Source: SAR116 cluster bacterium MED-G04
Lineage (GTDB): Bacteria; Pseudomonadota; Alphaproteobacteria; Puniceispirillales; UBA1172
Assembly: GCA_002457135.1 (NCBI GenBank)
Contig: NTKX01000002.1
Span: forward strand, 1-60,140
Length of the DNA: 60,140 nucleotides
Direction of reading: 5' to 3'
Shown here: positions 1 to 60,140 of the stretch, in pieces
Numbering within the stretch: position 1 is the first letter of the stretch
Layout: each line of letters begins with the position of its first letter
Position numbers and translations under genes: made by a program
Notes under the pieces: model-generated
Told to the model about the DNA's origin: nothing
Database searches by the model: none
Seen by the model: the letters and a program-made list of their open reading frames with translations, nothing else

Positions 1-375
1 ACCCGCATTATCCATGCGGAAAGGGCGCTCAACCCCCATGATGTGGCGGCTGTCGGCACTGGCAACGTGATCGCCATCGCCGGGATAGGAGACCCCGAAG
101 GGTTCTTTACCATGATTGAAAATGCCGGGTTCGAGCATGTTGAAAAAATCGCCTTTGCGGACCATGAAATGATTTCGGATGATCGCCTTGACCGGATCAG
201 GCAGCAGGCGCAATCCGCCGGGGCCACGATCATCACCACTGAAAAGGATGCCGCACGCCTGGATGGCAGGATCGCCGATATCATGACCATCAGGCTGGAT
301 ACGACCCTGCCCGCTGATTTTTCAGGCAGCGTGATCCCGCCCCTTCACCCACCCCTCTCCAGGGCGCAGGATTGA
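1..375 (+). CDS. lpxK: Tetraacyldisaccharide 4'-kinase, C-terminal part (5' truncated)
   Basis: LpxK phosphorylates the 4' position of the lipid A disaccharide precursor at the inner membrane. The open frame runs in from the left window edge, so only about the last 124 residues are visible. What is seen is the typical LpxK C-terminus: an AIAGIGDPEGFF segment, then a DHEMISDD stretch (the family has FPDHH-like residues here), then TTEKDAARL. The kinase P-loop would lie upstream of the window. The next gene begins 1 nt after the stop and encodes a lipid A acyltransferase, which fits a lipid A operon. The GTG at 43 is internal and not the true start. The identification rests on family motifs only. 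Confidence 0.85.
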   Translation, partial: TRIIHAERALNPHDVAAVGTGNVIAIAGIGDPEGFFTMIENAGFEHVEKIAFADHEMISDDRLDRIRQQAQSAGATIITTEKDAARLDGRIADIMTIRLDTTLPADFSGSVIPPLHPPLSRAQD

Positions 376-376
376 C

Positions 377-1288
377 ATGAAAAAGAGTGTCCCCGCAAAC
401 CTCAGGCACTGGATCGTCTGGGCTGTTGAAGCCGGATTTGTCTTTATCCTGATCGGGATTATCCGGCTGATGCCGCCAGCGATAGCCTCGGCAGTCGGGG
501 GTGCGCTTGTCGGCCTGATCGGCCCGCTGACCCCGTGGCATCGCCGCAGTCTTTTCAATATCGGTTACGCCATGCCTGAAACCAGCATGGCCGAACGCCA
601 GCGCATCGCCCGGGCAGCGTGGGTCAATCTTGGCCGTGTCGGCGGCGAGTTCTGTCATGTCAGGCGGATCATCGCGTCAGACCGCATCACCATCGAAGGC
701 CTCGAACACCTGAACGCGAATAGCCGGGGCGGCTTCATGATCGGCGCGCATCTCGGCAACTGGGAGATTTTCAGCGCACCGGCAAACCGGCTCGACCTCA
801 AGCTCAGCGCCGTTTACCGCCCCACCAACAACCCGATTGTCACGCGCCTGCTCTATGGCCGGTCCTCACTCTATCACCGGATTTACGAAAAGGGCCCGCA
901 AGGCGCCCGCGCCATCGCCAGCACCATCACAAAAGGTGAATATTTCGCCATGCTGGTGGACCAGAAACTGCGTGAGGGCATGATGCTCGATTTCTTCGGG
1001 CATAAGGCCAGCACCGCGATTGCCCATATCAAATTCGCGCTCCGCAGCGGTGTGCCGATTTTCATGGTTCAGGTGATCCGGACCGGGGGATGCCGTTTCC
1101 ACCTCCGCATCACGCCGTTCGATCTGCCCGAAGGCCATGGACGCGGCAAGGATGATGATGAAACCGTGGCCCTGATCGGCACCCGCATCAACGCGATCAT
1201 CGAACGCTGGATCAGGGAAAACCCGGAACAGTGGCTATGGCCCCATCGCCGCTGGCCAGCCAGCAAGGGCGAGCGCGAGGAATCCTGA
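377..1288 (+). CDS. Lipid A biosynthesis acyltransferase (LpxL/HtrB family)
   Basis: This 303-residue protein belongs to the lysophospholipid/lipid A acyltransferase family, which transfers a secondary acyl chain onto lipid A at the inner membrane. A hydrophobic anchor spans about residues 15-50. The catalytic HX4E signature is present as HLGNWE (His125, Glu130), followed by the family's YRPTNNP and MLVDQKLREG segments. The gene follows lpxK with a 1-nt gap, so the two are almost certainly co-transcribed. Which acyl chain or position it uses cannot be told from sequence, so I leave the symbol empty. The length is normal for the family. Confidence 0.88.
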   Translation: MKKSVPANLRHWIVWAVEAGFVFILIGIIRLMPPAIASAVGGALVGLIGPLTPWHRRSLFNIGYAMPETSMAERQRIARAAWVNLGRVGGEFCHVRRIIASDRITIEGLEHLNANSRGGFMIGAHLGNWEIFSAPANRLDLKLSAVYRPTNNPIVTRLLYGRSSLYHRIYEKGPQGARAIASTITKGEYFAMLVDQKLREGMMLDFFGHKASTAIAHIKFALRSGVPIFMVQVIRTGGCRFHLRITPFDLPEGHGRGKDDDETVALIGTRINAIIERWIRENPEQWLWPHRRWPASKGEREES

Positions 1289-1296
1289 TAACAGGG

Positions 1297-2892
1297 TTAG
1301 AACAGATTACCCTGATCGGGATTATCTTTTTTTGAGGCCCCGGCTGGCCTGGCGGGTTTTGCCTTCGGCTCAGGTTTTTGGGCTGATGATGGCGGGGATG
1401 ACTTCTCACCCAGGCTGGCGGCGCGGTCCCCGTCAGCAAAGCGGAGCGATACCGCCGTCCCGTCAGGATGCTCCCCGGCTGATCGCATGATCGCCCCTGC
1501 CGATGTTGTCACCAGCGCAAACCCGCGATCAAGCACACGCTGGAATGATGAGGCATCCAGCAGGCGGATCGACTGATCAAGGCGAGTGCCGGCATGGTTC
1601 AGCCTGGCCGTGATCAGGCTGCCCAGTTTCTGGCTGGCGAGATCAAGCCTCGCGTTGGCCATGGTGATGCGTTCGGCGGGCGGGGTCAGTTTTTCGGTGA
1701 CGCGGGAAAGCCTGCCCCGCGCCGCCTCAATGCTTGAGGCAACCGCCAGATCAGCACGGCGTTCCACCGAACGCAACCGGTCAGCGGCGGCACTGAGCTG
1801 ATGCGACGGGGTCTGCAACCTTGCCCCCAGCCGGGTAAACCGGTCATTGAGCCGCGCCAGAATCGTTTCGGTGCTGCGATCCAGTCCGGTGACGGCCAGA
1901 TCAAGCCTCTGCCCCTTGGTTTCCATCAGCATCCCGGGGTCAGCGAGAACCCGTTCAAGATGACGGACCTGCTGGGTTGATTGGTCGAATTTCTGCTGCA
2001 TGCGCTGCATCATCCGGGTTTCAAGGTCATTGATCCTTGCCTGAATTTCAGCCGCAACCGGGGTGGCAAATTCGGCAGCGGCAGTCGGGGTCGGGGCGCG
2101 CAGATCAGCGGCGTGATCAATCAGCGTGGTATCGGTTTCATGCCCCACCGCTGAAATCACCGGCAGGCGGCAATCGGCAACCGCCCGCACCACCACCTCC
2201 TCATTAAAGGCCATCAGGTCTTCGATGGAACCGCCGCCCCTTGCGATGATCAGCGTATCGGGGGTCGCAATGGCGGGGTCGGGGTGATCAACCAGATGAT
2301 CAAACCCCCTGATTGCGGCGGCGATATCCTCTGCCGCGCCCTGGCCCTGCACCGGCACTGGCCAGACCAGCACATGCACAGGATAACGTTCCTTGAGCCG
2401 ATGCAGGATATCACGGATCACCGCCCCTGTCGGGCTGGTGACAACACCGATGATGCGCGGCATGGCGGGGATCATCTGCTTGCGTTCAGGCGCGAACAGG
2501 CCCTCGGCCATCAGCCGCCGCCGGCGTTCCTCCAGCTGCTTGAGCAAGGCCCCTTCGCCAGCCAGTTCAACCTGCTGCACCACGATCTGGTATTTCGATC
2601 GCCCGGGATAGGTGGTCAGCTTGCCTGTCACCACCACTTCCAGTCCTTCTTCGGGCTGGGTGGCCAGTTGAGCGGCAACGCCTTTCCAGCAGACGGCATC
2701 GAGGGTTGCGCTGTCATCCTTGAGCGTGAAATACACATGCCCTGATGCCGCCCGCTTGGGCTGCGATACCTCAGCCTTGACGCGAACCTGATCATAGACG
2801 CTTTCGACCGTTTTCTTCAGCGCCTGTGACAGATCACCCAGCGTCCAGACCGGGCGATTGCCATCATTGGGTGGTGAGTTTTGTTCCTGCAT
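1297..2892 (-). CDS. xseA: Exodeoxyribonuclease VII large subunit
   Basis: XseA is the catalytic large subunit of exonuclease VII, which degrades single-stranded DNA. Visible in order are an N-terminal OB-fold (about residues 14-110, beginning at WTLGDLSQAL), the catalytic core with TSPTGAVIRD (152-161), ARGGGS (217-222) and GHETDTTLID (250-259), a long charged coiled-coil region to about 460, and a Lys/Ala/Pro-rich tail. The frame stays open upstream to 3351, but that extension runs antisense through purD and is not XseA-like, so I start at the ATG at 2892 (531 aa, normal for alphaproteobacteria). It is divergent from purD across 63 nt. The last five residues are QGNLF, resembling a sliding-clamp binding motif. 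Confidence 0.93.
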   Translation of the reverse strand: MQEQNSPPNDGNRPVWTLGDLSQALKKTVESVYDQVRVKAEVSQPKRAASGHVYFTLKDDSATLDAVCWKGVAAQLATQPEEGLEVVVTGKLTTYPGRSKYQIVVQQVELAGEGALLKQLEERRRRLMAEGLFAPERKQMIPAMPRIIGVVTSPTGAVIRDILHRLKERYPVHVLVWPVPVQGQGAAEDIAAAIRGFDHLVDHPDPAIATPDTLIIARGGGSIEDLMAFNEEVVVRAVADCRLPVISAVGHETDTTLIDHAADLRAPTPTAAAEFATPVAAEIQARINDLETRMMQRMQQKFDQSTQQVRHLERVLADPGMLMETKGQRLDLAVTGLDRSTETILARLNDRFTRLGARLQTPSHQLSAAADRLRSVERRADLAVASSIEAARGRLSRVTEKLTPPAERITMANARLDLASQKLGSLITARLNHAGTRLDQSIRLLDASSFQRVLDRGFALVTTSAGAIMRSAGEHPDGTAVSLRFADGDRAASLGEKSSPPSSAQKPEPKAKPARPAGASKKDNPDQGNLF

Positions 2893-2955
2893 GTTATGAA
2901 AGATCAGCCAAATCAGCCCCAAGGTCAACTCGGAAGCCAGAGGAAAAGTCATCCC

Positions 2956-4215
2956 ATGAACGTTCTTGTTATCGGCGGTGGTGGCCGCGAACATGCCCTT
3001 GTTGATGCTATTGACCGGTCGCCGCTTCTGGCCAGGCTGATGGTCGCCCCGGGAAACCCGGGGATGGAGGATATGGCCGAGCGCGTTGACCTCAACCCCG
3101 CTGACCATGATGGCGTTGTCGCCTTTGCCCGTGACCATGATATTGATCTGGTGGTGATCGGCCCTGAGGCACCGCTTGTCGCCGGGCTTGCCGATGATCT
3201 CATCAGCGCTGGTATCAGGGTCTTTGGCCCCAATGCCAGCGCGGCCCGGCTCGAAGGATCGAAAGCCTTTGCCCGTGATTTCTGTGATCGCCACGGCATC
3301 CCGCAACCCGGGTTTGCCCGGTTTGATGATCACACCGCCGCGATCAGCCATATCAACGCCAGCTATGGCGGCACCGGATGCGTCGTCAAGGCCGATGGAC
3401 TCGCCGCCGGCAAGGGGGTGGTTGTCGCCGATACCAGCGATCAGGCGATTGAGGCTGTCACCATGATGCTGGATGGCGGGGCGTTCGGGGCCGCCGGGGC
3501 CAGCGTGGTGATTGAGGACAGGATCACCGGCACCGAGGCCTCGCTTTTTGCCATGGTTGACGGAACATCGGCTATTTTCATGGGATCAGCCCAGGATTAC
3601 AAACGCGCCCATGATGGTGACAAGGGGCCAAACACCGGCGGGATGGGTGCTGTCTCCCCTGCCCCTGCCCTCAATGACGCGCTGCTCCAGCAAGCCTGGG
3701 ATGAGGTTGTGCTGCCCGTGGTGGCGGGCATGAAACAGGAGGGCAACCCCTATCAGGGCTTTCTCTATTGCGGGCTGATGCTGACCGAAAGTGGCCCCCA
3801 GGTGATCGAGTTTAACTGCCGTTTTGGTGACCCCGAGGCGGAAACCATTCTGCCGCGCCTCAAATCCGATCTGCTCTCTGCCATGATCATGGCCAGTGAT
3901 GGCGGGCTTGATCATACCTCGATGCGTTTTGTTGATCACCACGCCGTCACCGTGATCATGGTCAATGGCGGCTATCCCGGGGACTACCGGAAAGGCGCGG
4001 TGATCACCGGGCTGGATGAAAAATCAGGCGACACCATCGTTTTTCACGCTGGCACGGCGCGGGATGATGACGGCGCGATTATCGCCAACGGTGGCCGGGT
4101 TCTGGCCATCACTGCCCTCGGCCAGAATAATGATGAGGCACGGCAACGGGCCTATGACCGTGTCAGCCGGATCAGCTGGGACGGTGCCTTCTATCGCCGC
4201 GATATTGCAGGCTAG
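2956..4215 (+). CDS. purD: Phosphoribosylamine-glycine ligase (GARS)
   Basis: PurD joins phosphoribosylamine and glycine with ATP, the second step of purine synthesis. The protein has the family N-terminus MNVLVIGGGGREHAL, the ATP-grasp core with KADGLAAGKGV, and the GGMGAVSPAP loop. At 419 residues it is of normal length. An in-frame upstream ATG at 2881 would add 25 unrelated residues. The ATG at 2956 follows an AGAGGAAAAG ribosome binding site and matches the family start exactly. The gene is divergent from xseA and its stop lies 1 nt from the convergent tadA stop. Confidence 0.95.
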   Translation: MNVLVIGGGGREHALVDAIDRSPLLARLMVAPGNPGMEDMAERVDLNPADHDGVVAFARDHDIDLVVIGPEAPLVAGLADDLISAGIRVFGPNASAARLEGSKAFARDFCDRHGIPQPGFARFDDHTAAISHINASYGGTGCVVKADGLAAGKGVVVADTSDQAIEAVTMMLDGGAFGAAGASVVIEDRITGTEASLFAMVDGTSAIFMGSAQDYKRAHDGDKGPNTGGMGAVSPAPALNDALLQQAWDEVVLPVVAGMKQEGNPYQGFLYCGLMLTESGPQVIEFNCRFGDPEAETILPRLKSDLLSAMIMASDGGLDHTSMRFVDHHAVTVIMVNGGYPGDYRKGAVITGLDEKSGDTIVFHAGTARDDDGAIIANGGRVLAITALGQNNDEARQRAYDRVSRISWDGAFYRRDIAG

Positions 4216-4216
4216 A

Positions 4217-4678
4217 TCAGCGGCGGCGGGCAAAAAAATCCTTCAGCAGCGCGGCTGACTGTTCGGCCCCGATACCGGAATAAACCTCAGGCTTATGGTG
4301 ACATGTTGCGTGGGAGAATACCCGCGCACCATGGGCAACCCCGCCCGATTTCGGGTCATCAGCCCCGTAATAGAGCCGCCTGATCCGGGCATGGCTGATG
4401 GCGGCGGCGCACATCGCGCAAGGTTCCAGCGTTACCCAGAGATCACAGTCATTGAGCCGCGCCGAACCCATGATGGCAGCAGCCTGCCGAATGGCGAGGA
4501 TTTCAGCATGCGCCGACGGGTCATGATCGCGTTCGACCCGGTTGCCCGCCATGGCAATGACCTCACCGGCACTATCGGTGATGATGGCGGCCACCGGCAC
4601 CTCACCCGCCTCACCCGTTTCAGCGGCAAGGCGGAGCGCATCAGTCATGGCATCGTTGCGAAACATGGTCCCGTTCAT
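4217..4678 (-). CDS. tadA: tRNA(adenine-34) deaminase / nucleoside deaminase
   Basis: TadA deaminates adenosine-34 of tRNA-Arg(ACG) to inosine and is usually essential. The zinc deaminase signature is complete: HAE at 57-59 (zinc ligand His57, catalytic Glu59) and PCAMC at 86-90 (zinc ligands Cys87 and Cys90). The 153-residue length and the C-terminal helix ending KDFFARRR fit the TadA branch rather than cytidine deaminases. The start at 4678 is the first ATG; an internal Met at residue 5 is possible. The gene is convergent with purD and divergent from rluB across 35 nt. Confidence 0.9.
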   Translation of the reverse strand: MNGTMFRNDAMTDALRLAAETGEAGEVPVAAIITDSAGEVIAMAGNRVERDHDPSAHAEILAIRQAAAIMGSARLNDCDLWVTLEPCAMCAAAISHARIRRLYYGADDPKSGGVAHGARVFSHATCHHKPEVYSGIGAEQSAALLKDFFARRR

Positions 4679-4713
4679 GCGAAAGACAATCGCATAAAAT
4701 TGCTGGCTGGGCT

Positions 4714-5694
4714 ATGGTCTCCCCCATGATGAGAGAAAAGACACCAACGAGAAAAATATCAGCACCGCAGAACCGGCCAGGCGGCAAATCGCGTGGCGGC
4801 GGGGCATCACGGGCAAGACCGCTCAGCGACAACCTCAAAGCGTTGTTTGATCATGGTGAAGCCCGCCCGGAACGCCTCGCCAAGCGGATGGCGGCGGCCG
4901 GGCTGTGTTCCCGCCGTGATGCCGAAAAATGGATCACCGACGGCCGCGTCATGGTGAACGGTGAGCTGCATACAAGCCCTGCCTATAACGCCGCGCCCGA
5001 GGATATCATCACCGTTGATGGCAAGCCCCTGACCCGGCCGGAGCCGCCCCGGCTGTGGCGGTATTACAAACCCCGGGGGCTGGTGGTCAGTCACCGTGAT
5101 GAAAAAGGCCGCAAGACCATGTTTGAGGATCTGCCCGCCGATCTGCCAAGAGTGATCAGTGTCGGCAGGCTTGATCTTGATTCAGAAGGGCTGATCCTGC
5201 TCACCAATTCGGGCGAGCTGGCACGGCATATGGAGTTGCCCGCCACAGGCTGGAGCCGGAAATACCGTGTCCGTGTCCATGGCCGGGTTGAGGCTGAAAA
5301 GCTCACCGCGCTGGAAGAGGGGATCACGATTGACGGCATTCACTATCGCGGTGTCAAGGCGACGATAGACCGGCAGGCCAACAGCAATGCCTGGCTCACC
5401 GTGGTGCTGAAAGAAGGCAAGAACCGCGAAATTCGCCGCATCATGGATACCCTCGGCTATCCCGTCAGCCGCCTGATCAGGGTGTCGTTCGGGCCGTTTA
5501 CGCTCAACACTCTGGAAGAAGGCAGCATTGAGGAGGTCCGCCGCGCGATCCTGAGGGACCAGCTCGGCCTGCATCGTGAGGCTGAGGCACAGGACAAGAC
5601 CGGCACCGCAAAACCCGGCAAACCCGCCAGACGTAACCCAACCGGGGGAAGGCCAAAGAATGCGCATCATCAGCGGCAAAAAACGCGGCACTAA
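4714..5694 (+). CDS. rluB: Ribosomal large subunit pseudouridine synthase (RsuA/RluB/RluE/RluF family)
   Basis: This enzyme makes a pseudouridine in rRNA; the RluB branch modifies 23S rRNA. Seen in order are a basic low-complexity N-tail (about 1-45), an S4 RNA-binding domain (about 53-100, LAKRMAAAGLCSRRDAEKWI), and the synthase domain with the catalytic motif GRLDLDSEGL (Asp154). A second conserved block, GKNREIRRIM, follows. The C-terminus is a Lys/Pro/Arg-rich tail overlapping the next gene. The start is uncertain: ATG 4714 and in-frame ATG 4726 are both possible and neither has a strong ribosome binding site. The exact rRNA target is inferred from family, so RluB is the likeliest but not the only member it could be. 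Confidence 0.85.
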   Translation: MVSPMMREKTPTRKISAPQNRPGGKSRGGGASRARPLSDNLKALFDHGEARPERLAKRMAAAGLCSRRDAEKWITDGRVMVNGELHTSPAYNAAPEDIITVDGKPLTRPEPPRLWRYYKPRGLVVSHRDEKGRKTMFEDLPADLPRVISVGRLDLDSEGLILLTNSGELARHMELPATGWSRKYRVRVHGRVEAEKLTALEEGITIDGIHYRGVKATIDRQANSNAWLTVVLKEGKNREIRRIMDTLGYPVSRLIRVSFGPFTLNTLEEGSIEEVRRAILRDQLGLHREAEAQDKTGTAKPGKPARRNPTGGRPKNAHHQRQKTRH

Positions 5695-6232
5695 CATGAT
5701 GGCACCCGAAGGCGGGCAGGTTCGCCCCACCGCCGACCGGGTCCGTGAAGGCCTGTTCAACATCCTGTCGTCCCGGAAATACAGTGACACGCTGTCCAGC
5801 CCTGTCATCGCCGATATCTTTGCCGGAACCGGTATGCTGGGGCTGGAGGCATGGTCACGCGGGGCCGCCCAGGTCGTGTTCGTTGAAAACAATTCAGCCG
5901 CGCTGGCTGCCCTCAAGGCCAATATCAGCCGCCTTGATATGGCTGATGCCGCCGTGGTGGTGCCGAGGGATGCCACCCGAAATCTGGCCTGGCCAGCAGG
6001 ACCGGCGGGGCTGATCTTTCTTGATCCGCCATGGCGCAAAACCGATGATGACCCCGACCTCGCCCATGATGCGCTGATCAACCTGATCGGGATCGGCGCA
6101 GTGGCGGAAGGGGCGATCATTTCAATCGAGCATGACCGCCGCCGCCCCGCCACGCTGACCCCGGGGTGCAGTCACCTCGAAACCCGCCAATGGGGCAAGA
6201 CAGCCTGCACGCTGATCCGATACGATGGCTAG
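5660..6232 (+). CDS. rsmD: 16S rRNA (guanine-966-N2)-methyltransferase
   Basis: RsmD methylates G966 of 16S rRNA during 30S assembly using SAM. It begins MRIISGKKRG, the usual RsmD start, preceded by a GGGGGAAGG ribosome binding site inside the end of rluB (35-nt overlap), and it is 190 residues long. The SAM site reads DIFAGTGMLGLEAWSRGA and the catalytic motif IV is DPPW, where many relatives have DPPY. Coupling with rluB suggests co-expression of two rRNA-modifying enzymes. Its stop overlaps the convergent mutL stop by 4 nt. Confidence 0.92.
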   Translation: MRIISGKKRGTNMMAPEGGQVRPTADRVREGLFNILSSRKYSDTLSSPVIADIFAGTGMLGLEAWSRGAAQVVFVENNSAALAALKANISRLDMADAAVVVPRDATRNLAWPAGPAGLIFLDPPWRKTDDDPDLAHDALINLIGIGAVAEGAIISIEHDRRRPATLTPGCSHLETRQWGKTACTLIRYDG

Positions 6233-8100
6233 CGGCGACTGAACAGCTTTTCGATTTCAGCAAGGGACAGGCTGATCCAGGTCGGCCGCCCGTGATTGCA
6301 TTGACCGGACCGGGGTGTCTGTTCCATTTCCCGCAGCAATGCGTTCATTTCCTGACCATTCAGCCCGCGCCCTGCCCGCACAGAGCCATAGCAGGACATG
6401 GTGGCAAGGATATGATTGATTCTGTCCTCAAGCAGGGTTGAGGCCCCGAGATGCTGCAATTCTTCGGCAATATCCGTCAACATGGAGGCGACATCACCCT
6501 GACCCAGCAGGGACGGAACCTCACGCACCAGCACGGCACCATCGCCAAAAGCCTCAATCACCAGGCCGAGGCGTGACAGCATTTCGGCGTGATCGAGCAG
6601 CAATGCCGCCTCACCCTGACCGGGTTCGACCACCTCAGGCAACAGCAGGATCTGGCGTTCGATCCCGTCCTGTTCCATCGCCGCTTTCATGCGTTCCAGC
6701 ACCAGCCTCTCATGGGCGGCGTGCTGGTCAATGATGACCATGCCATCACCGGTTTCAGCAACGATATACGTCTTGTGGAGCTGGGCGCGGGCCGCCCCCA
6801 AGGGATAATCCTCTGAGGGGAGAGTGTCATCTGCGGGGGGTATCTCACCAGCCTGGTCATGACCGGAAGGCATCGCTCCCGTTTCCGTCAACCTCGCGGC
6901 TGGCGGGGCATTGAGGCTGTCACCAAAACCCGGGGCCTGCCAATCCGGGCTGGATGAGGATGAGGATGACGGGGAGGATGACCACCCCCTGCCCTGAGAT
7001 GAACCCCGCCACCCCGGATTGTAGCCAGAGCTTTGACGCAACCGGTCAAGCATGGCGGCCCCGCCATCCGCCGTGGTCTGCTGGCTGGCAATGGCGAGCG
7101 CCTGTTGCAGGGCACCGATCACCAGCCCCCTGATCATGGCCGCGTCCCGGAACCGGACTTCGGATTTGGCGGGGTGAACGTTGACGTCAACATCATCGGG
7201 CGGCAGGTCGATAAACAGCACCACCGCAGGATGACGGCCACGCGGCAGGGTATCCCCATAAGCCGCCCGCACCGCCGCCAGCCACTGCCGGTCACGAACC
7301 GGCCTGTTATTGACAAAAAGATGCATGCCCTCGGTGGTGGCCTTGTTCTGGGTCGGCAGACCGGCAAAGCCGTTCAGGCTGGCACCGTCACGATGGCTTT
7401 CGATCCGCACCGCTTCATCAGCGAAACGCCCGCCCATGATATCCCGCATCCTGAGCCGTGAGGCCTCAGCCGGGTCATGGTCCATTGCCGTGAGGCGCGG
7501 GGCCAGTTCCAGCACAGCCCGGTCATCATCATTGAGACTGAATCCAACCGCAGGATGCGCCATCGCCAGTCTCTTCACCATGTCGATCGACTGGGCTGCC
7601 TCGGTGCGGCGTGTTTTCAGGAACTTGAGCCGTGCCGGTACAGACTGAAACAGCTCACTGATCTCAACCCTGGTGCCGCGCTGGCGTGATGATGGTGACA
7701 GCGGCATCACCTCACCGTGACGAACCTCAATCCGCCAGGCCTCATCACTGGCCTCGGCGCGGCTGGTGATGACGAGGCGACTGACCGATGCGATGGAGGG
7801 CAGAGCCTCCCCCCTGAACCCGAAATGATTGATCCGGGCAATATCGTCTTCGGGCAGTTTTGAGGTGGCATGGCGGCGGATCGCCATTTCAAGATCGGCT
7901 GGCATCATGCCGAAACCGTCATCATCAACGGAAAGACCGGCCAGCCCGCCTTCCCTCAACCGGATATCAATTCGGCTGGCCCCGGCATCGATGGCGTTTT
8001 CTACCAGTTCCTTGACCGCGCTGGCCGGCCGTTCAACCACCTCACCAGCGGCAATCTGGTTGATGATGGTATCAGGCAGCAGGCGGATATTCGGGGCCAT
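6229..8100 (-). CDS. mutL: DNA mismatch repair protein MutL (endonuclease type)
   Basis: MutL links mismatch recognition by MutS to strand incision. The GHKL ATPase domain is complete at the N-terminus (AAGEVVERPASAVKELVENAIDAG, with DDDGFGM and GFRGEAL downstream). A Ser-rich linker (about 365-390) leads to the dimerisation domain. That domain carries the metal-binding endonuclease motif DQHAX2EX4E at residues 458-469, plus the supporting CNHGRP segment near the C-terminus, so this MutL should nick DNA itself, as in bacteria that lack MutH. It is the last gene of the ribF-ileS-lspA-lipoprotein-mutL run, 3 nt after the lipoprotein gene. Confidence 0.95.
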   Translation of the reverse strand: MAPNIRLLPDTIINQIAAGEVVERPASAVKELVENAIDAGASRIDIRLREGGLAGLSVDDDGFGMMPADLEMAIRRHATSKLPEDDIARINHFGFRGEALPSIASVSRLVITSRAEASDEAWRIEVRHGEVMPLSPSSRQRGTRVEISELFQSVPARLKFLKTRRTEAAQSIDMVKRLAMAHPAVGFSLNDDDRAVLELAPRLTAMDHDPAEASRLRMRDIMGGRFADEAVRIESHRDGASLNGFAGLPTQNKATTEGMHLFVNNRPVRDRQWLAAVRAAYGDTLPRGRHPAVVLFIDLPPDDVDVNVHPAKSEVRFRDAAMIRGLVIGALQQALAIASQQTTADGGAAMLDRLRQSSGYNPGWRGSSQGRGWSSSPSSSSSSSPDWQAPGFGDSLNAPPAARLTETGAMPSGHDQAGEIPPADDTLPSEDYPLGAARAQLHKTYIVAETGDGMVIIDQHAAHERLVLERMKAAMEQDGIERQILLLPEVVEPGQGEAALLLDHAEMLSRLGLVIEAFGDGAVLVREVPSLLGQGDVASMLTDIAEELQHLGASTLLEDRINHILATMSCYGSVRAGRGLNGQEMNALLREMEQTPRSGQCNHGRPTWISLSLAEIEKLFSRR

Positions 8101-8103
8101 GGT

Positions 8104-8652
8104 CTATTTGATTTTCACCGGCTCATTGATGACAGGGTCAATCGCCAGGGTTGGGCTGTCGGTCGGGCTTTCGCCGTTCTTGATAGCATCACGAATGCGC
8201 TTTGCCTCAGCCTCGGCCGAAAGCTCTGGGCCGATATTCGGCTGGCCACCAAAGAGGATTTCAATCGGCAGGCGGCGTTCGATCTGGATGCCAAGGGTTT
8301 CTTCATCAATCTTGGTGCGAATATCGGGTTCGATCTGGTCCGTGCCGAACACCGCATCAAAGCTGCTGGCATCAGCGCGGCCGCCCTGGGTCAGGACCTG
8401 ATCCGTGACAGAGATGGCATCCGATGCGCTTTCCTGTTTGGCCGAGCTGTCGACCGGCTCAAGGCTGAAACTGGGGGGCAGTGTCAGGGGCGGCCTGACC
8501 ACCACCTGAAATTCATCAGGGGATCGCTTGGCCTTGCCAACCGCCTCATCAAAGCTGGAGCAACCCGTTACCAGCAGGCCGGAAGCCAGCAAAAACAATG
8601 GCATCCGAAACTTCCGCATCATAAACAGGTGCTGTTGAATTTTGGTCATCAT
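8104..8652 (-). CDS. Outer-membrane-type lipoprotein, DUF3035-like
   Basis: This is a small lipoprotein of unknown function typical of alphaproteobacteria. The N-terminus has basic residues, a hydrophobic stretch and a lipobox LVTGC, with the lipidated Cys at residue 31 of the longest form. The mature part begins with a Ser/Lys-rich segment and then SPDEFQVVVRPPLTLPPSF, the conserved core I associate with DUF3035. It overlaps lspA, the lipoprotein signal peptidase that would process it, by 4 nt and precedes mutL by 3 nt, the usual arrangement in the class. A start at a Met 10 or 11 residues further in is possible. The function is not established. Confidence 0.8.
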   Translation of the reverse strand: MMTKIQQHLFMMRKFRMPLFLLASGLLVTGCSSFDEAVGKAKRSPDEFQVVVRPPLTLPPSFSLEPVDSSAKQESASDAISVTDQVLTQGGRADASSFDAVFGTDQIEPDIRTKIDEETLGIQIERRLPIEILFGGQPNIGPELSAEAEAKRIRDAIKNGESPTDSPTLAIDPVINEPVKIK

Positions 8653-9164
8653 CGGTTGCTGTCTCCTTCGGGTCTATCTTTCCCGGTCTTATTACCGAGG
8701 GTTGATAACAGGATCAACCCTGCCCCGATTGTAATCGCCGTATCCGCTACATTAAAGGCAGGCCAGTGCCATTGACCAGCATAAAGATCAATAAAATCGA
8801 CCACCCGGCCATAAATCAGCCGGTCAAGGGCATTACCGAAAGCACCGCCAGCCATCATCTGGCCGCCCAACCGGCCCGCCCGTCCCCAGGCCTTTGTATA
8901 ATACGGCAGGGCCAGGCCAACGATGACCGCAAACCCGCCCAATATCAACGGGGCATAGACCCCGGCATCCTGCAACATCCCGAAACTGATGCCGCTGTTC
9001 CAGACCGGCACAAGCCGGAAGAACGGCAGCACATCAATGACGCGAGGCGGATAAAAAAGGGTTTCAAGCGCCACAACCTTGGTGGCCGCATCCACCGCCA
9101 TCACCAGCACAGCAAGGGCATAAAGCCCGATCACCTGCCGGATGACCCCTTCCGCTGGGATCAT
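8649..9164 (-). CDS. lspA: Lipoprotein signal peptidase (SPase II)
   Basis: LspA is the inner-membrane aspartyl protease that removes signal peptides from diacylglyceryl-prolipoproteins. Four hydrophobic helices are visible. Both catalytic aspartates lie in their family motifs: GAFGNALDRL (Asp114) and FNVADTAI (Asp141). The WNSGISFG block corresponds to the family's NxGxAFG. Its length of 171 residues is normal. It overlaps both neighbours by 4 nt (ileS upstream, the lipoprotein gene downstream), so translation is probably coupled. Confidence 0.95.
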   Translation of the reverse strand: MIPAEGVIRQVIGLYALAVLVMAVDAATKVVALETLFYPPRVIDVLPFFRLVPVWNSGISFGMLQDAGVYAPLILGGFAVIVGLALPYYTKAWGRAGRLGGQMMAGGAFGNALDRLIYGRVVDFIDLYAGQWHWPAFNVADTAITIGAGLILLSTLGNKTGKDRPEGDSNR

Positions 9165-11968
9165 GCCGCATCCATGGTGGAGACAACCGATGCACAGCGT
9201 CCGCAGATGGCATCGTCAGCATCAGCGTCTACCTCAGGCAGGATCTTCCAGCAGCGTTGGCATTTGCCGCCATCAGCCAGCCCGACGACAACGCCGATAT
9301 GCCCGTCTTCATCAGTGACGGCATCAGCAGGCGGCGCACCCGCCACCAGTTCGGCTGATGAGGTGATGAATATCTCGGCCGCATCCAGCCCGCTGAAGGC
9401 CTCAATCACCGCATCGGGTGCATGCAACACGGGATGGGCCTGAAGCGATGATTTCACCTCACCCGCGGCGCGCATCTTTTCAATCGCGCCGTTGACCACC
9501 AGCCTGGCGGCACGGATACGGGACCAGCGATCGCCAAGGTCTGCGTTGAACCATGATGACGGGATATCGGGCCAGACTTCGAAATGAACCGAGCTGTCGG
9601 TTCCGGGGTAGCGGGTCATCCAGGCTTCCTCGGCGGTGAAACAGAGGATTGGCGCAAGCCAGCGCACCAGGCACTGAAAGACATGATCCATCACCGTCCG
9701 GCAGGCACGGCGTTCGACTGATGACGCATCACCGCAATAGAGCGTGTCCTTGCGGATATCGAAATAAAACGCCGACAGGTCGTTATTGCAGAAATGGTGC
9801 AGCGTGGTGAAGACCTGATGATAGTCATGCCCGGCTATCGCCTCACGGATCGCGGCATCGACTTCATGAAGCCGGTGCAGGGTCCATGCCTCAAGTTCGG
9901 GCATATCAGCATGCTCGATGCGTTCAGCCTCGGTAAACCCGTCAAGGCTGCCGAGAAGGTAACGGAACGTATTGCGCAGGCGGCGGTAATGGTCAACCTG
10001 ACGCTGGAGGATTTCCGGCCCGATCCTGAGATCATCGTAATAGTCGGAATTGGCCACCCAGATACGCAGGATATCAGCCCCGTTCTGCTTGATCACATCC
10101 TGGGGCGTCACCGTGTTGCCCAGCGATTTTGACATTTTGCGGCCCTGCTCATCCAGCACGAAGCCATGGGTCAGGACGCTGTCATAAGGCGCACGGCCAC
10201 GGGTTCCGCAGCTCTCCAGCAGGGAGGAATGGAACCAGCCGCGATGCTGGTCCGAGCCTTCGAGGTACATATCCGCAGGCCAGGCCATGTCATCGTTGCC
10301 TTCCAGCAGAAAGGCGTGGGTTGACCCGCTGTCAAACCACACATCAACGATATCGGTCACCTGTTCGTATTCAGCCGCATCATAGTCATCGCCAAGAAAA
10401 CGTTCAGGCGGGCTGGCGAACCAGGCATCGGACCCTTCGAGCTTGAAGGCCTCAACCACCCGGTCGATTACCGCCTGATCACGCAGGGCCTCACCCGAGG
10501 CCTTGTGAACGAAAACAGGGATCGGCACACCCCAGGCGCGCTGGCGGCTGACGCACCAGTCCGGACGACCGGCGATCATGCTGGTCAGGCGAACCTGCCC
10601 TGATGGCGGGTAGAACACGGTTTCCGACAGCGCCTTGAGTGCCGTGTCCCTGAGACCGTGGCTTTCCATCGAAATGAACCATTGCGGGGTATTGCGGAAA
10701 ATCAGCGGGGCATGACTGCGCCATGAATGCGGGTAGGAATGCGTCACCTGCCCGCGCCCGACAAGGCAGCCCTCCTCAGCCAGCAGATCAGCGATCTTGG
10801 CGTTGTCCTTGAGGGCCGAGAACCCGGCAAACAGCGGCAGATGTTCCATCAGCCGGCCATCCGCGCCAACGGTTTCAGGCACCGGCACACCATGCGCCAT
10901 GCCCAGAACGTAATCTTCCGCGCCATGCCCCGGGGCAATATGGACAATGCCCGTTCCCTGTTCGGTGGTGACATAATCAGCGGGCAGCATCGGCACATCA
11001 TGATCATAGCCCTTGCCGTTGAGCGGGTGTTTCAGCACGGTGTCCGCAAAAGCTGATGTCGGCACACTGTCTTCACGGGTGAAGCCGGTGATCCCGCAGG
11101 CCTCGGCAATAGTGTCGGCCAGCGCATCAGCGACAACCAGCCGCTCACCAACCCGGGCCAGCGCATCATCAGCTGCCGCATCAACCCGCCAGACACCGTA
11201 ATCAATATCCTCACCATAGGCCGTGGCGCGGTTGCCCGGCATGGTCCACGGTGTTGTCGTCCAGATCACCACGGTGGCGCCTTCCAGCGCGGGGTGTCCT
11301 GCCTTTGTCACCGGGAAACGGGCGTAGATGGTGGTGGAGGTGCGATCGAAATATTCGATTTCGGCCTCGGCCAGGGCGGTTTTTTCCACCGCCGACCACA
11401 TCACCGGCTTGGAGCCCCGGAACAATGAGCCTTCCATCAGGAAACGCCCGATTTCACCGGCGATGATCGCCTCAGATTCCAGTTTCATGGTGGCGTAGGG
11501 GTTATCCCAGTCACCCATCACCCCGAGGCGTTGAAATTCCTCGGACTGCACGGCCATCCAGTGGCTGGCAAATTCACGGCATTCCTTGCGGAATTCGACG
11601 ATCGGCACCTGATCCTTGTCACGGCCCTTTTTGCGATAGGCTTCCTCAATCTTCCATTCGATCGGCAGACCATGGCAATCCCAGCCGGGAACGTAATTCG
11701 CATCCTTGCCGAGACCCGACTGGAAACGGTTGATGATATCCTTCAGAATCTTGTTCAGCGCATGGCCGATATGCAGGTTGCCATTGGCGTAGGGCGGGCC
11801 ATCATGGAGAATGAATTTCTCCGCCCCCTTGCGATGCTTGCGGAGCTGACGAAAAAAGTCCATTTCCATCCAGCGTGCCAGAATCTCTGGCTCTTTCTTG
11901 GGCAGCCCGGCCCGCATCGGAAAATCGGTCTTTGGCAGGAAAACGGTGGATTTAAGATCGCTTGTCAT
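9161..11968 (-). CDS. ileS: Isoleucyl-tRNA synthetase
   Basis: IleS charges tRNA-Ile. The class I signatures are HIGH at residues 66-69 (within ANGNLHIGHALNKILKD) and KMSKS at 611-615. The editing domain lies between them (TTTPWTMPGN and the GTGIVHIAPGHGAED block). A C-terminal zinc site is formed by Cys903, Cys906, Cys922 and Cys925. At 935 residues it is full length and of the eubacterial type. It lies 7 nt downstream of ribF and overlaps lspA by 4 nt. Confidence 0.97.
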   Translation of the reverse strand: MTSDLKSTVFLPKTDFPMRAGLPKKEPEILARWMEMDFFRQLRKHRKGAEKFILHDGPPYANGNLHIGHALNKILKDIINRFQSGLGKDANYVPGWDCHGLPIEWKIEEAYRKKGRDKDQVPIVEFRKECREFASHWMAVQSEEFQRLGVMGDWDNPYATMKLESEAIIAGEIGRFLMEGSLFRGSKPVMWSAVEKTALAEAEIEYFDRTSTTIYARFPVTKAGHPALEGATVVIWTTTPWTMPGNRATAYGEDIDYGVWRVDAAADDALARVGERLVVADALADTIAEACGITGFTREDSVPTSAFADTVLKHPLNGKGYDHDVPMLPADYVTTEQGTGIVHIAPGHGAEDYVLGMAHGVPVPETVGADGRLMEHLPLFAGFSALKDNAKIADLLAEEGCLVGRGQVTHSYPHSWRSHAPLIFRNTPQWFISMESHGLRDTALKALSETVFYPPSGQVRLTSMIAGRPDWCVSRQRAWGVPIPVFVHKASGEALRDQAVIDRVVEAFKLEGSDAWFASPPERFLGDDYDAAEYEQVTDIVDVWFDSGSTHAFLLEGNDDMAWPADMYLEGSDQHRGWFHSSLLESCGTRGRAPYDSVLTHGFVLDEQGRKMSKSLGNTVTPQDVIKQNGADILRIWVANSDYYDDLRIGPEILQRQVDHYRRLRNTFRYLLGSLDGFTEAERIEHADMPELEAWTLHRLHEVDAAIREAIAGHDYHQVFTTLHHFCNNDLSAFYFDIRKDTLYCGDASSVERRACRTVMDHVFQCLVRWLAPILCFTAEEAWMTRYPGTDSSVHFEVWPDIPSSWFNADLGDRWSRIRAARLVVNGAIEKMRAAGEVKSSLQAHPVLHAPDAVIEAFSGLDAAEIFITSSAELVAGAPPADAVTDEDGHIGVVVGLADGGKCQRCWKILPEVDADADDAICGRCASVVSTMDAA

Positions 11969-11975
11969 GGTGGAT

Positions 11976-12995
11976 TCAGTCCTGTTGTGTCAGGCCGGTG
12001 GTTTTAGCATGGTACGCCCAGGCGGCAGCGGCATCGAGTTCAATCTGTTGTTTCAGTGCATCAAGCCCGTCAAACGCCTTTTCGGGCCTGATATAGTCAA
12101 GCAGCATGACATTCAGTCGCTGCCCATAGAGATCACCATCATAATCAAAAAGATTGGACTCCAGCAACACGCCACGATCATTGACGCTGGGGCGGCGGCC
12201 GATATTGGCGACCCCGGCCTTGAGCGGGGCTTCGGGCTGGTCCGCCAGCCTGACCGCAACGCTGTAAACCCCGAAGGCAGGCTGCTGCATTTCGCCCATG
12301 GTGATATTGGCGGTGGGGAAGCCGATGGTCCGGCCCCGCCGATCGCCCTCAATGACAGTGCCGCTGACGGTGAAGGGACGGCCCAGCATGGTTGAGGCAT
12401 CGCTGACATTGCCCTCTTTCAGGGCTGCCCTGATGCGGCTTGATGATACCGCCAGCCCGCCTTCATCGAGGATGGGAACGGATACAGCCCTGATCCCCGA
12501 TGCAGCCTCCTGGCGCGTCACCATATCAAGGTTTCCGATACGGTCATTGCCAAAGGCGAAATCTTCACCGGCGCAGAGAACATCGATCCCCAGCGCAGGC
12601 AGAACCGCATGGATGAAATCATGGGCGCTGGTGTTGCGCATCGCCTCATCAAACTGGAGCTGGATGATAACCTCAGCCCCGGCATCCGCCAGAAAGCAGA
12701 GCTTGTCCCCAGGATCAGCGAGGAGGAAGCCTTCCATATCGGGCTTGAAAAAACGTTTCGGATGCGGCGTGAAGGTGATGACCGCCGGTTTCAGGCTATC
12801 AGCCCCATTGGCACGCTCACCCGCAACACTGGCGGCACATCCGATCAGCGACTGGTGGCCGAGATGCACGCCATCAAGATTGCCGATAGCCGCCACCAGC
12901 CGCACCGATTGGTCAAGCGCGGCATCACCGATGCGCCAGTTGATGACGCGGGTTTCCTTCGGCATGGAAAAAGGGGGGCAGTTGAATGGGTTCAT
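11976..12995 (-). CDS. ribF: Bifunctional riboflavin kinase / FAD synthetase
   Basis: RibF converts riboflavin to FMN and then to FAD. The N-terminal nucleotidyltransferase domain has the GVHLGH signature (family GxxHxGH) within NLDGVHLGHQSLIG. The C-terminal kinase domain has GDRRGRTIGFPTANI with the PTAN metal/ATP motif. The 339-residue length is slightly above the usual 310 or so because of the N-terminal extension. An internal Met at residue 11 is an alternative start. It heads the ribF-ileS-lspA-lipoprotein-mutL operon. No FMN riboswitch is seen upstream. Confidence 0.93.
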   Translation of the reverse strand: MNPFNCPPFSMPKETRVINWRIGDAALDQSVRLVAAIGNLDGVHLGHQSLIGCAASVAGERANGADSLKPAVITFTPHPKRFFKPDMEGFLLADPGDKLCFLADAGAEVIIQLQFDEAMRNTSAHDFIHAVLPALGIDVLCAGEDFAFGNDRIGNLDMVTRQEAASGIRAVSVPILDEGGLAVSSSRIRAALKEGNVSDASTMLGRPFTVSGTVIEGDRRGRTIGFPTANITMGEMQQPAFGVYSVAVRLADQPEAPLKAGVANIGRRPSVNDRGVLLESNLFDYDGDLYGQRLNVMLLDYIRPEKAFDGLDALKQQIELDAAAAWAYHAKTTGLTQQD

Positions 12996-13040
12996 GGCAA
13001 GATCAGAATAGAGGGCAACATGCCCGGGACCGGCTGTTTC

Positions 13041-13054
13041 GCTAGACGTTTAGC
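13041..13054. repeat. Short imperfect palindrome upstream of ribF
   Basis: GCTAGACGTTTAGC is a 14-bp near-perfect inverted repeat centred on ACGT, 46 bp upstream of the ribF start in the 206-bp gap between ribF and the divergent mscS gene. It could be an operator for either gene or a chance palindrome. The rest of the gap is AT-rich and shows no terminator I can support. Confidence 0.25.
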
Positions 13055-13201
13055 AAAATTGATCAGGCTTGGCTATCCCCGGACAGGGTGTTGGTCAGGG
13101 GACCAGTCAGAGGGCCAGCCTTAAAACCTTATAAAACGTCATAAATGTAAAAAAAATTGGATTAAGTTGAATATCCGTGGTGGCTCTGGCAGATTGAAAA
13201 C

Positions 13202-14035
13202 ATGATAGAGGACAACCTTCCCCAGTTTATCGAAGCAATTGATTTCAGCCTGATTCAGGCCTGGGCCGGGAACATCTTTTCCGGGGTGATGATCCTTGTC
13301 ATCGGTATTTTCATCAGCAGGCGGGCCGGGCAGTTTCTGCGGCATACCTTAACGCGGATTGGCGGTTTTGATAAAACCCTGATCCCGCTGGCGGCATCAA
13401 CGGTGCGCTACGCCATCATGATCGTGACCATCGTGGCCGCGCTGGGCAGTTTCGGCATCCAGACCACCTCAATCATCGCTGTCCTTGGTGCGGCTGGCAT
13501 CGCCATCGGTCTGGCCCTGCAAGGCACGCTGTCCAATGTTGCGGCGGGGGTCATGCTGCTGTTCCTGAGGCCATTTCAGGCCGGTGACTGGATCGAAACC
13601 AGCAGCCATTCCGGCACGGTTGCCGAAATCGGGCTGTTTACCACCATCATCACCACCTTCGATAACGTGTTCATTTCAGTACCGAACTCGGCAATCTGGG
13701 GGGCGACTGTCACCAACCATTCGCGCAACACCACGCGGCGGATGGATATAGATATCGGCATTGCCTATTCGAGTGACCTTGACCTGGCGGAAAAAATAAT
13801 GCTCTCCCTTGCTGGTGATGACCGTGTGCTGGCATCACCCGAACCGCAGTTTCTGGTGGTCAATTACGCCGATAGCGCGATCATTGTCCGGTTGCGGCTC
13901 CACGCTCATTATGATGATTTTTTCAAGCTTTACTGGGACCTGATGCGGCAGCTCAAGCCTGCCCTGGATCAGGCCGGGATAGAAATTCCGTTCCCGCAGC
14001 GTGAAATCCGTTCGCTGGGCAATGACACATCATGA
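13202..14035 (+). CDS. mscS: Small-conductance mechanosensitive channel (MscS family)
   Basis: The protein should open under membrane tension and release solutes on hypo-osmotic shock. At 277 residues it is a minimal MscS: three transmembrane helices at about 15-45, 65-85 and 93-125. The last is the Gly/Ala-rich pore helix (GAAGIAIGLALQGTLSN), followed by the FLRPFQAGDWIE hinge of the beta domain and a soluble alpha/beta C-terminus. It overlaps the chaC-like gene by 4 nt (ATGA), so the two are translationally coupled. Confidence 0.9.
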   Translation: MIEDNLPQFIEAIDFSLIQAWAGNIFSGVMILVIGIFISRRAGQFLRHTLTRIGGFDKTLIPLAASTVRYAIMIVTIVAALGSFGIQTTSIIAVLGAAGIAIGLALQGTLSNVAAGVMLLFLRPFQAGDWIETSSHSGTVAEIGLFTTIITTFDNVFISVPNSAIWGATVTNHSRNTTRRMDIDIGIAYSSDLDLAEKIMLSLAGDDRVLASPEPQFLVVNYADSAIIVRLRLHAHYDDFFKLYWDLMRQLKPALDQAGIEIPFPQREIRSLGNDTS

Positions 14036-14724
14036 CCAAAAAACCGATCCAGAAAATCACCCGGGAGTTATTGGCCAACGGCACCATTCAGCAGATGGCG
14101 CGTGACCGTGACGGGGCGAATGCCAATATCATGAGCGATGATGAGCTGATCGCATCCCGCCGCAGCCTGATCCCCGACAATCCTGATGAGGATGTCTGGG
14201 TCTTTGCCTATGGATCGCTGATCTGGAACCCTGCGCTTGAAATCAGGGAAAGCAAGCTTGGCCGGATTTACGGCTATCACCGGCGGTTCTGCCTGAGAAC
14301 ACGAATAGGCCGGGGTACGCCTGAAAAGCCGGGGCTGATCCTTGGCCTTGACCGGGGCGGATGCTGCCCGGGGCAGGTTTTGCGCATCGACAGGAAAGAC
14401 GCGATGGCCGAGCTTGACCTGCTCTGGCGGCGGGAAATGCTGAATAAATCCTATGTCCCCAAACTGCTCAAGGTCCGCTGCGATGATGGCAGCAGGGTCA
14501 CCGCCGTGTCCTTTGTGATCAACCGCAAGAGCGAGAGTTACGTTGCCGAATTGCCCATCGAACAGAAGGCCGAGATTATCGCCACCGCCCATGGATTTAT
14601 CGGGCCTTGCCTCGAATACCTCGAACGCACCCATGAAAGCCTGGCGGCACTGTCAATCCATGACCGGTATCTTGACCGTATCCTCAAAATGATCAGCAAA
14701 AATGCTGGAAAGCCCCTGCAATAA
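14032..14724 (+). CDS. chaC: Glutathione-specific gamma-glutamylcyclotransferase (ChaC family)
   Basis: ChaC enzymes cleave glutathione to 5-oxoproline and Cys-Gly. The family signature YGSLIW is at residues 60-65 within DVWVFAYGSLIWNP, followed by GYHRRFCL and GLDRGGCCPGQVLRI. The candidate catalytic Glu lies in the AELDLLWRREM block. An unusual N-terminal segment of about 50 residues precedes the domain. It is coupled to mscS by a 4-nt overlap and followed by a tRNA gene 20 nt downstream. The symbol follows the family, and the physiological role here is inferred. Confidence 0.85.
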   Translation: MTKKPIQKITRELLANGTIQQMARDRDGANANIMSDDELIASRRSLIPDNPDEDVWVFAYGSLIWNPALEIRESKLGRIYGYHRRFCLRTRIGRGTPEKPGLILGLDRGGCCPGQVLRIDRKDAMAELDLLWRREMLNKSYVPKLLKVRCDDGSRVTAVSFVINRKSESYVAELPIEQKAEIIATAHGFIGPCLEYLERTHESLAALSIHDRYLDRILKMISKNAGKPLQ

Positions 14725-14744
14725 TCACTAGGATAACGCCCGAT

Positions 14745-14831
14745 GCGAGTGTGGCGGAACCGGTAGACGCAGTGGACTCAAAATCCACCGATGGCAACAT
14801 CTTGAGAGTTCGAGTCTCTCCACTCGCACCA
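14745..14831 (+). tRNA. tRNA-Leu (anticodon CAA)
   Basis: The acceptor arm GCGAGTG (14745-14751) pairs perfectly with CACTCGC (14821-14827), followed by discriminator A and an encoded CCA (14829-14831). The anticodon stem GTGGA/TCCAC encloses the loop CTCAAAA, giving anticodon CAA, which reads UUG. The T loop GTTCGAGTC and a long variable arm typical of class II Leu tRNAs are present. Length is 87 nt. Confidence 0.96.
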
Positions 14832-14855
14832 TGATCTCCTTGGGATGCTTTTCTT

Positions 14856-15455
14856 ATGACACAGGCCAAGACCGGATTATACGACCGCTTCATCCATTCA
14901 GTGCCGTTTATGTCAAGGCTGCAGGACTGGGTGATTGACCTTGGCGGCCGCCCCTCGGCGATGCGCTGGCTGCTGACCCTGTCGTTTCTGGAATCGATTT
15001 TCTTTCCCGTTCCCGTTGACCCCCTGATGGGGATGGTGGTGCTGGCACGGCCCGGCCATTATATCCGCATTGCACTGATGACGGCACTGGCCTCAGTCGC
15101 GGGCGGGGTCGCCGGATGGTGGATCGGCGTTACCGTGGGTGACGCGATCATTGCCATGGGCTGGATCGGCCGTGAAGGGGCCTATGCAAGCGTTGCCGCC
15201 GCCTTTGCCGAGCATGGCTGGGTGCTGCTGCTGATCGGTGCCTTCACCCCCCTGCCCTATAAGGTGGTGGTGGTGAGCGCCGGTTTCCTCGGCATCGGGA
15301 TCATCCCGCTCATCGTCGCCTCATTGATTGGCCGCAGTGGCCGTTTCCTGCTGGTTGCCGGGATTGTCCGCTATCGCCGCAACACGGCCCTTGCCGGCGG
15401 GTTGACCGCTATCCTGACAGGGCTGGTGGTATTTTTCTGGTGGTACACGCACTGA
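14856..15455 (+). CDS. YqaA/DedA-type (VTT-domain) inner-membrane protein
   Basis: This 199-residue polytopic membrane protein has the VTT/DedA-like pattern: an acidic reentrant segment (LSFLESIFFPVPVDPLMGM, about 41-60) and a second reentrant-type segment (LIGAFTPLPYKVVVVSAG, about 128-145), separated by Gly-rich helices and followed by a terminal helix. DedA-superfamily proteins are linked to lipid flipping and membrane homeostasis; the role of the YqaA branch is less clear. It starts 25 nt after the tRNA and its stop overlaps the dsbB start by 1 nt. Confidence 0.8.
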   Translation: MTQAKTGLYDRFIHSVPFMSRLQDWVIDLGGRPSAMRWLLTLSFLESIFFPVPVDPLMGMVVLARPGHYIRIALMTALASVAGGVAGWWIGVTVGDAIIAMGWIGREGAYASVAAAFAEHGWVLLLIGAFTPLPYKVVVVSAGFLGIGIIPLIVASLIGRSGRFLLVAGIVRYRRNTALAGGLTAILTGLVVFFWWYTH

Positions 15456-15988
15456 TGGCCAGGGGTTTTCGCGCAACATTCAGCAAACTGATGCAGCCGA
15501 TGCCGCTGATGGCATTGCTCACCACAGGATCAGGGGCGATGCTGGTCGCCGCCGCTGTTTTTGAGCATGGCTTCGGGCTGGCCCCGTGCATCATGTGCCT
15601 GTGGCAACGCTGGCCCCACCGTGTCGTGATCCTGCTCGGCCTTGCAGGGATGGCGGCCGGGCTGGTCATGGGCCGCAGGGTTTCCATGCTGTTCCAGGGC
15701 CTGATAGCGGCGGCCCTGATGACAGGGGCCGGGATCGCGTTCTGGCATACCGGGGTTGAATTCGGCATCCTGCCGGGGCCTGCCGCATGCAGCGGGTCGG
15801 TTGCGCTGGTGGGTGACACAGCCTCTGTGCTGGATAACCTCCTGGCCGCGCCACCGGTTCAGTGCGACAAGGTGCCATGGTCTTTTCTGGGGCTGTCCAT
15901 GGCAACTTGGAATGGCTTGATTTCAGTGGTGATGGCAGGTTTTGCCATCGCTGGCATGATGCGGCGAGGCAAGCCGCGCTATTCCTGA
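15455..15988 (+). CDS. dsbB: Disulfide bond formation protein B
   Basis: DsbB re-oxidises periplasmic DsbA and passes the electrons to quinone. The protein has four predicted membrane helices, a CxxC in the first periplasmic loop (PCIMCLWQRWPH) and a second cysteine pair in the second loop (PAACSG ... VQCDKVPW), the complete DsbB redox set. I chose the ATG at 15455, which overlaps the previous stop by one base (TGATG). A GTG 15 nt earlier is also open. Length is 177 residues. Confidence 0.9.
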   Translation: MARGFRATFSKLMQPMPLMALLTTGSGAMLVAAAVFEHGFGLAPCIMCLWQRWPHRVVILLGLAGMAAGLVMGRRVSMLFQGLIAAALMTGAGIAFWHTGVEFGILPGPAACSGSVALVGDTASVLDNLLAAPPVQCDKVPWSFLGLSMATWNGLISVVMAGFAIAGMMRRGKPRYS

Positions 15989-16039
15989 AGTCTTGAAGAC
16001 TTGAGATGATACACCCGCCTGTCGGGTGAGGAGCAAATC

Positions 16040-16561
16040 ATGACCGAAGAGATGAAATCCCGAATTGACCGTTTTCTCCGGGTAGACCATGCCGGTGAAC
16101 TGGGGGCCAAGCGCATCTATCAGGGCCAGCTGGCGGTGCTGAAAAATCATCCTGTAGCCCCTGAAATCGAACACATGAAAGAACAGGAACAGCATCACCT
16201 CGACACGTTCGAAAACCTGATCAACGAATACCAGACCCGGCCTTCGGTGCTGACACCGCTCTGGAACGGGGCCGGGTTCATGCTGGGCGCGGTGACCGCC
16301 GCCATGGGACCCAAAGCGGCCATGGCCTGCACCATCGCGGTGGAGGAAGTCATCGGTGAGCATTATCGTGAACAGGCCGAAACCCTCGATGACAGCGAGG
16401 CCGAGCTGAGGGCAACGTTGAGGCAGTTCCGTGATGAGGAGCTGGAGCATCGTGACACCGCCATCGATCATGATGGTGAGGATGCTGTCGGCTACCCCGT
16501 GCTGCGGCAGATCATTTCAACCGGGTGCAGAACAGCGATCAAGCTGGCCGAGAAAATCTGA
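16040..16561 (+). CDS. coq7: Demethoxyubiquinone hydroxylase (COQ7 family)
   Basis: COQ7 hydroxylates 2-polyprenyl-3-methyl-6-methoxy-benzoquinol at C5 late in ubiquinone synthesis. The di-iron ligand motifs are all visible: RVDHAGELGA (Glu20), EQEQHHLDTFE (Glu50, His53), VEEVIGEHY (Glu102) and EELEHRDTA (133-141). At 173 residues it is the compact bacterial form. A GAGGAG ribosome binding site precedes the ATG. Its presence implies aerobic ubiquinone synthesis. Confidence 0.95.
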   Translation: MTEEMKSRIDRFLRVDHAGELGAKRIYQGQLAVLKNHPVAPEIEHMKEQEQHHLDTFENLINEYQTRPSVLTPLWNGAGFMLGAVTAAMGPKAAMACTIAVEEVIGEHYREQAETLDDSEAELRATLRQFRDEELEHRDTAIDHDGEDAVGYPVLRQIISTGCRTAIKLAEKI

Positions 16562-16595
16562 CCACCCCAATAATCTGACTTCCAGAAAAACCGGA

Positions 16596-17234
16596 TCAGA
16601 ACGGCAGGGCAGAGTGCTTGTCCAGCACGATGTCCTGGGGGTCGTTGACACCATCGCTTTCCAGCTCGGTATCCCAATAGAGGTAATCGCGCCAGCTGTG
16701 ATGCAGGTGGTTGGGCGGGAATCGCCGGCCGTTTTCCTGCAATTGCCAGGTGGTTGGCTGGGATGGCTCAATCCGCGGGATCATGCCGCAATCCTTGGGC
16801 AGCTTGTTGGCCTTCATCAGGTTGCAGCGCGAACAGGCGGCAACCACGTTCTGCCAGGTGGTGCGGCCGCCTTTTGAGCGCGGCACGACATGATCAAAGG
16901 TCAGCTCCTGGGCCTGAAATTCCCGCATGCAGTACTGGCAGGCAAAGCGATCACGCAGAAACACGTTAAACCGGGTGAAGGCCGGATGCTGGCTCTGCTG
17001 AACGTAATCCTTGAGCGCGATGACGCTGGGCAGCCGCATCGTCAGGCTGGGGGAATGAATGTAGCTGTCGTATTCGGAAATGATCGTCACCCGGTCAAGA
17101 AACACAGCCTTGACCGTGTCCTGCCAGGACCAGAGCGACAGCGGAAAATAGCTGAGAGGGCGAAAATCGGCGTTAAGGGCCAGGGCAGGCGCCAATCCGT
17201 CAATCTGGCTGGTGCTTGCGTGGCTGTTCATCAT
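16596..17234 (-). CDS. HNH endonuclease domain protein
   Basis: This 212-residue protein has an HNH nuclease fold with a structural zinc site: CQYC (99-102) and CSRC (134-137) flank DHVVPRSKGG (catalytic-type His115) and Asn129. The N-terminal 90 residues (LNADFRPLSYFPLSLWSWQD) form a conserved domain found in a family widespread in alphaproteobacteria, without an established role. There are no phage or restriction genes beside it, so a housekeeping or DNA-repair role is more likely than a homing element. A second in-frame Met at residue 2 is an alternative start. Confidence 0.82.
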   Translation of the reverse strand: MMNSHASTSQIDGLAPALALNADFRPLSYFPLSLWSWQDTVKAVFLDRVTIISEYDSYIHSPSLTMRLPSVIALKDYVQQSQHPAFTRFNVFLRDRFACQYCMREFQAQELTFDHVVPRSKGGRTTWQNVVAACSRCNLMKANKLPKDCGMIPRIEPSQPTTWQLQENGRRFPPNHLHHSWRDYLYWDTELESDGVNDPQDIVLDKHSALPF

Positions 17235-17356
17235 TGCTGTTTTCGCCTCATCATGATCAGAATTTAATCATATCCCTTATCCGAGATCAAGCCTTCAGGC
17301 TGACTATAGACACAATATGTTGTATTTGATTCGAAATAAATAACTTATTTTGTGTT

Positions 17357-18022
17357 TTATGACAGTAATGTGACGCTGAGAAAGGCCATGGCTTCCTCAA
17401 AGCCTTCACCATCAATGCCATGGCCCAGCCCCTCCCGGGTTGATGCCGTCACGTCAACATCAACGGATTTGAGCATGCTTTCGGCAATCATCATCGCCTG
17501 CCATGGCACAACCTCATCATCCTTGCCATGAACCAGCAGCACCCTCGGGCTGGCGGTCTTTTCATCCTCCAGCTTTTCAGGGGCCAGCAACGCGCCTGAA
17601 AAACTCACCACACCGGCAACAGGTTCAGCCATGCGCAGCCCGGTATGCAGCGCCATCATTCCGCCTTGCGAAAAGCCGATCAGGGCCAGCCGGTCATAAC
17701 CAAGGCCATGGTCCTCCAGCAATATGCTGATCAATTCCTTCAGTTGGGGCATAGCCTCATCCGGGCCGTTATCGAGGGATGCGCCAGTCAGATCAAACCA
17801 TTCCCTGCCCATGGGGTTGGCCGCACAGGGCGCGGGGCCATCAGGGGCCGCCACCACCGCCCCGGGGAAGCGACTGGCGAGGGCCGGTGACAGGTCCATC
17901 AGGTCAGCGGCATCAGCCCCCCAGCCATGCAGCAGCAGGATGAGGCTGTCCGCTGGGGCTGCATCGGCCTGGCGCACCAGAACCGAAAGCCCGGCTTTGT
18001 TTTCGCGGATAATGGTGGCCAT
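17357..18022 (-). CDS. Phospholipase/carboxylesterase family serine hydrolase
   Basis: This is an alpha/beta hydrolase of the acyl-protein thioesterase/carboxylesterase type. The nucleophile elbow is GFSQGG (Ser118), with Asp169 (GKDDEVVP) and His201 (GLGHGID) completing the triad, and LLHGWGAD (31-38) contributes the oxyanion side. I start at ATG 18022 (221 aa), preceded by an AGAGGT ribosome binding site. A longer frame to 18133 adds 37 residues unlike the family. The substrate is unknown. The gene is divergent from gluQ. Confidence 0.85.
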   Translation of the reverse strand: MATIIRENKAGLSVLVRQADAAPADSLILLLHGWGADAADLMDLSPALASRFPGAVVAAPDGPAPCAANPMGREWFDLTGASLDNGPDEAMPQLKELISILLEDHGLGYDRLALIGFSQGGMMALHTGLRMAEPVAGVVSFSGALLAPEKLEDEKTASPRVLLVHGKDDEVVPWQAMMIAESMLKSVDVDVTASTREGLGHGIDGEGFEEAMAFLSVTLLS

Positions 18023-18212
18023 GGTTTCTACCTCTGATCTGGAATAAATACGGGTGATCTGGAATAAATAAACGGGGTGGATGATTCTAGCGATGACTTG
18101 CCCTATCCTGTCGTCAACAAAAGCCGAATGCAATATCGGATTGACCAGCGACCGGGCAGAACAGGTCGTTCAATCCGTCACCGAAACCCGCGTCCATGGG
18201 GAAAACAGCACT

Positions 18213-19052
18213 TTGCCTCAAACCGTGACACGATTTGCCCCAAGCCCGTCAGGATGGCTCCATCTCGGGCATATCCATTCCGTTCTTGAGGCACGGCGGG
18301 CAGCGGATGACGATGGCGGGCTGATGCGACTCAGGATTGAGGATATCGACGGGCCGCGATGCCGCCCTGAATATCATGATGGTATTCTCGATGATCTCAC
18401 TTACATGGGGATCAAATGGGATGGCCCGGTGATGGTGCAGTCCGAGCGCATGGCCGCATACGCCGCCGCGCTCGAAACCCTCAAGGCCGATGATCTCGTC
18501 TATCCGTGCTTTCTTTCCCGGCGGGAGCTGGACAGGCTGCTCTCAGCCCCGCATCTGCCGCCAATTACCCATCCCGCCAATACCGACCAGTTGATCGACA
18601 GTGACCTTGCCACCGAACGGCTGGAACAGGGGCAGGAGCCAGCGTGGCGTTTGCGGATGGAGGCGATCCGCCCCCGGCTCAAGGGCCTTGAATACCGGGA
18701 TTGGCTGAACGGCCCGAAAGCCATTGACCTCGATGCTATCGGTGATGAAGTCATCGCCCGCAAGGATATTGCCACCAGCTACCATCTGTCGGTGGTGGTT
18801 GATGATGCGGCCCAGGGCATCACCCTCATCACCCGCGGGGCTGATCTGGAGGCATCGACCCCGCTGCACCGGGTATTGCAGGTGCTGCTCAATCTGCCTG
18901 AGACCACCTGGAGGCACCATCAACTGGTGCTGGACAGCACTGGGAAGCGGCTGGCGAAACGCCATATGCCGCTGACCATCAGGGATATGCGTGAGGACGG
19001 GATGGAACCATCGGCCATTCTTTCAGCCCTGGAAAAAAGCCCGAAAGCCTAG
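18213..19052 (+). CDS. gluQ: Glutamyl-Q tRNA(Asp) synthetase
   Basis: GluQ-RS attaches glutamate to queuosine-34 of tRNA-Asp. It resembles the GluRS catalytic core but lacks the anticodon-binding domain. Motifs seen are RFAPSPSGWLHLGH (the HIGH element as HLGH), LRIEDIDGPRC, and a degenerate KMSKS element KRLAKRH. The usual start codon is unclear. An ATG frame opens at 18081, but those 44 residues look non-coding. TTG at 18213 follows a GGGGAAAA ribosome binding site and gives a normal 279-residue protein, and GTG 18225 is another option. Confidence 0.85.
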   Translation: MPQTVTRFAPSPSGWLHLGHIHSVLEARRAADDDGGLMRLRIEDIDGPRCRPEYHDGILDDLTYMGIKWDGPVMVQSERMAAYAAALETLKADDLVYPCFLSRRELDRLLSAPHLPPITHPANTDQLIDSDLATERLEQGQEPAWRLRMEAIRPRLKGLEYRDWLNGPKAIDLDAIGDEVIARKDIATSYHLSVVVDDAAQGITLITRGADLEASTPLHRVLQVLLNLPETTWRHHQLVLDSTGKRLAKRHMPLTIRDMREDGMEPSAILSALEKSPKA

Positions 19053-19134
19053 GCATTGGCACAAAATGCGATCCCGGGGAGGGATTGCGTCACTCTGCCA
19101 CATGAATCAAATTATAAAAAATAGGTCAGTCTTG

Positions 19135-19163
19135 TTGACTTAGCTGGTGTATCGGACCATATC
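19135..19163 (+). promoter_or_regulatory. Candidate sigma-70 promoter of the small RNA
   Basis: A -35 element TTGACT (19135-19140) is followed after 17 bp by CATATC (19158-19163). An overlapping TATCAA begins 2 bp later. The predicted start falls at about 19170, exactly where the first RNA hairpin begins. Confidence 0.5.
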
Positions 19164-19169
19164 AATCTT

Positions 19170-19229
19170 ACGCGCTTACTGGCGCGTTTCCTCCCTAAAC
19201 TCGGCCGCGCTTGACGCGGCCTTTTTTTT
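19170..19229 (+). ncRNA. Candidate small regulatory RNA with exposed CCUCCC
   Basis: About 60 nt form a compact RNA. A 5' hairpin (ACGCGC/GCGCGT, 6-nt loop, 19170-19187) is followed by a single-stranded linker TTCCTCCCTAAACT and then a perfect 7-bp GC hairpin with eight T residues (19203-19229). The CCTCCC (19190-19195) is complementary to a Shine-Dalgarno core, so the RNA could pair with ribosome binding sites. The architecture resembles trans-acting alphaproteobacterial sRNAs with anti-SD loops (the mmgR/suhB or CcsR type). I cannot assign it to an Rfam family without a search. It has its own promoter and no ORF. Confidence 0.55.
19203..19229 (+). terminator. Rho-independent terminator
   Basis: GGCCGCG (19203-19209), loop CTTGA and CGCGGCC (19215-19221) form a perfect 7-bp GC stem followed by eight T residues. 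It ends the candidate small RNA and would also stop any read-through from gluQ before moaA. Confidence 0.9.
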
Positions 19230-19275
19230 GCCTGGAGCGATTTGCTGAGGTTATGGTGTTACATTGCCGGGTGAC

Positions 19276-19305
19276 TTGACGTGGCAATGCCTAGGTTCCT
19301 ATAAT
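19276..19305 (+). promoter_or_regulatory. Strong sigma-70 promoter for moaA
   Basis: TTGACG (19276-19281), an 18-bp spacer and a perfect TATAAT (19300-19305) lie 43 bp before the moaA start. This is the closest match to a consensus promoter that I found in the window. Confidence 0.7.
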
Positions 19306-19348
19306 CAATTTATAATATTTCTAAACTTGTTCAACGGCATTTCTGATC

Positions 19349-20356
19349 ATGCAACAAACAAATCCTATTCTGGACCCATTCGGTCGCCCGATCACCTACC
19401 TGAGGGTATCCGTCACCGACCGATGCGATTTTCGCTGCGTTTACTGCATGGCAGAGGAAATGACCTTTCTGCCCAAGGCTGATCTGTTGACGCTGGAAGA
19501 ACTGGAAGTCATCTGCCGCCGCTTCATGGAAGTCGGCACGCGCAAGATCAGGCTGACCGGCGGGGAGCCGCTGGTCCGGCGGAACATCATGCACCTCATT
19601 GGCAACCTGGGTGATGAAGTCGGGCGCGGCAACCTTGAGGAAATCACCATCACCACCAATGGCAGCCAGCTGGCCAAGATGGCCGATGATCTCTATCGCG
19701 CCGGGGTGCGGCGGATCAACGTTTCCATTGATACCCTCGATACCGACAAATTCCGTGAGATTACCCGCTGGGGTGACCTCGGCAAGGTGCTTGACGGGCT
19801 GGAAGCCGCCAAGTCGGCCGGGTTGAAGGTCAAGATCAACGCTGTCGCCATCAAAGGGTTCAATGATGAAGAACTAGCAGAGATGGTGGCATGGTGCGGC
19901 CGTGAGGGCCACGATATGACCGTCATCGAAATTATGCCCATGGGCGATATCGGCAATGAAAACAGGTTGAGCCAGTACATGCCGGTCTCCCTGGTACGGA
20001 GCAATCTGTCACGGCGCTTTACCCTCACCGACCTCGACTATTCCAGTGGCGGGCCAGCGCGTTACGTCCGGGTTGAGGAAACAGGCCGAAAGCTGGGCTT
20101 CATCACGCCATTGACGCATAACTTCTGCGAAAGCTGCAATCGCGTCAGGATCACCTGCACCGGCATGCTGTATATGTGCCTCGGCCAGGATGACAGCGCT
20201 GATCTGCGGGCTGCCTTGCGTGATACCGGGCAGGACGGGCTGGATGCCGCGATTGTTGAGGCTATTGGCCGTAAGCCCAAGGGCCATGATTTCATCATCG
20301 ACCGCCGCAACAGCGGCCCGGCGGTGGAACGCCACATGAGCGTGACAGGCGGTTAA
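19349..20356 (+). CDS. moaA: GTP 3',8-cyclase (molybdenum cofactor biosynthesis protein A)
   Basis: MoaA is the radical-SAM enzyme that converts GTP to 3',8-cyclo-GTP, the first step of molybdopterin synthesis. The radical-SAM cluster is CDFRCVYC (Cys26, Cys30, Cys33). The second, substrate-binding [4Fe-4S] cluster uses Cys260, Cys263 and Cys277. The chain ends in the double glycine required for activity (MSVTGG). At 335 residues it is full length. It stands alone behind its own promoter; other moa genes are not in the window. Confidence 0.96.
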
Positions 20357-20410
20357 ACCCCCCAACCTTTAAGCGATATTTCCCCTTAGGTTGTTTTGGG
20401 GTTGTTTTTT
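20356..20410. terminator. Possible two-part terminator between moaA and the MFS gene
   Basis: After the moaA stop there is an outer stem AACCCC (20356-20361)/GGGGTT (20398-20403) and an inner stem CAACCT (20363-20368)/AGGTTG (20388-20393), followed by GTTTTTT. The 3' half overlaps the end of the convergent transporter gene. The long inner loop weakens the case. Confidence 0.45.
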
Positions 20411-21585
20411 CCTGTAAGCATCATCGCCAGCGTGAAGATCAGAATCACCGCCACGGGGATAAGCGCGCCCACCCCCATCGATTTCCAGCCGATCAGGTAA
20501 TGCAGACTGCCCGCAGACAGTGATGAAATAGCGATCATCATGGTGATGATAAAATCGCTGATCCCCTGCACCTTGGCCCGTTCTTCGGGTTCGGCACTGG
20601 CGGCGATGATGGCCGAGCCGGTGACATAAAGCCCGTTCCAGCCCAACCCGACCAGCAACAGAACACTGAAATAATGCCAGAAGCTGAGCCCGTTGATCAG
20701 CACCATGACGGCAATGCCATAGATCATCAGCGAGGCCAGAATGATCCCTTCGGACCCGAAACGCCGGATCAGCCAGCCCGTGAAAAACGACGGCATGAAC
20801 ATGGCGATGACATGCCACTGAATGACCAGCGCGTTTTCAGAATCGGAAAGCCCGCTGACCGAAACGATCTGGAGCGGGGCCGCCGTCATCAGGAACGTCA
20901 TCACCGAATAGCCCAGCGCCGCCGCGATCAACCCGGAAAGAAACCGGGGATTGCGGAAAAAGACGGAAAGCGGCCGGCCGCCCGTGACCTGCTTTGTTAC
21001 CGGCGGTGTCCTGAGGCTGAGGATCACCGGCAGGGCGATGATCTGCAACACCGCACCCGCAAAGAAACAGCTGGCGTAAATCACCCCGGGCAACAGACCG
21101 ATGGTGTTGTTGACGATATTGGCCCCGGCAAAGGCGGCGATCACCCCGCCCGCCAGAACCAGCGATACGACCACGGGTTTCTGATCTTCCGCCACACTGT
21201 CAGCGGCGGCGTAACGATAATACTGGGCGATGCCATGGGCAGACCCCACCAGCATTGAGGCCAGGAGGAACCCGGCGAAATTGCCCGTCAGCAGGGCCAG
21301 ACCCTGCCCCGCCATGCCGCAGGCGATGATGATAACCCCCAGAACGAAAATCGGCTTGCGCCCAAATCGCCCCATCAAGAGCGAGGCGGGCAAGGTTGAC
21401 AGCATGGAGGAAATAAACTGGAACGACAGCGGCAGTGTCGCCAGCCACGGCTGAGGGGCAACAATCAGCCCCGACAGCCCAACGATGATGATGTTGATAT
21501 TGAGGGTTGTCATCGACAGGCCCTGGGCCAGGAAAAACAACCATGTATTCCGTTCGATCGACCGAACCGTTCTAGCGATATTCAA
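20386..21585 (-). CDS. Major facilitator superfamily transporter
   Basis: This 399-residue protein has twelve predicted membrane helices and the MFS loop 2-3 signature in relaxed form (LLMGRFGRKPIF, about residues 70-81). The substrate cannot be inferred. The reading frame begins at TTG 21585, 15 nt after gloA ends, with a weak GGAAT box upstream; a later Met (MTTLNIN) would cut into the first helix. It is probably co-transcribed with gloA, so it might handle a related metabolite, but that is inference. Confidence 0.8.
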   Translation of the reverse strand: MNIARTVRSIERNTWLFFLAQGLSMTTLNINIIIVGLSGLIVAPQPWLATLPLSFQFISSMLSTLPASLLMGRFGRKPIFVLGVIIIACGMAGQGLALLTGNFAGFLLASMLVGSAHGIAQYYRYAAADSVAEDQKPVVVSLVLAGGVIAAFAGANIVNNTIGLLPGVIYASCFFAGAVLQIIALPVILSLRTPPVTKQVTGGRPLSVFFRNPRFLSGLIAAALGYSVMTFLMTAAPLQIVSVSGLSDSENALVIQWHVIAMFMPSFFTGWLIRRFGSEGIILASLMIYGIAVMVLINGLSFWHYFSVLLLVGLGWNGLYVTGSAIIAASAEPEERAKVQGISDFIITMMIAISSLSAGSLHYLIGWKSMGVGALIPVAVILIFTLAMMLTGKNNPKTT

Positions 21586-21600
21586 GAGGGTATTCCATGA

Positions 21601-22044
21601 TCACCATTCACCGGTGTTGGCCATGCTTGACCAGGGTTCAGCGGGTGGCAGGGGCGTATTCTTCTGCAACAGCTCGATTGAAATTCCATCGGGTGAGCGC
21701 ACAAACGCCATCCGGCCATCACGCGGCGGGCGATTGATCACCACCCCGCCATCCATGATTTTCTGGCAGGCCTCATAGATGTTATCAACCTCATAGGCAA
21801 GATGGCCGAAATTCCGGCCGCCCTGATAGCTTTCATCACTGCCCCAGTTGTAGGTCAGCTCCAGCGCAGGGGCGCGGCCTTCGTTAAAGGCGGCGGTATC
21901 CTCCGGTGCTGTCAGGAAAACGAGGGTGAATTTGCCCTCGGGGAAGTCACGCCTGACGGCCTCTTCCAACCCCATCAGGCCACACCAGAATTCAAGCGAT
22001 TGGTCGATATCGGTAACACGGACCATGGTATGAAGATAACGCAT
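21601..22044 (-). CDS. gloA: Lactoylglutathione lyase (glyoxalase I)
   Basis: GloA converts the methylglyoxal-glutathione hemithioacetal to S-lactoylglutathione. The start [10 protein letters not shown], the ALELTYNWG block, [10 protein letters not shown] and GISIELLQ match the four metal-ligand regions of the E. coli-type enzyme (His5, the ELTYNWG Glu, the GH His and the IEL Glu). I start at ATG 22044, which follows a GCAGGAG site and gives 147 residues; an 11-residue upstream extension in frame is not conserved. It lies upstream of the MFS gene on the same strand. Confidence 0.92.
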
Positions 22045-22160
22045 CGGGATACTCCTGCCGGTTGAGGCTGCAATCATGTTGGATTATGGTAGGCACGAAC
22101 GCTGATTTAATCAAGTTGCCTGACCCGATCACAATCCGGGTATTTCATGAGAGGAAACCG

Positions 22161-23363
22161 ATGGACCCCGCCCTTTTCAGCCGAGCCGAACGCATCGCCG
22201 CGGTCGAGGTGTCGGATATCGTGATCATGTCGGAGGCTGCACGCGCCCGCCGTGCTGAGGGGCATGCCGTCATCAGTCTCGGCATTGGTGAGCCTGATTT
22301 CAACACCCCTGATCACGCCGCCGAGGCCGCCATCGCCGCGATCCGCGCCCATGATACCCGCTACCCGCCCATCGCCGGTAAACCGGAGCTGCGGGATGCC
22401 GTGGCAAGCCGGTATGAAGGCCGTGGCCGCAGCAATGTCATCATCTCAACCGGATCAAAATATACCCTCCTCAATGCCTTTCTGGCCAGCCTCAACCCAG
22501 GTGACGAGGTTGTCATCCCAGCACCGTACTGGACCTCATACAGCGATATCATCCGGCTCTGTGGCGGGGTTCCGGTGATTGTTGAAACATCAGCAGAAGA
22601 CGGCTTCATCCCGCGTGCCGATGCCCTCGAAACCGCCATGAGCGCGAAGACGAAATGGATGCTGGTGAATTTCCCGGGCAACCCCACCGGCGCGGTGATT
22701 GATGCTGCCGGATGGGGCATGATCGGCGATATCCTCAACCGCTATCCCCGATGCTGGCTGATGAGCGATGAGATTTACCAGCACCTGACCTATGGGATGC
22801 CGTTTCTGTCGGCGCATGATGCCCTGCCCCACCTGCGGGACCGGATCCTGATCGCCAATGGCGTGTCGAAATCCTATGCCATGACAGGGTGGCGGGTCGG
22901 ATTCGGGATCGGCCCCGATGCGCTGATTGCGGGCATGACCGCGGTTCAGGCCCAGGGAACGTCCGGCACCTGTTCGATTGCCCAGGCCGCCGCCCTCGCC
23001 GCGGTGACAGGGCCGCAAGACCTGCTGGAGGATCGGCGGGAGAGTTTCCGCAAACGCCGTGATCTGGTGCTGGACCATCTGGGCCGGATGGACGGCATCA
23101 CCTGCCCCACCCCGCAGGGCGCGTTTTACGTTTTCCCGTCATGGCAGGCCCTGACGGGGGGGATGACCCCGGCGGGAAAGACGCTCAACAGCGACCGCGA
23201 TTTCTGTGAATACATCCTTGAGGCGGCCAATGTCACCGTCATTCCGGGGAGCGGGTTTGCCGCCACCGGGCATTTCAGGATTTCCTACGCAACATCGGCG
23301 GAAGACCTCAACGAAGCGCTGGAGCGCATGGCGGTTGCGGTGGCGGCGATCACCCGCCCCTGA
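22161..23363 (+). CDS. Class I/II pyridoxal-phosphate aminotransferase (aspartate aminotransferase type)
   Basis: This 400-residue fold-type I aminotransferase is close to the bacterial aspartate/prephenate aminotransferase subgroup. The PLP lysine is Lys237 in SKSYAMTGWRVG. Asn174 (FPGNPTG), Asp203 and Tyr206 (SDEIYQ) are the expected cofactor contacts, and the C-terminal substrate Arg lies in HFRISYA. The ATG at 22161 follows GAGGAAA; an in-frame extension to 22062 is unlikely. The exact amino donor is not certain. Its 3' end overlaps the convergent cobK by 14 nt. Confidence 0.87.
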   Translation: MDPALFSRAERIAAVEVSDIVIMSEAARARRAEGHAVISLGIGEPDFNTPDHAAEAAIAAIRAHDTRYPPIAGKPELRDAVASRYEGRGRSNVIISTGSKYTLLNAFLASLNPGDEVVIPAPYWTSYSDIIRLCGGVPVIVETSAEDGFIPRADALETAMSAKTKWMLVNFPGNPTGAVIDAAGWGMIGDILNRYPRCWLMSDEIYQHLTYGMPFLSAHDALPHLRDRILIANGVSKSYAMTGWRVGFGIGPDALIAGMTAVQAQGTSGTCSIAQAAALAAVTGPQDLLEDRRESFRKRRDLVLDHLGRMDGITCPTPQGAFYVFPSWQALTGGMTPAGKTLNSDRDFCEYILEAANVTVIPGSGFAATGHFRISYATSAEDLNEALERMAVAVAAITRP

Positions 23364-24111
23364 GGGCTGACAAAAGGCTTTCTTCATCATCATAGAGCGG
23401 CGGTTCGGGCGCATCCGGGCGGGCCAGCATCAGGACCGGCAATCCCAGCTCCCGCGCGGCGGCCAGCTTGGCGGTGCTGGCGGTGCCGCCAGAATTCTTG
23501 GCGACGATATGGCTGATCCTCTCCCGGGTGAACAGCCCGGCTTCATCCTGCCATGTTTTCCCCGGCAGGGACTGAATGAAACGGAGGTTTTCAGGCGTGC
23601 CATCCGGCCTGCTCAAGGCACGGGCGACCAGTTCAATTCGCCTGGACCCCGCCTTTTCAGGGGCTGAAGACTTTTCAGGGGCCGAAAAGGCGATCATGCC
23701 ATCCTGCCCGGCGGCCAGAAAAACCCTTGCCCCATCCGGCAGCGCATCAATCAGCGTTGGCCAGTCTGGAAATTCCCGCCAGTCATCGCTCCCTGATGCC
23801 TGCCATGCCGGCCGCCACAGGGTGAGCCGCCTGATGCCGGTACGATTGCAAGCCTCAACAGCGTTGGCGGACATCCGGCTGGCATAGGGGTGGGTTGCAT
23901 CCACCAGCACGTCAATGGCATGGGATTTGAGGTATTCAGCCAGCCCGTCAACCCCGCCAAACCCGCCTGTCCGCATCGGGATACCGGGGTCAGGGGGGGA
24001 GCTGGTGACCCCGGCCAGTGACAGCGTGGCGGCAAAGCCATCATCCCCGGCCAGATCAGCAGCAATCCGCCTCGCCTCCAGCGTTCCGCCAAGAAGAAGC
24101 AGGTTCTGCAT
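23350..24111 (-). CDS. cobK: Precorrin-6A reductase
   Basis: CobK (CbiJ) reduces precorrin-6A to dihydro-precorrin-6 with NADPH. The protein begins LLLLGGTLEARRIA, a Rossmann-like start typical of the family, and has the conserved DATHPYASRMSANA and VAKNSGGTASTAKLAAAR segments. At 253 residues it is of normal length. An 18-bp tandem duplication in the middle gives a repeated SAPEK motif. It follows cbiD by 3 nt and closes that short operon. Confidence 0.92.
   Translation of the reverse strand: MQNLLLLGGTLEARRIAADLAGDDGFAATLSLAGVTSSPPDPGIPMRTGGFGGVDGLAEYLKSHAIDVLVDATHPYASRMSANAVEACNRTGIRRLTLWRPAWQASGSDDWREFPDWPTLIDALPDGARVFLAAGQDGMIAFSAPEKSSAPEKAGSRRIELVARALSRPDGTPENLRFIQSLPGKTWQDEAGLFTRERISHIVAKNSGGTASTAKLAAARELGLPVLMLARPDAPEPPLYDDEESLLSALRGG
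23653..23688. repeat. 18-bp tandem duplication inside cobK
   Basis: Two adjacent 18-bp units (23653-23670 and 23671-23688) differ at only two positions. On the coding strand they give a six-residue repeat (SAPEK plus one residue) in a surface-like loop. The reading frame is kept. Confidence 0.85.
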
Positions 24112-24114
24112 CGC

Positions 24115-25194
24115 TCAGGACACCTCAGCCAGCAGACGGCCATCACGGCCAAAAATCATCAGATCAAGCCGGATTTCATCATTTCCGAGGATACCGCGGG
24201 CGGATGCAAGCGCATGGCTCGCCACCGTCAGGGCAAGGTCCTGTTCGCGTTGAGGCCCGGCCATTTCCAGCACTTCAAGCGCGGTGTTGGCCCCGGTAAC
24301 CGCTATCCCGTCAAGCCCGTGATCACCGGCCATGCTGGCAAGTCGGCCGAAATCAACCTGACTGCGGGCGGAATGCAGATCACCATGCCCCTGGGCGAGT
24401 TTCACCATCTTGCCGAACCCGCCAGCGATGGTCAGCCGGGGAACCGGATGACGGCGCAGGTATTTGAGCATACCGCCAACAAAATCACCCATATCCAGAA
24501 GCGCAATTTCAGGCAGGTTATAACGCGCCTGAAACGCCGCCTCACTGGTGGCACCGGTAGACCCCGCGACATGATCAAGCCCGTTGGCACGGGCCACATC
24601 AATCCCCCGGTGGATGGAGGCGATCCACGCCGAACATGAAAACGGCCGCACAACCCCGGTGGTGCCAAGAATGGATATACCGCCCTCAATCCCCAGCCTC
24701 GGGTTCCAGGTTTTGGCCGCCAGCGCCTCACCCCCCGGGACGGATATCGTGATCATGACATCCCCCGGCCCGTCCAGCTCAGCGGCCAGATTAGTGATGC
24801 AGTCGGTCATCATCTGCCGTGGTACCGGGTTGATGGCAGGCTCACCAACACCGATCGGCAGGCCAGCCTTGGTCACCGTGCCCACGCCTTCACCGCCTGC
24901 AAAGGAAACACCGCTGCCCGACACCCCCCTCTTGAGGCTGACAACGATTTCAGCCCCATGGGTCACGTCAGGGTCATCACCGGCATCCTTGATAATCGAT
25001 GCCCGCCACGCCCCGTCCGAAACCGAGGCGGAAGCCACCTCAAGGCTGGCTGTTTTGCCGGATGGTGTATCAATCGTGACGGATTGAGGAAATTCGCCCG
25101 AAACCATTGCCCTGTATGCTGCATAGGTGGCGGCGGTGGCACAGGTGCCTGTGGTCCAGCCAAAACGCAGATTTGTCCTGAGGGTGGAGTTCAT
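24115..25194 (-). CDS. cbiD: Cobalt-precorrin-5B (C1)-methyltransferase
   Basis: CbiD methylates C1 of the corrin ring after loss of the C20 fragment. The N-terminus has the family signature LRFGWTTGTCATAA, followed by IDTPSGK and a Gly-rich GEGVGTVTKAGLPIGVGEPAINPVPR block. I start at ATG 25194 (359 aa), preceded by AAGGAAAC; the frame extends to 25242 without conserved residues. CbiD is the anaerobic-pathway counterpart of the C1 activity of CobF, so its presence next to aerobic-type genes is notable. It is divergent from cobA across 72 bp. Confidence 0.93.
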   Translation of the reverse strand: MNSTLRTNLRFGWTTGTCATAATYAAYRAMVSGEFPQSVTIDTPSGKTASLEVASASVSDGAWRASIIKDAGDDPDVTHGAEIVVSLKRGVSGSGVSFAGGEGVGTVTKAGLPIGVGEPAINPVPRQMMTDCITNLAAELDGPGDVMITISVPGGEALAAKTWNPRLGIEGGISILGTTGVVRPFSCSAWIASIHRGIDVARANGLDHVAGSTGATSEAAFQARYNLPEIALLDMGDFVGGMLKYLRRHPVPRLTIAGGFGKMVKLAQGHGDLHSARSQVDFGRLASMAGDHGLDGIAVTGANTALEVLEMAGPQREQDLALTVASHALASARGILGNDEIRLDLMIFGRDGRLLAEVS

Positions 25195-25205
25195 TGTTTC
25201 CTTCG

Positions 25206-25218
25206 CCAAACGGTTTGG
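25206..25218. promoter_or_regulatory. Palindrome between divergent cbiD and cobA
   Basis: CCAAACGGTTTGG is a perfect 13-bp inverted repeat (6-bp arms around one G) centred in the 72-bp gap between the two divergently transcribed cobalamin genes. It could be an operator serving both. No riboswitch motif is seen in this gap. Confidence 0.4.
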
Positions 25219-25266
25219 ACTATTATTAGAGATTAACCCCATAACGCAAAAGGGAAAACACCAGCG

Positions 25267-26142
25267 ATGGCTGATATGACTTCATCAGCAGCCGACCTGC
25301 CGCCACTCACCGGCGCAGACTGGCCGGAACTTGAACCGGGCTGGGTATGGCTGGCCGGGGCTGGCCCCGGTGACCCCGGGCTTGTGACCCTGCACACGCT
25401 GAACGGGTTGAGGCAGGCTGACGTGATTATCTATGATGCGCTGATTGATGATCGCATTCTGGATTGGGCGCGGCCTGACGCTGTTCTTGAATACGCGGGC
25501 AAGCGGGGCGGCAAGCCATCACCGAAACAGCGCGACATTACCCTGAGGCTGATCGAATTGAGCGAAGCGGGAAAGCGTGTTCTCCGGCTCAAGGGCGGTG
25601 ACCCGTTTGTCTTTGGCCGAGGCGGTGAGGAGGCACAGACCCTGATCAGCGCCGGGGTGAGGCTGCGGATATTGCCGGGTATTTCAGCCGGGATCGGCGG
25701 TCTGGCCTATGCCGGGATCCCCGTCACCCACCGTGATGTCAACCAGGCCGTGACCTTCCTGACCGGGCATGACCGTTCCGGGATGGCCCCAACGGCGATC
25801 AACTGGAAAGGTATCGCCATGGGCAGTCAGGTGATTGTCATGTACATGGCGATGAAACACCTGCCCGAAATTACCGAAAACCTGATCAAGGCCGGGCGTG
25901 ACCCGAATGAGCCGGTGGCGGTGGTCAGCAACGCCACCATGCCAGAGATGAAGATCATTGAAACCAGCCTTGCCAGGGCAACGGCTGATGTGGCCAGGCA
26001 CGAGATGGAACCGCCCGCGATTATCTGTGTCGGGGATGTCGTGCTGATGCGCCAGTGCCTTGACTGGATGGGGCAGATGCAGGGTGAAGCGCCGCGCAAT
26101 CTCGACCCGCTCAGCAACCGCCATACCAAGGACAGCGCCTGA
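25267..26142 (+). CDS. cobA: Uroporphyrinogen-III C-methyltransferase (SUMT)
   Basis: CobA methylates uroporphyrinogen III twice to precorrin-2, the branch point to cobalamin and siroheme. The SAM site is WLAGAGPGDPGLVTL. The remaining tetrapyrrole-methylase motifs are present: YDALID, KRGGKPSPKQ, RLKGGDPFVFGRGGEE, and PGISAG, then GIPVTHRD. It is a stand-alone SUMT, without the CysG dehydrogenase/chelatase domain, and is 291 residues long. Its stop overlaps the cobB start by 1 nt (TGATG). Confidence 0.95.
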   Translation: MADMTSSAADLPPLTGADWPELEPGWVWLAGAGPGDPGLVTLHTLNGLRQADVIIYDALIDDRILDWARPDAVLEYAGKRGGKPSPKQRDITLRLIELSEAGKRVLRLKGGDPFVFGRGGEEAQTLISAGVRLRILPGISAGIGGLAYAGIPVTHRDVNQAVTFLTGHDRSGMAPTAINWKGIAMGSQVIVMYMAMKHLPEITENLIKAGRDPNEPVAVVSNATMPEMKIIETSLARATADVARHEMEPPAIICVGDVVLMRQCLDWMGQMQGEAPRNLDPLSNRHTKDSA

Positions 26143-27431
26143 TGGCAGGGAGAGGCCTGCTGATCGCGGGGCTTTCGTCTTCCAGCGGCAAAACGCTGAT
26201 TGCGCTGGGGCTGATGCGCGCCTGCCGCCGCCTCGGGCTGTCGGTTGCCGCCGCCAAAACCGGCCCGGATTATATCGACCCCGGCTTTCATGCCGCTGCC
26301 CTTGGCACGCCATCGGTTAACCTCGACCCCTTTGCCATGGATGATGACCTGCTCTGCGGGCTGGCCTCCCGTCAGGAAGGGGAGACGCTGATCATTGAGG
26401 GCGTGATGGGGGTGCATGATGGCGGTGATGCCTCCTCAGCCCGGCTGGCCGGCAGGCTGGGTGCGCCGGTGGTGCTGGTCATGGATATTCGCGGTCAGGC
26501 CGAAACCGCTGCAGCGATTGCATCAGGCATTCGGGACAGCCTCGGGGCCACGGGGGTTGATCTGGCCGGGGTTATCCTCAACCGGTGCCGGTCGGATCGC
26601 CATGCCAGCCTTGCCCGTGATGCGCTGGAGGATCAGGGGATCACCGTTTTTGGTGCCGTGCCTGACAGTGACCAGATCACCATGCCATCGCGTCACCTCG
26701 GGCTGGTTCAGGCTGATGATCACGGCAATCTGGATGCCTTGCTTGAGGCTGCGGCCGATCTCACATGTGACGGGATTGATGTGGCGGCGTTGATGGCGGC
26801 CTCTGGCGCACTCCATCCACCCGGCCAGATGCGGGAAGCTGTGCCTCCCCCGGCCCAGCGGATCGCGCTGGCCCGTGATGCCGCCTTTGGTTTCGGCTAT
26901 GAGCATCTCATGGCAGGGTGGCGGCGCATGGGGGCCGAGGTCATCCCCTTTTCCCCCCTCGCGGATGAAGGCCCTGATCCTGATGCCGGATTTGTCTTTC
27001 TGCCCGGCGGCTATCCCGAATTGCATCTTGAGGCACTGGCCAATGCCCGCCAGTTCCAGTCGTCGCTGCATGCCATGGCGGCGCGGGGCATAGCGATCCA
27101 TGGTGAATGCGGGGGCTATATGGTGCTGGGGCAGGCCATCACCGGCACCGAGGGTGAGCGTGTTGCCATGACGGGATTGCTGGATGTGGAAACAGCCTTC
27201 ACCACCCCGAGGTTGCATCTGGGTTACCGGCGGCTGAGGCGGCGGGCTGATGCGCCCCTGCCCGATCACCTGCTGGGGCATGAATTTCACTACACCACCG
27301 CCCTTGCCGAAGACGGTGAGCCGCTTTTTGACGTCACTGACCGCAATGGCAATGACCTCGGCCCGGCGGGGCTGGTCAAGGGCAGCGTCACCGGTTCCTA
27401 CATGCACATGATCGCCGGGGTGAAGGGCTAG
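26142..27431 (+). CDS. cobB: Cobyrinate a,c-diamide synthase
   Basis: CobB amidates the a and c side chains of (hydrogeno)byrinate using glutamine and ATP. A P-loop (GLSSSSGKT) opens the synthetase domain, with GPDYIDPGFH and EGVMGVHDG after it. The C-terminal class I glutamine amidotransferase domain has the nucleophile Cys323 in HGECGGYMVLG and His380 in GHEFHYT. At 429 residues it is full length. It is coupled to cobA and convergent with cobM (4-nt overlap). Confidence 0.94.
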   Translation: MAGRGLLIAGLSSSSGKTLIALGLMRACRRLGLSVAAAKTGPDYIDPGFHAAALGTPSVNLDPFAMDDDLLCGLASRQEGETLIIEGVMGVHDGGDASSARLAGRLGAPVVLVMDIRGQAETAAAIASGIRDSLGATGVDLAGVILNRCRSDRHASLARDALEDQGITVFGAVPDSDQITMPSRHLGLVQADDHGNLDALLEAAADLTCDGIDVAALMAASGALHPPGQMREAVPPPAQRIALARDAAFGFGYEHLMAGWRRMGAEVIPFSPLADEGPDPDAGFVFLPGGYPELHLEALANARQFQSSLHAMAARGIAIHGECGGYMVLGQAITGTEGERVAMTGLLDVETAFTTPRLHLGYRRLRRRADAPLPDHLLGHEFHYTTALAEDGEPLFDVTDRNGNDLGPAGLVKGSVTGSYMHMIAGVKG

Positions 27432-28249
27432 TTCCCTGTAGTATTTTCGGGCGTATTATCGGGGGATTGATCACGCTCATCCTGATTGCCGCGCTGAACC
27501 CTCAGGACATGGACATGATCCTTGTCGTAGAGGGCGGAATCCCTGAAATCCTTCACTTCATTGAGGGCCGGACCGATAAAGATCAGCGCCGTCCGGGTGA
27601 TTTTCGCATCCAGCACCTTGCGCCGGATTGTCGCCAGCGTGCCATAGAGAAAATGCTGATCAGGCCAGCCGACCCGGTAGGCAATCACCACCGGGCAATC
27701 CGCACCGTAATAGGGGGTCAGCACGCGTTCAATTTCACGCAGGTTGCGGACCGACAGGTGAATGGCCAGGGTTGCCCCGGTGCGGGCGAAATTTTCCAGC
27801 TCTTCCCCCTTTGGCATGGCGGAGGATTTCATGGCGGTTCGGGTCAGGATAATGCTCTGCGCGACCTCGGGGATGGTCAGCTCAACCCCCATTTCGGCGG
27901 CGGCGGCGGCATAGGCTGGCACCCCGGGGATAATGCGGTAATCAATATCCATGTCGCGGAGCCGCCTGATCTGCTCGGCAATCGCGCCATAGAGCGATGG
28001 ATCCCCTGAATGAACCCTAGCCACATCCTCCCCCTCACCATGGGCGCGGGCGATGATGGCCATGATGTCATCAAGGGTGAGGGAGGCTGTATCCACCACC
28101 TCGGCCCCTTCAGGCGCGGCATCGACAACAGCTTCGGGCACCAGCGACCCGGCATAGAGGCAGTATCGGCATTGTTCGATCAGCCGCCTGCCCTTGACGG
28201 TGATCAGATCAGGATCGCCGGGGCCAGCCCCGATGAAAAAGACAGTCAT
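27428..28249 (-). CDS. cobM: Precorrin-4 C11-methyltransferase
   Basis: CobM (CbiF) methylates C11 of precorrin-4. Motifs seen are VFFIGAGPGDPDLIT, CLYAGSLVPEAV, HSGDPSLYGA and PGVPAYAAAAA, all typical of the CobM/CbiF branch. The last 20 or so residues are a polar tail. The gene is the last of the cbiX-cobH-cobL-cobI-cbiG/cobJ-cobM operon and overlaps its upstream neighbour by 4 nt. Confidence 0.95.
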   Translation of the reverse strand: MTVFFIGAGPGDPDLITVKGRRLIEQCRYCLYAGSLVPEAVVDAAPEGAEVVDTASLTLDDIMAIIARAHGEGEDVARVHSGDPSLYGAIAEQIRRLRDMDIDYRIIPGVPAYAAAAAEMGVELTIPEVAQSIILTRTAMKSSAMPKGEELENFARTGATLAIHLSVRNLREIERVLTPYYGADCPVVIAYRVGWPDQHFLYGTLATIRRKVLDAKITRTALIFIGPALNEVKDFRDSALYDKDHVHVLRVQRGNQDERDQSPDNTPENTTGN

Positions 28250-30159
28250 AACGGGGTTTCCTCATTGGTATCGGACTGATGCTCTGCCGATTGCGCCGGG
28301 CTATCCAGATGCTTGGCGTAACCGCGCGGGGTGAAGACAGCTTCCCCCCCGGCATGGGCGATACGGCGGCTGGTGGAGGCACCGACCATCACCACCGTCA
28401 TCATGTCAATTTCATCAATATCGAGATCGCCAAGGTTGCGATGGCGGATTTCCTCTTCCGGGCGGCCAAGGCTGGTGGCCAGCACCACCGGGGTATCCGC
28501 CGGGCGATGGTTGAGCAGAATAGCCTTCGCCTTTGCCATGCCGACACGGCGGCGGCGCGACACCGGATTATAGAAGGCAATGACGAAATCACCCAGGCCG
28601 GCGGCCTCAATGCGCTGTTCGATCTGATCCCATGGCGTCAGCAGATCAGACAGGGAAATGGTGCAGAAATCATGGCCGAGAATGGCCCCTGACCGGGCCG
28701 CCGCCGCCTGCAACGCCGATACGCCCGGGGCGGTCATCACCTCAACCCGGCGAGCAGCCTGACTGACTCCGGCCTCAGCCTCATCACGGGCCAGCAGCTC
28801 ATAGACCAGCGCCCCCATGGCATAAATACCGGCATCACCGGAACAGATGATCGCCATATCACGGCCAAGGGCGGCCTGTTCCAGCGCGTAACGGCACCGC
28901 GCCTCCTCCTCACCAAGGGCGAAATCCCGCCTCGGCTTGCCGTGGGACAACCCGCCGAGAAGATCAATATAAAACCCGTAACCCACCAGCTCATCGGCTG
29001 AGGCGATCATGGCGGTGGCTTCAGGCGTGCGCCAGTCATGCTGGCCCGGGCCAATACCGACCAGCATCACCCTGCCGTTATGCCTTGACGATTGAGACGG
29101 CCCTGCCCCATCGGGCTTGAGGGCCAGTGCCATGGTGGCATGGGCATCGCGTATTTTGGGGAGCAGGACGACCCCGTCAGGGCCAGCGGCGGCAAGGGCT
29201 GAAGCCTCCGCCACGCCGTGGCATCCGACCTCCCGCATCACCACCTCTGATGGTTCATGAAGCCTCGGGGTCTCAGCCTCAAGCTGATCAGGGGTGAAGA
29301 GGTGGAGCCGATGCCCGGCTGCATCCGCCATCGCAAGGATAGCCCGCTCATCCGCCTTCAGGTCAACGCTGTAAACGCCCTCGATTGCGGCCAAGGCGAT
29401 ATCGGCCTGGTCCAGCCCGCGCCGGACCAGATCATGCATTTCATCCACCGGGCAATGGCGTGAGGCACCAAGCCCGAGGCAGACCCGCCGGGGATGGAAA
29501 ACACAATCCGCCAAGGCCCCTTCCGCTGGCCTGAGGCTGAGGTGAAGCCGCAAGGCATCATCACGATCATCAGAGCTGGCGGCAATGGGGCTGAGCCAGT
29601 CACGCCATTCTTTGGCGGTTTCAGCCAGATGGTCCGGCAGATCATCGGAAAGCACCGCTTTGCGTCCTTCGAGCAGGCCAGCCATCACCGCCTTGGCGCT
29701 GTCCGGATCAGCCAGCACAAACCCGGCGGGGGGTTCATCGAGCGCAATCCCGAAGGCACGGTCGCCCGCTGTGGTGATCGCTGCAACGCCGCCTGTTTCC
29801 GTGGCAATAGCCTCAGCCAGCCTGTTGGCCCCGTGATGCCCGCCCAGCAGCGGAACGATGATCTTCCCGTCATCACTCAACGCCAGCACCGGGGCATCGC
29901 TGTGCTTGGACCGGGTATGGGCCGAAATGGCCCGGATCAGGATAGCCGCCGCGCAAACCCCGATGACTGGCCGCCCTGCCAGAAAGAGGCTCCTCAAATG
30001 GGGGATCACATCATCAATCCGCTGATCCGGCTCACCGGCCCCGCTATCCGCAGCGCGGCGGGTGGCGTGCCACTCACCGCCAAAAACATCAGCCAGACGG
30101 CGGGCGAGAATACCGCCACGCGCCGTCAGGGCCACGAAACAGGGGCGCGTCAGATCCAT
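28246..30159 (-). CDS. cobJ: Fused CbiG-like protein and precorrin-3B C17-methyltransferase
   Basis: This 637-residue protein joins two enzymes. Residues about 1-350 are CbiG-like, with the central-domain pattern (GGHHGANRLAEAIA) and the C-terminal CbiG/CobE domain (CLGLGASRHCPVDEM). CbiG opens the ring lactone and releases acetaldehyde in the anaerobic route. Residues about 363-610 are CobJ/CbiH, the C17-methyltransferase that drives ring contraction, with VMLVGIGPGQHDWRTPEA, ICSGDAGIYAMG and FYNPVSRRR. A short Gly/Pro/Ser linker joins them. The start overlaps the end of cobI by 10 nt. The fusion places ring contraction and lactone opening on one chain. Confidence 0.92.
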   Translation of the reverse strand: MDLTRPCFVALTARGGILARRLADVFGGEWHATRRAADSGAGEPDQRIDDVIPHLRSLFLAGRPVIGVCAAAILIRAISAHTRSKHSDAPVLALSDDGKIIVPLLGGHHGANRLAEAIATETGGVAAITTAGDRAFGIALDEPPAGFVLADPDSAKAVMAGLLEGRKAVLSDDLPDHLAETAKEWRDWLSPIAASSDDRDDALRLHLSLRPAEGALADCVFHPRRVCLGLGASRHCPVDEMHDLVRRGLDQADIALAAIEGVYSVDLKADERAILAMADAAGHRLHLFTPDQLEAETPRLHEPSEVVMREVGCHGVAEASALAAAGPDGVVLLPKIRDAHATMALALKPDGAGPSQSSRHNGRVMLVGIGPGQHDWRTPEATAMIASADELVGYGFYIDLLGGLSHGKPRRDFALGEEEARCRYALEQAALGRDMAIICSGDAGIYAMGALVYELLARDEAEAGVSQAARRVEVMTAPGVSALQAAAARSGAILGHDFCTISLSDLLTPWDQIEQRIEAAGLGDFVIAFYNPVSRRRRVGMAKAKAILLNHRPADTPVVLATSLGRPEEEIRHRNLGDLDIDEIDMMTVVMVGASTSRRIAHAGGEAVFTPRGYAKHLDSPAQSAEHQSDTNEETPL

Positions 30160-30851
30160 GGATCAGCCCCTTTATAGATAATGATCATCGAAAAATACGG
30201 GGCCTCTTCAGGGGCCTCGGCCAATGGCGTGGCGTTTTCATGCGGCAGGCTTGCGTGGCTGACAAAGAGCGCCTTTCCCGTCAGCCCCATCCCGTCCAGA
30301 AGGAATTTAAGACGCGGCAGATGCCGCCCCAGTTTCATGATCACCGCCGCCTCGGCCATGGCGATCCTGTCCCTGATTGTCTCATCATCGAGGGTGGCGG
30401 GGATCACCACCAGCGTGTCGTTGCGGGCCACCAGCGCCTGACGATGGGCAGAGGCACAGGCCGTCATGGAGGTCACGCCCGGGATCACCATGGTGGTGAA
30501 ATCATCCCTCAGCCGCGCCAGCACATACATGAAACTGCCATAAAACAGCGGGTCACCTTCACAGAGGACAGCAACATCTCGCCCGGCCTCAAGATGCTGC
30601 CTGATCGTGGCGGCACCGCTTTCATAAATCGATTGCGCCGGGGCGCGGCCCGAAACCATCGGCACCGGCATTTCGATTTCAACAGCATCAGGGCTGATCG
30701 CCTCAGCCATGATGGAGCGCGCAAAACTGCCTGTACCCTCGGCCGAAGGATAGGCGATGACCTGAGCCTCACTGACAATGCGCCATGCCTTGCGGGTGAC
30801 GAGTTCAGGGTCGCCCGGCCCGGTGCCAATGCCATAGAGCGTTCCGGTCAT
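30150..30851 (-). CDS. cobI: Precorrin-2 C20-methyltransferase
   Basis: CobI (CbiL) adds the C20 methyl group to precorrin-2. The protein begins TLYGIGTGPGDPELVTRKA, with LCEGDPLFYGSFMY and VIPGVTSMTACASA further on, the usual tetrapyrrole-methylase set. I start at ATG 30851, which overlaps the cobL stop by 4 nt (ATGA) and gives 233 residues; an upstream in-frame Met at 30884 lies inside cobL. Confidence 0.94.
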   Translation of the reverse strand: MTGTLYGIGTGPGDPELVTRKAWRIVSEAQVIAYPSAEGTGSFARSIMAEAISPDAVEIEMPVPMVSGRAPAQSIYESGAATIRQHLEAGRDVAVLCEGDPLFYGSFMYVLARLRDDFTTMVIPGVTSMTACASAHRQALVARNDTLVVIPATLDDETIRDRIAMAEAAVIMKLGRHLPRLKFLLDGMGLTGKALFVSHASLPHENATPLAEAPEEAPYFSMIIIYKGADPWI

Positions 30852-32089
30852 TGTGCTTCCCCGGGGGATTTGCGCCAGTACCACTGGGTCACCGGCATCA
30901 GCGGCCTCCAGCCATGATAGGGGCCCACCGCCTCGGCACGGCTGGTTGCAATCCGCGTCAGCTCGCCGCCATGCTGGCCCCAGAGCTGGAGCAACAGTGC
31001 CTCACTTTCGAGCGTCACGGTATTGACCACCAGCCTGCCGCCTTGATTGAGCCTCGGCATCACCGCCGCCACCAGATCAAGGCTGAGGCCGCCACCAATG
31101 AAAACAGCATCAGGCCGGGGCAGATCAGCGATGGCATCAGGCAGCATGCCGCTGATCCCCTGCCAGTCCGGCACACCCAGACGGGCAGCGTTGGCACGCG
31201 CCACATCCAGCCTGTCCTCACGCTGGTCGATGCCGATGGCCCTTGTGGCGGTTGCCGCCCTCATCCATTCGATGCCGATGGAACCCGACCCGCAGCCCAG
31301 ATCCCACAGAACCCCGCCCGGATGCGGGGCCAGCCGCGCCAGCGTGGCGGCACGAACCTCCGCCTTGGTGAGCTTGCCATCGGATTGATAGGCATGATCG
31401 GGCAGGCCAGCGACCCTCGGCCAGAAATCACCGGCACCATCCGGGCATTCAATCGCCGTGATGTGAAAATCAGGTGGTGTCATGCCAGCATTAACCCCGC
31501 CAGCATTAACCCAGGCCGAGGCCCGCGCATCCTGCCGTGTTTCAGCCTCCCCGCCAATATGGCCAAGGGCCGTGACAACAGCATCACCAAACCCGGCCCC
31601 GGTCACCAGCCCGGCCAGCGTTGCCGTGCTGGTATGATCATGGGCCAGCACCAGCAGCCGCGCCCTCGGGGCCAGATGGGCCAGCACGCTTTCATGCGGC
31701 CGCCCATGCACCGTCAGGGTGATGCAGGTGTTGAGCGGCCATCCCATCCGTGCCGCGGCCAGCTGAAAGCCTGAAGGCGAAGGGATAACCTCCATCTCGC
31801 CAGGATCGAAATAACGCACCAGGGTTGAGGCGGCCCCGAACCACAGCGGATCACCCGTGGCGATGATCACCGTGGGCTTGCCGCGTCGTGCCTCAAGCAG
31901 GGGGATAATATCCAGAAACGGTGTTGGCCATGCCCTTGCCTCACCAGCGAAATCAGCATGGTGTTGCAGCTCCTCAACCATGCGATCAGCCCCGATCATG
32001 AGGCCAGCATCCAGCACACGCTGACGGAGGGCGGGATCAAGCCCTTTTATCCCTGACTCACCCACACCGATGATGCTGAGCCAGGCCAT
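30848..32089 (-). CDS. cobL: Precorrin-6Y C5,15-methyltransferase (decarboxylating)
   Basis: CobL methylates C5 and C15 and decarboxylates the C12 acetate. Both halves are present. The CbiE-like half (about 1-200) has IGVGESGIKGL and IIATGDPLWFGAASTL. The CbiT-like half (about 225-413) has the SAM site LWDLGCGSGSIGIEWMR and FIGGGLS. It is the fused form used in the aerobic pathway. Its stop overlaps cobI by 4 nt and its start shares one base with the cobH stop. Confidence 0.95.
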   Translation of the reverse strand: MAWLSIIGVGESGIKGLDPALRQRVLDAGLMIGADRMVEELQHHADFAGEARAWPTPFLDIIPLLEARRGKPTVIIATGDPLWFGAASTLVRYFDPGEMEVIPSPSGFQLAAARMGWPLNTCITLTVHGRPHESVLAHLAPRARLLVLAHDHTSTATLAGLVTGAGFGDAVVTALGHIGGEAETRQDARASAWVNAGGVNAGMTPPDFHITAIECPDGAGDFWPRVAGLPDHAYQSDGKLTKAEVRAATLARLAPHPGGVLWDLGCGSGSIGIEWMRAATATRAIGIDQREDRLDVARANAARLGVPDWQGISGMLPDAIADLPRPDAVFIGGGLSLDLVAAVMPRLNQGGRLVVNTVTLESEALLLQLWGQHGGELTRIATSRAEAVGPYHGWRPLMPVTQWYWRKSPGEAQ

Positions 32090-32739
32090 CAGTTGCGCCC
32101 TGCCATGATCGCGCCAGCGTTGACCGCGGCGGAGGCCATGGCCGACCCGCCCCGGGTGCCGCTGACGGTGATAAAGCCGAAATCTGCCCCTGAGCCTCTC
32201 TGGGCCAGCAGGTCCTTGGATTCGGCAGCCCCGACAAAACCCACGGGAAAGCCGAGGATCACCGCCGGGCTGGGCCAGCCATCAGCCAGTTTTTCAAGCA
32301 GGTGAAACAGCGCCGTCGGGGCATTGCCGATGGCCACCACAGCACCGCCGATATCATGATGCCATTGTTCCACCGCCGCCGCCGAACGGGTGGTGCCGAG
32401 CCGCGATGCATCCCCGGCCACCCCCTCATTATTGAGGGTCACCACCACCCTGTTGCGGGTAGCGAGAAACCGCCGGGTGATGCCTGAGGCGACCATGGTG
32501 CAATCGCACAGGATCGGCGCACCCTGGCCGAGGGCTGCTGCTGTTCTTTCCATGACACAGGGGCTGGCGATGATATCATCCGCCAGATCAGGCATGCCGC
32601 AGGCGTGGATCACGCGGATCACCATTTCGGCCACATCGGGGCTGAACCGGTCAAGCCTGGCTTCGGCGCGGACCCGCTCAAAAGACAGATCATAAATCGC
32701 CTTGGGGTCACGCAGATAGGATGGTGCCGAGGGGGACAT
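32089..32739 (-). CDS. cobH: Precorrin-8X methylmutase
   Basis: CobH (CbiC) moves the C11 methyl group to C12, giving hydrogenobyrinate or cobyrinate. The catalytic His lies in the VIRVIHACGM segment, and the family blocks CDCTMVASGI, GNAPTALF and GFPVGFVGAAESK are intact. At 216 residues it is of normal length. It lies 1 nt downstream of cbiX and is coupled to cobL. Confidence 0.96.
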   Translation of the reverse strand: MSPSAPSYLRDPKAIYDLSFERVRAEARLDRFSPDVAEMVIRVIHACGMPDLADDIIASPCVMERTAAALGQGAPILCDCTMVASGITRRFLATRNRVVVTLNNEGVAGDASRLGTTRSAAAVEQWHHDIGGAVVAIGNAPTALFHLLEKLADGWPSPAVILGFPVGFVGAAESKDLLAQRGSGADFGFITVSGTRGGSAMASAAVNAGAIMAGRN

Positions 32740-32740
32740 C

Positions 32741-33928
32741 CTATTCTCCTGCTTTGGTCCTGTTCAGTACCGAGCGCGGGCCAAGCGGGTGATCAGCCTG
32801 GGGGTAGGGATGATGATGGTGGTCATGCCCGTTACCATGATCATGGTGATCGTGCCCGTGGTCATGCCCGTGCCCGTTATCGTGATCGTGCCCGTGATCG
32901 TGATCATGCTTGTGATCATCATGGCTATGCCCGTGATGGTGATGCCCGTTCTGATCCATCTCCCTCAGGCGGCATTCACCAGTGCAGAACGTGGTGCAGA
33001 GATCGCAATCCTCAACATTGCTGCCGGGTGCGGTAACGCCCTTGCCTTCGACATGGTGGTGATGGCTTTCCTGCGGCAGGCCGACCTCATCCTCGAAACC
33101 AAGCACCTGGGCGCGGTATTTGCACATCGAGCAGTTCATGTTGTTGCTGCCGGTGAGGATTTCCCGCACCCGGTCAGCAAAGGTGGCGATCACCTGATCA
33201 TGATCATTGAGGTAGCCGGCCTTGACGAATTCAATGCCCGGATGGCGTGCCGCAACCTCATCGGTGAAACCGTAGATACGGTCAATCAGGATGCCGGAGA
33301 AGAGGAAATAGGGGAACACGACAATCCGCTTGAACCCCAGCTTGGTGACGTTTTCAAGGCAGGGTTCAACCAGCGGGAAGGTGACGCCGGAAAAGCCGGT
33401 TTCGCACCAGCCGAGACCAAGCGATTCGACCATCATCCGCGCCACCTTGGACACGTTCGAATTGGCATCAGGGTCGGATGATCCCCGGCCGATCACCACC
33501 AGGCAGGTATCGTGGCGATCAACATGGCCATTATCGGCATCGGCCCTGTCGAGGGCTGCGGTGACCCTGTCCGCTGCTGCCTCAAGCATCTTCAGGTCAA
33601 TCGCCAGCTCCCGCCCGTATTGGATGGTGATGCCATGCTGGGCCGAATAGGTGTTCAGCACGGATGGAATATCGTTCTTGGCATGGCCCGCGGCAAACAG
33701 CATGCCCGGCACCGCCAGCACATGATTGACGCCCTGTTCCCGCAACCGGTCCAGCCCGTCCTTGATCACCGGGGTGGCAAATTCGAGGTAGCCATATTCC
33801 ACCGGCCAGTCCGGGAAAACGGGGGTGAGCTTTTCAGCCAGCACCGCAAATTCGGCCACCGCCGATTTTGATCGACTGCCATGGCCGCAGATCATCACGC
33901 CGTATTTCGGTTCGGTATCGTGGGGCAT
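32741..33928 (-). CDS. cbiX: Sirohydrochlorin cobaltochelatase, long CbiX with Fe-S and His-rich tail
   Basis: CbiX inserts cobalt into sirohydrochlorin early in the oxygen-independent route. Two chelatase repeats are visible. The first has CGHGSR (His16) and AAGHAKND (His82), and the second has IGRGSSDPDAN and FPYFLFSG. After them come MNCSMC (264-269, the MXCXXC [4Fe-4S] motif of long CbiX proteins), a second cysteine cluster Cys308/311/315/319, and a His/Asp-rich tail (about 329-373). I start at ATG 33928, preceded by GGAGGAAAA (395 aa); the frame is open to 34009. It is the first gene of a six-gene operon. An iron-specific role is possible but less likely in this context. Confidence 0.9.
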   Translation of the reverse strand: MPHDTEPKYGVMICGHGSRSKSAVAEFAVLAEKLTPVFPDWPVEYGYLEFATPVIKDGLDRLREQGVNHVLAVPGMLFAAGHAKNDIPSVLNTYSAQHGITIQYGRELAIDLKMLEAAADRVTAALDRADADNGHVDRHDTCLVVIGRGSSDPDANSNVSKVARMMVESLGLGWCETGFSGVTFPLVEPCLENVTKLGFKRIVVFPYFLFSGILIDRIYGFTDEVAARHPGIEFVKAGYLNDHDQVIATFADRVREILTGSNNMNCSMCKYRAQVLGFEDEVGLPQESHHHHVEGKGVTAPGSNVEDCDLCTTFCTGECRLREMDQNGHHHHGHSHDDHKHDHDHGHDHDNGHGHDHGHDHHDHGNGHDHHHHPYPQADHPLGPRSVLNRTKAGE

Positions 33929-34063
33929 GGTTTTTCCTCCATGTTGCCAAGCGTATTCTGTCGGGCAGTCCATGAAGGAAAGAGGCGGCAGGACACCACC
34001 CAAGACCATCAGGTTTCCGGATTTCGCCCCTCGATATGGTCAGCGTCACCGGAATCACTTCCA

Positions 34064-34100
34064 CCTTGTTAACAAGGAACCCAACAGGTAGAGGTATAGT
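34064..34100 (+). promoter_or_regulatory. Palindrome and candidate -10 element before cobD
   Basis: CCTTGTTAACAAGG (34064-34077) is a perfect 14-bp inverted repeat. A TATAGT box (34095-34100) follows 17 bp after it and 59 bp before the cobD start. The palindrome occupies the -35 position, so it could be an operator, or simply contain a weak -35. The 231-bp gap between cbiX and cobD has no riboswitch pattern that I recognise. Confidence 0.4.
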
Positions 34101-34159
34101 ATGATTTTGCCCCTGTTAGCAACGCCGCTGATGCTCCCCACCTGACCCGATGGCATGGC

Positions 34160-35170
34160 ATGGTAATCGATCTCTTCATTCCCCATGATCCGGCGTTGCG
34201 CTGCATCGTCCTGATCCTGGCCCTGATGCTGGATGCCTGGCTTGGTGAACCGCAATGGTTATGGCGAAACCTGCCGCATCCCGTGGTGCTGTTCGGCCGT
34301 GCGATCGGTTTTTTTGAGAGACATTTCAACCGGCGCGACCGAACGGGCCGGACCCGGCGTATGCTCGGGGTCGTTGCCATCATCATCCTGATCCTGCTGG
34401 CGGCTGGCACTGGCGGGGGGATCATGGCGGCGGCTTCCATCGGCGGCAATGCCCTCACCATCCCTGTTGAGCTGGTGCTGGTCGCCATCCTCATTGCCGG
34501 GCGCAGCCTTGATGATCACACCCGCGCCGTTGCCATCGCGCTGGAGGGCGGCAGCATGAAGGATGCCCGCCGGGCGATTTCCATGATTGTCGGGCGAAAC
34601 CCTGATGCGCTGGATGCCCACGCCATCGCCCGGGCCGGGATTGAAACCACGGCCGAGAACCTCTCTGACGGGGTCATCGCGCCCGCGCTGTTCTATCTTC
34701 TATTCGGTCTGCCGGGGATCATCGCCTACAAGATGATCAATACCGCCGACAGCATGACCGGCTATAAATCACGCCGCTATTTCGCCTATGGGTATGGCGC
34801 GGCGCGGATTGATGACCTGGTTAACCTGATCCCGGCGCGGCTCACCGGCCTCCTGATTGCGCTGGCCAGCCCGGCCGGGTTTTTCGGTGCGATCAGGGTG
34901 ATGTGGCGTGATGCGGGCAGGCACCGTTCCCCCAATGCAGGCTGGCCCGAAGCAGCGATGGCGGCCCGGCTCGGGCTGTCACTGGCGGGGCCAAGGCTCT
35001 ATGGCCAGCGGATGAGCCAGGATGCACCAATGAATGGAGAGGGCAGGCGTGAGGCCACGGCCAGCGATATCAGAAGATCGCTCAGCCTGATGTGGCGGGC
35101 CATTGCGCTGGCGGGCCTCTTAACAGGGATGGCCGGCCTTGCGATAATAACCCTGACGGGATCGCCCTAA
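34160..35170 (+). CDS. cobD: Adenosylcobinamide-phosphate synthase (CbiB/CobD family)
   Basis: CobD (called CbiB in the Salmonella nomenclature) attaches the aminopropanol arm to adenosylcobyric acid at the inner membrane. The 336-residue protein starts with a hydrophobic helix and the family segment [36 protein letters not shown], then [11 protein letters not shown] and [13 protein letters not shown], follow with several more helices. It is transcribed alone, divergent from cbiX and convergent with cobQ (4-nt overlap). Confidence 0.94.
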
Positions 35171-36636
35171 AGCCCGGCAATTCGGGCTATAGCGTCAATA
35201 TCAGCGTGGCTTTCAAGATGACTGGCGAGCGCTTCCAGCCCGTCATCGACCCCGGCTTCGAAATCGAGGCTGCTGGACTGGCCTGTCGCTGCCCTGACCC
35301 ATGTCGAACGATAGGCATCACTGGCAAACAGCCCGTGCATATAGCATCCCATCACCTGACCATCACGGCTGATCGCGCCATCAGGGCGGCCACCCTCCAG
35401 CATCAGCATCGGGCGGGCGGTATCATCACCCGTGGTGGTGCCGAGGTGGATTTCATACCCCGAAACCGGCTCCCCGCCATCATGGCTGGTGCCTTCGGCA
35501 AAGCGCACGGTCTTTTCGGGCAGGAGGGTTGTTTCAACATCGAGGAGGCCAAGCCCGTCAATACTGCCCGGTTTTCCCTCAAGTCCTTCCGGGTCATGCA
35601 CGGCGCGGCCCAGCATCTGATAGCCGCCACAAAGCCCGACCACCCTTGCGCCCTGCCGGATCAGCGCGGCAATGTCGATATCCCAGCCCTGCTGACGCAG
35701 AAAGGCGAGATCGGATACGGTGGATTTCGACCCCGGCAGCAGAACAAGGTCGGTGTCGATGGGGAGCGGCTCCCCCGCATTGACCAGACTGACCCGGATA
35801 GCCGGATCAGCCGAAAGCGGGTCAAGATCATCGAAATTGGCAATCCGCCGCAACACTGGCACAGCGACCTTGAGCATGGCTCCATCACCCCCGCGCTTGT
35901 TCCCTTTGGCTTCAAGATCGAGGATATCCTCGGCGGGGAGGCTGCGGGCGCCTTCAAACCACGGCAGAATGCCAAGCCCCTGCCAGCCTGTGGCCTCCTC
36001 TATAATGGTCATGCCATCAGCGAACAGGCTGGTATCACCGCGAAACTTGTTGATGAGGAAACCCTTGATGCGTTCAGCCTCTGACCTCTCCAGCACGGCG
36101 GCGGTCCCGACCAGTGAGGCGATGACCCCGCCCCGGTCAATATCCCCCACCAGCAGCACCGGCACATCAGCCGCCTCGGCAAAGCCCATATTGGCGATAT
36201 CACCTGCTCTCAGGTTCACCTCGGCCGGGCTGCCAGCGCCTTCGGTAATGATCAGGTCAGCCCCGGCCTTGAGGCGATTGTAGCTGTCCAGCACCCGGGG
36301 CAGGAGCGTGGCTTTATGGCTGCCGTATTCACGGGCGCGCATGGAACCAAAACGCTGGCCCTGGACGATGACCTGCGCCCCGGTATCGGTTTCGGGCTTC
36401 AGCAGAACAGGGTTCATGTGGATGCTGGGCGGGGTGAAGGATGCCCGCGCCTGCAAGGCCTGGGCGCGGCCGATCTCACCCCCCTCCATGGTCACGGCGG
36501 CGTTGTTTGACATGTTCTGCGGCTTGAAGGGACGCACGTTCAGCCCGCGCCGTGCAAAAACCCGGCACAGCCCCGCCACCAGCAGGGACTTGCCAACGTT
36601 GGAGCCTGCGCCCTGAACCATGAACGCAGCGGTCAT
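35167..36636 (-). CDS. cobQ: Cobyric acid synthase
   Basis: CobQ (CbiP) amidates the b, d, e and g side chains of adenosylcobyrinate a,c-diamide. The N-terminal synthetase domain has the P-loop GAGSNVGKS and the [13 protein letters not shown] block. The C-terminal glutamine amidotransferase has the nucleophile in [10 protein letters not shown] and a family YEIHLG segment. At 489 residues it is full length. It lies 1 nt after cobO and ends the riboswitch-controlled operon. Confidence 0.95.
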
Positions 36637-36637
36637 G

Positions 36638-37255
36638 CTAGAATTCCACGCCGATCTGGGCCTTGATCCCGGACCGGAAAGGATGCTTCAGCAGCGTCAT
36701 TTCGGTGGCGAGATCAGCCGCCTCAATCAGGGTATCGCTGGCATTGCGGCCCGTCAGCACAACATGGGTCATGGGCGGCTTGCTGTCTTCGAGGAAGGCC
36801 AGAACCTCGGCCTCATCAACATAGCCATAGCGCATCGCGATATTGATTTCATCGAGCAGAACCATGTGCAGCTCGCCACTGGCGATCAGCTCCTTGGCCT
36901 TGCCCCATGCCGCCTGGGCCGCCTCAATATCACGTTCCTTGTCCTGGGTTTCCCAGGTGAACCCTTCCCCCATGGTGTAAAACTGGCAGGTGTCACCGAA
37001 ATGGGTGGTGATCAGGTTGCGCTCGCCGGTATCAAGCCCGCCCTTGATGAACTGCACCACGCCTGAAGGCAGGCCATGGGCAATACAGCGAAAGATCATC
37101 CCGAACGCGGCGGTGGATTTGCCCTTGCCCTTGCCGGTATGGACGATGACCAGGCCTTTTTCATCTGTTTTGGTGGCCATGATCCGGTCGCGGGCCTGCT
37201 TTTTCTTTGCCATCTTGGCGTTATGGCGTGCGATATCATCATTCTCGTCGGTCAT
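36638..37255 (-). CDS. cobO: Cob(I)yrinic acid a,c-diamide adenosyltransferase (CobO/BtuR type)
   Basis: CobO transfers the 5'-deoxyadenosyl group from ATP to cob(I)alamin precursors. The ATP site is [16 protein letters not shown], followed by VQFIKGG and [12 protein letters not shown]. It is the 205-residue CobA/CobO/BtuR type, not PduO. The N-terminus is a charged segment of about 25 residues. It lies between cobN and cobQ on the same strand. Confidence 0.95.
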
Positions 37256-37280
37256 TGCTCACTCCCTCTTGCGCCTTTGG

Positions 37281-40200
37281 CTATGCTTTCACACCTTCAT
37301 TGTGGCGTGTTTGGCGGTGCCATTCCAGCATTTCCGTAATGCTGTTCCGCCTCGGCTGCCAAAGCCCGCGATCAATCGCTTCATCAAAGCGATCCATCAT
37401 GTCATTGAGGGCATGGGGATTGGCCTCGGCCAGAAAGGCCCTGACCTGCTCATCCTCGATCCATGCCTCAAACACCGCATCAAAGAGATGCCCCGGCACC
37501 TGCCGGGTGGTGGCGGCAAAGGCAAAGAGATAATCCAGGCTGGCGGCGATTTCAAACGCCCCCTTATAGCCGTGGCGCATCACCCCCCTGATCCATTTCG
37601 GGTTGCTGGCCCGGCCCCGCACGACCCGCGTGATCTCCTCCCCCAGGCTGCGGATCAGCGGCCGTTCGGCGAGGCTGTGATCCCCCATATAGACCGGCGC
37701 ATCATCACCCTTGAGGGCGGCAACACTGGCCGCCAGCCCGCCCGCAAACTGGTAATAATCATCACTGTCGAGGATATCATGTTCACGATTATCCTGATTG
37801 TGGATCACGGCATCGACCTGGGACAGCCTGTCTTCGAGATGGGGTCTGGCATCCATCCCGTCCTGATCGGCACCATAGGCGTAACCGCTCCAGGTCAGGA
37901 ACGCATCGGCAAAATCGCCACGATCCTGCCAGATGCCTTCGTCAATGAGGGTCTGCAACCCGGCACCATAAGCCCCCGGTCTGGCGCTGAAAACACGGAA
38001 CCCCGCCCTTTCTTCGGCCTCTTTCTGATCCATGCCTGAGGCGATGAGGGATTGCGCCTCATGCTTCATTCTTGCCGCAACCGGGTTCTGGTCTTCGGGT
38101 TCATTGAGCGCACCGACCGCCCTTGCGACCTTGTCCACCAGCGCAATCTGGGCCGGGAAGGCATCACGGAAAAACCCGGAACAGCGCAGGGTGACATCAA
38201 TCCGGGGGCGACCAAGAACCGATAGCGGCAACACCTCAAACCCTGTCACCCGGCGGGAGGCACCATCCCATTCAGGCCTGACCCCCATCAGCGCCAGTGC
38301 CTGGGCAATATCATCACCGCCGGTGCGCATATTGGCGGTTCCCCAAGCCGACAGCACAACAGCGGCAGGGTAATTGCCGTGATCCTGCAAATACCGGTCT
38401 ATCAGCGCACAGGCCGAGGCCCAGCCGATGCGCCATGCGGTTTCAGTCGGTACGGCGCGGCTGTCAACGGAATAGAAATTCCGCCCTGTGGGGAGAACCT
38501 CGGGGCGGCCCCGTGTCGGCGCACCGGCAGGACCGGGCGGGATATACCCGCCATCGAGGCCTTTCAGCAGGAACCGGTTTTCATCCACGCCCGAGGTGAT
38601 CACCGCTGACCGGATTGCAGGCAGGGCATGGTCAAGCACGGCGAGGGTTTGCATCCATGACGGATCAGCCTGACGGTCACCCGATACAAGCGCAGAGGCC
38701 AGACCGTTGAGCCGCTCGGCAGTATCCCCCTGATGCCGCCAAGCACCGTCACCATAGGGTTCAAGCACAGCAGGGCGCGGGCCATCCCACGGCGTTGCCC
38801 GGTCCGCTGTCAGCGGGTCCATCGCGCCGAGATCGAGGTCACGGGCAAGGCTGCGCAGGATGGAGGCATTGGCGCCATCACCATCACCACGCGGGATCCG
38901 CAGAATGGCAAGGATCAGGTCATTGAGCAGCCTGTCCCAGGGGGCGCGGCCATAGATATGCAGACCATCCCTGATCTGCATTTCCTTCACATCACAGAGG
39001 AAATTATCCAGTTTCAGCAGCTTGGCTTCATCGCTGTCGTCACGGTCAATGCCGCAATCACTGGCGATCCCGGCACGGTCGGCGGTGATCAGCACCTGTT
39101 CCATCAACGCCGCGCTCCGCCGCCCGTCCAGCCCTGATGCCTCAAAATACTCATCCATCAGGGTTTCAAGCTCGGCCATGACCCCGTGGCTGTCGGCCAG
39201 TGTCATCGGCGGGGTCAGGTGATCAAGGATCACCGCCGCGTTGCGCCGCTTGGCCTGACTGCCCTCACCCGGATCATTGACGATAAAGGGGTAGAGATGC
39301 GGCATCGCGCCAAGGATCGCATCAGGGAAGCACTGCCGTGACAGGGCCAGGGCCTTGCCCGGCAACCATTCGAGGTTGCCATGCTTGCCCAGATGGATCA
39401 CGGCATGGGCGGAAAATTCCTCCCTCAACCAGAAATAGAAGGCCAGGTAATGATGCGGCGGCGGCAGATCAGGGGAATGGTAACTCGACTTGGGGTCGAT
39501 GTTATAGCCGCGTGCAGGCTGAACCGCGAGGGCCACCTGCCCGAAACACCGGACCGGCAGGGCAAAGGCTTTCTGACCCGCCCCATCAGGAAGATCAATT
39601 TCAGGATTGGCCCCATCTTGAATACCAAGCATGGGATCATCACCGGGCTGGCCCCATCGTGCCTCAATCACGCCCCGGACCTCTTCAGGCAGACTGGCGT
39701 AATGGTGCTGATACCGGGATAGCGGGAGCCAGGCTTCAACCTGCCTGCCGGCAAAGCCTGTGTTGGTCGGTGCCGACAGCATCAGGTCAATCAGCCCGGC
39801 CGAGGTGGCGGGAATGCCCTCAACCGTGTAGCCCTCATCCCGCAACAGGTTAAGGATGGAACAGGCGCTTTCCGGGGTATCAAGGCCGACACCATTGGCA
39901 AGTCGGCTGTCCTTGTTGGGGTAGTTCGCCAGCACCAGCCCAAGCCGCCGTTCCGGCCGGGGTGTTTGAGCAAGGGTCACCCACCTGGCGGCCAGACGGG
40001 CGGCGAAACCCGCGCGTTCAGGATGGGCGCAATAGCGGGTGATCATCGCCTCGGTCCGCGCATGGCGTTCCGGGATAGCCTTGAAGCCAACGGCTCGGCT
40101 GGTGATGCGGCCATCGAGTTCAGGCAGAACAACGCCCATCGCCAGATCACGCGGGCTGAGACCGGCACTGCCCTTCATCCAGCTGTCCTCGGTGGAGGAG

Positions 40201-41111
40201 GCAAGCAGGGCCTGGATCACTGGCGCATCAACAGCACCAAAGGGGCCGGGGCTGGTATCAGCATGCGCTGTGCTGCCGGTTGCGGAAACAGCAAAACTGG
40301 TCATGTTGAGGATCACCGAGGTTTCAGCCTCAACAAGGAGGCTTGAGGCAAGCTCCGCCGAAAACGGGTCTTTCAGGCTGGCAACGAATAGTGGCAACGG
40401 GGCCAGCCCTTCAGCCAACAGGGCCTCAATCATCGCATCGACGGGTTCGGTGTCACCCGACTGGGCCAGCGCACGGTAAAACACCAGTGCCGCCACCGGC
40501 GCATCATCCAGCCCCTGACGCGACCAGATGGCGTTGAGCCGCACCAGATCAGGCACTGCCTCCCCCGGCCAATAGAGCCCGGCCTGCAACAGCGGTTTTG
40601 GCGGCAGGGCATCACCGGTGCCATCAGCAATATCATCAAGGCAATCAAGGAAGGCCCGGGCATTATCCATGCCGCCAGCCACAAGATAGGCGTTGAGCGT
40701 ATTCAGCCGGCCCGGATCAAGCGTCGACAGCCGCTCCAGTTCAGGGTCAGGCTTGCCATCACCGGGCAGGAGGGCAAGATCAATCCCCTCCTGACGGGCC
40801 AGCGCCGCCAGCCTCTCAACACCATAGGACCAGTAGGATATCCCGCCCAGCAGACGAACCACCATGAGGCGGGAGGCCCGCAGCGTCTGGTCAACCAGCA
40901 AATCAATCGAATAGGGGTGACTGAGGGTGAGGATATTGGCAAGCCGCACGGCATCATCACCGCGCCCGGACTGATCCACCGCCGATGCCAGCAGCATGAG
41001 ATCGGTATCCGCCGCGCTCAGGATCACGAAACGGGCCGGACTCAGCCCGAGATCCACCGCCTCGCCGTCCTGATAAAGATCACCCGATTGGTCAATCCTG
41101 AGCAGATGCAT
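37281..41111 (-). CDS. cobN: Aerobic cobaltochelatase subunit CobN
   Basis: CobN is the large subunit of the ATP-dependent cobaltochelatase that inserts cobalt into hydrogenobyrinate a,c-diamide in the aerobic route. It works with CobS and CobT, which are not in this window. The 1276-residue length is normal. Recognisable CobN/BchH blocks are LGLVLANYPNKDSRLANGVGLD, VIHLGKHGNLEWLPGK and GRPRIDVTLRCSGFFRDAFP. It lies 4 nt downstream of cobW, a common pairing. Confidence 0.96.
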   Translation of the reverse strand: MHLLRIDQSGDLYQDGEAVDLGLSPARFVILSAADTDLMLLASAVDQSGRGDDAVRLANILTLSHPYSIDLLVDQTLRASRLMVVRLLGGISYWSYGVERLAALARQEGIDLALLPGDGKPDPELERLSTLDPGRLNTLNAYLVAGGMDNARAFLDCLDDIADGTGDALPPKPLLQAGLYWPGEAVPDLVRLNAIWSRQGLDDAPVAALVFYRALAQSGDTEPVDAMIEALLAEGLAPLPLFVASLKDPFSAELASSLLVEAETSVILNMTSFAVSATGSTAHADTSPGPFGAVDAPVIQALLASSTEDSWMKGSAGLSPRDLAMGVVLPELDGRITSRAVGFKAIPERHARTEAMITRYCAHPERAGFAARLAARWVTLAQTPRPERRLGLVLANYPNKDSRLANGVGLDTPESACSILNLLRDEGYTVEGIPATSAGLIDLMLSAPTNTGFAGRQVEAWLPLSRYQHHYASLPEEVRGVIEARWGQPGDDPMLGIQDGANPEIDLPDGAGQKAFALPVRCFGQVALAVQPARGYNIDPKSSYHSPDLPPPHHYLAFYFWLREEFSAHAVIHLGKHGNLEWLPGKALALSRQCFPDAILGAMPHLYPFIVNDPGEGSQAKRRNAAVILDHLTPPMTLADSHGVMAELETLMDEYFEASGLDGRRSAALMEQVLITADRAGIASDCGIDRDDSDEAKLLKLDNFLCDVKEMQIRDGLHIYGRAPWDRLLNDLILAILRIPRGDGDGANASILRSLARDLDLGAMDPLTADRATPWDGPRPAVLEPYGDGAWRHQGDTAERLNGLASALVSGDRQADPSWMQTLAVLDHALPAIRSAVITSGVDENRFLLKGLDGGYIPPGPAGAPTRGRPEVLPTGRNFYSVDSRAVPTETAWRIGWASACALIDRYLQDHGNYPAAVVLSAWGTANMRTGGDDIAQALALMGVRPEWDGASRRVTGFEVLPLSVLGRPRIDVTLRCSGFFRDAFPAQIALVDKVARAVGALNEPEDQNPVAARMKHEAQSLIASGMDQKEAEERAGFRVFSARPGAYGAGLQTLIDEGIWQDRGDFADAFLTWSGYAYGADQDGMDARPHLEDRLSQVDAVIHNQDNREHDILDSDDYYQFAGGLAASVAALKGDDAPVYMGDHSLAERPLIRSLGEEITRVVRGRASNPKWIRGVMRHGYKGAFEIAASLDYLFAFAATTRQVPGHLFDAVFEAWIEDEQVRAFLAEANPHALNDMMDRFDEAIDRGLWQPRRNSITEMLEWHRQTRHNEGVKA

Positions 41112-41115
41112 CGCG

Positions 41116-42195
41116 TTACGCCGCCCCGGCGATCATCCCCCCGGCGATCATCTCCCCGCCAAGGCTGGAGGCAATCGCCGCCATATCGGTCTGTTTCAGC
41201 CCGATCAGCACCAGCCTGCCCTCATCATCCTTGAGCGTGCCGCCGAAATAACTGTCAACCCGTGCGCCGACAGCCTGAACCGTCAGGGGCAGGGCCTTGC
41301 CGCGAATGGCGAGAAACCCCTTGGCGCGGAGCAGGCCATGCTCGGCCACCGTCGCCGTCAGGTTCCGGATAAACGCTTCATGATCATCCAGCATCGGCAG
41401 GCGCAGAACAACCGAATGGAAGGCATCATGCCCGTGATCATCATCATGATCGTCATCATGATGATGATGGTGATGGTCGAAATGCTCACTGCGGGCGAAG
41501 GCTTCATCTTCAAGCCCGAGGCCGAAAATCGCCTTGAGGGGGGCAGTATCACCCCTTGTGATCATCACCGGCGTGGTGCCATCGGTGAGGGCGTTCAGTC
41601 TGCCCGTCACGCGCTCACCCGCCGCGCCGTCAATCAGGTCGCCTTTGGAGACGATGAGGATATTGGCGGCGGCAACCTGATCGCGGAACAGCTCATCCAC
41701 CGGGGTTTCGTGATCGAGTTCAGGGTCAGCCTGACGCTGGGCCTCCAGTGCATTGAGATCAGCGGCCACCATGCCATCGGCAAGCGCGGCACCATCCACC
41801 ACCGTGACCACGCCATCCAGCATGACGCGCTGGCGGATATCAGGCCAGGCGAAAGCCTGAACCAACGGCTGCGGCAGGGCCAGTCCCGATGTTTCAATAA
41901 TGATGTGATCAGGGGCAGGCACCTGTTCCAGCAGCTTTTGCATGGAGGGCAGGAAGTCATCCGCCACCGTGCAGCAGATACAGCCATTGGCCAGTTCGAT
42001 GATATCATCGGCGGAACAGTTTTCCACGCCGCAGGATGCCAGCACTTCACCATCAACACCGACATCACCAAACTCATTGACGATGAGGGCAAGACGGCGG
42101 CCATCGGCCTGTTCAATCAGTCGCCGGATCAGCGTGGTCTTGCCAGCACCAAGAAAACCGGTGATCACGGTTGCCGGAATACGCATTGCCGCCAT
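41116..42195 (-). CDS. cobW: CobW-type COG0523 GTPase (cobalt-handling)
   Basis: CobW-type GTPases are thought to deliver cobalt for the CobN chelatase. The P-loop is GFLGAGKTT (13-21). The metal-binding CxCC motif is GCICC (Cys72, Cys74, Cys75), preceded by NEFGDVGVDGE. A His/Asp-rich run (about 238-257) lies between the G domain and the C-terminal CobW_C domain and probably binds metal. Length is 359 residues. A GAGGGGGG ribosome binding site precedes the ATG at 42195; an internal Met at residue 4 is possible. The 94-bp gap to hupE holds a strong hairpin. Confidence 0.95.
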   Translation of the reverse strand: MAAMRIPATVITGFLGAGKTTLIRRLIEQADGRRLALIVNEFGDVGVDGEVLASCGVENCSADDIIELANGCICCTVADDFLPSMQKLLEQVPAPDHIIIETSGLALPQPLVQAFAWPDIRQRVMLDGVVTVVDGAALADGMVAADLNALEAQRQADPELDHETPVDELFRDQVAAANILIVSKGDLIDGAAGERVTGRLNALTDGTTPVMITRGDTAPLKAIFGLGLEDEAFARSEHFDHHHHHHDDDHDDDHGHDAFHSVVLRLPMLDDHEAFIRNLTATVAEHGLLRAKGFLAIRGKALPLTVQAVGARVDSYFGGTLKDDEGRLVLIGLKQTDMAAIASSLGGEMIAGGMIAGAA

Positions 42196-42234
42196 GGCTA
42201 ACCCCCCTCAAAAACTACACATTTGTCGTCAGTC

Positions 42235-42271
42235 GGGGGGAGGGCCGCCTGTTTGCGCGGCCCTTCCCCCC
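42235..42271 (-). promoter_or_regulatory. Strong intergenic hairpin between hupE and cobW
   Basis: On the minus strand GGGGGGAAGGGCCGC (42271-42257) pairs with GCGGCCCTCCCCCC (42248-42235) with a single bulged base and an 8-nt loop. No T tract follows, so it is not a standard terminator. The CCCCCC of its 3' arm could also pair with the GGGGGG in the cobW ribosome binding site (42207-42202), giving two exclusive structures. Confidence 0.6.
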
Positions 42272-42289
42272 AAATCGGATCAGCGGGCG

Positions 42290-42919
42290 TTAAATCCCGG
42301 CAAAAACAGCGGTTTCAGCTATTTCCACCAGATAGGTCAGGCCAACACCGGCAACCATCGCCCCCGCAAAACGGGGCATCAGGGCCGTGGATTTGCCGTC
42401 CTTCATCATGACGGCAAGCACCATGACCCCGGTTGCAATCACCATCTGGACAAGGCCGAAACCGGCCAGATAGGCGATGATCGGGGAGGCTTCGGCACCG
42501 ACCACAGCCTCACCATAAGCCCAGCCATGGAACACGCCAGCAAGACCGGCAAGACCGGCGGCAGGCAGGGCCTTGAGGTTGCGGCCAGTGGTGGCAACGA
42601 GGCCGACCATCAGCACCGACAGCGTGATCACCAGCTCAACCGCAGGCAGGGCAACGCCGCCAATGATCAGGAGAGTACCGGCAACAGTGCCGCCGACAAA
42701 CCCGGCAGGTAGGGCAAGACGGCTGCGCTGAAACGCGGCCAGCAGCCCGATGCCAAGCACAAAGGCCAGATGGTCAAAACCGATAATCGGGTGACCGATG
42801 CCGGACAGCAGGCCATGCATCATGGTTTGAGGAACCTCACCACCCAGGGGGTGATGCGCGAGAGCAGGATTTGCGAGAAGCCCAGCGAAAAGCAGGGCGG
42901 TAACAGAGATTTTATTCAT
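42290..42919 (-). CDS. HupE/UreJ-family metal transporter, probably cobalt
   Basis: HupE/UreJ proteins are small secondary transporters of nickel or cobalt. The 209-residue protein has a signal peptide (about 1-21), then HHPLGG at the mature N-terminus. The helix GLLSGIGHPIIGFDHLAFVLG carries the family's metal-site histidines, and GVFHGWAYGEA is a further conserved block among six helices. The cobalamin riboswitch directly upstream and cobW/cobN downstream make cobalt the likely substrate. The signal peptide and location in the membrane are clear; the metal is inferred. Confidence 0.88.
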   Translation of the reverse strand: MNKISVTALLFAGLLANPALAHHPLGGEVPQTMMHGLLSGIGHPIIGFDHLAFVLGIGLLAAFQRSRLALPAGFVGGTVAGTLLIIGGVALPAVELVITLSVLMVGLVATTGRNLKALPAAGLAGLAGVFHGWAYGEAVVGAEASPIIAYLAGFGLVQMVIATGVMVLAVMMKDGKSTALMPRFAGAMVAGVGLTYLVEIAETAVFAGI

Positions 42920-43009
42920 CTACCCCTCCGGTAAAGGCTGGGTATACCACGGGCTGAATTCACCATTAAATTCAACACCGCTTCATGGCACACCCCGGCC
43001 ATCAGCTTA

Positions 43010-43198
43010 CTTCCGTAGGGGCAGGTCTCCTGGCTCATGGCGTTGCGGCTGACCCCGCCTTCCCGGCCTTGGGGCCAGTGGCATATGGGGCGGCCTGCCA
43101 AATGACAGTCGCGGGGGCGGCTATGGAATAGGGCAGCTTTGATGCATCACCCTCACCATATTCCCTATTAAGGTGCTGCGCTTGGCGCAAGCACCACC
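43010..43198 (-). promoter_or_regulatory. Cobalamin riboswitch
   Basis: On the minus strand the B12-box AGCCAGGAGACCTGCC is at 43035-43020, preceded by GCCACTGG and CCGGGAAGG elements, with the 5' GGTGGTGCTTG and AATAGGGAATATGGTG elements near 43198-43150. This is the standard order of cobalamin aptamer motifs. It lies 90 nt upstream of hupE, and a small ATGGC/GCCAT hairpin follows in the expression platform. It should repress hupE-cobW-cobN-cobO-cobQ when adenosylcobalamin is plentiful. A TTGACA that overlaps the cobC stop (43239-43234) may be a -35 element, but no matching -10 is evident. Confidence 0.95.
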
Positions 43199-43235
43199 CT
43201 TACACCCGAACAGTCCCACAAGCGCGGTTTTAATG

Positions 43236-44300
43236 TCAATCAGAAGCGACGTTAATTGATCTGTTTCTTCCATGGGCAAAGGGCAGGGAAGAAAGGGCAT
43301 CATCGAGTTTGCCGAGGCCTGCCTGATCCGGCAATCCCAGCCGCAACCATGCCGGATTATACGAAAATATCCGGGTCCATATCCCCTCACGGGCCAGGTG
43401 GTGATGCAGGCCTGCGGCATCATCATGACTGATCAGGGCATAAAGCCCGGTGCCGCCCGCAAGCGTCAGCTGATGGCGATCAAGCACGCTGATCAGCTCA
43501 TCATGCCTGGCCCTGATCCAGGCGCGTTGATCATCCTGAAAAGCGGTATCCCCCAGCGCCGCCGCCCCGACCCTGAGCGCGGGCGTGGACACGGCCCATG
43601 GCCCCATCAACCCGGCGAGGGATGCGATATCATCAGCATGCCCTGCCGCCAGACCGAGCCGAAGCCCGCCCAGCCCGTAAAACTTGCCAAGGGAGCGGAA
43701 GATGATCAGCCCGCGCCGCCCGGCATGGGGCAGCAGGCTGATGGACGGGTCGAGATCGGCAAATGCCTCATCCACCACCACAATCCCGCCAGCATCGGCG
43801 GCCTTTTCCGATGCCTCCAGCAGAACCCCGGGTGACAGCACCTCCCCCACCGGGTTGCCGGGCTGAACCGCAATAAAGCTGTTACTGGCCGGACTGGTCC
43901 TATCGGGGCCAGTGTTGGCCGATAGCGGATTGCTGCCCGCCGGATAGCGCGTGATGGTATAACCATGGCGCATCCACGCCGCCTCATGTTCAGCATAGGC
44001 AGGGTCGGGGATGGCCACCGGCCCCTTTTTTCCCAGCAGCGGCACCAGGCTGATCAGCAGCTGGCTGCCCGGGGCTGTGAGGATAGCGGCATCATCGGGA
44101 ATACCGGCGTGGCGGCGAAACGCATCATGCAGCGCGGTTTCATCCACCTGTTGCGGCAGATCGTGCCATTCGGCGGGGTTGACCAGTTCCGGCCGTACCG
44201 GCCATGACCGCGGGCAGATGCCCGTGGAAAGGTCCAGCATGCTCCCCCTTGCATGGCCGTGGCGGGCTTCGGCCTGCCTGATATTACCGCCATGCTCCAT
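43236..44300 (-). CDS. cobC: L-threonine-O-3-phosphate decarboxylase, CobC-like PLP enzyme
   Basis: CobC/CobD-type enzymes supply (R)-1-amino-2-propanol phosphate for the nucleotide loop of cobalamin. The protein is a 354-residue fold-type I aminotransferase relative. It begins EHGGNIRQAEARHG (family HGGN start), has VQPGNPVGEV, VVVDEAFADLDP and the PLP lysine in SLGKFYGLGGLRLG. It lies upstream of the riboswitch and 24 nt after an acyl-CoA dehydrogenase gene, so it may be transcribed with the beta-oxidation genes rather than under riboswitch control. Confidence 0.9.
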   Translation of the reverse strand: MEHGGNIRQAEARHGHARGSMLDLSTGICPRSWPVRPELVNPAEWHDLPQQVDETALHDAFRRHAGIPDDAAILTAPGSQLLISLVPLLGKKGPVAIPDPAYAEHEAAWMRHGYTITRYPAGSNPLSANTGPDRTSPASNSFIAVQPGNPVGEVLSPGVLLEASEKAADAGGIVVVDEAFADLDPSISLLPHAGRRGLIIFRSLGKFYGLGGLRLGLAAGHADDIASLAGLMGPWAVSTPALRVGAAALGDTAFQDDQRAWIRARHDELISVLDRHQLTLAGGTGLYALISHDDAAGLHHHLAREGIWTRIFSYNPAWLRLGLPDQAGLGKLDDALSSLPFAHGRNRSINVASD

Positions 44301-44324
44301 TAATGAGGCCCCAATTCTCCGAGA

Positions 44325-46100
44325 TTAGCGGGCGAGCCATTCTGTCTGCATTGCCAGCACCGCGCTGTCGCCGCCAAGAATGGTCTTGAGCAGGGCCGCT
44401 ACCTGCGGCATGGAATGCGTCATGTAAACATCAACCGAGGCGAGCTTGCCCTGCATGAACTCAACGTCACTGCCTGCCTCACCCTTCAGCCTTGACGCTG
44501 CCGAAGCGGAGCGGAGCATCATCCAGCCGCCGGTAAGATAGCCCAGCATCATCAGGTAATTGACCCCGCCAGAGGCAGGGCGGCGCGGATCATTTGAAGT
44601 GGCCAGAAGATGCGCAACCGCAGCCCGTGCATCACCGACGGCATCCGTCATGGCAGCCGCCGCCCGGGCCACCACAGCATCATCATGCCCGGTAAGGGCC
44701 GATGCCTCACCCGCGATTTCATCCAGCAGGGCAGTCATGGATGCGCCCTTATCACGAATGGTTTTCCGGAACACCAGATCATTGGCCTGAATGGCGGTGG
44801 TGCCTTCATAGATCGGCAGGATACGGGCATCACGGTAATGCTGGGCAATGCCGGTATCCTCAATAAAGCCCATGCCGCCATGGACCTGGACCGCCTGTGA
44901 GGTCAGGCCAAGCGACCGTTCGGTCAGCCAGCCCTTGATGATCGGGATCAAGAGGGCGGCGCGGTCTTCCTGATCAGGGTCGGCATGGGCCAGATCAAGC
45001 GCCCCGCCACCCAGGGCGGCCAGCGCCCGCATTGCCGTAATTTCGGATTTCATGGTGGCCAGCAGGCGCAGCACATCAGGGTGGTGAATGATGGTGTCAC
45101 CGTCTTCCCGCCCCAGCGGGGTTCCCTGCTTGCGGTCATGGGCATAATAAAGCGCCTGCTGATAGGCGCGTTCAGACACGGCCAGACCCTGCAAGCCGAC
45201 GGCGAAACGGGCGTGATTCATCATGCCGAACATGATCTCCAGCCCCTTGTTTTCCTCACCGACCAGATAGCCGATGGCACCGCCGCTTTCGCCATAGGCC
45301 AGCACGGCGGTGGGCGAACCCTTGATGCCGAGCTTCTTTTCAAGCGAAACACAATGCACATCATTGCGCTCACCCAGGCTGCCATCCTCATTGACCAGGA
45401 ATTTGGGGACGATGAAAACCGAAATCCCCTTGACCCCGGCCGGGGCATCAGGGGTGCGGGCCAGCACCAGATGGACGATATTTTCAGCCATATCGTGTTC
45501 ACCATAGGTGATATAGATTTTCTGGCCGGTGATGCGGTAATGATCATCTTCCCTGACGGCCTTGGTGCGGATCGCGGCCAGATCGGTTCCGGCCTGCGGT
45601 TCGGTCAGGTTCATGGTACCGGTCCAGCGGCCCTCAACCATGGGCGGGATGAAAACCGCCTGCTGTTCGGGGCTGGCGGCCTTTTGCAGGGCATAGATCT
45701 GGCCCTGGGTCAAAAGATGGCACAGCGCAAAGGCCATGTTCGACGATTGCCAGATTTCATTGACCATGGAGGATACAACCATCGGCATGGCCTGACCGCC
45801 GAATTCTTCCTCGGCATCCATGGCGGTCCAGCCGCCCTCTGCCATGGCCTTATAGGCATCGGCAAAACCGGGCGGTGTGGTGACGGTGCCATCATCGTTG
45901 CGCCTGGCACCCGACACGTCACCATCACGGTTGGTGGTGGCGATCACGCCGGTGGCCAGCTTGCCGGCCTCTTCAAGGATGGCATCGACCAGATCAGGGC
46001 TGATACTGTCCTCCTTGCCGATGGCCGAGGTCACCCCGGGCAGGTCAACCACATGGTTAAGGGCAAAGCGCATATCATCAAGTGGCGCGTTATACATCAT
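44325..46100 (-). CDS. Acyl-CoA dehydrogenase, DmdC-like long form
   Basis: This FAD enzyme oxidises an acyl-CoA to the enoyl-CoA. The roughly 590-residue length, the start MMYNAPLDDMRFALNHV and the C-terminal extra domain place it with the DmdC-like branch, which includes 3-methylmercaptopropionyl-CoA dehydrogenase. Core motifs are MNLTEPQAGTDL, GQKIYITYGEHDM, QVHGGMGFIEDTGIAQ and YEGTTAIQANDL. I start at ATG 46100, which shares a base with the preceding stop (TGATG); the frame is open to 46124. DMSP demethylation genes are not seen nearby, so the true substrate could be an ordinary fatty acyl-CoA. Confidence 0.88.
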   Translation of the reverse strand: MMYNAPLDDMRFALNHVVDLPGVTSAIGKEDSISPDLVDAILEEAGKLATGVIATTNRDGDVSGARRNDDGTVTTPPGFADAYKAMAEGGWTAMDAEEEFGGQAMPMVVSSMVNEIWQSSNMAFALCHLLTQGQIYALQKAASPEQQAVFIPPMVEGRWTGTMNLTEPQAGTDLAAIRTKAVREDDHYRITGQKIYITYGEHDMAENIVHLVLARTPDAPAGVKGISVFIVPKFLVNEDGSLGERNDVHCVSLEKKLGIKGSPTAVLAYGESGGAIGYLVGEENKGLEIMFGMMNHARFAVGLQGLAVSERAYQQALYYAHDRKQGTPLGREDGDTIIHHPDVLRLLATMKSEITAMRALAALGGGALDLAHADPDQEDRAALLIPIIKGWLTERSLGLTSQAVQVHGGMGFIEDTGIAQHYRDARILPIYEGTTAIQANDLVFRKTIRDKGASMTALLDEIAGEASALTGHDDAVVARAAAAMTDAVGDARAAVAHLLATSNDPRRPASGGVNYLMMLGYLTGGWMMLRSASAASRLKGEAGSDVEFMQGKLASVDVYMTHSMPQVAALLKTILGGDSAVLAMQTEWLAR

Positions 46101-48025
46101 CAAATCTCCCCGCGGTTGCGGCAATGCAATGGCCCGCCCCTGAACCCGGGAAAGCCTGTTCCAAAAATCATTCCGGCATCAGCATGATCATCGCTGTCCA
46201 CCACGCCTTCATCAACGGCAAGACGGCATTGTTCAACCATCGGGGCGAGCAGCCGCCGTGCCAGATCATTCAATTCAGCCCCATCATAGCTGGCCCGTGG
46301 CCGAATGGCGCGTTTTTCTTCCCATTCATAGAACCCCGACCCTGATTTGCGGCCAAGCTGGCCTGCATTGATCTTTTCCTTGAGGGCGGCGGCCACCGCA
46401 TCAGGCATGCCGAGCGGGACGCTGGCATCATGGGTCACGTCAAGGCCGATCTGGTCAGCGAGTTCAACCGGCCCCATGGGCATGCCGAAATCGACCAGTG
46501 CTTCATCAATACGGTCAGGGTCCTCACCCTCCAGCATCGCCTCAATCCCCTTCAGGATATAGGGCAGCAACGCCCGGTTCACGAGGAACCCCGGCGCAGA
46601 TTTGCACCGGATCGGCATCTTGCCGAGCGCACCGGCAAAACGCATGGCGCGGCTGATCATGTCCTGATCCGACTGCTCGGACCAGATCACCTCAACCAGC
46701 GGCAGAACAGGCACGGGATTGAAAAAATGCAGCCCGATCAGGCGTTCCGGTGATTGGATGGCCGTGGCGATCTGTTCCAGCGGAATAGCCGATGTGTTGG
46801 TGGCCAGAATGGCATCAGGGCGTGATGCGGCCTCCACCTCGGCAAAAACTTTCTGCTTGATGGCCGGGTTTTCCGATACCGCCTCGATAATCAGGTCAGC
46901 CTCGGCCACGCCCTTGCCCGCGCTGTCAGCGATCAGCCTGTCCATGGCGGCGTTGATCTTCTCCGGGGTCTTGAGCCTGCGTTCAAACAGGACCCGCGCC
47001 CGGTCAATGGCCTTGTCCACCACCTCACCGGCGAGATCATAGAGCGTCACCTCAAAGCCGCGCATCGCGGCCACGGCGGCAATATCACCGCCCATGACCC
47101 CGGCACCGATGACATGCACACGGCTGATCCCGCTGTCACCCTTGGCATCCTTGCGGACCATATCCTGCAGATGAAACAGCCGCCTCAACCCATCCGAAGC
47201 CGGGCTTTTCATGAGGGCGGGGAAAATGTCCTTCTCCCCTTCGGCCATGGCGACGGCATCACCGGCATGCGCCTCAACGTGATCAATGATGGCAAAGGGT
47301 GCAGGGGTATGATCAGGGCGGAGGCGTTTGAGATGGGATGATCTCGCCTCTGCCACGGCTTCCGCTGCATTATCCTCAATCGATTTGGGGGCCGGTTTTT
47401 CGCCCGCCAGACCCGCCAGCACATCACGCATGGCCGCGGTCAGCCCATCGGTGTCGGTGACTTCAGCCAGCTCATCAATGAGGCCGATTTCCTTTGCCTC
47501 GGCAGCGGCAACCATGCGGCCGGTGAGCATCATGTCCAGTACAGCCGCGCTCCCCACCCTGGCCCAGGCCCGGCCGGTACCGCCATACCCGGGCATCAGG
47601 CCCAGCTTGACTTCGGGGAAGCCGACCATGGTCTTGGGTGAGGCTGTGGCCACCAGTTTATCGCAGATCAGCGCCAGCTCGAACCCGCCACCCAGGGCAT
47701 AGCCATCGATCCCGGCAACAGTCGGGAATGGCAGGGCGGCAAACCGGCTGAACAGGCCATGGACCTTTTCGAGCAGCCCGCCCACCGCGGCTTCATCCTC
47801 CAGCTCTTCGAATTCGCGGATATCAGCACCATAGACAAACCCGGGCTTGCCCGATATCAGCATCAGCCCAGTGATGGTGTCGTCCCCCTCAATCATGGTC
47901 AGGAGGGTTTCCATTTCAGCAAACACCGCCTTGGTCAGCACATTGACGGATTTGCCGTCAACAGCGATGGCGAGGGTAACTATCCCGCTGTCGTCTTTTT
48001 CCCAGGTCCAGTGCTGCAATGCCAT
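46100..48025 (-). CDS. fadB: Bifunctional enoyl-CoA hydratase / 3-hydroxyacyl-CoA dehydrogenase (FadB/FadJ-like)
   Basis: The protein combines two beta-oxidation steps. The crotonase domain (about 1-190) has GADIREF and DGYALGGGFELALICD. The NAD-binding dehydrogenase domain begins at VHVIGAGVMGGDIA, with NTSAIPLEQIA and FFNPVPVLPLVEV downstream, then a C-terminal helical domain. At about 641 residues it is shorter than E. coli FadB, which is usual for the alphaproteobacterial form. The start at 48025 has GGAGG 6 nt upstream; two further ATGs lie immediately before. It is coupled to the acyl-CoA dehydrogenase gene. Confidence 0.9.
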   Translation of the reverse strand: MALQHWTWEKDDSGIVTLAIAVDGKSVNVLTKAVFAEMETLLTMIEGDDTITGLMLISGKPGFVYGADIREFEELEDEAAVGGLLEKVHGLFSRFAALPFPTVAGIDGYALGGGFELALICDKLVATASPKTMVGFPEVKLGLMPGYGGTGRAWARVGSAAVLDMMLTGRMVAAAEAKEIGLIDELAEVTDTDGLTAAMRDVLAGLAGEKPAPKSIEDNAAEAVAEARSSHLKRLRPDHTPAPFAIIDHVEAHAGDAVAMAEGEKDIFPALMKSPASDGLRRLFHLQDMVRKDAKGDSGISRVHVIGAGVMGGDIAAVAAMRGFEVTLYDLAGEVVDKAIDRARVLFERRLKTPEKINAAMDRLIADSAGKGVAEADLIIEAVSENPAIKQKVFAEVEAASRPDAILATNTSAIPLEQIATAIQSPERLIGLHFFNPVPVLPLVEVIWSEQSDQDMISRAMRFAGALGKMPIRCKSAPGFLVNRALLPYILKGIEAMLEGEDPDRIDEALVDFGMPMGPVELADQIGLDVTHDASVPLGMPDAVAAALKEKINAGQLGRKSGSGFYEWEEKRAIRPRASYDGAELNDLARRLLAPMVEQCRLAVDEGVVDSDDHADAGMIFGTGFPGFRGGPLHCRNRGEI

Positions 48026-48195
48026 CATCATCCTCCGCTGTAACAACAAGTCTATTCAAGTCCCGGCATTGTTCAAGAATCTTATGGGTTCAAGAAGCTT
48101 ATGGGGGCTGATGAAGAATATGGGATTTCTGCTCAAGATCAATCGATACCTGATGAAAATCGACACCAGCCGGACGTTTTTATGAAGAGGATGGA

Positions 48196-49188
48196 TTATC
48201 GGCCGAGCGTGACGGCAGCATCAAGGGCGGCGGCATCAACATCCAGCCCGTCAGTGGCGGCGGCCTGCCTCCTCGCCATGCGGGATGAACCGGGCAGTCT
48301 TGCCCCGTCATCCTCAATCAGTCCCGCCAGCATGGCCAGCCGACCCGCCATATCATCGGCGGTGGCTGAGGGGTCAATCGCGATCATCAGCTGGCCGGTG
48401 TTCGGCGGGTTTCCCCCGGCGTCAAAAAAGGATGTCGCGTCACGCCCGAAGGCTGCCCCGGTCAGGGCCGCTGCCAGCACCTCAATCATGAGCGCGAGCG
48501 CGGCCCCCTTGGCCCCGGCCATCGGCACCATGCTGCCCTTGAGCGCGGCGGCAGGATCAGTCGTCGGCGCACCATCGGCATCAAGCGCCCAGCCCTCAGG
48601 GATCGGGTTGCCTTTCTGGCTGGCGGTGAGGATATTGCCCCGCGCCACCCGTGACGTGGCAAGGTCGATCACCATCGGCTCCCTCCCCGCAACGGGGGCA
48701 GCAAAGGCAATGGGGTTGGTGCCGAACAGCGGAGTCTTGCCGCCCCAGGGTGCCATCGCCGCCGGGGTGTTGCCAAACAGCAGCGCGACCAGCCCCTGAT
48801 CAGCCAGCTTTTCAACATGATGACCGGCCACGCCGTAATGATGCGACCGGCGGATCGCGGCCATGGCAATACCGTTCCGTTGAGCCATCTCAGGCAAGGC
48901 CGATTGCATCAGATCAAAGGCGGGATAGGCGAAACCGTGACCGGCATCAATGGCCAGCACACCCGGGCGCGGGGATTCCGCCCCCGGGGAGGCATGGCCA
49001 TCAACCTTGCCCGATTGCGCCTGACCGGCATAGCTCGGCACCCGGGACAGGCCGTGGCCTTTCTTGCCGTCAATTTCAGCCAGCACCAGCGCCCGTGCCA
49101 CCGACCTGGCGTTGCCCTCAGCCGTGCGGTTGGCCATCAGGGCTTCGGTGATGATGCCCTCAAGTTCAGACGGGTTCAGATTGGCCAT
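48196..49188 (-). CDS. comC: Ldh-family oxidoreductase, probable (R)-sulfolactate dehydrogenase
   Basis: This 330-residue protein belongs to the malate/L-sulfolactate dehydrogenase family (not lactate dehydrogenase), which uses NAD(P)H to reduce 2-oxo acids. Family segments seen are GHGLSRVPSYAGQ, SHHYGVAGHH, GTNPIAFAAP and a C-terminal domain. By itself the family does not give the substrate. Its coupling to slcC, suyB and suyA makes ComC the best reading: it would reduce sulfopyruvate to (R)-sulfolactate. Its start shares a base with the slcC stop (TGATG). Confidence 0.75.
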   Translation of the reverse strand: MANLNPSELEGIITEALMANRTAEGNARSVARALVLAEIDGKKGHGLSRVPSYAGQAQSGKVDGHASPGAESPRPGVLAIDAGHGFAYPAFDLMQSALPEMAQRNGIAMAAIRRSHHYGVAGHHVEKLADQGLVALLFGNTPAAMAPWGGKTPLFGTNPIAFAAPVAGREPMVIDLATSRVARGNILTASQKGNPIPEGWALDADGAPTTDPAAALKGSMVPMAGAKGAALALMIEVLAAALTGAAFGRDATSFFDAGGNPPNTGQLMIAIDPSATADDMAGRLAMLAGLIEDDGARLPGSSRMARRQAAATDGLDVDAAALDAAVTLGR

Positions 49189-50117
49189 CAGCCTTCCTCC
49201 AGCGCAGCGCGAACCTGATCAGCCGTAATGCCGGAAACACGATGATTGGATTCCTCGGTCAGGCCGGCGATATGGGGGGTCAGGATCAGGTTTTCGATGC
49301 CGTCAAACATGGCCAGGCTTTCTGCCGAGGCCGGTTCGTCATCAAACACATCAAGCGCAGCACCACTGATCCGGCCATCACGCATCAGCCTGGCCAGCGC
49401 CGCGTGATCGACAATCCCGCCACGGGCCGTGTTGATCAGCACCGACCCCGGTTTCATCCGGGCCAGCATGGCACCGCTCATCATACCAGCGGTTTCAGGT
49501 GTCAGCGGGATATGGAGCGAGACAGCATCAGCACGGCTCAGGCAGTCATTGAGGCTGACGACCTCCGAGCCATCATCCTGGACCCCGTGTTCCAGCATCG
49601 GGTCCGCCACCAGCACGGTCATGCCAAGCGGGATGGCGCGGCGCGCCACTTCACGCCCGATCATGCCGCCGCCGATCAGGCCCAGCACCCTGCCGCCGAT
49701 CTCCCTGCCGTTGGAAAAGGCCGGACGCGGGAAATCACCGGCAAGCATCGGCGCGGTTGCAAGGGTCAGTGGCCTGAGCAGGTGAAGCGTGGCCAGCAAA
49801 ACGTATTCAGCCACACATGCCGCATTGGCGCCTGTTGCCGGGCAGACCCTGATACCGCGCTCCGCCGCTGCATCAAGATCAATGTTATCCAGCCCGACAC
49901 CCAGCCTGCCAATAACCCTGAGGTTGGGGGCCGCATCCATCATCGCCGCATCAACGCGGGTCCGGTTGCGGACAATCAGCCCCCGGCAATCCGCCAGCAT
50001 GGCATGAATGCGGGCGGCATCATCGACCAGTCGGGGGTCATAGAGACAGTCAAAATCGGCAGCCAGTGAACTGACCGCCGATTGTTCCATAAATTCGGTG
50101 ATAACGATCTCTGCCAT
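49188..50117 (-). CDS. slcC: D-2-hydroxyacid dehydrogenase family, probable (S)-sulfolactate dehydrogenase
   Basis: This 309-residue protein is of the D-isomer-specific 2-hydroxyacid dehydrogenase family. The NAD site is LGLIGGGMIGREVARRA, with GRLGVGLDNIDLDAA before it, and the catalytic Arg, Glu and His segments NTARGGIVD, DVFDDEP and LTPHIAG. The family also includes phosphoglycerate and glyoxylate dehydrogenases. The neighbours suyA, suyB and comC point to SlcC, which oxidises (S)-sulfolactate to sulfopyruvate. It starts 6 nt after suyB. Confidence 0.76.
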   Translation of the reverse strand: MAEIVITEFMEQSAVSSLAADFDCLYDPRLVDDAARIHAMLADCRGLIVRNRTRVDAAMMDAAPNLRVIGRLGVGLDNIDLDAAAERGIRVCPATGANAACVAEYVLLATLHLLRPLTLATAPMLAGDFPRPAFSNGREIGGRVLGLIGGGMIGREVARRAIPLGMTVLVADPMLEHGVQDDGSEVVSLNDCLSRADAVSLHIPLTPETAGMMSGAMLARMKPGSVLINTARGGIVDHAALARLMRDGRISGAALDVFDDEPASAESLAMFDGIENLILTPHIAGLTEESNHRVSGITADQVRAALEEG

Positions 50118-50123
50118 CGGTGC

Positions 50124-51296
50124 CTAGGCACTACGGTAGAGTTTGGTCATCACAAATTCACGGTGGTTGAGGGCCTCGGCCGCGGTCATGCGGCCATTGG
50201 CGGTGCGGCGGATCATCTCAATCAGGCTGTCACCGGCCTCATCGATTGTCATCTCACGCCGCAGCACGCCGGAGACATCGACATCGACATGCTCGCTCAT
50301 GGTGCGGACCGTGCGCGGGTTGCCGGTGATCTTGATCACGGGAACAATCGGGTTGCCAACGACGTTACCCTGCCCGGTGGGGAAGGTATGCACAACATAA
50401 CCCGCCGCCGCCATCAGGGTGACGCATTCAGCCGCCGCCGATGATGTATCCATGAAATAGAGGCCAGGTCCCATTTCAGGTTTTTCCGCCGGGCCGAGGG
50501 CATCGATATAGGTGCTGGTGCGGCCGATCTTTTCAAGATTGCCGAGCGCCTTTTCCTCAATCGTGGTGAGGCCACCTTCGATATTGCCCTTGGTGGGCTG
50601 GCTTTCCGACAGGTCTGAGGTCTTGAACTGCTCGATCACGTCATCCTGATAGGATTGCCAGATCTGCATGAACTTCTCACCTGCTTCGGGGGTGGCGGCA
50701 CGATCACGGCAGAGATGCTCGGCCCCGGTGATTTCCGAGGTCTCGCCAAAGCAGCCATAGATGCCTTCGGGCAGCAGCTTGTCGTACATGTTGCCGACCG
50801 TAGGGCATGATGACAGGCCGGTGGTGGTATCGCTCTCACCGCATTTGGTGGAAACCCACAGATCCGACACCGGGCATTCCTCACGCTGGTATTCGCTCGT
50901 CATGTGAACGAATTCCTTGGCGGTGCGGGATGCGGCGGCAATGGTATTGATATCGCCGTTCTGTTCGATGGAAAACCCGGCAACTGGCTTGCCTGTGCTG
51001 GCGATGCCATCGACGATCTTCTGGGTCCAGCCCGGCTCAATCCCGATCACGATACAGGCCGCAATATTGGGGTTGGAACCGGCACCGATGATGGTGCGGA
51101 AATGCAGCTCCAGGTCTTCACCGAATTGCAGGCGGCCATAGGAATGCGGCAGCGCCATGGTGCCCTGAATATTTTTGGCCACGTTTTCACACGCGGCGTT
51201 GGAAATGTCATCGACGGGCAGGATGGCAACATAATTGCGAACCCCGACACGGCCGTTTTCACGCCGATACCCGAAAAAACTGTTGTTGGATGCCAT
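50124..51296 (-). CDS. suyB: Sulfolactate sulfo-lyase large subunit (UxaA/altronate-dehydratase type)
   Basis: The protein is a 390-residue UxaA-family lyase C-terminal part, starting [21 protein letters not shown]. It has the metal/cluster cysteines of the family in [20 protein letters not shown] and [15 protein letters not shown]. The separate small partner (suyA), 9 nt upstream, is a SAF-domain protein, the split organisation known for SuyAB. SuyAB cleaves (R)-3-sulfolactate to pyruvate and sulfite. The alternative, an altronate or galactarate dehydratase, is less likely because no sugar-acid genes lie nearby. Confidence 0.82.
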
Positions 51297-51305
51297 GATC
51301 CCCTC

Positions 51306-51593
51306 CTACCAGCGTTTGGTTTTCAAGTTTTGGACATGAACGTGGTCGCCCTTACCGGCGGATGCGGTGATCCGGCCTATGTCCTGACCGTATTTCATCA
51401 CGGTGTCGCCTGCACTGAAATCCACCAGCGCAACCTTGTGACCGATGGGAACATCGTGGTTGACCACCATGGTGAAATCGGAATTATCCTCGGTTACAAC
51501 GCACAGCATTTCGGTACCGGCTTTCAGGTTTTCAATAACGACAACGCCGACATTGTCACCGTTGTGATGGACAAGAAGATGCGGTTCTGCCAT
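51306..51593 (-). CDS. suyA: Sulfolactate sulfo-lyase small subunit (SAF domain)
   Basis: This 95-residue protein is a stand-alone SAF domain. The sequence has the pattern of a UxaA N-terminal domain: HHNGDNVGVVVIENLKAG, then HDVPIGHKVALVD and GQDIGRITA, closing with HVHVQNLKTKRW. It forms the small subunit with SuyB. It is the first gene of the operon, with a GGGAGGAAA ribosome binding site at 51608-51600. Confidence 0.83.
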   Translation of the reverse strand: MAEPHLLVHHNGDNVGVVVIENLKAGTEMLCVVTEDNSDFTMVVNHDVPIGHKVALVDFSAGDTVMKYGQDIGRITASAGKGDHVHVQNLKTKRW

Positions 51594-51629
51594 AGCGATT
51601 TCCTCCCTTTTGATTATCGGAATTTCCCC

Positions 51630-51662
51630 ACCATAGATCAGTTGCTATCATTCGCAAGCGAA
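51630..51662 (-). promoter_or_regulatory. Candidate suyA promoter with overlapping inverted repeat
   Basis: On the minus strand TTGCGA (51657-51652) and TATGGT (51635-51630) are spaced 16 bp apart, 37 bp before the suyA start. The inverted repeat TTCGCAAGCGAA (51651-51662) covers the -35 element and lies between suyA and the divergent transporter gene, so a repressor bound there could control both. Confidence 0.45.
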
Positions 51663-51724
51663 AGACATGTGGAAGAAATTTCAAAATCCTATCATACTCC
51701 CGCAAAACAATTTCCCGGATCACC

Positions 51725-52687
51725 ATGAACCCCCGCCAACTTTTCAGCATCGGCCCCGGCCAATCAGCCCACGGCCAGTCAACGCATTTGCAGGGCATGC
51801 TGCTGATGGCGCTGGCGATGCTCATCATCCCCGGCATTGATGTTTTTGCCAAACTGCTGGGGCAGACCATGTCACCGGGGCAGGTCGTGTGGTACCGGTT
51901 TTTCCTGCAAACGCTGTTGCTGACACCCGTGATCATCTGGTTCCGGCTGTGGGTTCTGCCCCAGGGTACGCTGGTCATCCAGTTTGCCCGCGGGGTCCTG
52001 TTGGCAGGGGCGACACTGTTTTTCTTTGCCGCGCTCAATTACCTTTCCATCGCGGTGGCCATTTCGATCTTTTTTGTTGAACCGATGATCCTGACCCTGC
52101 TGTGCGTTATCTTTCTGGGGGAGCGTATCCATATCAGGCGGATAGCCGCCATCATTGTCGGCTTTGGCGGCGCCATGATCATCATCAGGCCCAGCTTTGC
52201 CGAGGTTGGCGCACCTGCCCTGCTGCCCCTGGGGGCGGCGCTCTGTTTTGCGTTTTACTTTCTGCTGACACGGCGGATTTCGGGTCAGGTCAACCCGTTT
52301 CAGATGCAATGGATGGTGGGGCTATCGGCGGTGCTGGTGATGGCGCTTGCGCTCGGGGCCGGTGAGGGGCTGAATATCACGGTGCTGGCACCATCCCTGC
52401 CCCAGGGCATCGCCATCTACTGGGTCATCGGGCTGGGGCTGGTTTCCACCATCGGTCACCTGACCCTTGTTGTTGCCGTGGCCCGCGCCCCGGCCAGCAT
52501 GCTGGCCCCGTTCCAGTATATTGAGATTATCGGGGCAACGGTGTTCGGGTTCCTGGTGTTTGGCGATATTCCCGACACCCCGACGATCATCGGTGTTGCC
52601 CTCATCATCGGCTCTGGGCTGTATCTTTTTCACCGTGAAACAAGGGGGCAGGCCAGCGCCGAAAAAAGGGTTGAGGCCAGCCGATAA
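51725..52687 (+). CDS. DMT-superfamily (EamA) transporter
   Basis: This 320-residue protein has ten predicted membrane helices arranged as two EamA repeats (first about 15-145, second about 165-300), with the typical AEVGAP...LPLGAALCFAFYFLLTRR junction. The family exports or imports small metabolites. Its divergence from the sulfolactate operon across 131 bp suggests it moves sulfolactate or a product such as sulfite, which is a guess. Its N-terminus is about 15 polar residues longer than usual, so a later Met (MLLMALAML) might be the start. Confidence 0.8.
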   Translation: MNPRQLFSIGPGQSAHGQSTHLQGMLLMALAMLIIPGIDVFAKLLGQTMSPGQVVWYRFFLQTLLLTPVIIWFRLWVLPQGTLVIQFARGVLLAGATLFFFAALNYLSIAVAISIFFVEPMILTLLCVIFLGERIHIRRIAAIIVGFGGAMIIIRPSFAEVGAPALLPLGAALCFAFYFLLTRRISGQVNPFQMQWMVGLSAVLVMALALGAGEGLNITVLAPSLPQGIAIYWVIGLGLVSTIGHLTLVVAVARAPASMLAPFQYIEIIGATVFGFLVFGDIPDTPTIIGVALIIGSGLYLFHRETRGQASAEKRVEASR

Positions 52688-52711
52688 TCACCCGCTCCCT
52701 GCCCCTTAATT

Positions 52712-52735
52712 TTGGCCAGTTCAAGGGCTGGCCAA
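52712..52735. repeat. Inverted repeat between the DMT and ABC genes
   Basis: TTGGCCAG (52712-52719) and CTGGCCAA (52728-52735) form a perfect 8-bp stem with an 8-nt loop. No T tract follows, so it is a weak terminator for the DMT gene or a site upstream of the ABC operon. Confidence 0.4.
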
Positions 52736-52800
52736 TCCAGGGCAAGCATAGTAGAGTTTCATTTTCCCGTCGGTATCCTGCAACTCGGTATCCCACAACG

Positions 52801-54363
52801 ATGACGATAAAGACACCCCTTCTGGTTGCGGAGAGCATCTCCAGATCCTTTGGTGATTTTACCGCCAATGATGCGGTATCGCTGACCATTAATGAGGGCG
52901 AAATCCATGCCCTGCTGGGTGAAAACGGGGCCGGTAAATCAACCTTTGTGAAGATGCTGTATGGCGTGTTGCAACCCGATGACGGGCGGCTGCTATGGCG
53001 CGGTGATGATGTTGAAATCACCTCCCCCAGGCTGGCCCGTTCCATGGGCATTGCCATGGTGTTCCAGCATTTTTCGCTGTTCCCGGCACTGTCGGTGCTG
53101 GAAAATATCGCCATCGCCCTTGAACCCGAAAAGGGCCAGAAGGGTGAAGGGCTGGATGCGTTGCGGGCGCGGATCATGGCCGAATCGCAACGCCGGGGGC
53201 TGGATATAAACCCTGACCGGCCTGTCGGGCGGCTTTCAGTCGGGGAAAAACAGCGTGTTGAAATCCTGCGCTGCCTGTTGCAGAACCCGCGCCTCCTGAT
53301 CATGGATGAACCGACTAGCGTTCTGACCCCCCAGGAAATCGATCAGCTTTTCGTGGTCCTGCGTCAACTGGCGGCGGATGGATGCGCCATCCTCTATATC
53401 AGCCACAAGCTGAATGAGGTGATCACCCTCGCCGATACCGCAACGGTGCTGCGGGGCGGCCGCAATGTCGGCAGCACAACCCCGAAACAGAGCAGCACCC
53501 GCGCCCTGGCTGAGATGATGGTGGGCGGCGGCATCGATCATGTCGAACGCCGTCCAGACACCCGAACTGACAATAGTGATAAACTCTCCGCTGAAATCCG
53601 CCTCAGCATCAATGGGCTTGAGCGTCCGGCCAGCCACGATTTCGCCACTGCGTTGAGCGGTATTTCGCTGGAATTGCGGGCCGGTGAAATTCTGGGGATT
53701 GCCGGTGTTTCGGGCAATGGCCAGGGTGAACTGGCTGAGGCATTGAGCGGCGAATGGCGATGCCCCGGCCCCGGGGTTATCATGCTAGGCAACACGGATA
53801 TCGGCCAGCTTGGCCCATCAGCGCGCCGCCAGCACGGTATTGAGGCTGTCCCCGAGGAACGCAACGGCCATGCCGCCATCCCTGAAATGGCATTATCGAG
53901 CAACACCTTCCTGACCCGGTTTCATCACTATCAGCAACAAGGCCCGTTCTGGAAAAGACTGATGGCCAGCCCCATGGCCGCCAGCCCCGATACCGCCAGC
54001 ATCATCCGGGGCAACGATGTCCGCGTGCCAGAGGATGACCCGCTGGCAAGCCAGCTTTCGGGTGGCAATTTGCAGAAATTCATTCTTGGCCGGATGCTGC
54101 TCGCCAACCCCAGGGTAGCGGTGGTGGTGCAGCCGACATGGGGTGTTGATGTCGGTGCAGCCTCCCTCATCAGGCGGCAGTTGCTGAGCCTTGCCGAAAG
54201 CGGTTGCGCCATCATCCTGATCAGCCAGGACCTTGAGGAAATTCTGGCCCTCGCCAGTCATATCACGGTCCTGCATGGTGGCCGGCTTTCGGCTGTGAAA
54301 CCCGCAGGCGAGATGACGGTGGAGGCTATCGGCCTGCTCATGGGCGGGGAGACGGCGGCATGA
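52801..54363 (+). CDS. BMP-family ABC importer, fused double ATPase subunit
   Basis: The 520-residue protein has two ATPase domains, as in nucleoside and sugar importers. The first has Walker A GENGAGKST (40-48), an LSVGEKQRVEIL signature and Walker B LLIMDEPTS. The second has an altered P-loop GVSGNGQGEL and an LSGGNLQKFILGR signature, and its Walker B region reads VAVVVQPTWGVD, with Gln where the DEPT motif has the acidic residue. So only the first site looks fully catalytic. It overlaps the first permease by 4 nt. No gene symbol is assigned because the ligand is not known. Confidence 0.9.
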   Translation: MTIKTPLLVAESISRSFGDFTANDAVSLTINEGEIHALLGENGAGKSTFVKMLYGVLQPDDGRLLWRGDDVEITSPRLARSMGIAMVFQHFSLFPALSVLENIAIALEPEKGQKGEGLDALRARIMAESQRRGLDINPDRPVGRLSVGEKQRVEILRCLLQNPRLLIMDEPTSVLTPQEIDQLFVVLRQLAADGCAILYISHKLNEVITLADTATVLRGGRNVGSTTPKQSSTRALAEMMVGGGIDHVERRPDTRTDNSDKLSAEIRLSINGLERPASHDFATALSGISLELRAGEILGIAGVSGNGQGELAEALSGEWRCPGPGVIMLGNTDIGQLGPSARRQHGIEAVPEERNGHAAIPEMALSSNTFLTRFHHYQQQGPFWKRLMASPMAASPDTASIIRGNDVRVPEDDPLASQLSGGNLQKFILGRMLLANPRVAVVVQPTWGVDVGAASLIRRQLLSLAESGCAIILISQDLEEILALASHITVLHGGRLSAVKPAGEMTVEAIGLLMGGETAA

Positions 54364-55436
54364 TCCGGCTGATCCCGCGAGATCGTGTCTCAACCGGGCA
54401 GGTGGTGCTGTCCTCGGTGGTGGCGGTGGCGGCTACCGTGGTGACGGGTGCGCTGATTTTTGCCCTCCTCGGCTACCAACCGGGGGAGGCCTTGTATCAC
54501 TTCTTCATCTCGCCTTTCGGGCGGGTTGACCGTGTCGGTGATCTGCTGGTCAAGGCCTGCCCCCTGATCATCATCAGCCTTGGCCTGATTTTCTGCTACC
54601 GCGCCAATGCATGGAATATCGGGGCTGAGGGCCAGTTCATTCTTGGTGCCATGGCGGCGGGGTGGCTTGCCCTCAGCTTCCCGGACACGACCTCGCCCCT
54701 GCTGCTGCCCGCCATGATGCTGACAGCGATGCTGGCCGGGGCTGTATGGGCCGGGATTGCGGCGGCATTGCGCGCGCATTTCAACGCCAATGAGATATTG
54801 GTGACGCTGATGCTGACCTATATCGCCAGCCTGCTGCTGGATTTCGTTGTCAGGGGACCGTTGCGTGATCCGAAATCCTTTGGCTTCCCACTGACCAAAA
54901 TGTACCCGGATGCCGGGCTGATTGACCGCATGCCACTGCCTTTTATCGGGCAGATCGGCCAGCTCCATTCCGGCGTGTTGCTGGCGCTGGTGCTGGTCCC
55001 TGTTATCTGGTTCGTGCTGCAGCGCAGCCTGCCCGGCTATCAGATCACGGTGGCGGGGCTGGCCCCCCGGGCCGCGCGGTTTGCCGGGTTCAGTGACCGG
55101 CTCATCATCTATGGTGTGTTGGCAGCATCAGGGGCCATGGCCGGGCTGGCCGGGATGGTTGAGGTATCGGCCAATATCGGGCAGTTGCAGCCAAATGTTT
55201 CCTTTGGCTACGGTTTCACCGCCATCATCGTGGCGTTTCTGGCGCGGCTCAATCCGGTGGCGACCATCCTGGCCGGGCTGGTGATCGCGATGGCGGAACT
55301 GGGCGGCGACAATGCCCAGATTGCGCTCGGCATCCCCAAAGTGGTGAGCGGGCTGTTCAAGGGCATTCTGCTGTTTTATCTCTTGGCGAGCGCGACCCTC
55401 CAGCAGTATCGCATCGAATGGAAGGGGAGGGCCTAG
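54360..55436 (+). CDS. BMP-family ABC importer permease 1
   Basis: This 358-residue permease belongs to the BPD_transp_2 family that pairs with BMP binding proteins. It has about nine to ten helices and the family segments YRANAWNIGAEGQFILGA (about 80-97) and YGFTAIIVAFLARLNP near the C-terminus, where the coupling helix to the ATPase lies. It overlaps the ATPase gene by 4 nt and is followed by permease 2 after 1 nt. Confidence 0.9.
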   Translation: MIRLIPRDRVSTGQVVLSSVVAVAATVVTGALIFALLGYQPGEALYHFFISPFGRVDRVGDLLVKACPLIIISLGLIFCYRANAWNIGAEGQFILGAMAAGWLALSFPDTTSPLLLPAMMLTAMLAGAVWAGIAAALRAHFNANEILVTLMLTYIASLLLDFVVRGPLRDPKSFGFPLTKMYPDAGLIDRMPLPFIGQIGQLHSGVLLALVLVPVIWFVLQRSLPGYQITVAGLAPRAARFAGFSDRLIIYGVLAASGAMAGLAGMVEVSANIGQLQPNVSFGYGFTAIIVAFLARLNPVATILAGLVIAMAELGGDNAQIALGIPKVVSGLFKGILLFYLLASATLQQYRIEWKGRA

Positions 55437-55437
55437 C

Positions 55438-56352
55438 ATGACCGCCTTGATGCTGACTGTTCTGGCCACCTCGATCCCGCTCTTGCTGGCCGCCACCGGT
55501 GAGCTGGTGGCCGAACGTTCGGGCGTGCTCAACCTCGGGGTTGAGGGCATGATGCTGATCGGCGCGGTGGCCGCGCTCAGCGCGGTGCTGGCCACGGGCA
55601 ACCCCTATAGCGGTATTATCGCCGGGGCGGCGGCGGGTGCTGTCACCGCCATGCTGTTTGCCTTTTTCGCTGTCACCCTCCTGACCAATCAGGTTGCAAC
55701 AGGGCTGGCCCTGACGATCTTTGCCACCGGCTTTTCCGGGCTGGTCGGCGCGCCATTGATTGGCAAAACGGGCCTCGCCCTGCCTATCATCGAGCTGCCG
55801 GTAATATCATCCATCCCGGTGGTGGGCGACCTGCTGTTTAAACAGGACCTCTTGTTCTATCTTGCATTTGTCCTCCTCGGGCTGGTCGCATTCATGCTGT
55901 TCCGGACCCGCTGGGGGATGATTTTGCGGGCTGTCGGCGATGAACATAACAGCGCCCATGCGCTTGGCTACAACGTCGCCCTTGTGCGCTGGCTGGCGGT
56001 GGGGTTTGGCGGCATGATGGCGGGGCTGGCCGGGGCCTATCTGCCGCTGGTGCTGACCCCGCACTGGTCAGAGGGCATGACCGCGGGCCGGGGCTGGATC
56101 GCGCTGGCACTGGTTGTCTTTGCCTCCTGGATGCCGGGCCGGTTGCTGATCGGGGCGCTGATTTTTGGCGGCATCACAATCCTGCAACTGACCGGCCAGG
56201 CAAGGGGCTGGATGGTGCCACCTCAGTTCTTGTCAATGCTGCCATATATTGCCACAATCGGGGCACTCGTATTGATATCCATTCGCTCAAGGGAGGGTTC
56301 GTTCATCAGCGTTCCGGCCTGCCTTGGTAAACCGTTTCAGCGCAACAGCTGA
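55438..56352 (+). CDS. BMP-family ABC importer permease 2
   Basis: The second permease, 304 residues, has the family segments AERSGVLNLGVEGMMLIGA (about 25-43) and LRAVGDEHNSAHALGYNVA, with eight to ten helices. It completes the heterodimeric channel with permease 1. The last helix is followed by a short polar tail. The binding protein starts 32 nt later, so the four genes form one operon. Confidence 0.9.
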   Translation: MTALMLTVLATSIPLLLAATGELVAERSGVLNLGVEGMMLIGAVAALSAVLATGNPYSGIIAGAAAGAVTAMLFAFFAVTLLTNQVATGLALTIFATGFSGLVGAPLIGKTGLALPIIELPVISSIPVVGDLLFKQDLLFYLAFVLLGLVAFMLFRTRWGMILRAVGDEHNSAHALGYNVALVRWLAVGFGGMMAGLAGAYLPLVLTPHWSEGMTAGRGWIALALVVFASWMPGRLLIGALIFGGITILQLTGQARGWMVPPQFLSMLPYIATIGALVLISIRSREGSFISVPACLGKPFQRNS

Positions 56353-56384
56353 AATCTGATCATTTAAAGAAAGTGAGTTCATCG

Positions 56385-57506
56385 ATGAACAAGAAAATTC
56401 TGCCAATACTGTGGGTTGGTGTTGTCGCCGCCGTCATGGCCATGGTGATGTTGACCGGCAAGCCGTCAGAAGCCACAACCGAAGGCCCCACCAAGGTCGG
56501 TTTCGTCTATCTCAGCACCACCGGTGATCATGGCTGGACCTATGCCCATGATCTCGGCCGCCTGATGGTTGAAGAGCATTTCGGCGACAAGGTTGAAACC
56601 AGCTATGTTGAAAACGTTCCCGAAGGCCCTGATGCAACCCGGGTGATTCGCGAACTCGTCCAGCAGGGCAATGAGATCATCTTCACCACCTCGTTCGGGT
56701 ATATGGAACCGACCCTCAAAGTGTCCAAGGAATACCCTGATGTGAAATTCGTCCACCTGACCGGCTATAAACGCAGCCCGAACATGGCCACCGGCAATAT
56801 CCGTTTCCACGAAGGCCGTTATGTTCAGGGTGTGGTTGCCGGGATGATGACCAAGACCAACAAGATCGGCTATATCGCGGCCTTCCCTATTCCTGAGGTT
56901 GTTATGGGCATCAACGCCTTTGCCCGTGGTCTGCGCAGCACCAACCCTGATGCTGAAATCTCGGTCATCTGGGCCAACACCTGGTATGATCCGGTCAAGG
57001 AAGCCGATGTGACCAAGGTCCTGATCGCCGAGGGTGCGGATGTTCTGGCCCAGCACACCGACAGCCCGGCCATGCTCCAGATCGCTGAAAAGAACGGCGT
57101 CGTCGGCTTCGCCCAGTCCACCGACAATATCGAGTTTGCCCCGAAGGCCCAGCTTTTTGCCTCCATCAACAACTGGGGTCCCTACTATGTCGATATGATT
57201 GAAGCGACACGGAACGGCACCTGGTCCAACGGTGACGGCCCTGATCACTGGGCCGGTGACACCTGGGGCGGGCTCAAGAGCGGGATGCTGAAACTGTCAC
57301 CGTTCACCAACATGCCTGACGATGTCGTTGCCAAGGCCAACGCTGCCCGTGATGGCCTGGCCGATGGTTCGATCAACATCTTTGAAGGCCCGATGATGAG
57401 CAATGATGGCAAGGAAGTCCTCAAATCAGGTGAAGTCCTTGATGATGCTGGTCTGTGGGCCATGAATTATTATGTCGAAGGCGTGATCGGCTCTGTCCCG
57501 CAGTAA
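56385..57506 (+). CDS. BMP-family (basic membrane protein) substrate-binding protein
   Basis: This periplasmic binding protein of 373 residues is of the BMP/PnrA type, whose known ligands are purine nucleosides and, in some cases, riboflavin. It has a signal peptide (about 1-29) without a lipobox, then VGFVYLSTTGDHGWTYAHD, FTTSFGYMEPTLKVS, GRYVQGVVAGMMT and GYIAAFPIPEVVMGINAF, all standard blocks. I start at ATG 56385 behind an AAGAAAGTGAG site; a GTG 12 nt upstream is also open. Its conserved aromatic and acidic contact residues could not be assigned to a ligand. Confidence 0.92.
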   Translation: MNKKILPILWVGVVAAVMAMVMLTGKPSEATTEGPTKVGFVYLSTTGDHGWTYAHDLGRLMVEEHFGDKVETSYVENVPEGPDATRVIRELVQQGNEIIFTTSFGYMEPTLKVSKEYPDVKFVHLTGYKRSPNMATGNIRFHEGRYVQGVVAGMMTKTNKIGYIAAFPIPEVVMGINAFARGLRSTNPDAEISVIWANTWYDPVKEADVTKVLIAEGADVLAQHTDSPAMLQIAEKNGVVGFAQSTDNIEFAPKAQLFASINNWGPYYVDMIEATRNGTWSNGDGPDHWAGDTWGGLKSGMLKLSPFTNMPDDVVAKANAARDGLADGSINIFEGPMMSNDGKEVLKSGEVLDDAGLWAMNYYVEGVIGSVPQ

Positions 57507-57541
57507 CGGCCGGCCCGTTTAACGTCTCTGAACCAATATCC

Positions 57542-57580
57542 AAACAGCCCTCCATAAAGGGGGGCTGTTTTTCTGTTTTT
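57542..57580 (+). terminator. Rho-independent terminator after the BMP operon
   Basis: AAACAGCCCTCC (57542-57553), loop ATAAA and GGGGGGCTGTTT (57559-57570) form a 12-bp stem with one wobble pair, followed by TTCTGTTTTT. It lies 35 bp after the binding-protein stop. Confidence 0.93.
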
Positions 57581-57645
57581 GCCCCTGTTGGGGGTGAAAA
57601 TCAGGTTCTGGCTTTCCATATCATTTAAGGTAAGGAGACAGCATC

Positions 57646-58119
57646 ATGATCAAGGGAATGCACCACAACGCCTACCGTTGCAGGAACAGCCACGACACCA
57701 GGGCTTTCTATGAAGATTTCCTCGGCCTGCCACTGGCTGGCGCGCTCGAAATCAAACAGACGATCACCGGACGTGAAACCAGTGTTCTGCACAGTTTCTA
57801 CGAAATGGGTGATGGCTCCTACATCGCTTTTTTCGAAGCTCCTGACCGTGATTTTGAATTCAAGAAACACCACGATTTTGACCTGCATCTCGCGCTTGAG
57901 GTCAGCCCAGAGCATCTGCTCAAAATGTTCGAAAAGGGCAAGAAGGAAGGCATCGAAACTCGCGGTATTTCCGATCATGGCTTTATCGACAGCATCTATT
58001 TCCGTGACCCGAACGGCTATGTCATCGAATTGACCGCCCGCAAGGACGGCCATGATACAATGCTGTTCGCCAATAACCCCGAGGCCCGGCAGATTCTGGA
58101 TAACTGGACCTCGCCCTAG
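57646..58119 (+). CDS. VOC-superfamily metalloprotein (glyoxalase/dioxygenase fold)
   Basis: This 157-residue protein begins MIKGMHHNAYRCRNSHDTRAFYEDFLGLPL, cut here to the pattern HHNAYRC then FYEDFLGLPL, a typical VOC first half. DLHLALEV and GYVIELTARK in the second half carry the expected metal-ligand His and Glu. The fold is shared by glyoxalases, dioxygenases and thiol-transferases, so the reaction is unknown. A GGTAAGGAGA site precedes the ATG. It follows the BMP terminator and appears to be its own unit. Confidence 0.78.
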   Translation: MIKGMHHNAYRCRNSHDTRAFYEDFLGLPLAGALEIKQTITGRETSVLHSFYEMGDGSYIAFFEAPDRDFEFKKHHDFDLHLALEVSPEHLLKMFEKGKKEGIETRGISDHGFIDSIYFRDPNGYVIELTARKDGHDTMLFANNPEARQILDNWTSP

Positions 58120-58455
58120 AAATTCAGGGGCCGGAAAACCTTAACAATTGATCGTTTTGATCACGTTTTGTTAAGATAGCTGCGTTGAAGCCTTGAAACC
58201 GTTGTTTCAATTTGTCTTCATTATCAAAGCGATGAACACGGCGTATTTGTTGAGGTAATCAATTAACCTTTTGTAATAAGTACAAAAATTGGAATTCAGG
58301 CCTGGTTTTGTTTTTTCGTCAGGTGCGGCATGGATGCCCGAGATCACAGTTTTTGAAAATAGATAATGAATTTTTTTTATTTTTGAGTATCTTTAGCCTG
58401 TATATTAATGATCTGATGCATTTGTATATGTATATCAATCCGTGAGGGCTTTGGC
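58120..58455. other. AT-rich intergenic region
   Basis: About 336 bp without a gene, far richer in A and T than its surroundings. A wide inverted repeat TTAACAA (58141-58147)/TTGTTAA (58168-58174) encloses two TTGATC copies. Several TATA-rich stretches (for example near 58400-58435) could be -10 elements for the next gene, but I cannot single one out. No terminator with a T tract or RNA gene is recognised. Confidence 0.5.
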
Positions 58456-59604
58456 ATGAAATCCCGTAATTATTTCGTTGCGCTTGCTTTGGTGAGTTTG
58501 AGTTCAACAGTCGTACTGGCAGGCGGTGTTCCTGAGCCTGAGGCGACAGAAAGTGATTCTGCCACCACCTCAGTAACAACTGGCGCTACCCAGACATCCA
58601 TCACGGAAACCCCAAGCAGCACAGCAACAGAGACCAGCGCATCCGGCGCAACAGCATCCACAGAAACCGAACAGGCCGCAGCTGAACCCGAAGCCGAAGA
58701 ACCCGGTTTCATCGCCATTGAGGATGACCCCCTGATTGTCGATGCCAGCGCGATCATGGATGATGACGGCATGGGTGAAGTCACGGTTCAGTGGCAGATT
58801 TCATCAAACAACGGCGACTGGATGAATATTTCGGGCGCCACCCAGCAATCCTTCACCCCGCGTGAAATTCACGTTGGCAAGCGGCTCCGCGTCGTGATCA
58901 CCTATGTTGACGGTCAGGGTAACCTCGAAACCCTGGTCAGCCCCGGATCGAACGAGGTTGAGAACGTCAACGACAAACCTACCGGCAGCCCGATCCTGAC
59001 AGGTTCGGCGCGTGAAGAAGACGCACTGGTGGTTGAGACCAGCTCGATTTCCGATGAAGACGGCATCGGCTCGTATGAGGTTATCTGGCAGCGGTCATCA
59101 ACCAAGACCGACTGGCAGGCTTTCCCTGAGGCCACCAATGAGGTGCTTCGCCTCGGCCAGGAGCATGTCGGCTATTCCTACCGCGCCATCATCACCTATG
59201 TTGACAGCCACAACACCCGTGAGGTCCTGATCTCCAACCCATCGGAGACGGTCACCAACGTTGATGACCCGGTTGAAGGTGAAGTGACGATTACGGGCGT
59301 GCCGACCGAGGGCAATTTCATGGTTGTCCGCACCAATGGTGTTTCGGATGAAGACGGCATCGCCAGCCTGTCGGTATCATGGGAATATTCCAAGGATGGC
59401 CGCAACTGGCGCGCCATCGACAGCGCATCCAACAACAAACTGGTCCTGACCCAGGCGCTGGTCGGCATGCAGGTTCGCGCCAAGGCCAGCGTGGTTGATA
59501 CTTTCGGTGTTGAAACCCTGATCTACAGTCAGCCCAGCAACACGGTGAAAAACATCAACAACGCACCGGTTGGCCAGATCAACGTTCGCCGGGTTGGCTC
59601 CTAA
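58456..59604 (+). CDS. Secreted protein with three Ig-like repeats
   Basis: The function is not recognised. A signal peptide (about 1-22, ending VVLA) precedes a Ser/Thr/Ala/Glu-rich linker (about 29-84). Three repeats of about 95 residues follow, near 86-175, 178-272 and 275-373. Each has a D(E/D)DGI/MG start, a W...W core (for example VQWQISSNNGDW), a VG(K/Y)..R..ITYVD strand and a closing N(V/I)ND/NN. The repeats resemble bacterial Ig-like/cadherin-like modules found in adhesins, here without an anchor, RTX or VCBS motif. At 382 residues it is a short exported protein. GAGGG lies before the ATG. Confidence 0.8.
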   Translation: MKSRNYFVALALVSLSSTVVLAGGVPEPEATESDSATTSVTTGATQTSITETPSSTATETSASGATASTETEQAAAEPEAEEPGFIAIEDDPLIVDASAIMDDDGMGEVTVQWQISSNNGDWMNISGATQQSFTPREIHVGKRLRVVITYVDGQGNLETLVSPGSNEVENVNDKPTGSPILTGSAREEDALVVETSSISDEDGIGSYEVIWQRSSTKTDWQAFPEATNEVLRLGQEHVGYSYRAIITYVDSHNTREVLISNPSETVTNVDDPVEGEVTITGVPTEGNFMVVRTNGVSDEDGIASLSVSWEYSKDGRNWRAIDSASNNKLVLTQALVGMQVRAKASVVDTFGVETLIYSQPSNTVKNINNAPVGQINVRRVGS

Positions 59605-59638
59605 GCCGAAACAGCCTCAGGCACTATCCAATTTGATT

Positions 59639-59672
59639 ACGGCCAGAACCGCCATTTTGGCCGTTTCTTTTT
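59639..59672 (+). terminator. Terminator after the repeat protein
   Basis: ACGGCCA (59639-59645) and TGGCCGT (59658-59664) form a perfect 7-bp stem around a 12-nt loop, followed by TTCTTTTT. It lies 35 bp after the stop. Confidence 0.85.
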
Positions 59673-59752
59673 GCCGGCGTTAATAAATGACACCACATGT
59701 TGTGCCAATTATTACGGTTAATTTAAATTTTCCGGCGATTCGCTATTGGCAA

Positions 59753-59782
59753 TTGACATGAATTGGATTGTCCCCCTTTAAT
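59753..59782 (+). promoter_or_regulatory. Candidate promoter of the right-edge gene
   Basis: A consensus -35 TTGACA (59753-59758) is followed after 18 bp by TTTAAT (59777-59782), with TAATAT two bases on as an alternative. It would give a 5' leader of about 100 nt before the ATG at 59893. Confidence 0.5.
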
Positions 59783-59892
59783 ATTACTGCATGTTGTATT
59801 CAGGCTTTAACATACCGCAACTGCTGGTAGGTATCCTCAGGGTACCGAATGAAGCCTCTGACATGCCTATCCACCCCAAAAGGAGTCATCTT

Positions 59893-60140
59893 ATGCCCAA
59901 TATGGAAACCGGCATCCAGCACGGATGCGTTATTCTGCCTTTTGCCAGGGAAGACATGAATCAGTCCACCGCGACGACAACAACCCTGGCAGCCCTTCTC
60001 GCCGTAACGGTGATGCATGACGAAAGCGTGTCCGCAGAGCAACGCCTGATTGAGATTATTGAGCAGAGTGGTGAGGTGGAAGTACTGGATACCGAAGATG
60101 CACTGGCGGACCTTGGGCTTGAGGCTGAAGACATCCACCC
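59893..60140 (+). CDS. Unrecognised protein, 3' end cut by the window edge
   Basis: I do not recognise this protein. The frame opens at ATG 59893, 7 nt after a strong AAAAGGAG ribosome binding site, and stays open to the window end (82 residues). The first residues are polar, followed by a Thr/Ala/Leu-rich stretch (TATTTTLAALLAV) too short for a clear membrane helix, then an acidic helical region (EQRLIEIIEQSGEVEVLDTEDALADLG in pattern, rich in Glu, Asp, Ile and Leu). An in-frame ATG 30 nt upstream is possible but lacks a site. It is too short to assign a family. Confidence 0.6.
   Translation, partial: MPNMETGIQHGCVILPFAREDMNQSTATTTTLAALLAVTVMHDESVSAEQRLIEIIEQSGEVEVLDTEDALADLGLEAEDIH

Follow-up and report, generated by a model that had tools for sequence, protein, structure and literature searches.

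A probable αR8 (mmgR/suhB) small RNA linked to gluQRS in Puniceispirillales, with a nearly invariant anti-Shine-Dalgarno 10-mer

The window analysed here is a stretch of 60,140 nucleotides of contig NTKX01000002.1 from SAR116 cluster bacterium MED-G04. Between gluQRS and moaA, both identified by profile matches, lies a compact series of signals on the same strand: a promoter-like pair, a 5′ hairpin, an unpaired linker, a terminator hairpin of GC pairs and a run of eight T residues, all of which can be read in the sequence (Table 1). The original prediction had placed an independent small RNA (sRNA) of about 60 nt between gluQ and moaA. The two neighbours and the anatomy agree with this, and the predicted transcript measures 60 nt when its start is set 7 nt past the −10 hexamer and its end at the T8 tract. 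The 5′ hairpin is closed by the first U of the 10-mer UUUCCUCCCU.

Table 1. Positions of the sRNA, its signals, its neighbours and its best candidate target in the window.
Feature	Position	Strand	Basis or remark
gluQRS, conserved upstream neighbour	18081..19052	+	NCBIfam NF004315, 289.4 bits (cut-off 250)
TAGGTCA box, putative regulator site	19122..19128	+	6 nt upstream of −35
−35 hexamer TTGACT	19135..19140	+	direct reading
−10 hexamer CATATC, spacer 17	19158..19163	+	direct reading
Predicted sRNA transcript, ~60 nt, αR8/mmgR (suhB) family	19170..19229	+	Rfam RF00519
5′ hairpin, 7 bp	19170..19187	+	fold prediction
10-mer seed UUUCCUCCCU, anti-Shine-Dalgarno	19187..19196	+	direct sequence reading
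Unpaired linker	19188..19202	+	fold prediction
Intrinsic terminator, 7 GC pairs, loop 5, then T8	stem 19203..19221, T8 19222..19229	+	fold and terminator scan
moaA, downstream neighbour	19349..20356	+	TIGR02666, 353.6 bits (cut-off 284)
Best candidate target in the window (predicted): ribosome binding site AGGGAGGAAA	51599..51608	-	5 nt before ATG

The 100 nt that include the sRNA fold with −30 kcal/mol, against a mean of −22.2 for shuffled sequences, and none of 200 shuffles was as low. In the predicted fold the mean unpaired probability of the 10-mer is 0.91 and that of its CCUCCC is 1.0, in keeping with the original view of this motif as a single-stranded anti-Shine-Dalgarno segment. The Rfam model RF00519 (suhB/mmgR), which had been suggested as one to try, covers positions 19165–19236; its score of 45.3 bits exceeds the gathering threshold of 41, with an E of 4e-6 over the entire window. 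In the assembly of the same genome, a 1.56 Mb draft that is 76.6% complete, the match has an E of 2.5e-8 and the sole other match an E of 3.4. The proposed likeness to known alphaproteobacterial sRNAs extends to identity of the 10-mer with the published αR8 seed (PMC12559287). The window therefore combines a gathering-level score with a single-stranded 10-mer, a hairpin directly upstream and a Rho-independent terminator directly downstream, as characterises αR8 sRNAs, and the host appears to be an alphaproteobacterium outside Rickettsiales. The latter assignment is based on MoaA: among the best 80 matches listed, nearly all are alphaproteobacterial by title, one being Ca. Puniceispirillum and six SAR116.

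As described in PMC12559287, which is also the source of the particulars that follow, αR8 sRNAs have a terminator and carry, behind a weak hairpin, the 10-mer UUUCCUCCCU as an internal single-stranded stretch. SisA–SisD of Caulobacter crescentus have in common with the window the 10-mer, the preceding hairpin, the Rho-independent terminator and the anti-Shine-Dalgarno signature. Activity has been demonstrated for SisA, whereas the window copy is known from its sequence; likewise sisA adjoins an FGase gene, whereas the window copy follows gluQRS. For one SisA target, pairing of the 10-mer upstream of the start codon was confirmed by compensatory mutations, and lack of Hfq greatly weakened the effects that SisA and its sponge CrfA have on each other. 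Before SisA, MmgR of Sinorhizobium meliloti was the sole characterised αR8 sRNA. MmgR belongs to the same Rfam family, suhB (RF00519), as the window sRNA; it is Hfq-dependent and carries the anti-Shine-Dalgarno motif, and a promoter and a terminator flank the conserved domain (PMC7143759, PMC1273637). MmgR is 77 nt long with three predicted stem-loops, whereas the window sRNA has about 60 nt and two stems. The mmgR gene of S. meliloti has NtrC as activator and AniA as repressor (PMC7143759), whereas the candidate regulator site of the window sRNA is the TAGGTCA box. An anti-Shine-Dalgarno pyrimidine motif is also found in SmelA075 and SmelA099 of S. meliloti, with CCUCCUCCC loops; according to PMC3927594 it occupies three or four hairpin loops in these RNAs, whereas in the window it forms the linker between two stems.

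Conservation was followed in the genome itself and 60 relatives (61 genomes, families f1–f4), with gluQRS as an anchor that is independent of the sRNA. An orthologue was found in 38 of the 61 genomes (37 with E < 1e-50, and that of G031 in two pieces). In 37 of these 38, the own genome included, the exact 10-mer and a terminator-like hairpin lie just downstream; the figure is made up of 29 of 30 loci fetched by gluQRS alone and eight genomes read by coordinates beside sRNA hits. In the same 29 of 30 loci TTTCCTCCCT lies 55–234 nt past the in-frame gluQRS stop called by script, the true stop of G003 apparently lying further upstream. The exception is G004, in which gluQRS abuts moaA and the entire element, 10-mer and terminator, is missing. 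One script counted the terminator in 28 of the 30 loci and a looser one added G029; in every one of the 37 copies a hairpin with a T-rich tail comes after the 10-mer, the T tract being broken by a C in G029 and G041. The combination of 10-mer and T tract was found in 36 of the 39 genomes of families f1–f3, and G010 has neither this pattern nor a gluQRS orthologue. The Rfam cut-off was passed in only 18 of the 61 genomes, the own one included. In G003 (locus L116, also L012) several near-identical tandem terminator hairpins with T tracts follow the sRNA terminator 3′ of gluQRS; within the 500 nt analysed at L116, five terminator-like sites were counted.

The original prediction would be contradicted by loss of CCUCCC from copies that keep the terminator, and it had suggested looking for covarying hairpins in relatives. 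No such loss was found among the 37 gluQRS-linked copies with a terminator-like hairpin, and both stems covary in their alignment. RNAalifold returns the terminator as the sole consensus helix, with nine pairs, eight of which carry compensatory changes. In the 5′ hairpin, whose pairs were added by hand from one sequence to an alignment that is not structure-aware, all eight pairs are changed on both sides and 71% of the cells are paired. Covariation over the whole structure is 0.496 against a shuffled mean of 0.273, a value reached by none of 500 shuffles, and slid versions give at most 0.195. Because the stems covary while the 10-mer stays unchanged, the pattern of decay named beforehand does not apply. 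The mean unpaired probability of the 10-mer exceeds 0.8 in 33 of the 37 copies (it is mostly paired in G033), and in 29 the sequence upstream of it folds more than one standard deviation better than shuffles. The five AT-rich f2 copies are not among these 29, and no 5′ hairpin is predicted in them; four have a small unrelated stem, and G021 has none.

By the consensus of E. coli, CATATC is a weak −10 hexamer, and a generic sigma-70 scan did not list the TTGACT-17-CATATC pair. The putative sRNA promoter is believable because the pattern TTGAC-17-CATATA/C recurs in relatives. A script requiring TTGAC and four or more matches out of six in the −10 picked out 32 of the 37 copies, 26 with the pair well placed and six with it misplaced (G005, G012, G015, G018, G021 and G024); G001 and G005 have TTGAC-17-CATTAC at the expected place. 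The f2 copies, viewed by eye, may use other promoters. The TAGGTCA box, or a variant such as TAGGGCA in G002, is present in 17 of the 37 gluQRS-linked copies. In the ten f1 genomes searched, TAGGTCA-N4-8-TTGAC occurs 12 times, nine of them at the sRNA, against ten occurrences of a reversed control pattern. The three occurrences elsewhere look coding by eye, and are no more than chance would give, since the reversed pattern occurs ten times. The gluQRS stop codon read in G008 and G011 is the TAG of this box, which may account for some of the box's conservation in these two genomes.

The neighbourhood differs from that described for the family. FGase is the usual neighbour of αR8 in single-copy species (PMC12559287), and no specific neighbours are reported for the suhB element in PMC1273637. 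The window sRNA does not adjoin FGase; gluQRS and moaA stand there instead. Among 30 Rfam-found loci in the order, the gluQRS cluster lies upstream in 27 and moaA downstream in 10, the downstream neighbour often being another gene. For comparison outside the order, 289 genomes were sampled across the class and the 30 αR8 loci with the highest scores were taken, a set biased by score. The exact 10-mer is present in all 30, gluQRS lies within about 1.5 kb in none, and FGase makes up 12 of the 59 flanking ORFs, which agrees with the published account (PMC12559287). Within this score-biased sample, linkage to gluQRS seems to be specific to Puniceispirillales.

Other readings of the element were weighed against these data. 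From its end to the start codon of moaA, which is on the same strand, there are 119 nt, a spacing that would suit a 5′ leader or attenuator of moaA, for example a cofactor-sensing element. We consider this very improbable: moaA is adjacent in only 10 of the 30 loci, against 27 with a gluQRS-related gene, and it has a promoter-like pair of its own after the sRNA terminator (TTGACG-18-TATAAT at 19276–19305, from the scan). Moreover, the 10-mer with a T run, or gluQRS, was found at none of 80 moaA loci listed from named genomes, a set that may lack the records nearest to the window and that offers over 500 nt of upstream sequence in 77 cases; among the Rfam matches here there is no molybdenum cofactor riboswitch. 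It is improbable, if somewhat less so, that the element is nothing but the terminator-bearing 3′ end of the gluQRS mRNA, possibly after processing, and has no separate promoter. In that case one would expect what is in fact seen directly upstream, namely gluQRS on the same strand with no other plus-strand terminator between according to the scan, and four relatives have sibling copies elsewhere that directly follow stop codons. However, 26 of the 37 copies have TTGAC-17-CATATA/C at the expected distance, and a mere terminator has no need of an invariant 10-mer.

The layout of hairpin, CUCCCU linker and terminator is also that of SorX (RF02784) and SorY (RF02651), and other alphaproteobacterial anti-Shine-Dalgarno families, of the CcsR or αr14 type, have a similar arrangement. 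The window scores 24.2 of 46.6 bits with the SorX model and 18.0 of 111 with the SorY model, so that neither gathering score is reached. With scores this far below the cut-offs, and with the exact αR8 10-mer in place, membership of one of these families is the least credible of the readings considered.

The αR8 assignment is supported computationally by the family match, the anatomy, the covariation, the invariant 10-mer and the presence of an hfq gene in the genome. The element is thus very probably a gluQRS-linked αR8 (mmgR/suhB) sRNA, predicted to block translation through Hfq-aided pairing of the 10-mer at ribosome binding sites. In the mechanism we propose, a housekeeping-type promoter, perhaps controlled by a regulator that binds TAGGTCA, would drive transcription of some 60 nt up to the sRNA's own terminator. 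Together with the 5′ hairpin, the terminator stem would keep UUUCCUCCCU single-stranded, and Hfq would help it to pair with purine-rich ribosome binding sites (AGGGAGGAAA and near forms). Translation would thereby be blocked, perhaps at many sites before nutrient uptake genes; repression by such pairing is suggested by homology with Caulobacter SisA. The family itself has already been described, and its concept is unchanged by the window sRNA. The present data add to it a locus behind gluQRS, almost complete conservation, the TAGGTCA box and an apparent joint absence with hfq; among the open-access literature matches listed there was no report of an αR8 linkage to gluQRS, of the box, or of a joint absence of sRNA, gluQRS and hfq.

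Matches to hfq were found in 38 of the 39 genomes of the sRNA-bearing families f1–f3. Of these 37 are over the cut-off and that of G053 is a fragment below it; the incomplete G012 has no match. In family f4 hfq was found in none of 22 genomes. The best gluQRS hits there are 31–37% identical and lie mostly in frames of about 450 aa (G038 has no hit), and gluQRS is seemingly missing, since such hits fit the length of glutamyl-tRNA synthetase. The 10-mer and T pattern gave one hit in f4, in G052, which was read as chance, and the RF00519 search gave weak matches in three f4 genomes (E 0.08–0.2). The sRNA, gluQRS and hfq thus seem to be jointly missing from this low-GC family, and one event may account for the lack of both sRNA and hfq. 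The GC content of the sampled loci is 0.327 in f4 and 0.517 in f1. Base composition alone does not explain the absence, since f2, which is just as AT-rich, has the sRNA and gluQRS in all five of its genomes and hfq in four of them.

The best candidate target in the window precedes a 95-aa gene that starts at 51593 (minus strand). It is followed by a galactarate/altronate dehydratase-like gene (GD_AH domains) and, further on, by a gene of the malate/L-lactate dehydrogenase family. Of 168 mechanical ORF starts in the window, this one has the strongest predicted duplex, at −17.2 kcal/mol (the runner-up reaches −14.6), and its site is the only AGGGAGGAAA-N2-10-ATG in the own genome assembly. Seed complements are not enriched in that genome: with at most one mismatch there are 10 sites, one of which is the sRNA, against 19 for the reversed pattern. 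The other nine comprise two before ATG (51593 in the window, and L179) and one before TTG, the others lying in open frames or unassigned sequence; nothing resembling the sponge CrfA was noticed among them.

Across the 61 genomes, AGGGAGGAAA-N2-10-ATG gave 56 rows against 12 for the reversed pattern; 51 of the 56 were read, 46 of these from f1–f3. An open ORF of at least 90 aa follows 31 of these 46 sites, and at most 14 match solute-binding-protein families (family counts summed, with overlap between families unchecked), in addition to permeases. The control AAGGAGGAAA, which has 8 nt in common with the seed complement, precedes an open ORF of at least 90 aa at 36 of 54 f1–f3 sites. The kinds of genes are similar, with transporters about as frequent as after AGGGAGGAAA, so the seed complement has no specificity over this control. 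For a second control, AAGGAGGB (31 genomes), 28 loci were read among the matches listed. Twelve ORFs of 90 aa or more are among them, including one ABC ATPase and no solute-binding protein; the difference, 14/31 for the seed against 0/12 (Fisher p 0.004), is weakened by repeated orthologues in the seed set and by the small size of the AAGGAGGB set. Sites of the seed and of AAGGAGGAAA number 41 and 54 in f1–f3 and 5 and 33 in f4 (p 0.001), a comparison between families that is confounded by GC content. This count leaves out nine antisense rows of sRNA-like copies (G047 being a weak case), one duplicate and four control duplicates. By eye, two of the five f4 seed sites precede DctP-like genes; as f4 apparently lacks the sRNA, this speaks against the sRNA as the cause of such sites. 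Judged from the genes behind the sites, a plausible target class is that of nutrient-uptake genes. A third control, AAGGAGGTGA, was dropped, as it gave mostly short ORFs.

As a separate observation, AAGGAGGTGATC lies a few nt before an ORF of 24–29 codons beginning MSS in 15 of 30 loci (L314–L316, L322, L324–L330, L332, L333, L335 and L338), perhaps a conserved small peptide or leader.

A possible though rather unlikely history would join these strands. In it, the αR8 sRNA of Puniceispirillales settled behind gluQRS, not FGase, and came to act as a fixed, Hfq-aided brake on translation of the substrate-binding proteins that serve nutrient transporters, itself controlled through TAGGTCA by a regulator particular to the order. 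In some relatives sibling 3′-end RNAs would have been added directly behind the stop codons of other genes, and the low-GC family would then have lost hfq, gluQRS and the sRNA together. The locus presents a nearly invariant αR8 copy at a fixed position in a probably abundant marine group and suggests testable targets, and the relatives with and without hfq offer a natural contrast.

Copies away from gluQRS were also noted. In four relatives (L263, G055:C6; L247, G043:C22; L252, G041:C13; L265, G021:C21) the 10-mer and a T-tailed hairpin follow, at a distance of 0–6 nt, the stop of an open frame that is 61 or more codons long, and these are candidate 3′-end-derived αR8-like RNAs. Three further non-gluQRS copies (L026, G041:C1; L264, G043:C2; L266, G011:C75) have the terminator GGACAGCC in common, and no TTGAC promoter was seen in the 75 nt upstream of them. 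Elsewhere in the window, Rfam reports a tRNA gene at 14745–14828 (plus strand). A cobalamin riboswitch (115.9 bits) lies at 43003–43216 (minus strand), about 800 nt upstream of a same-strand CobW-family gene at 41119–42195.
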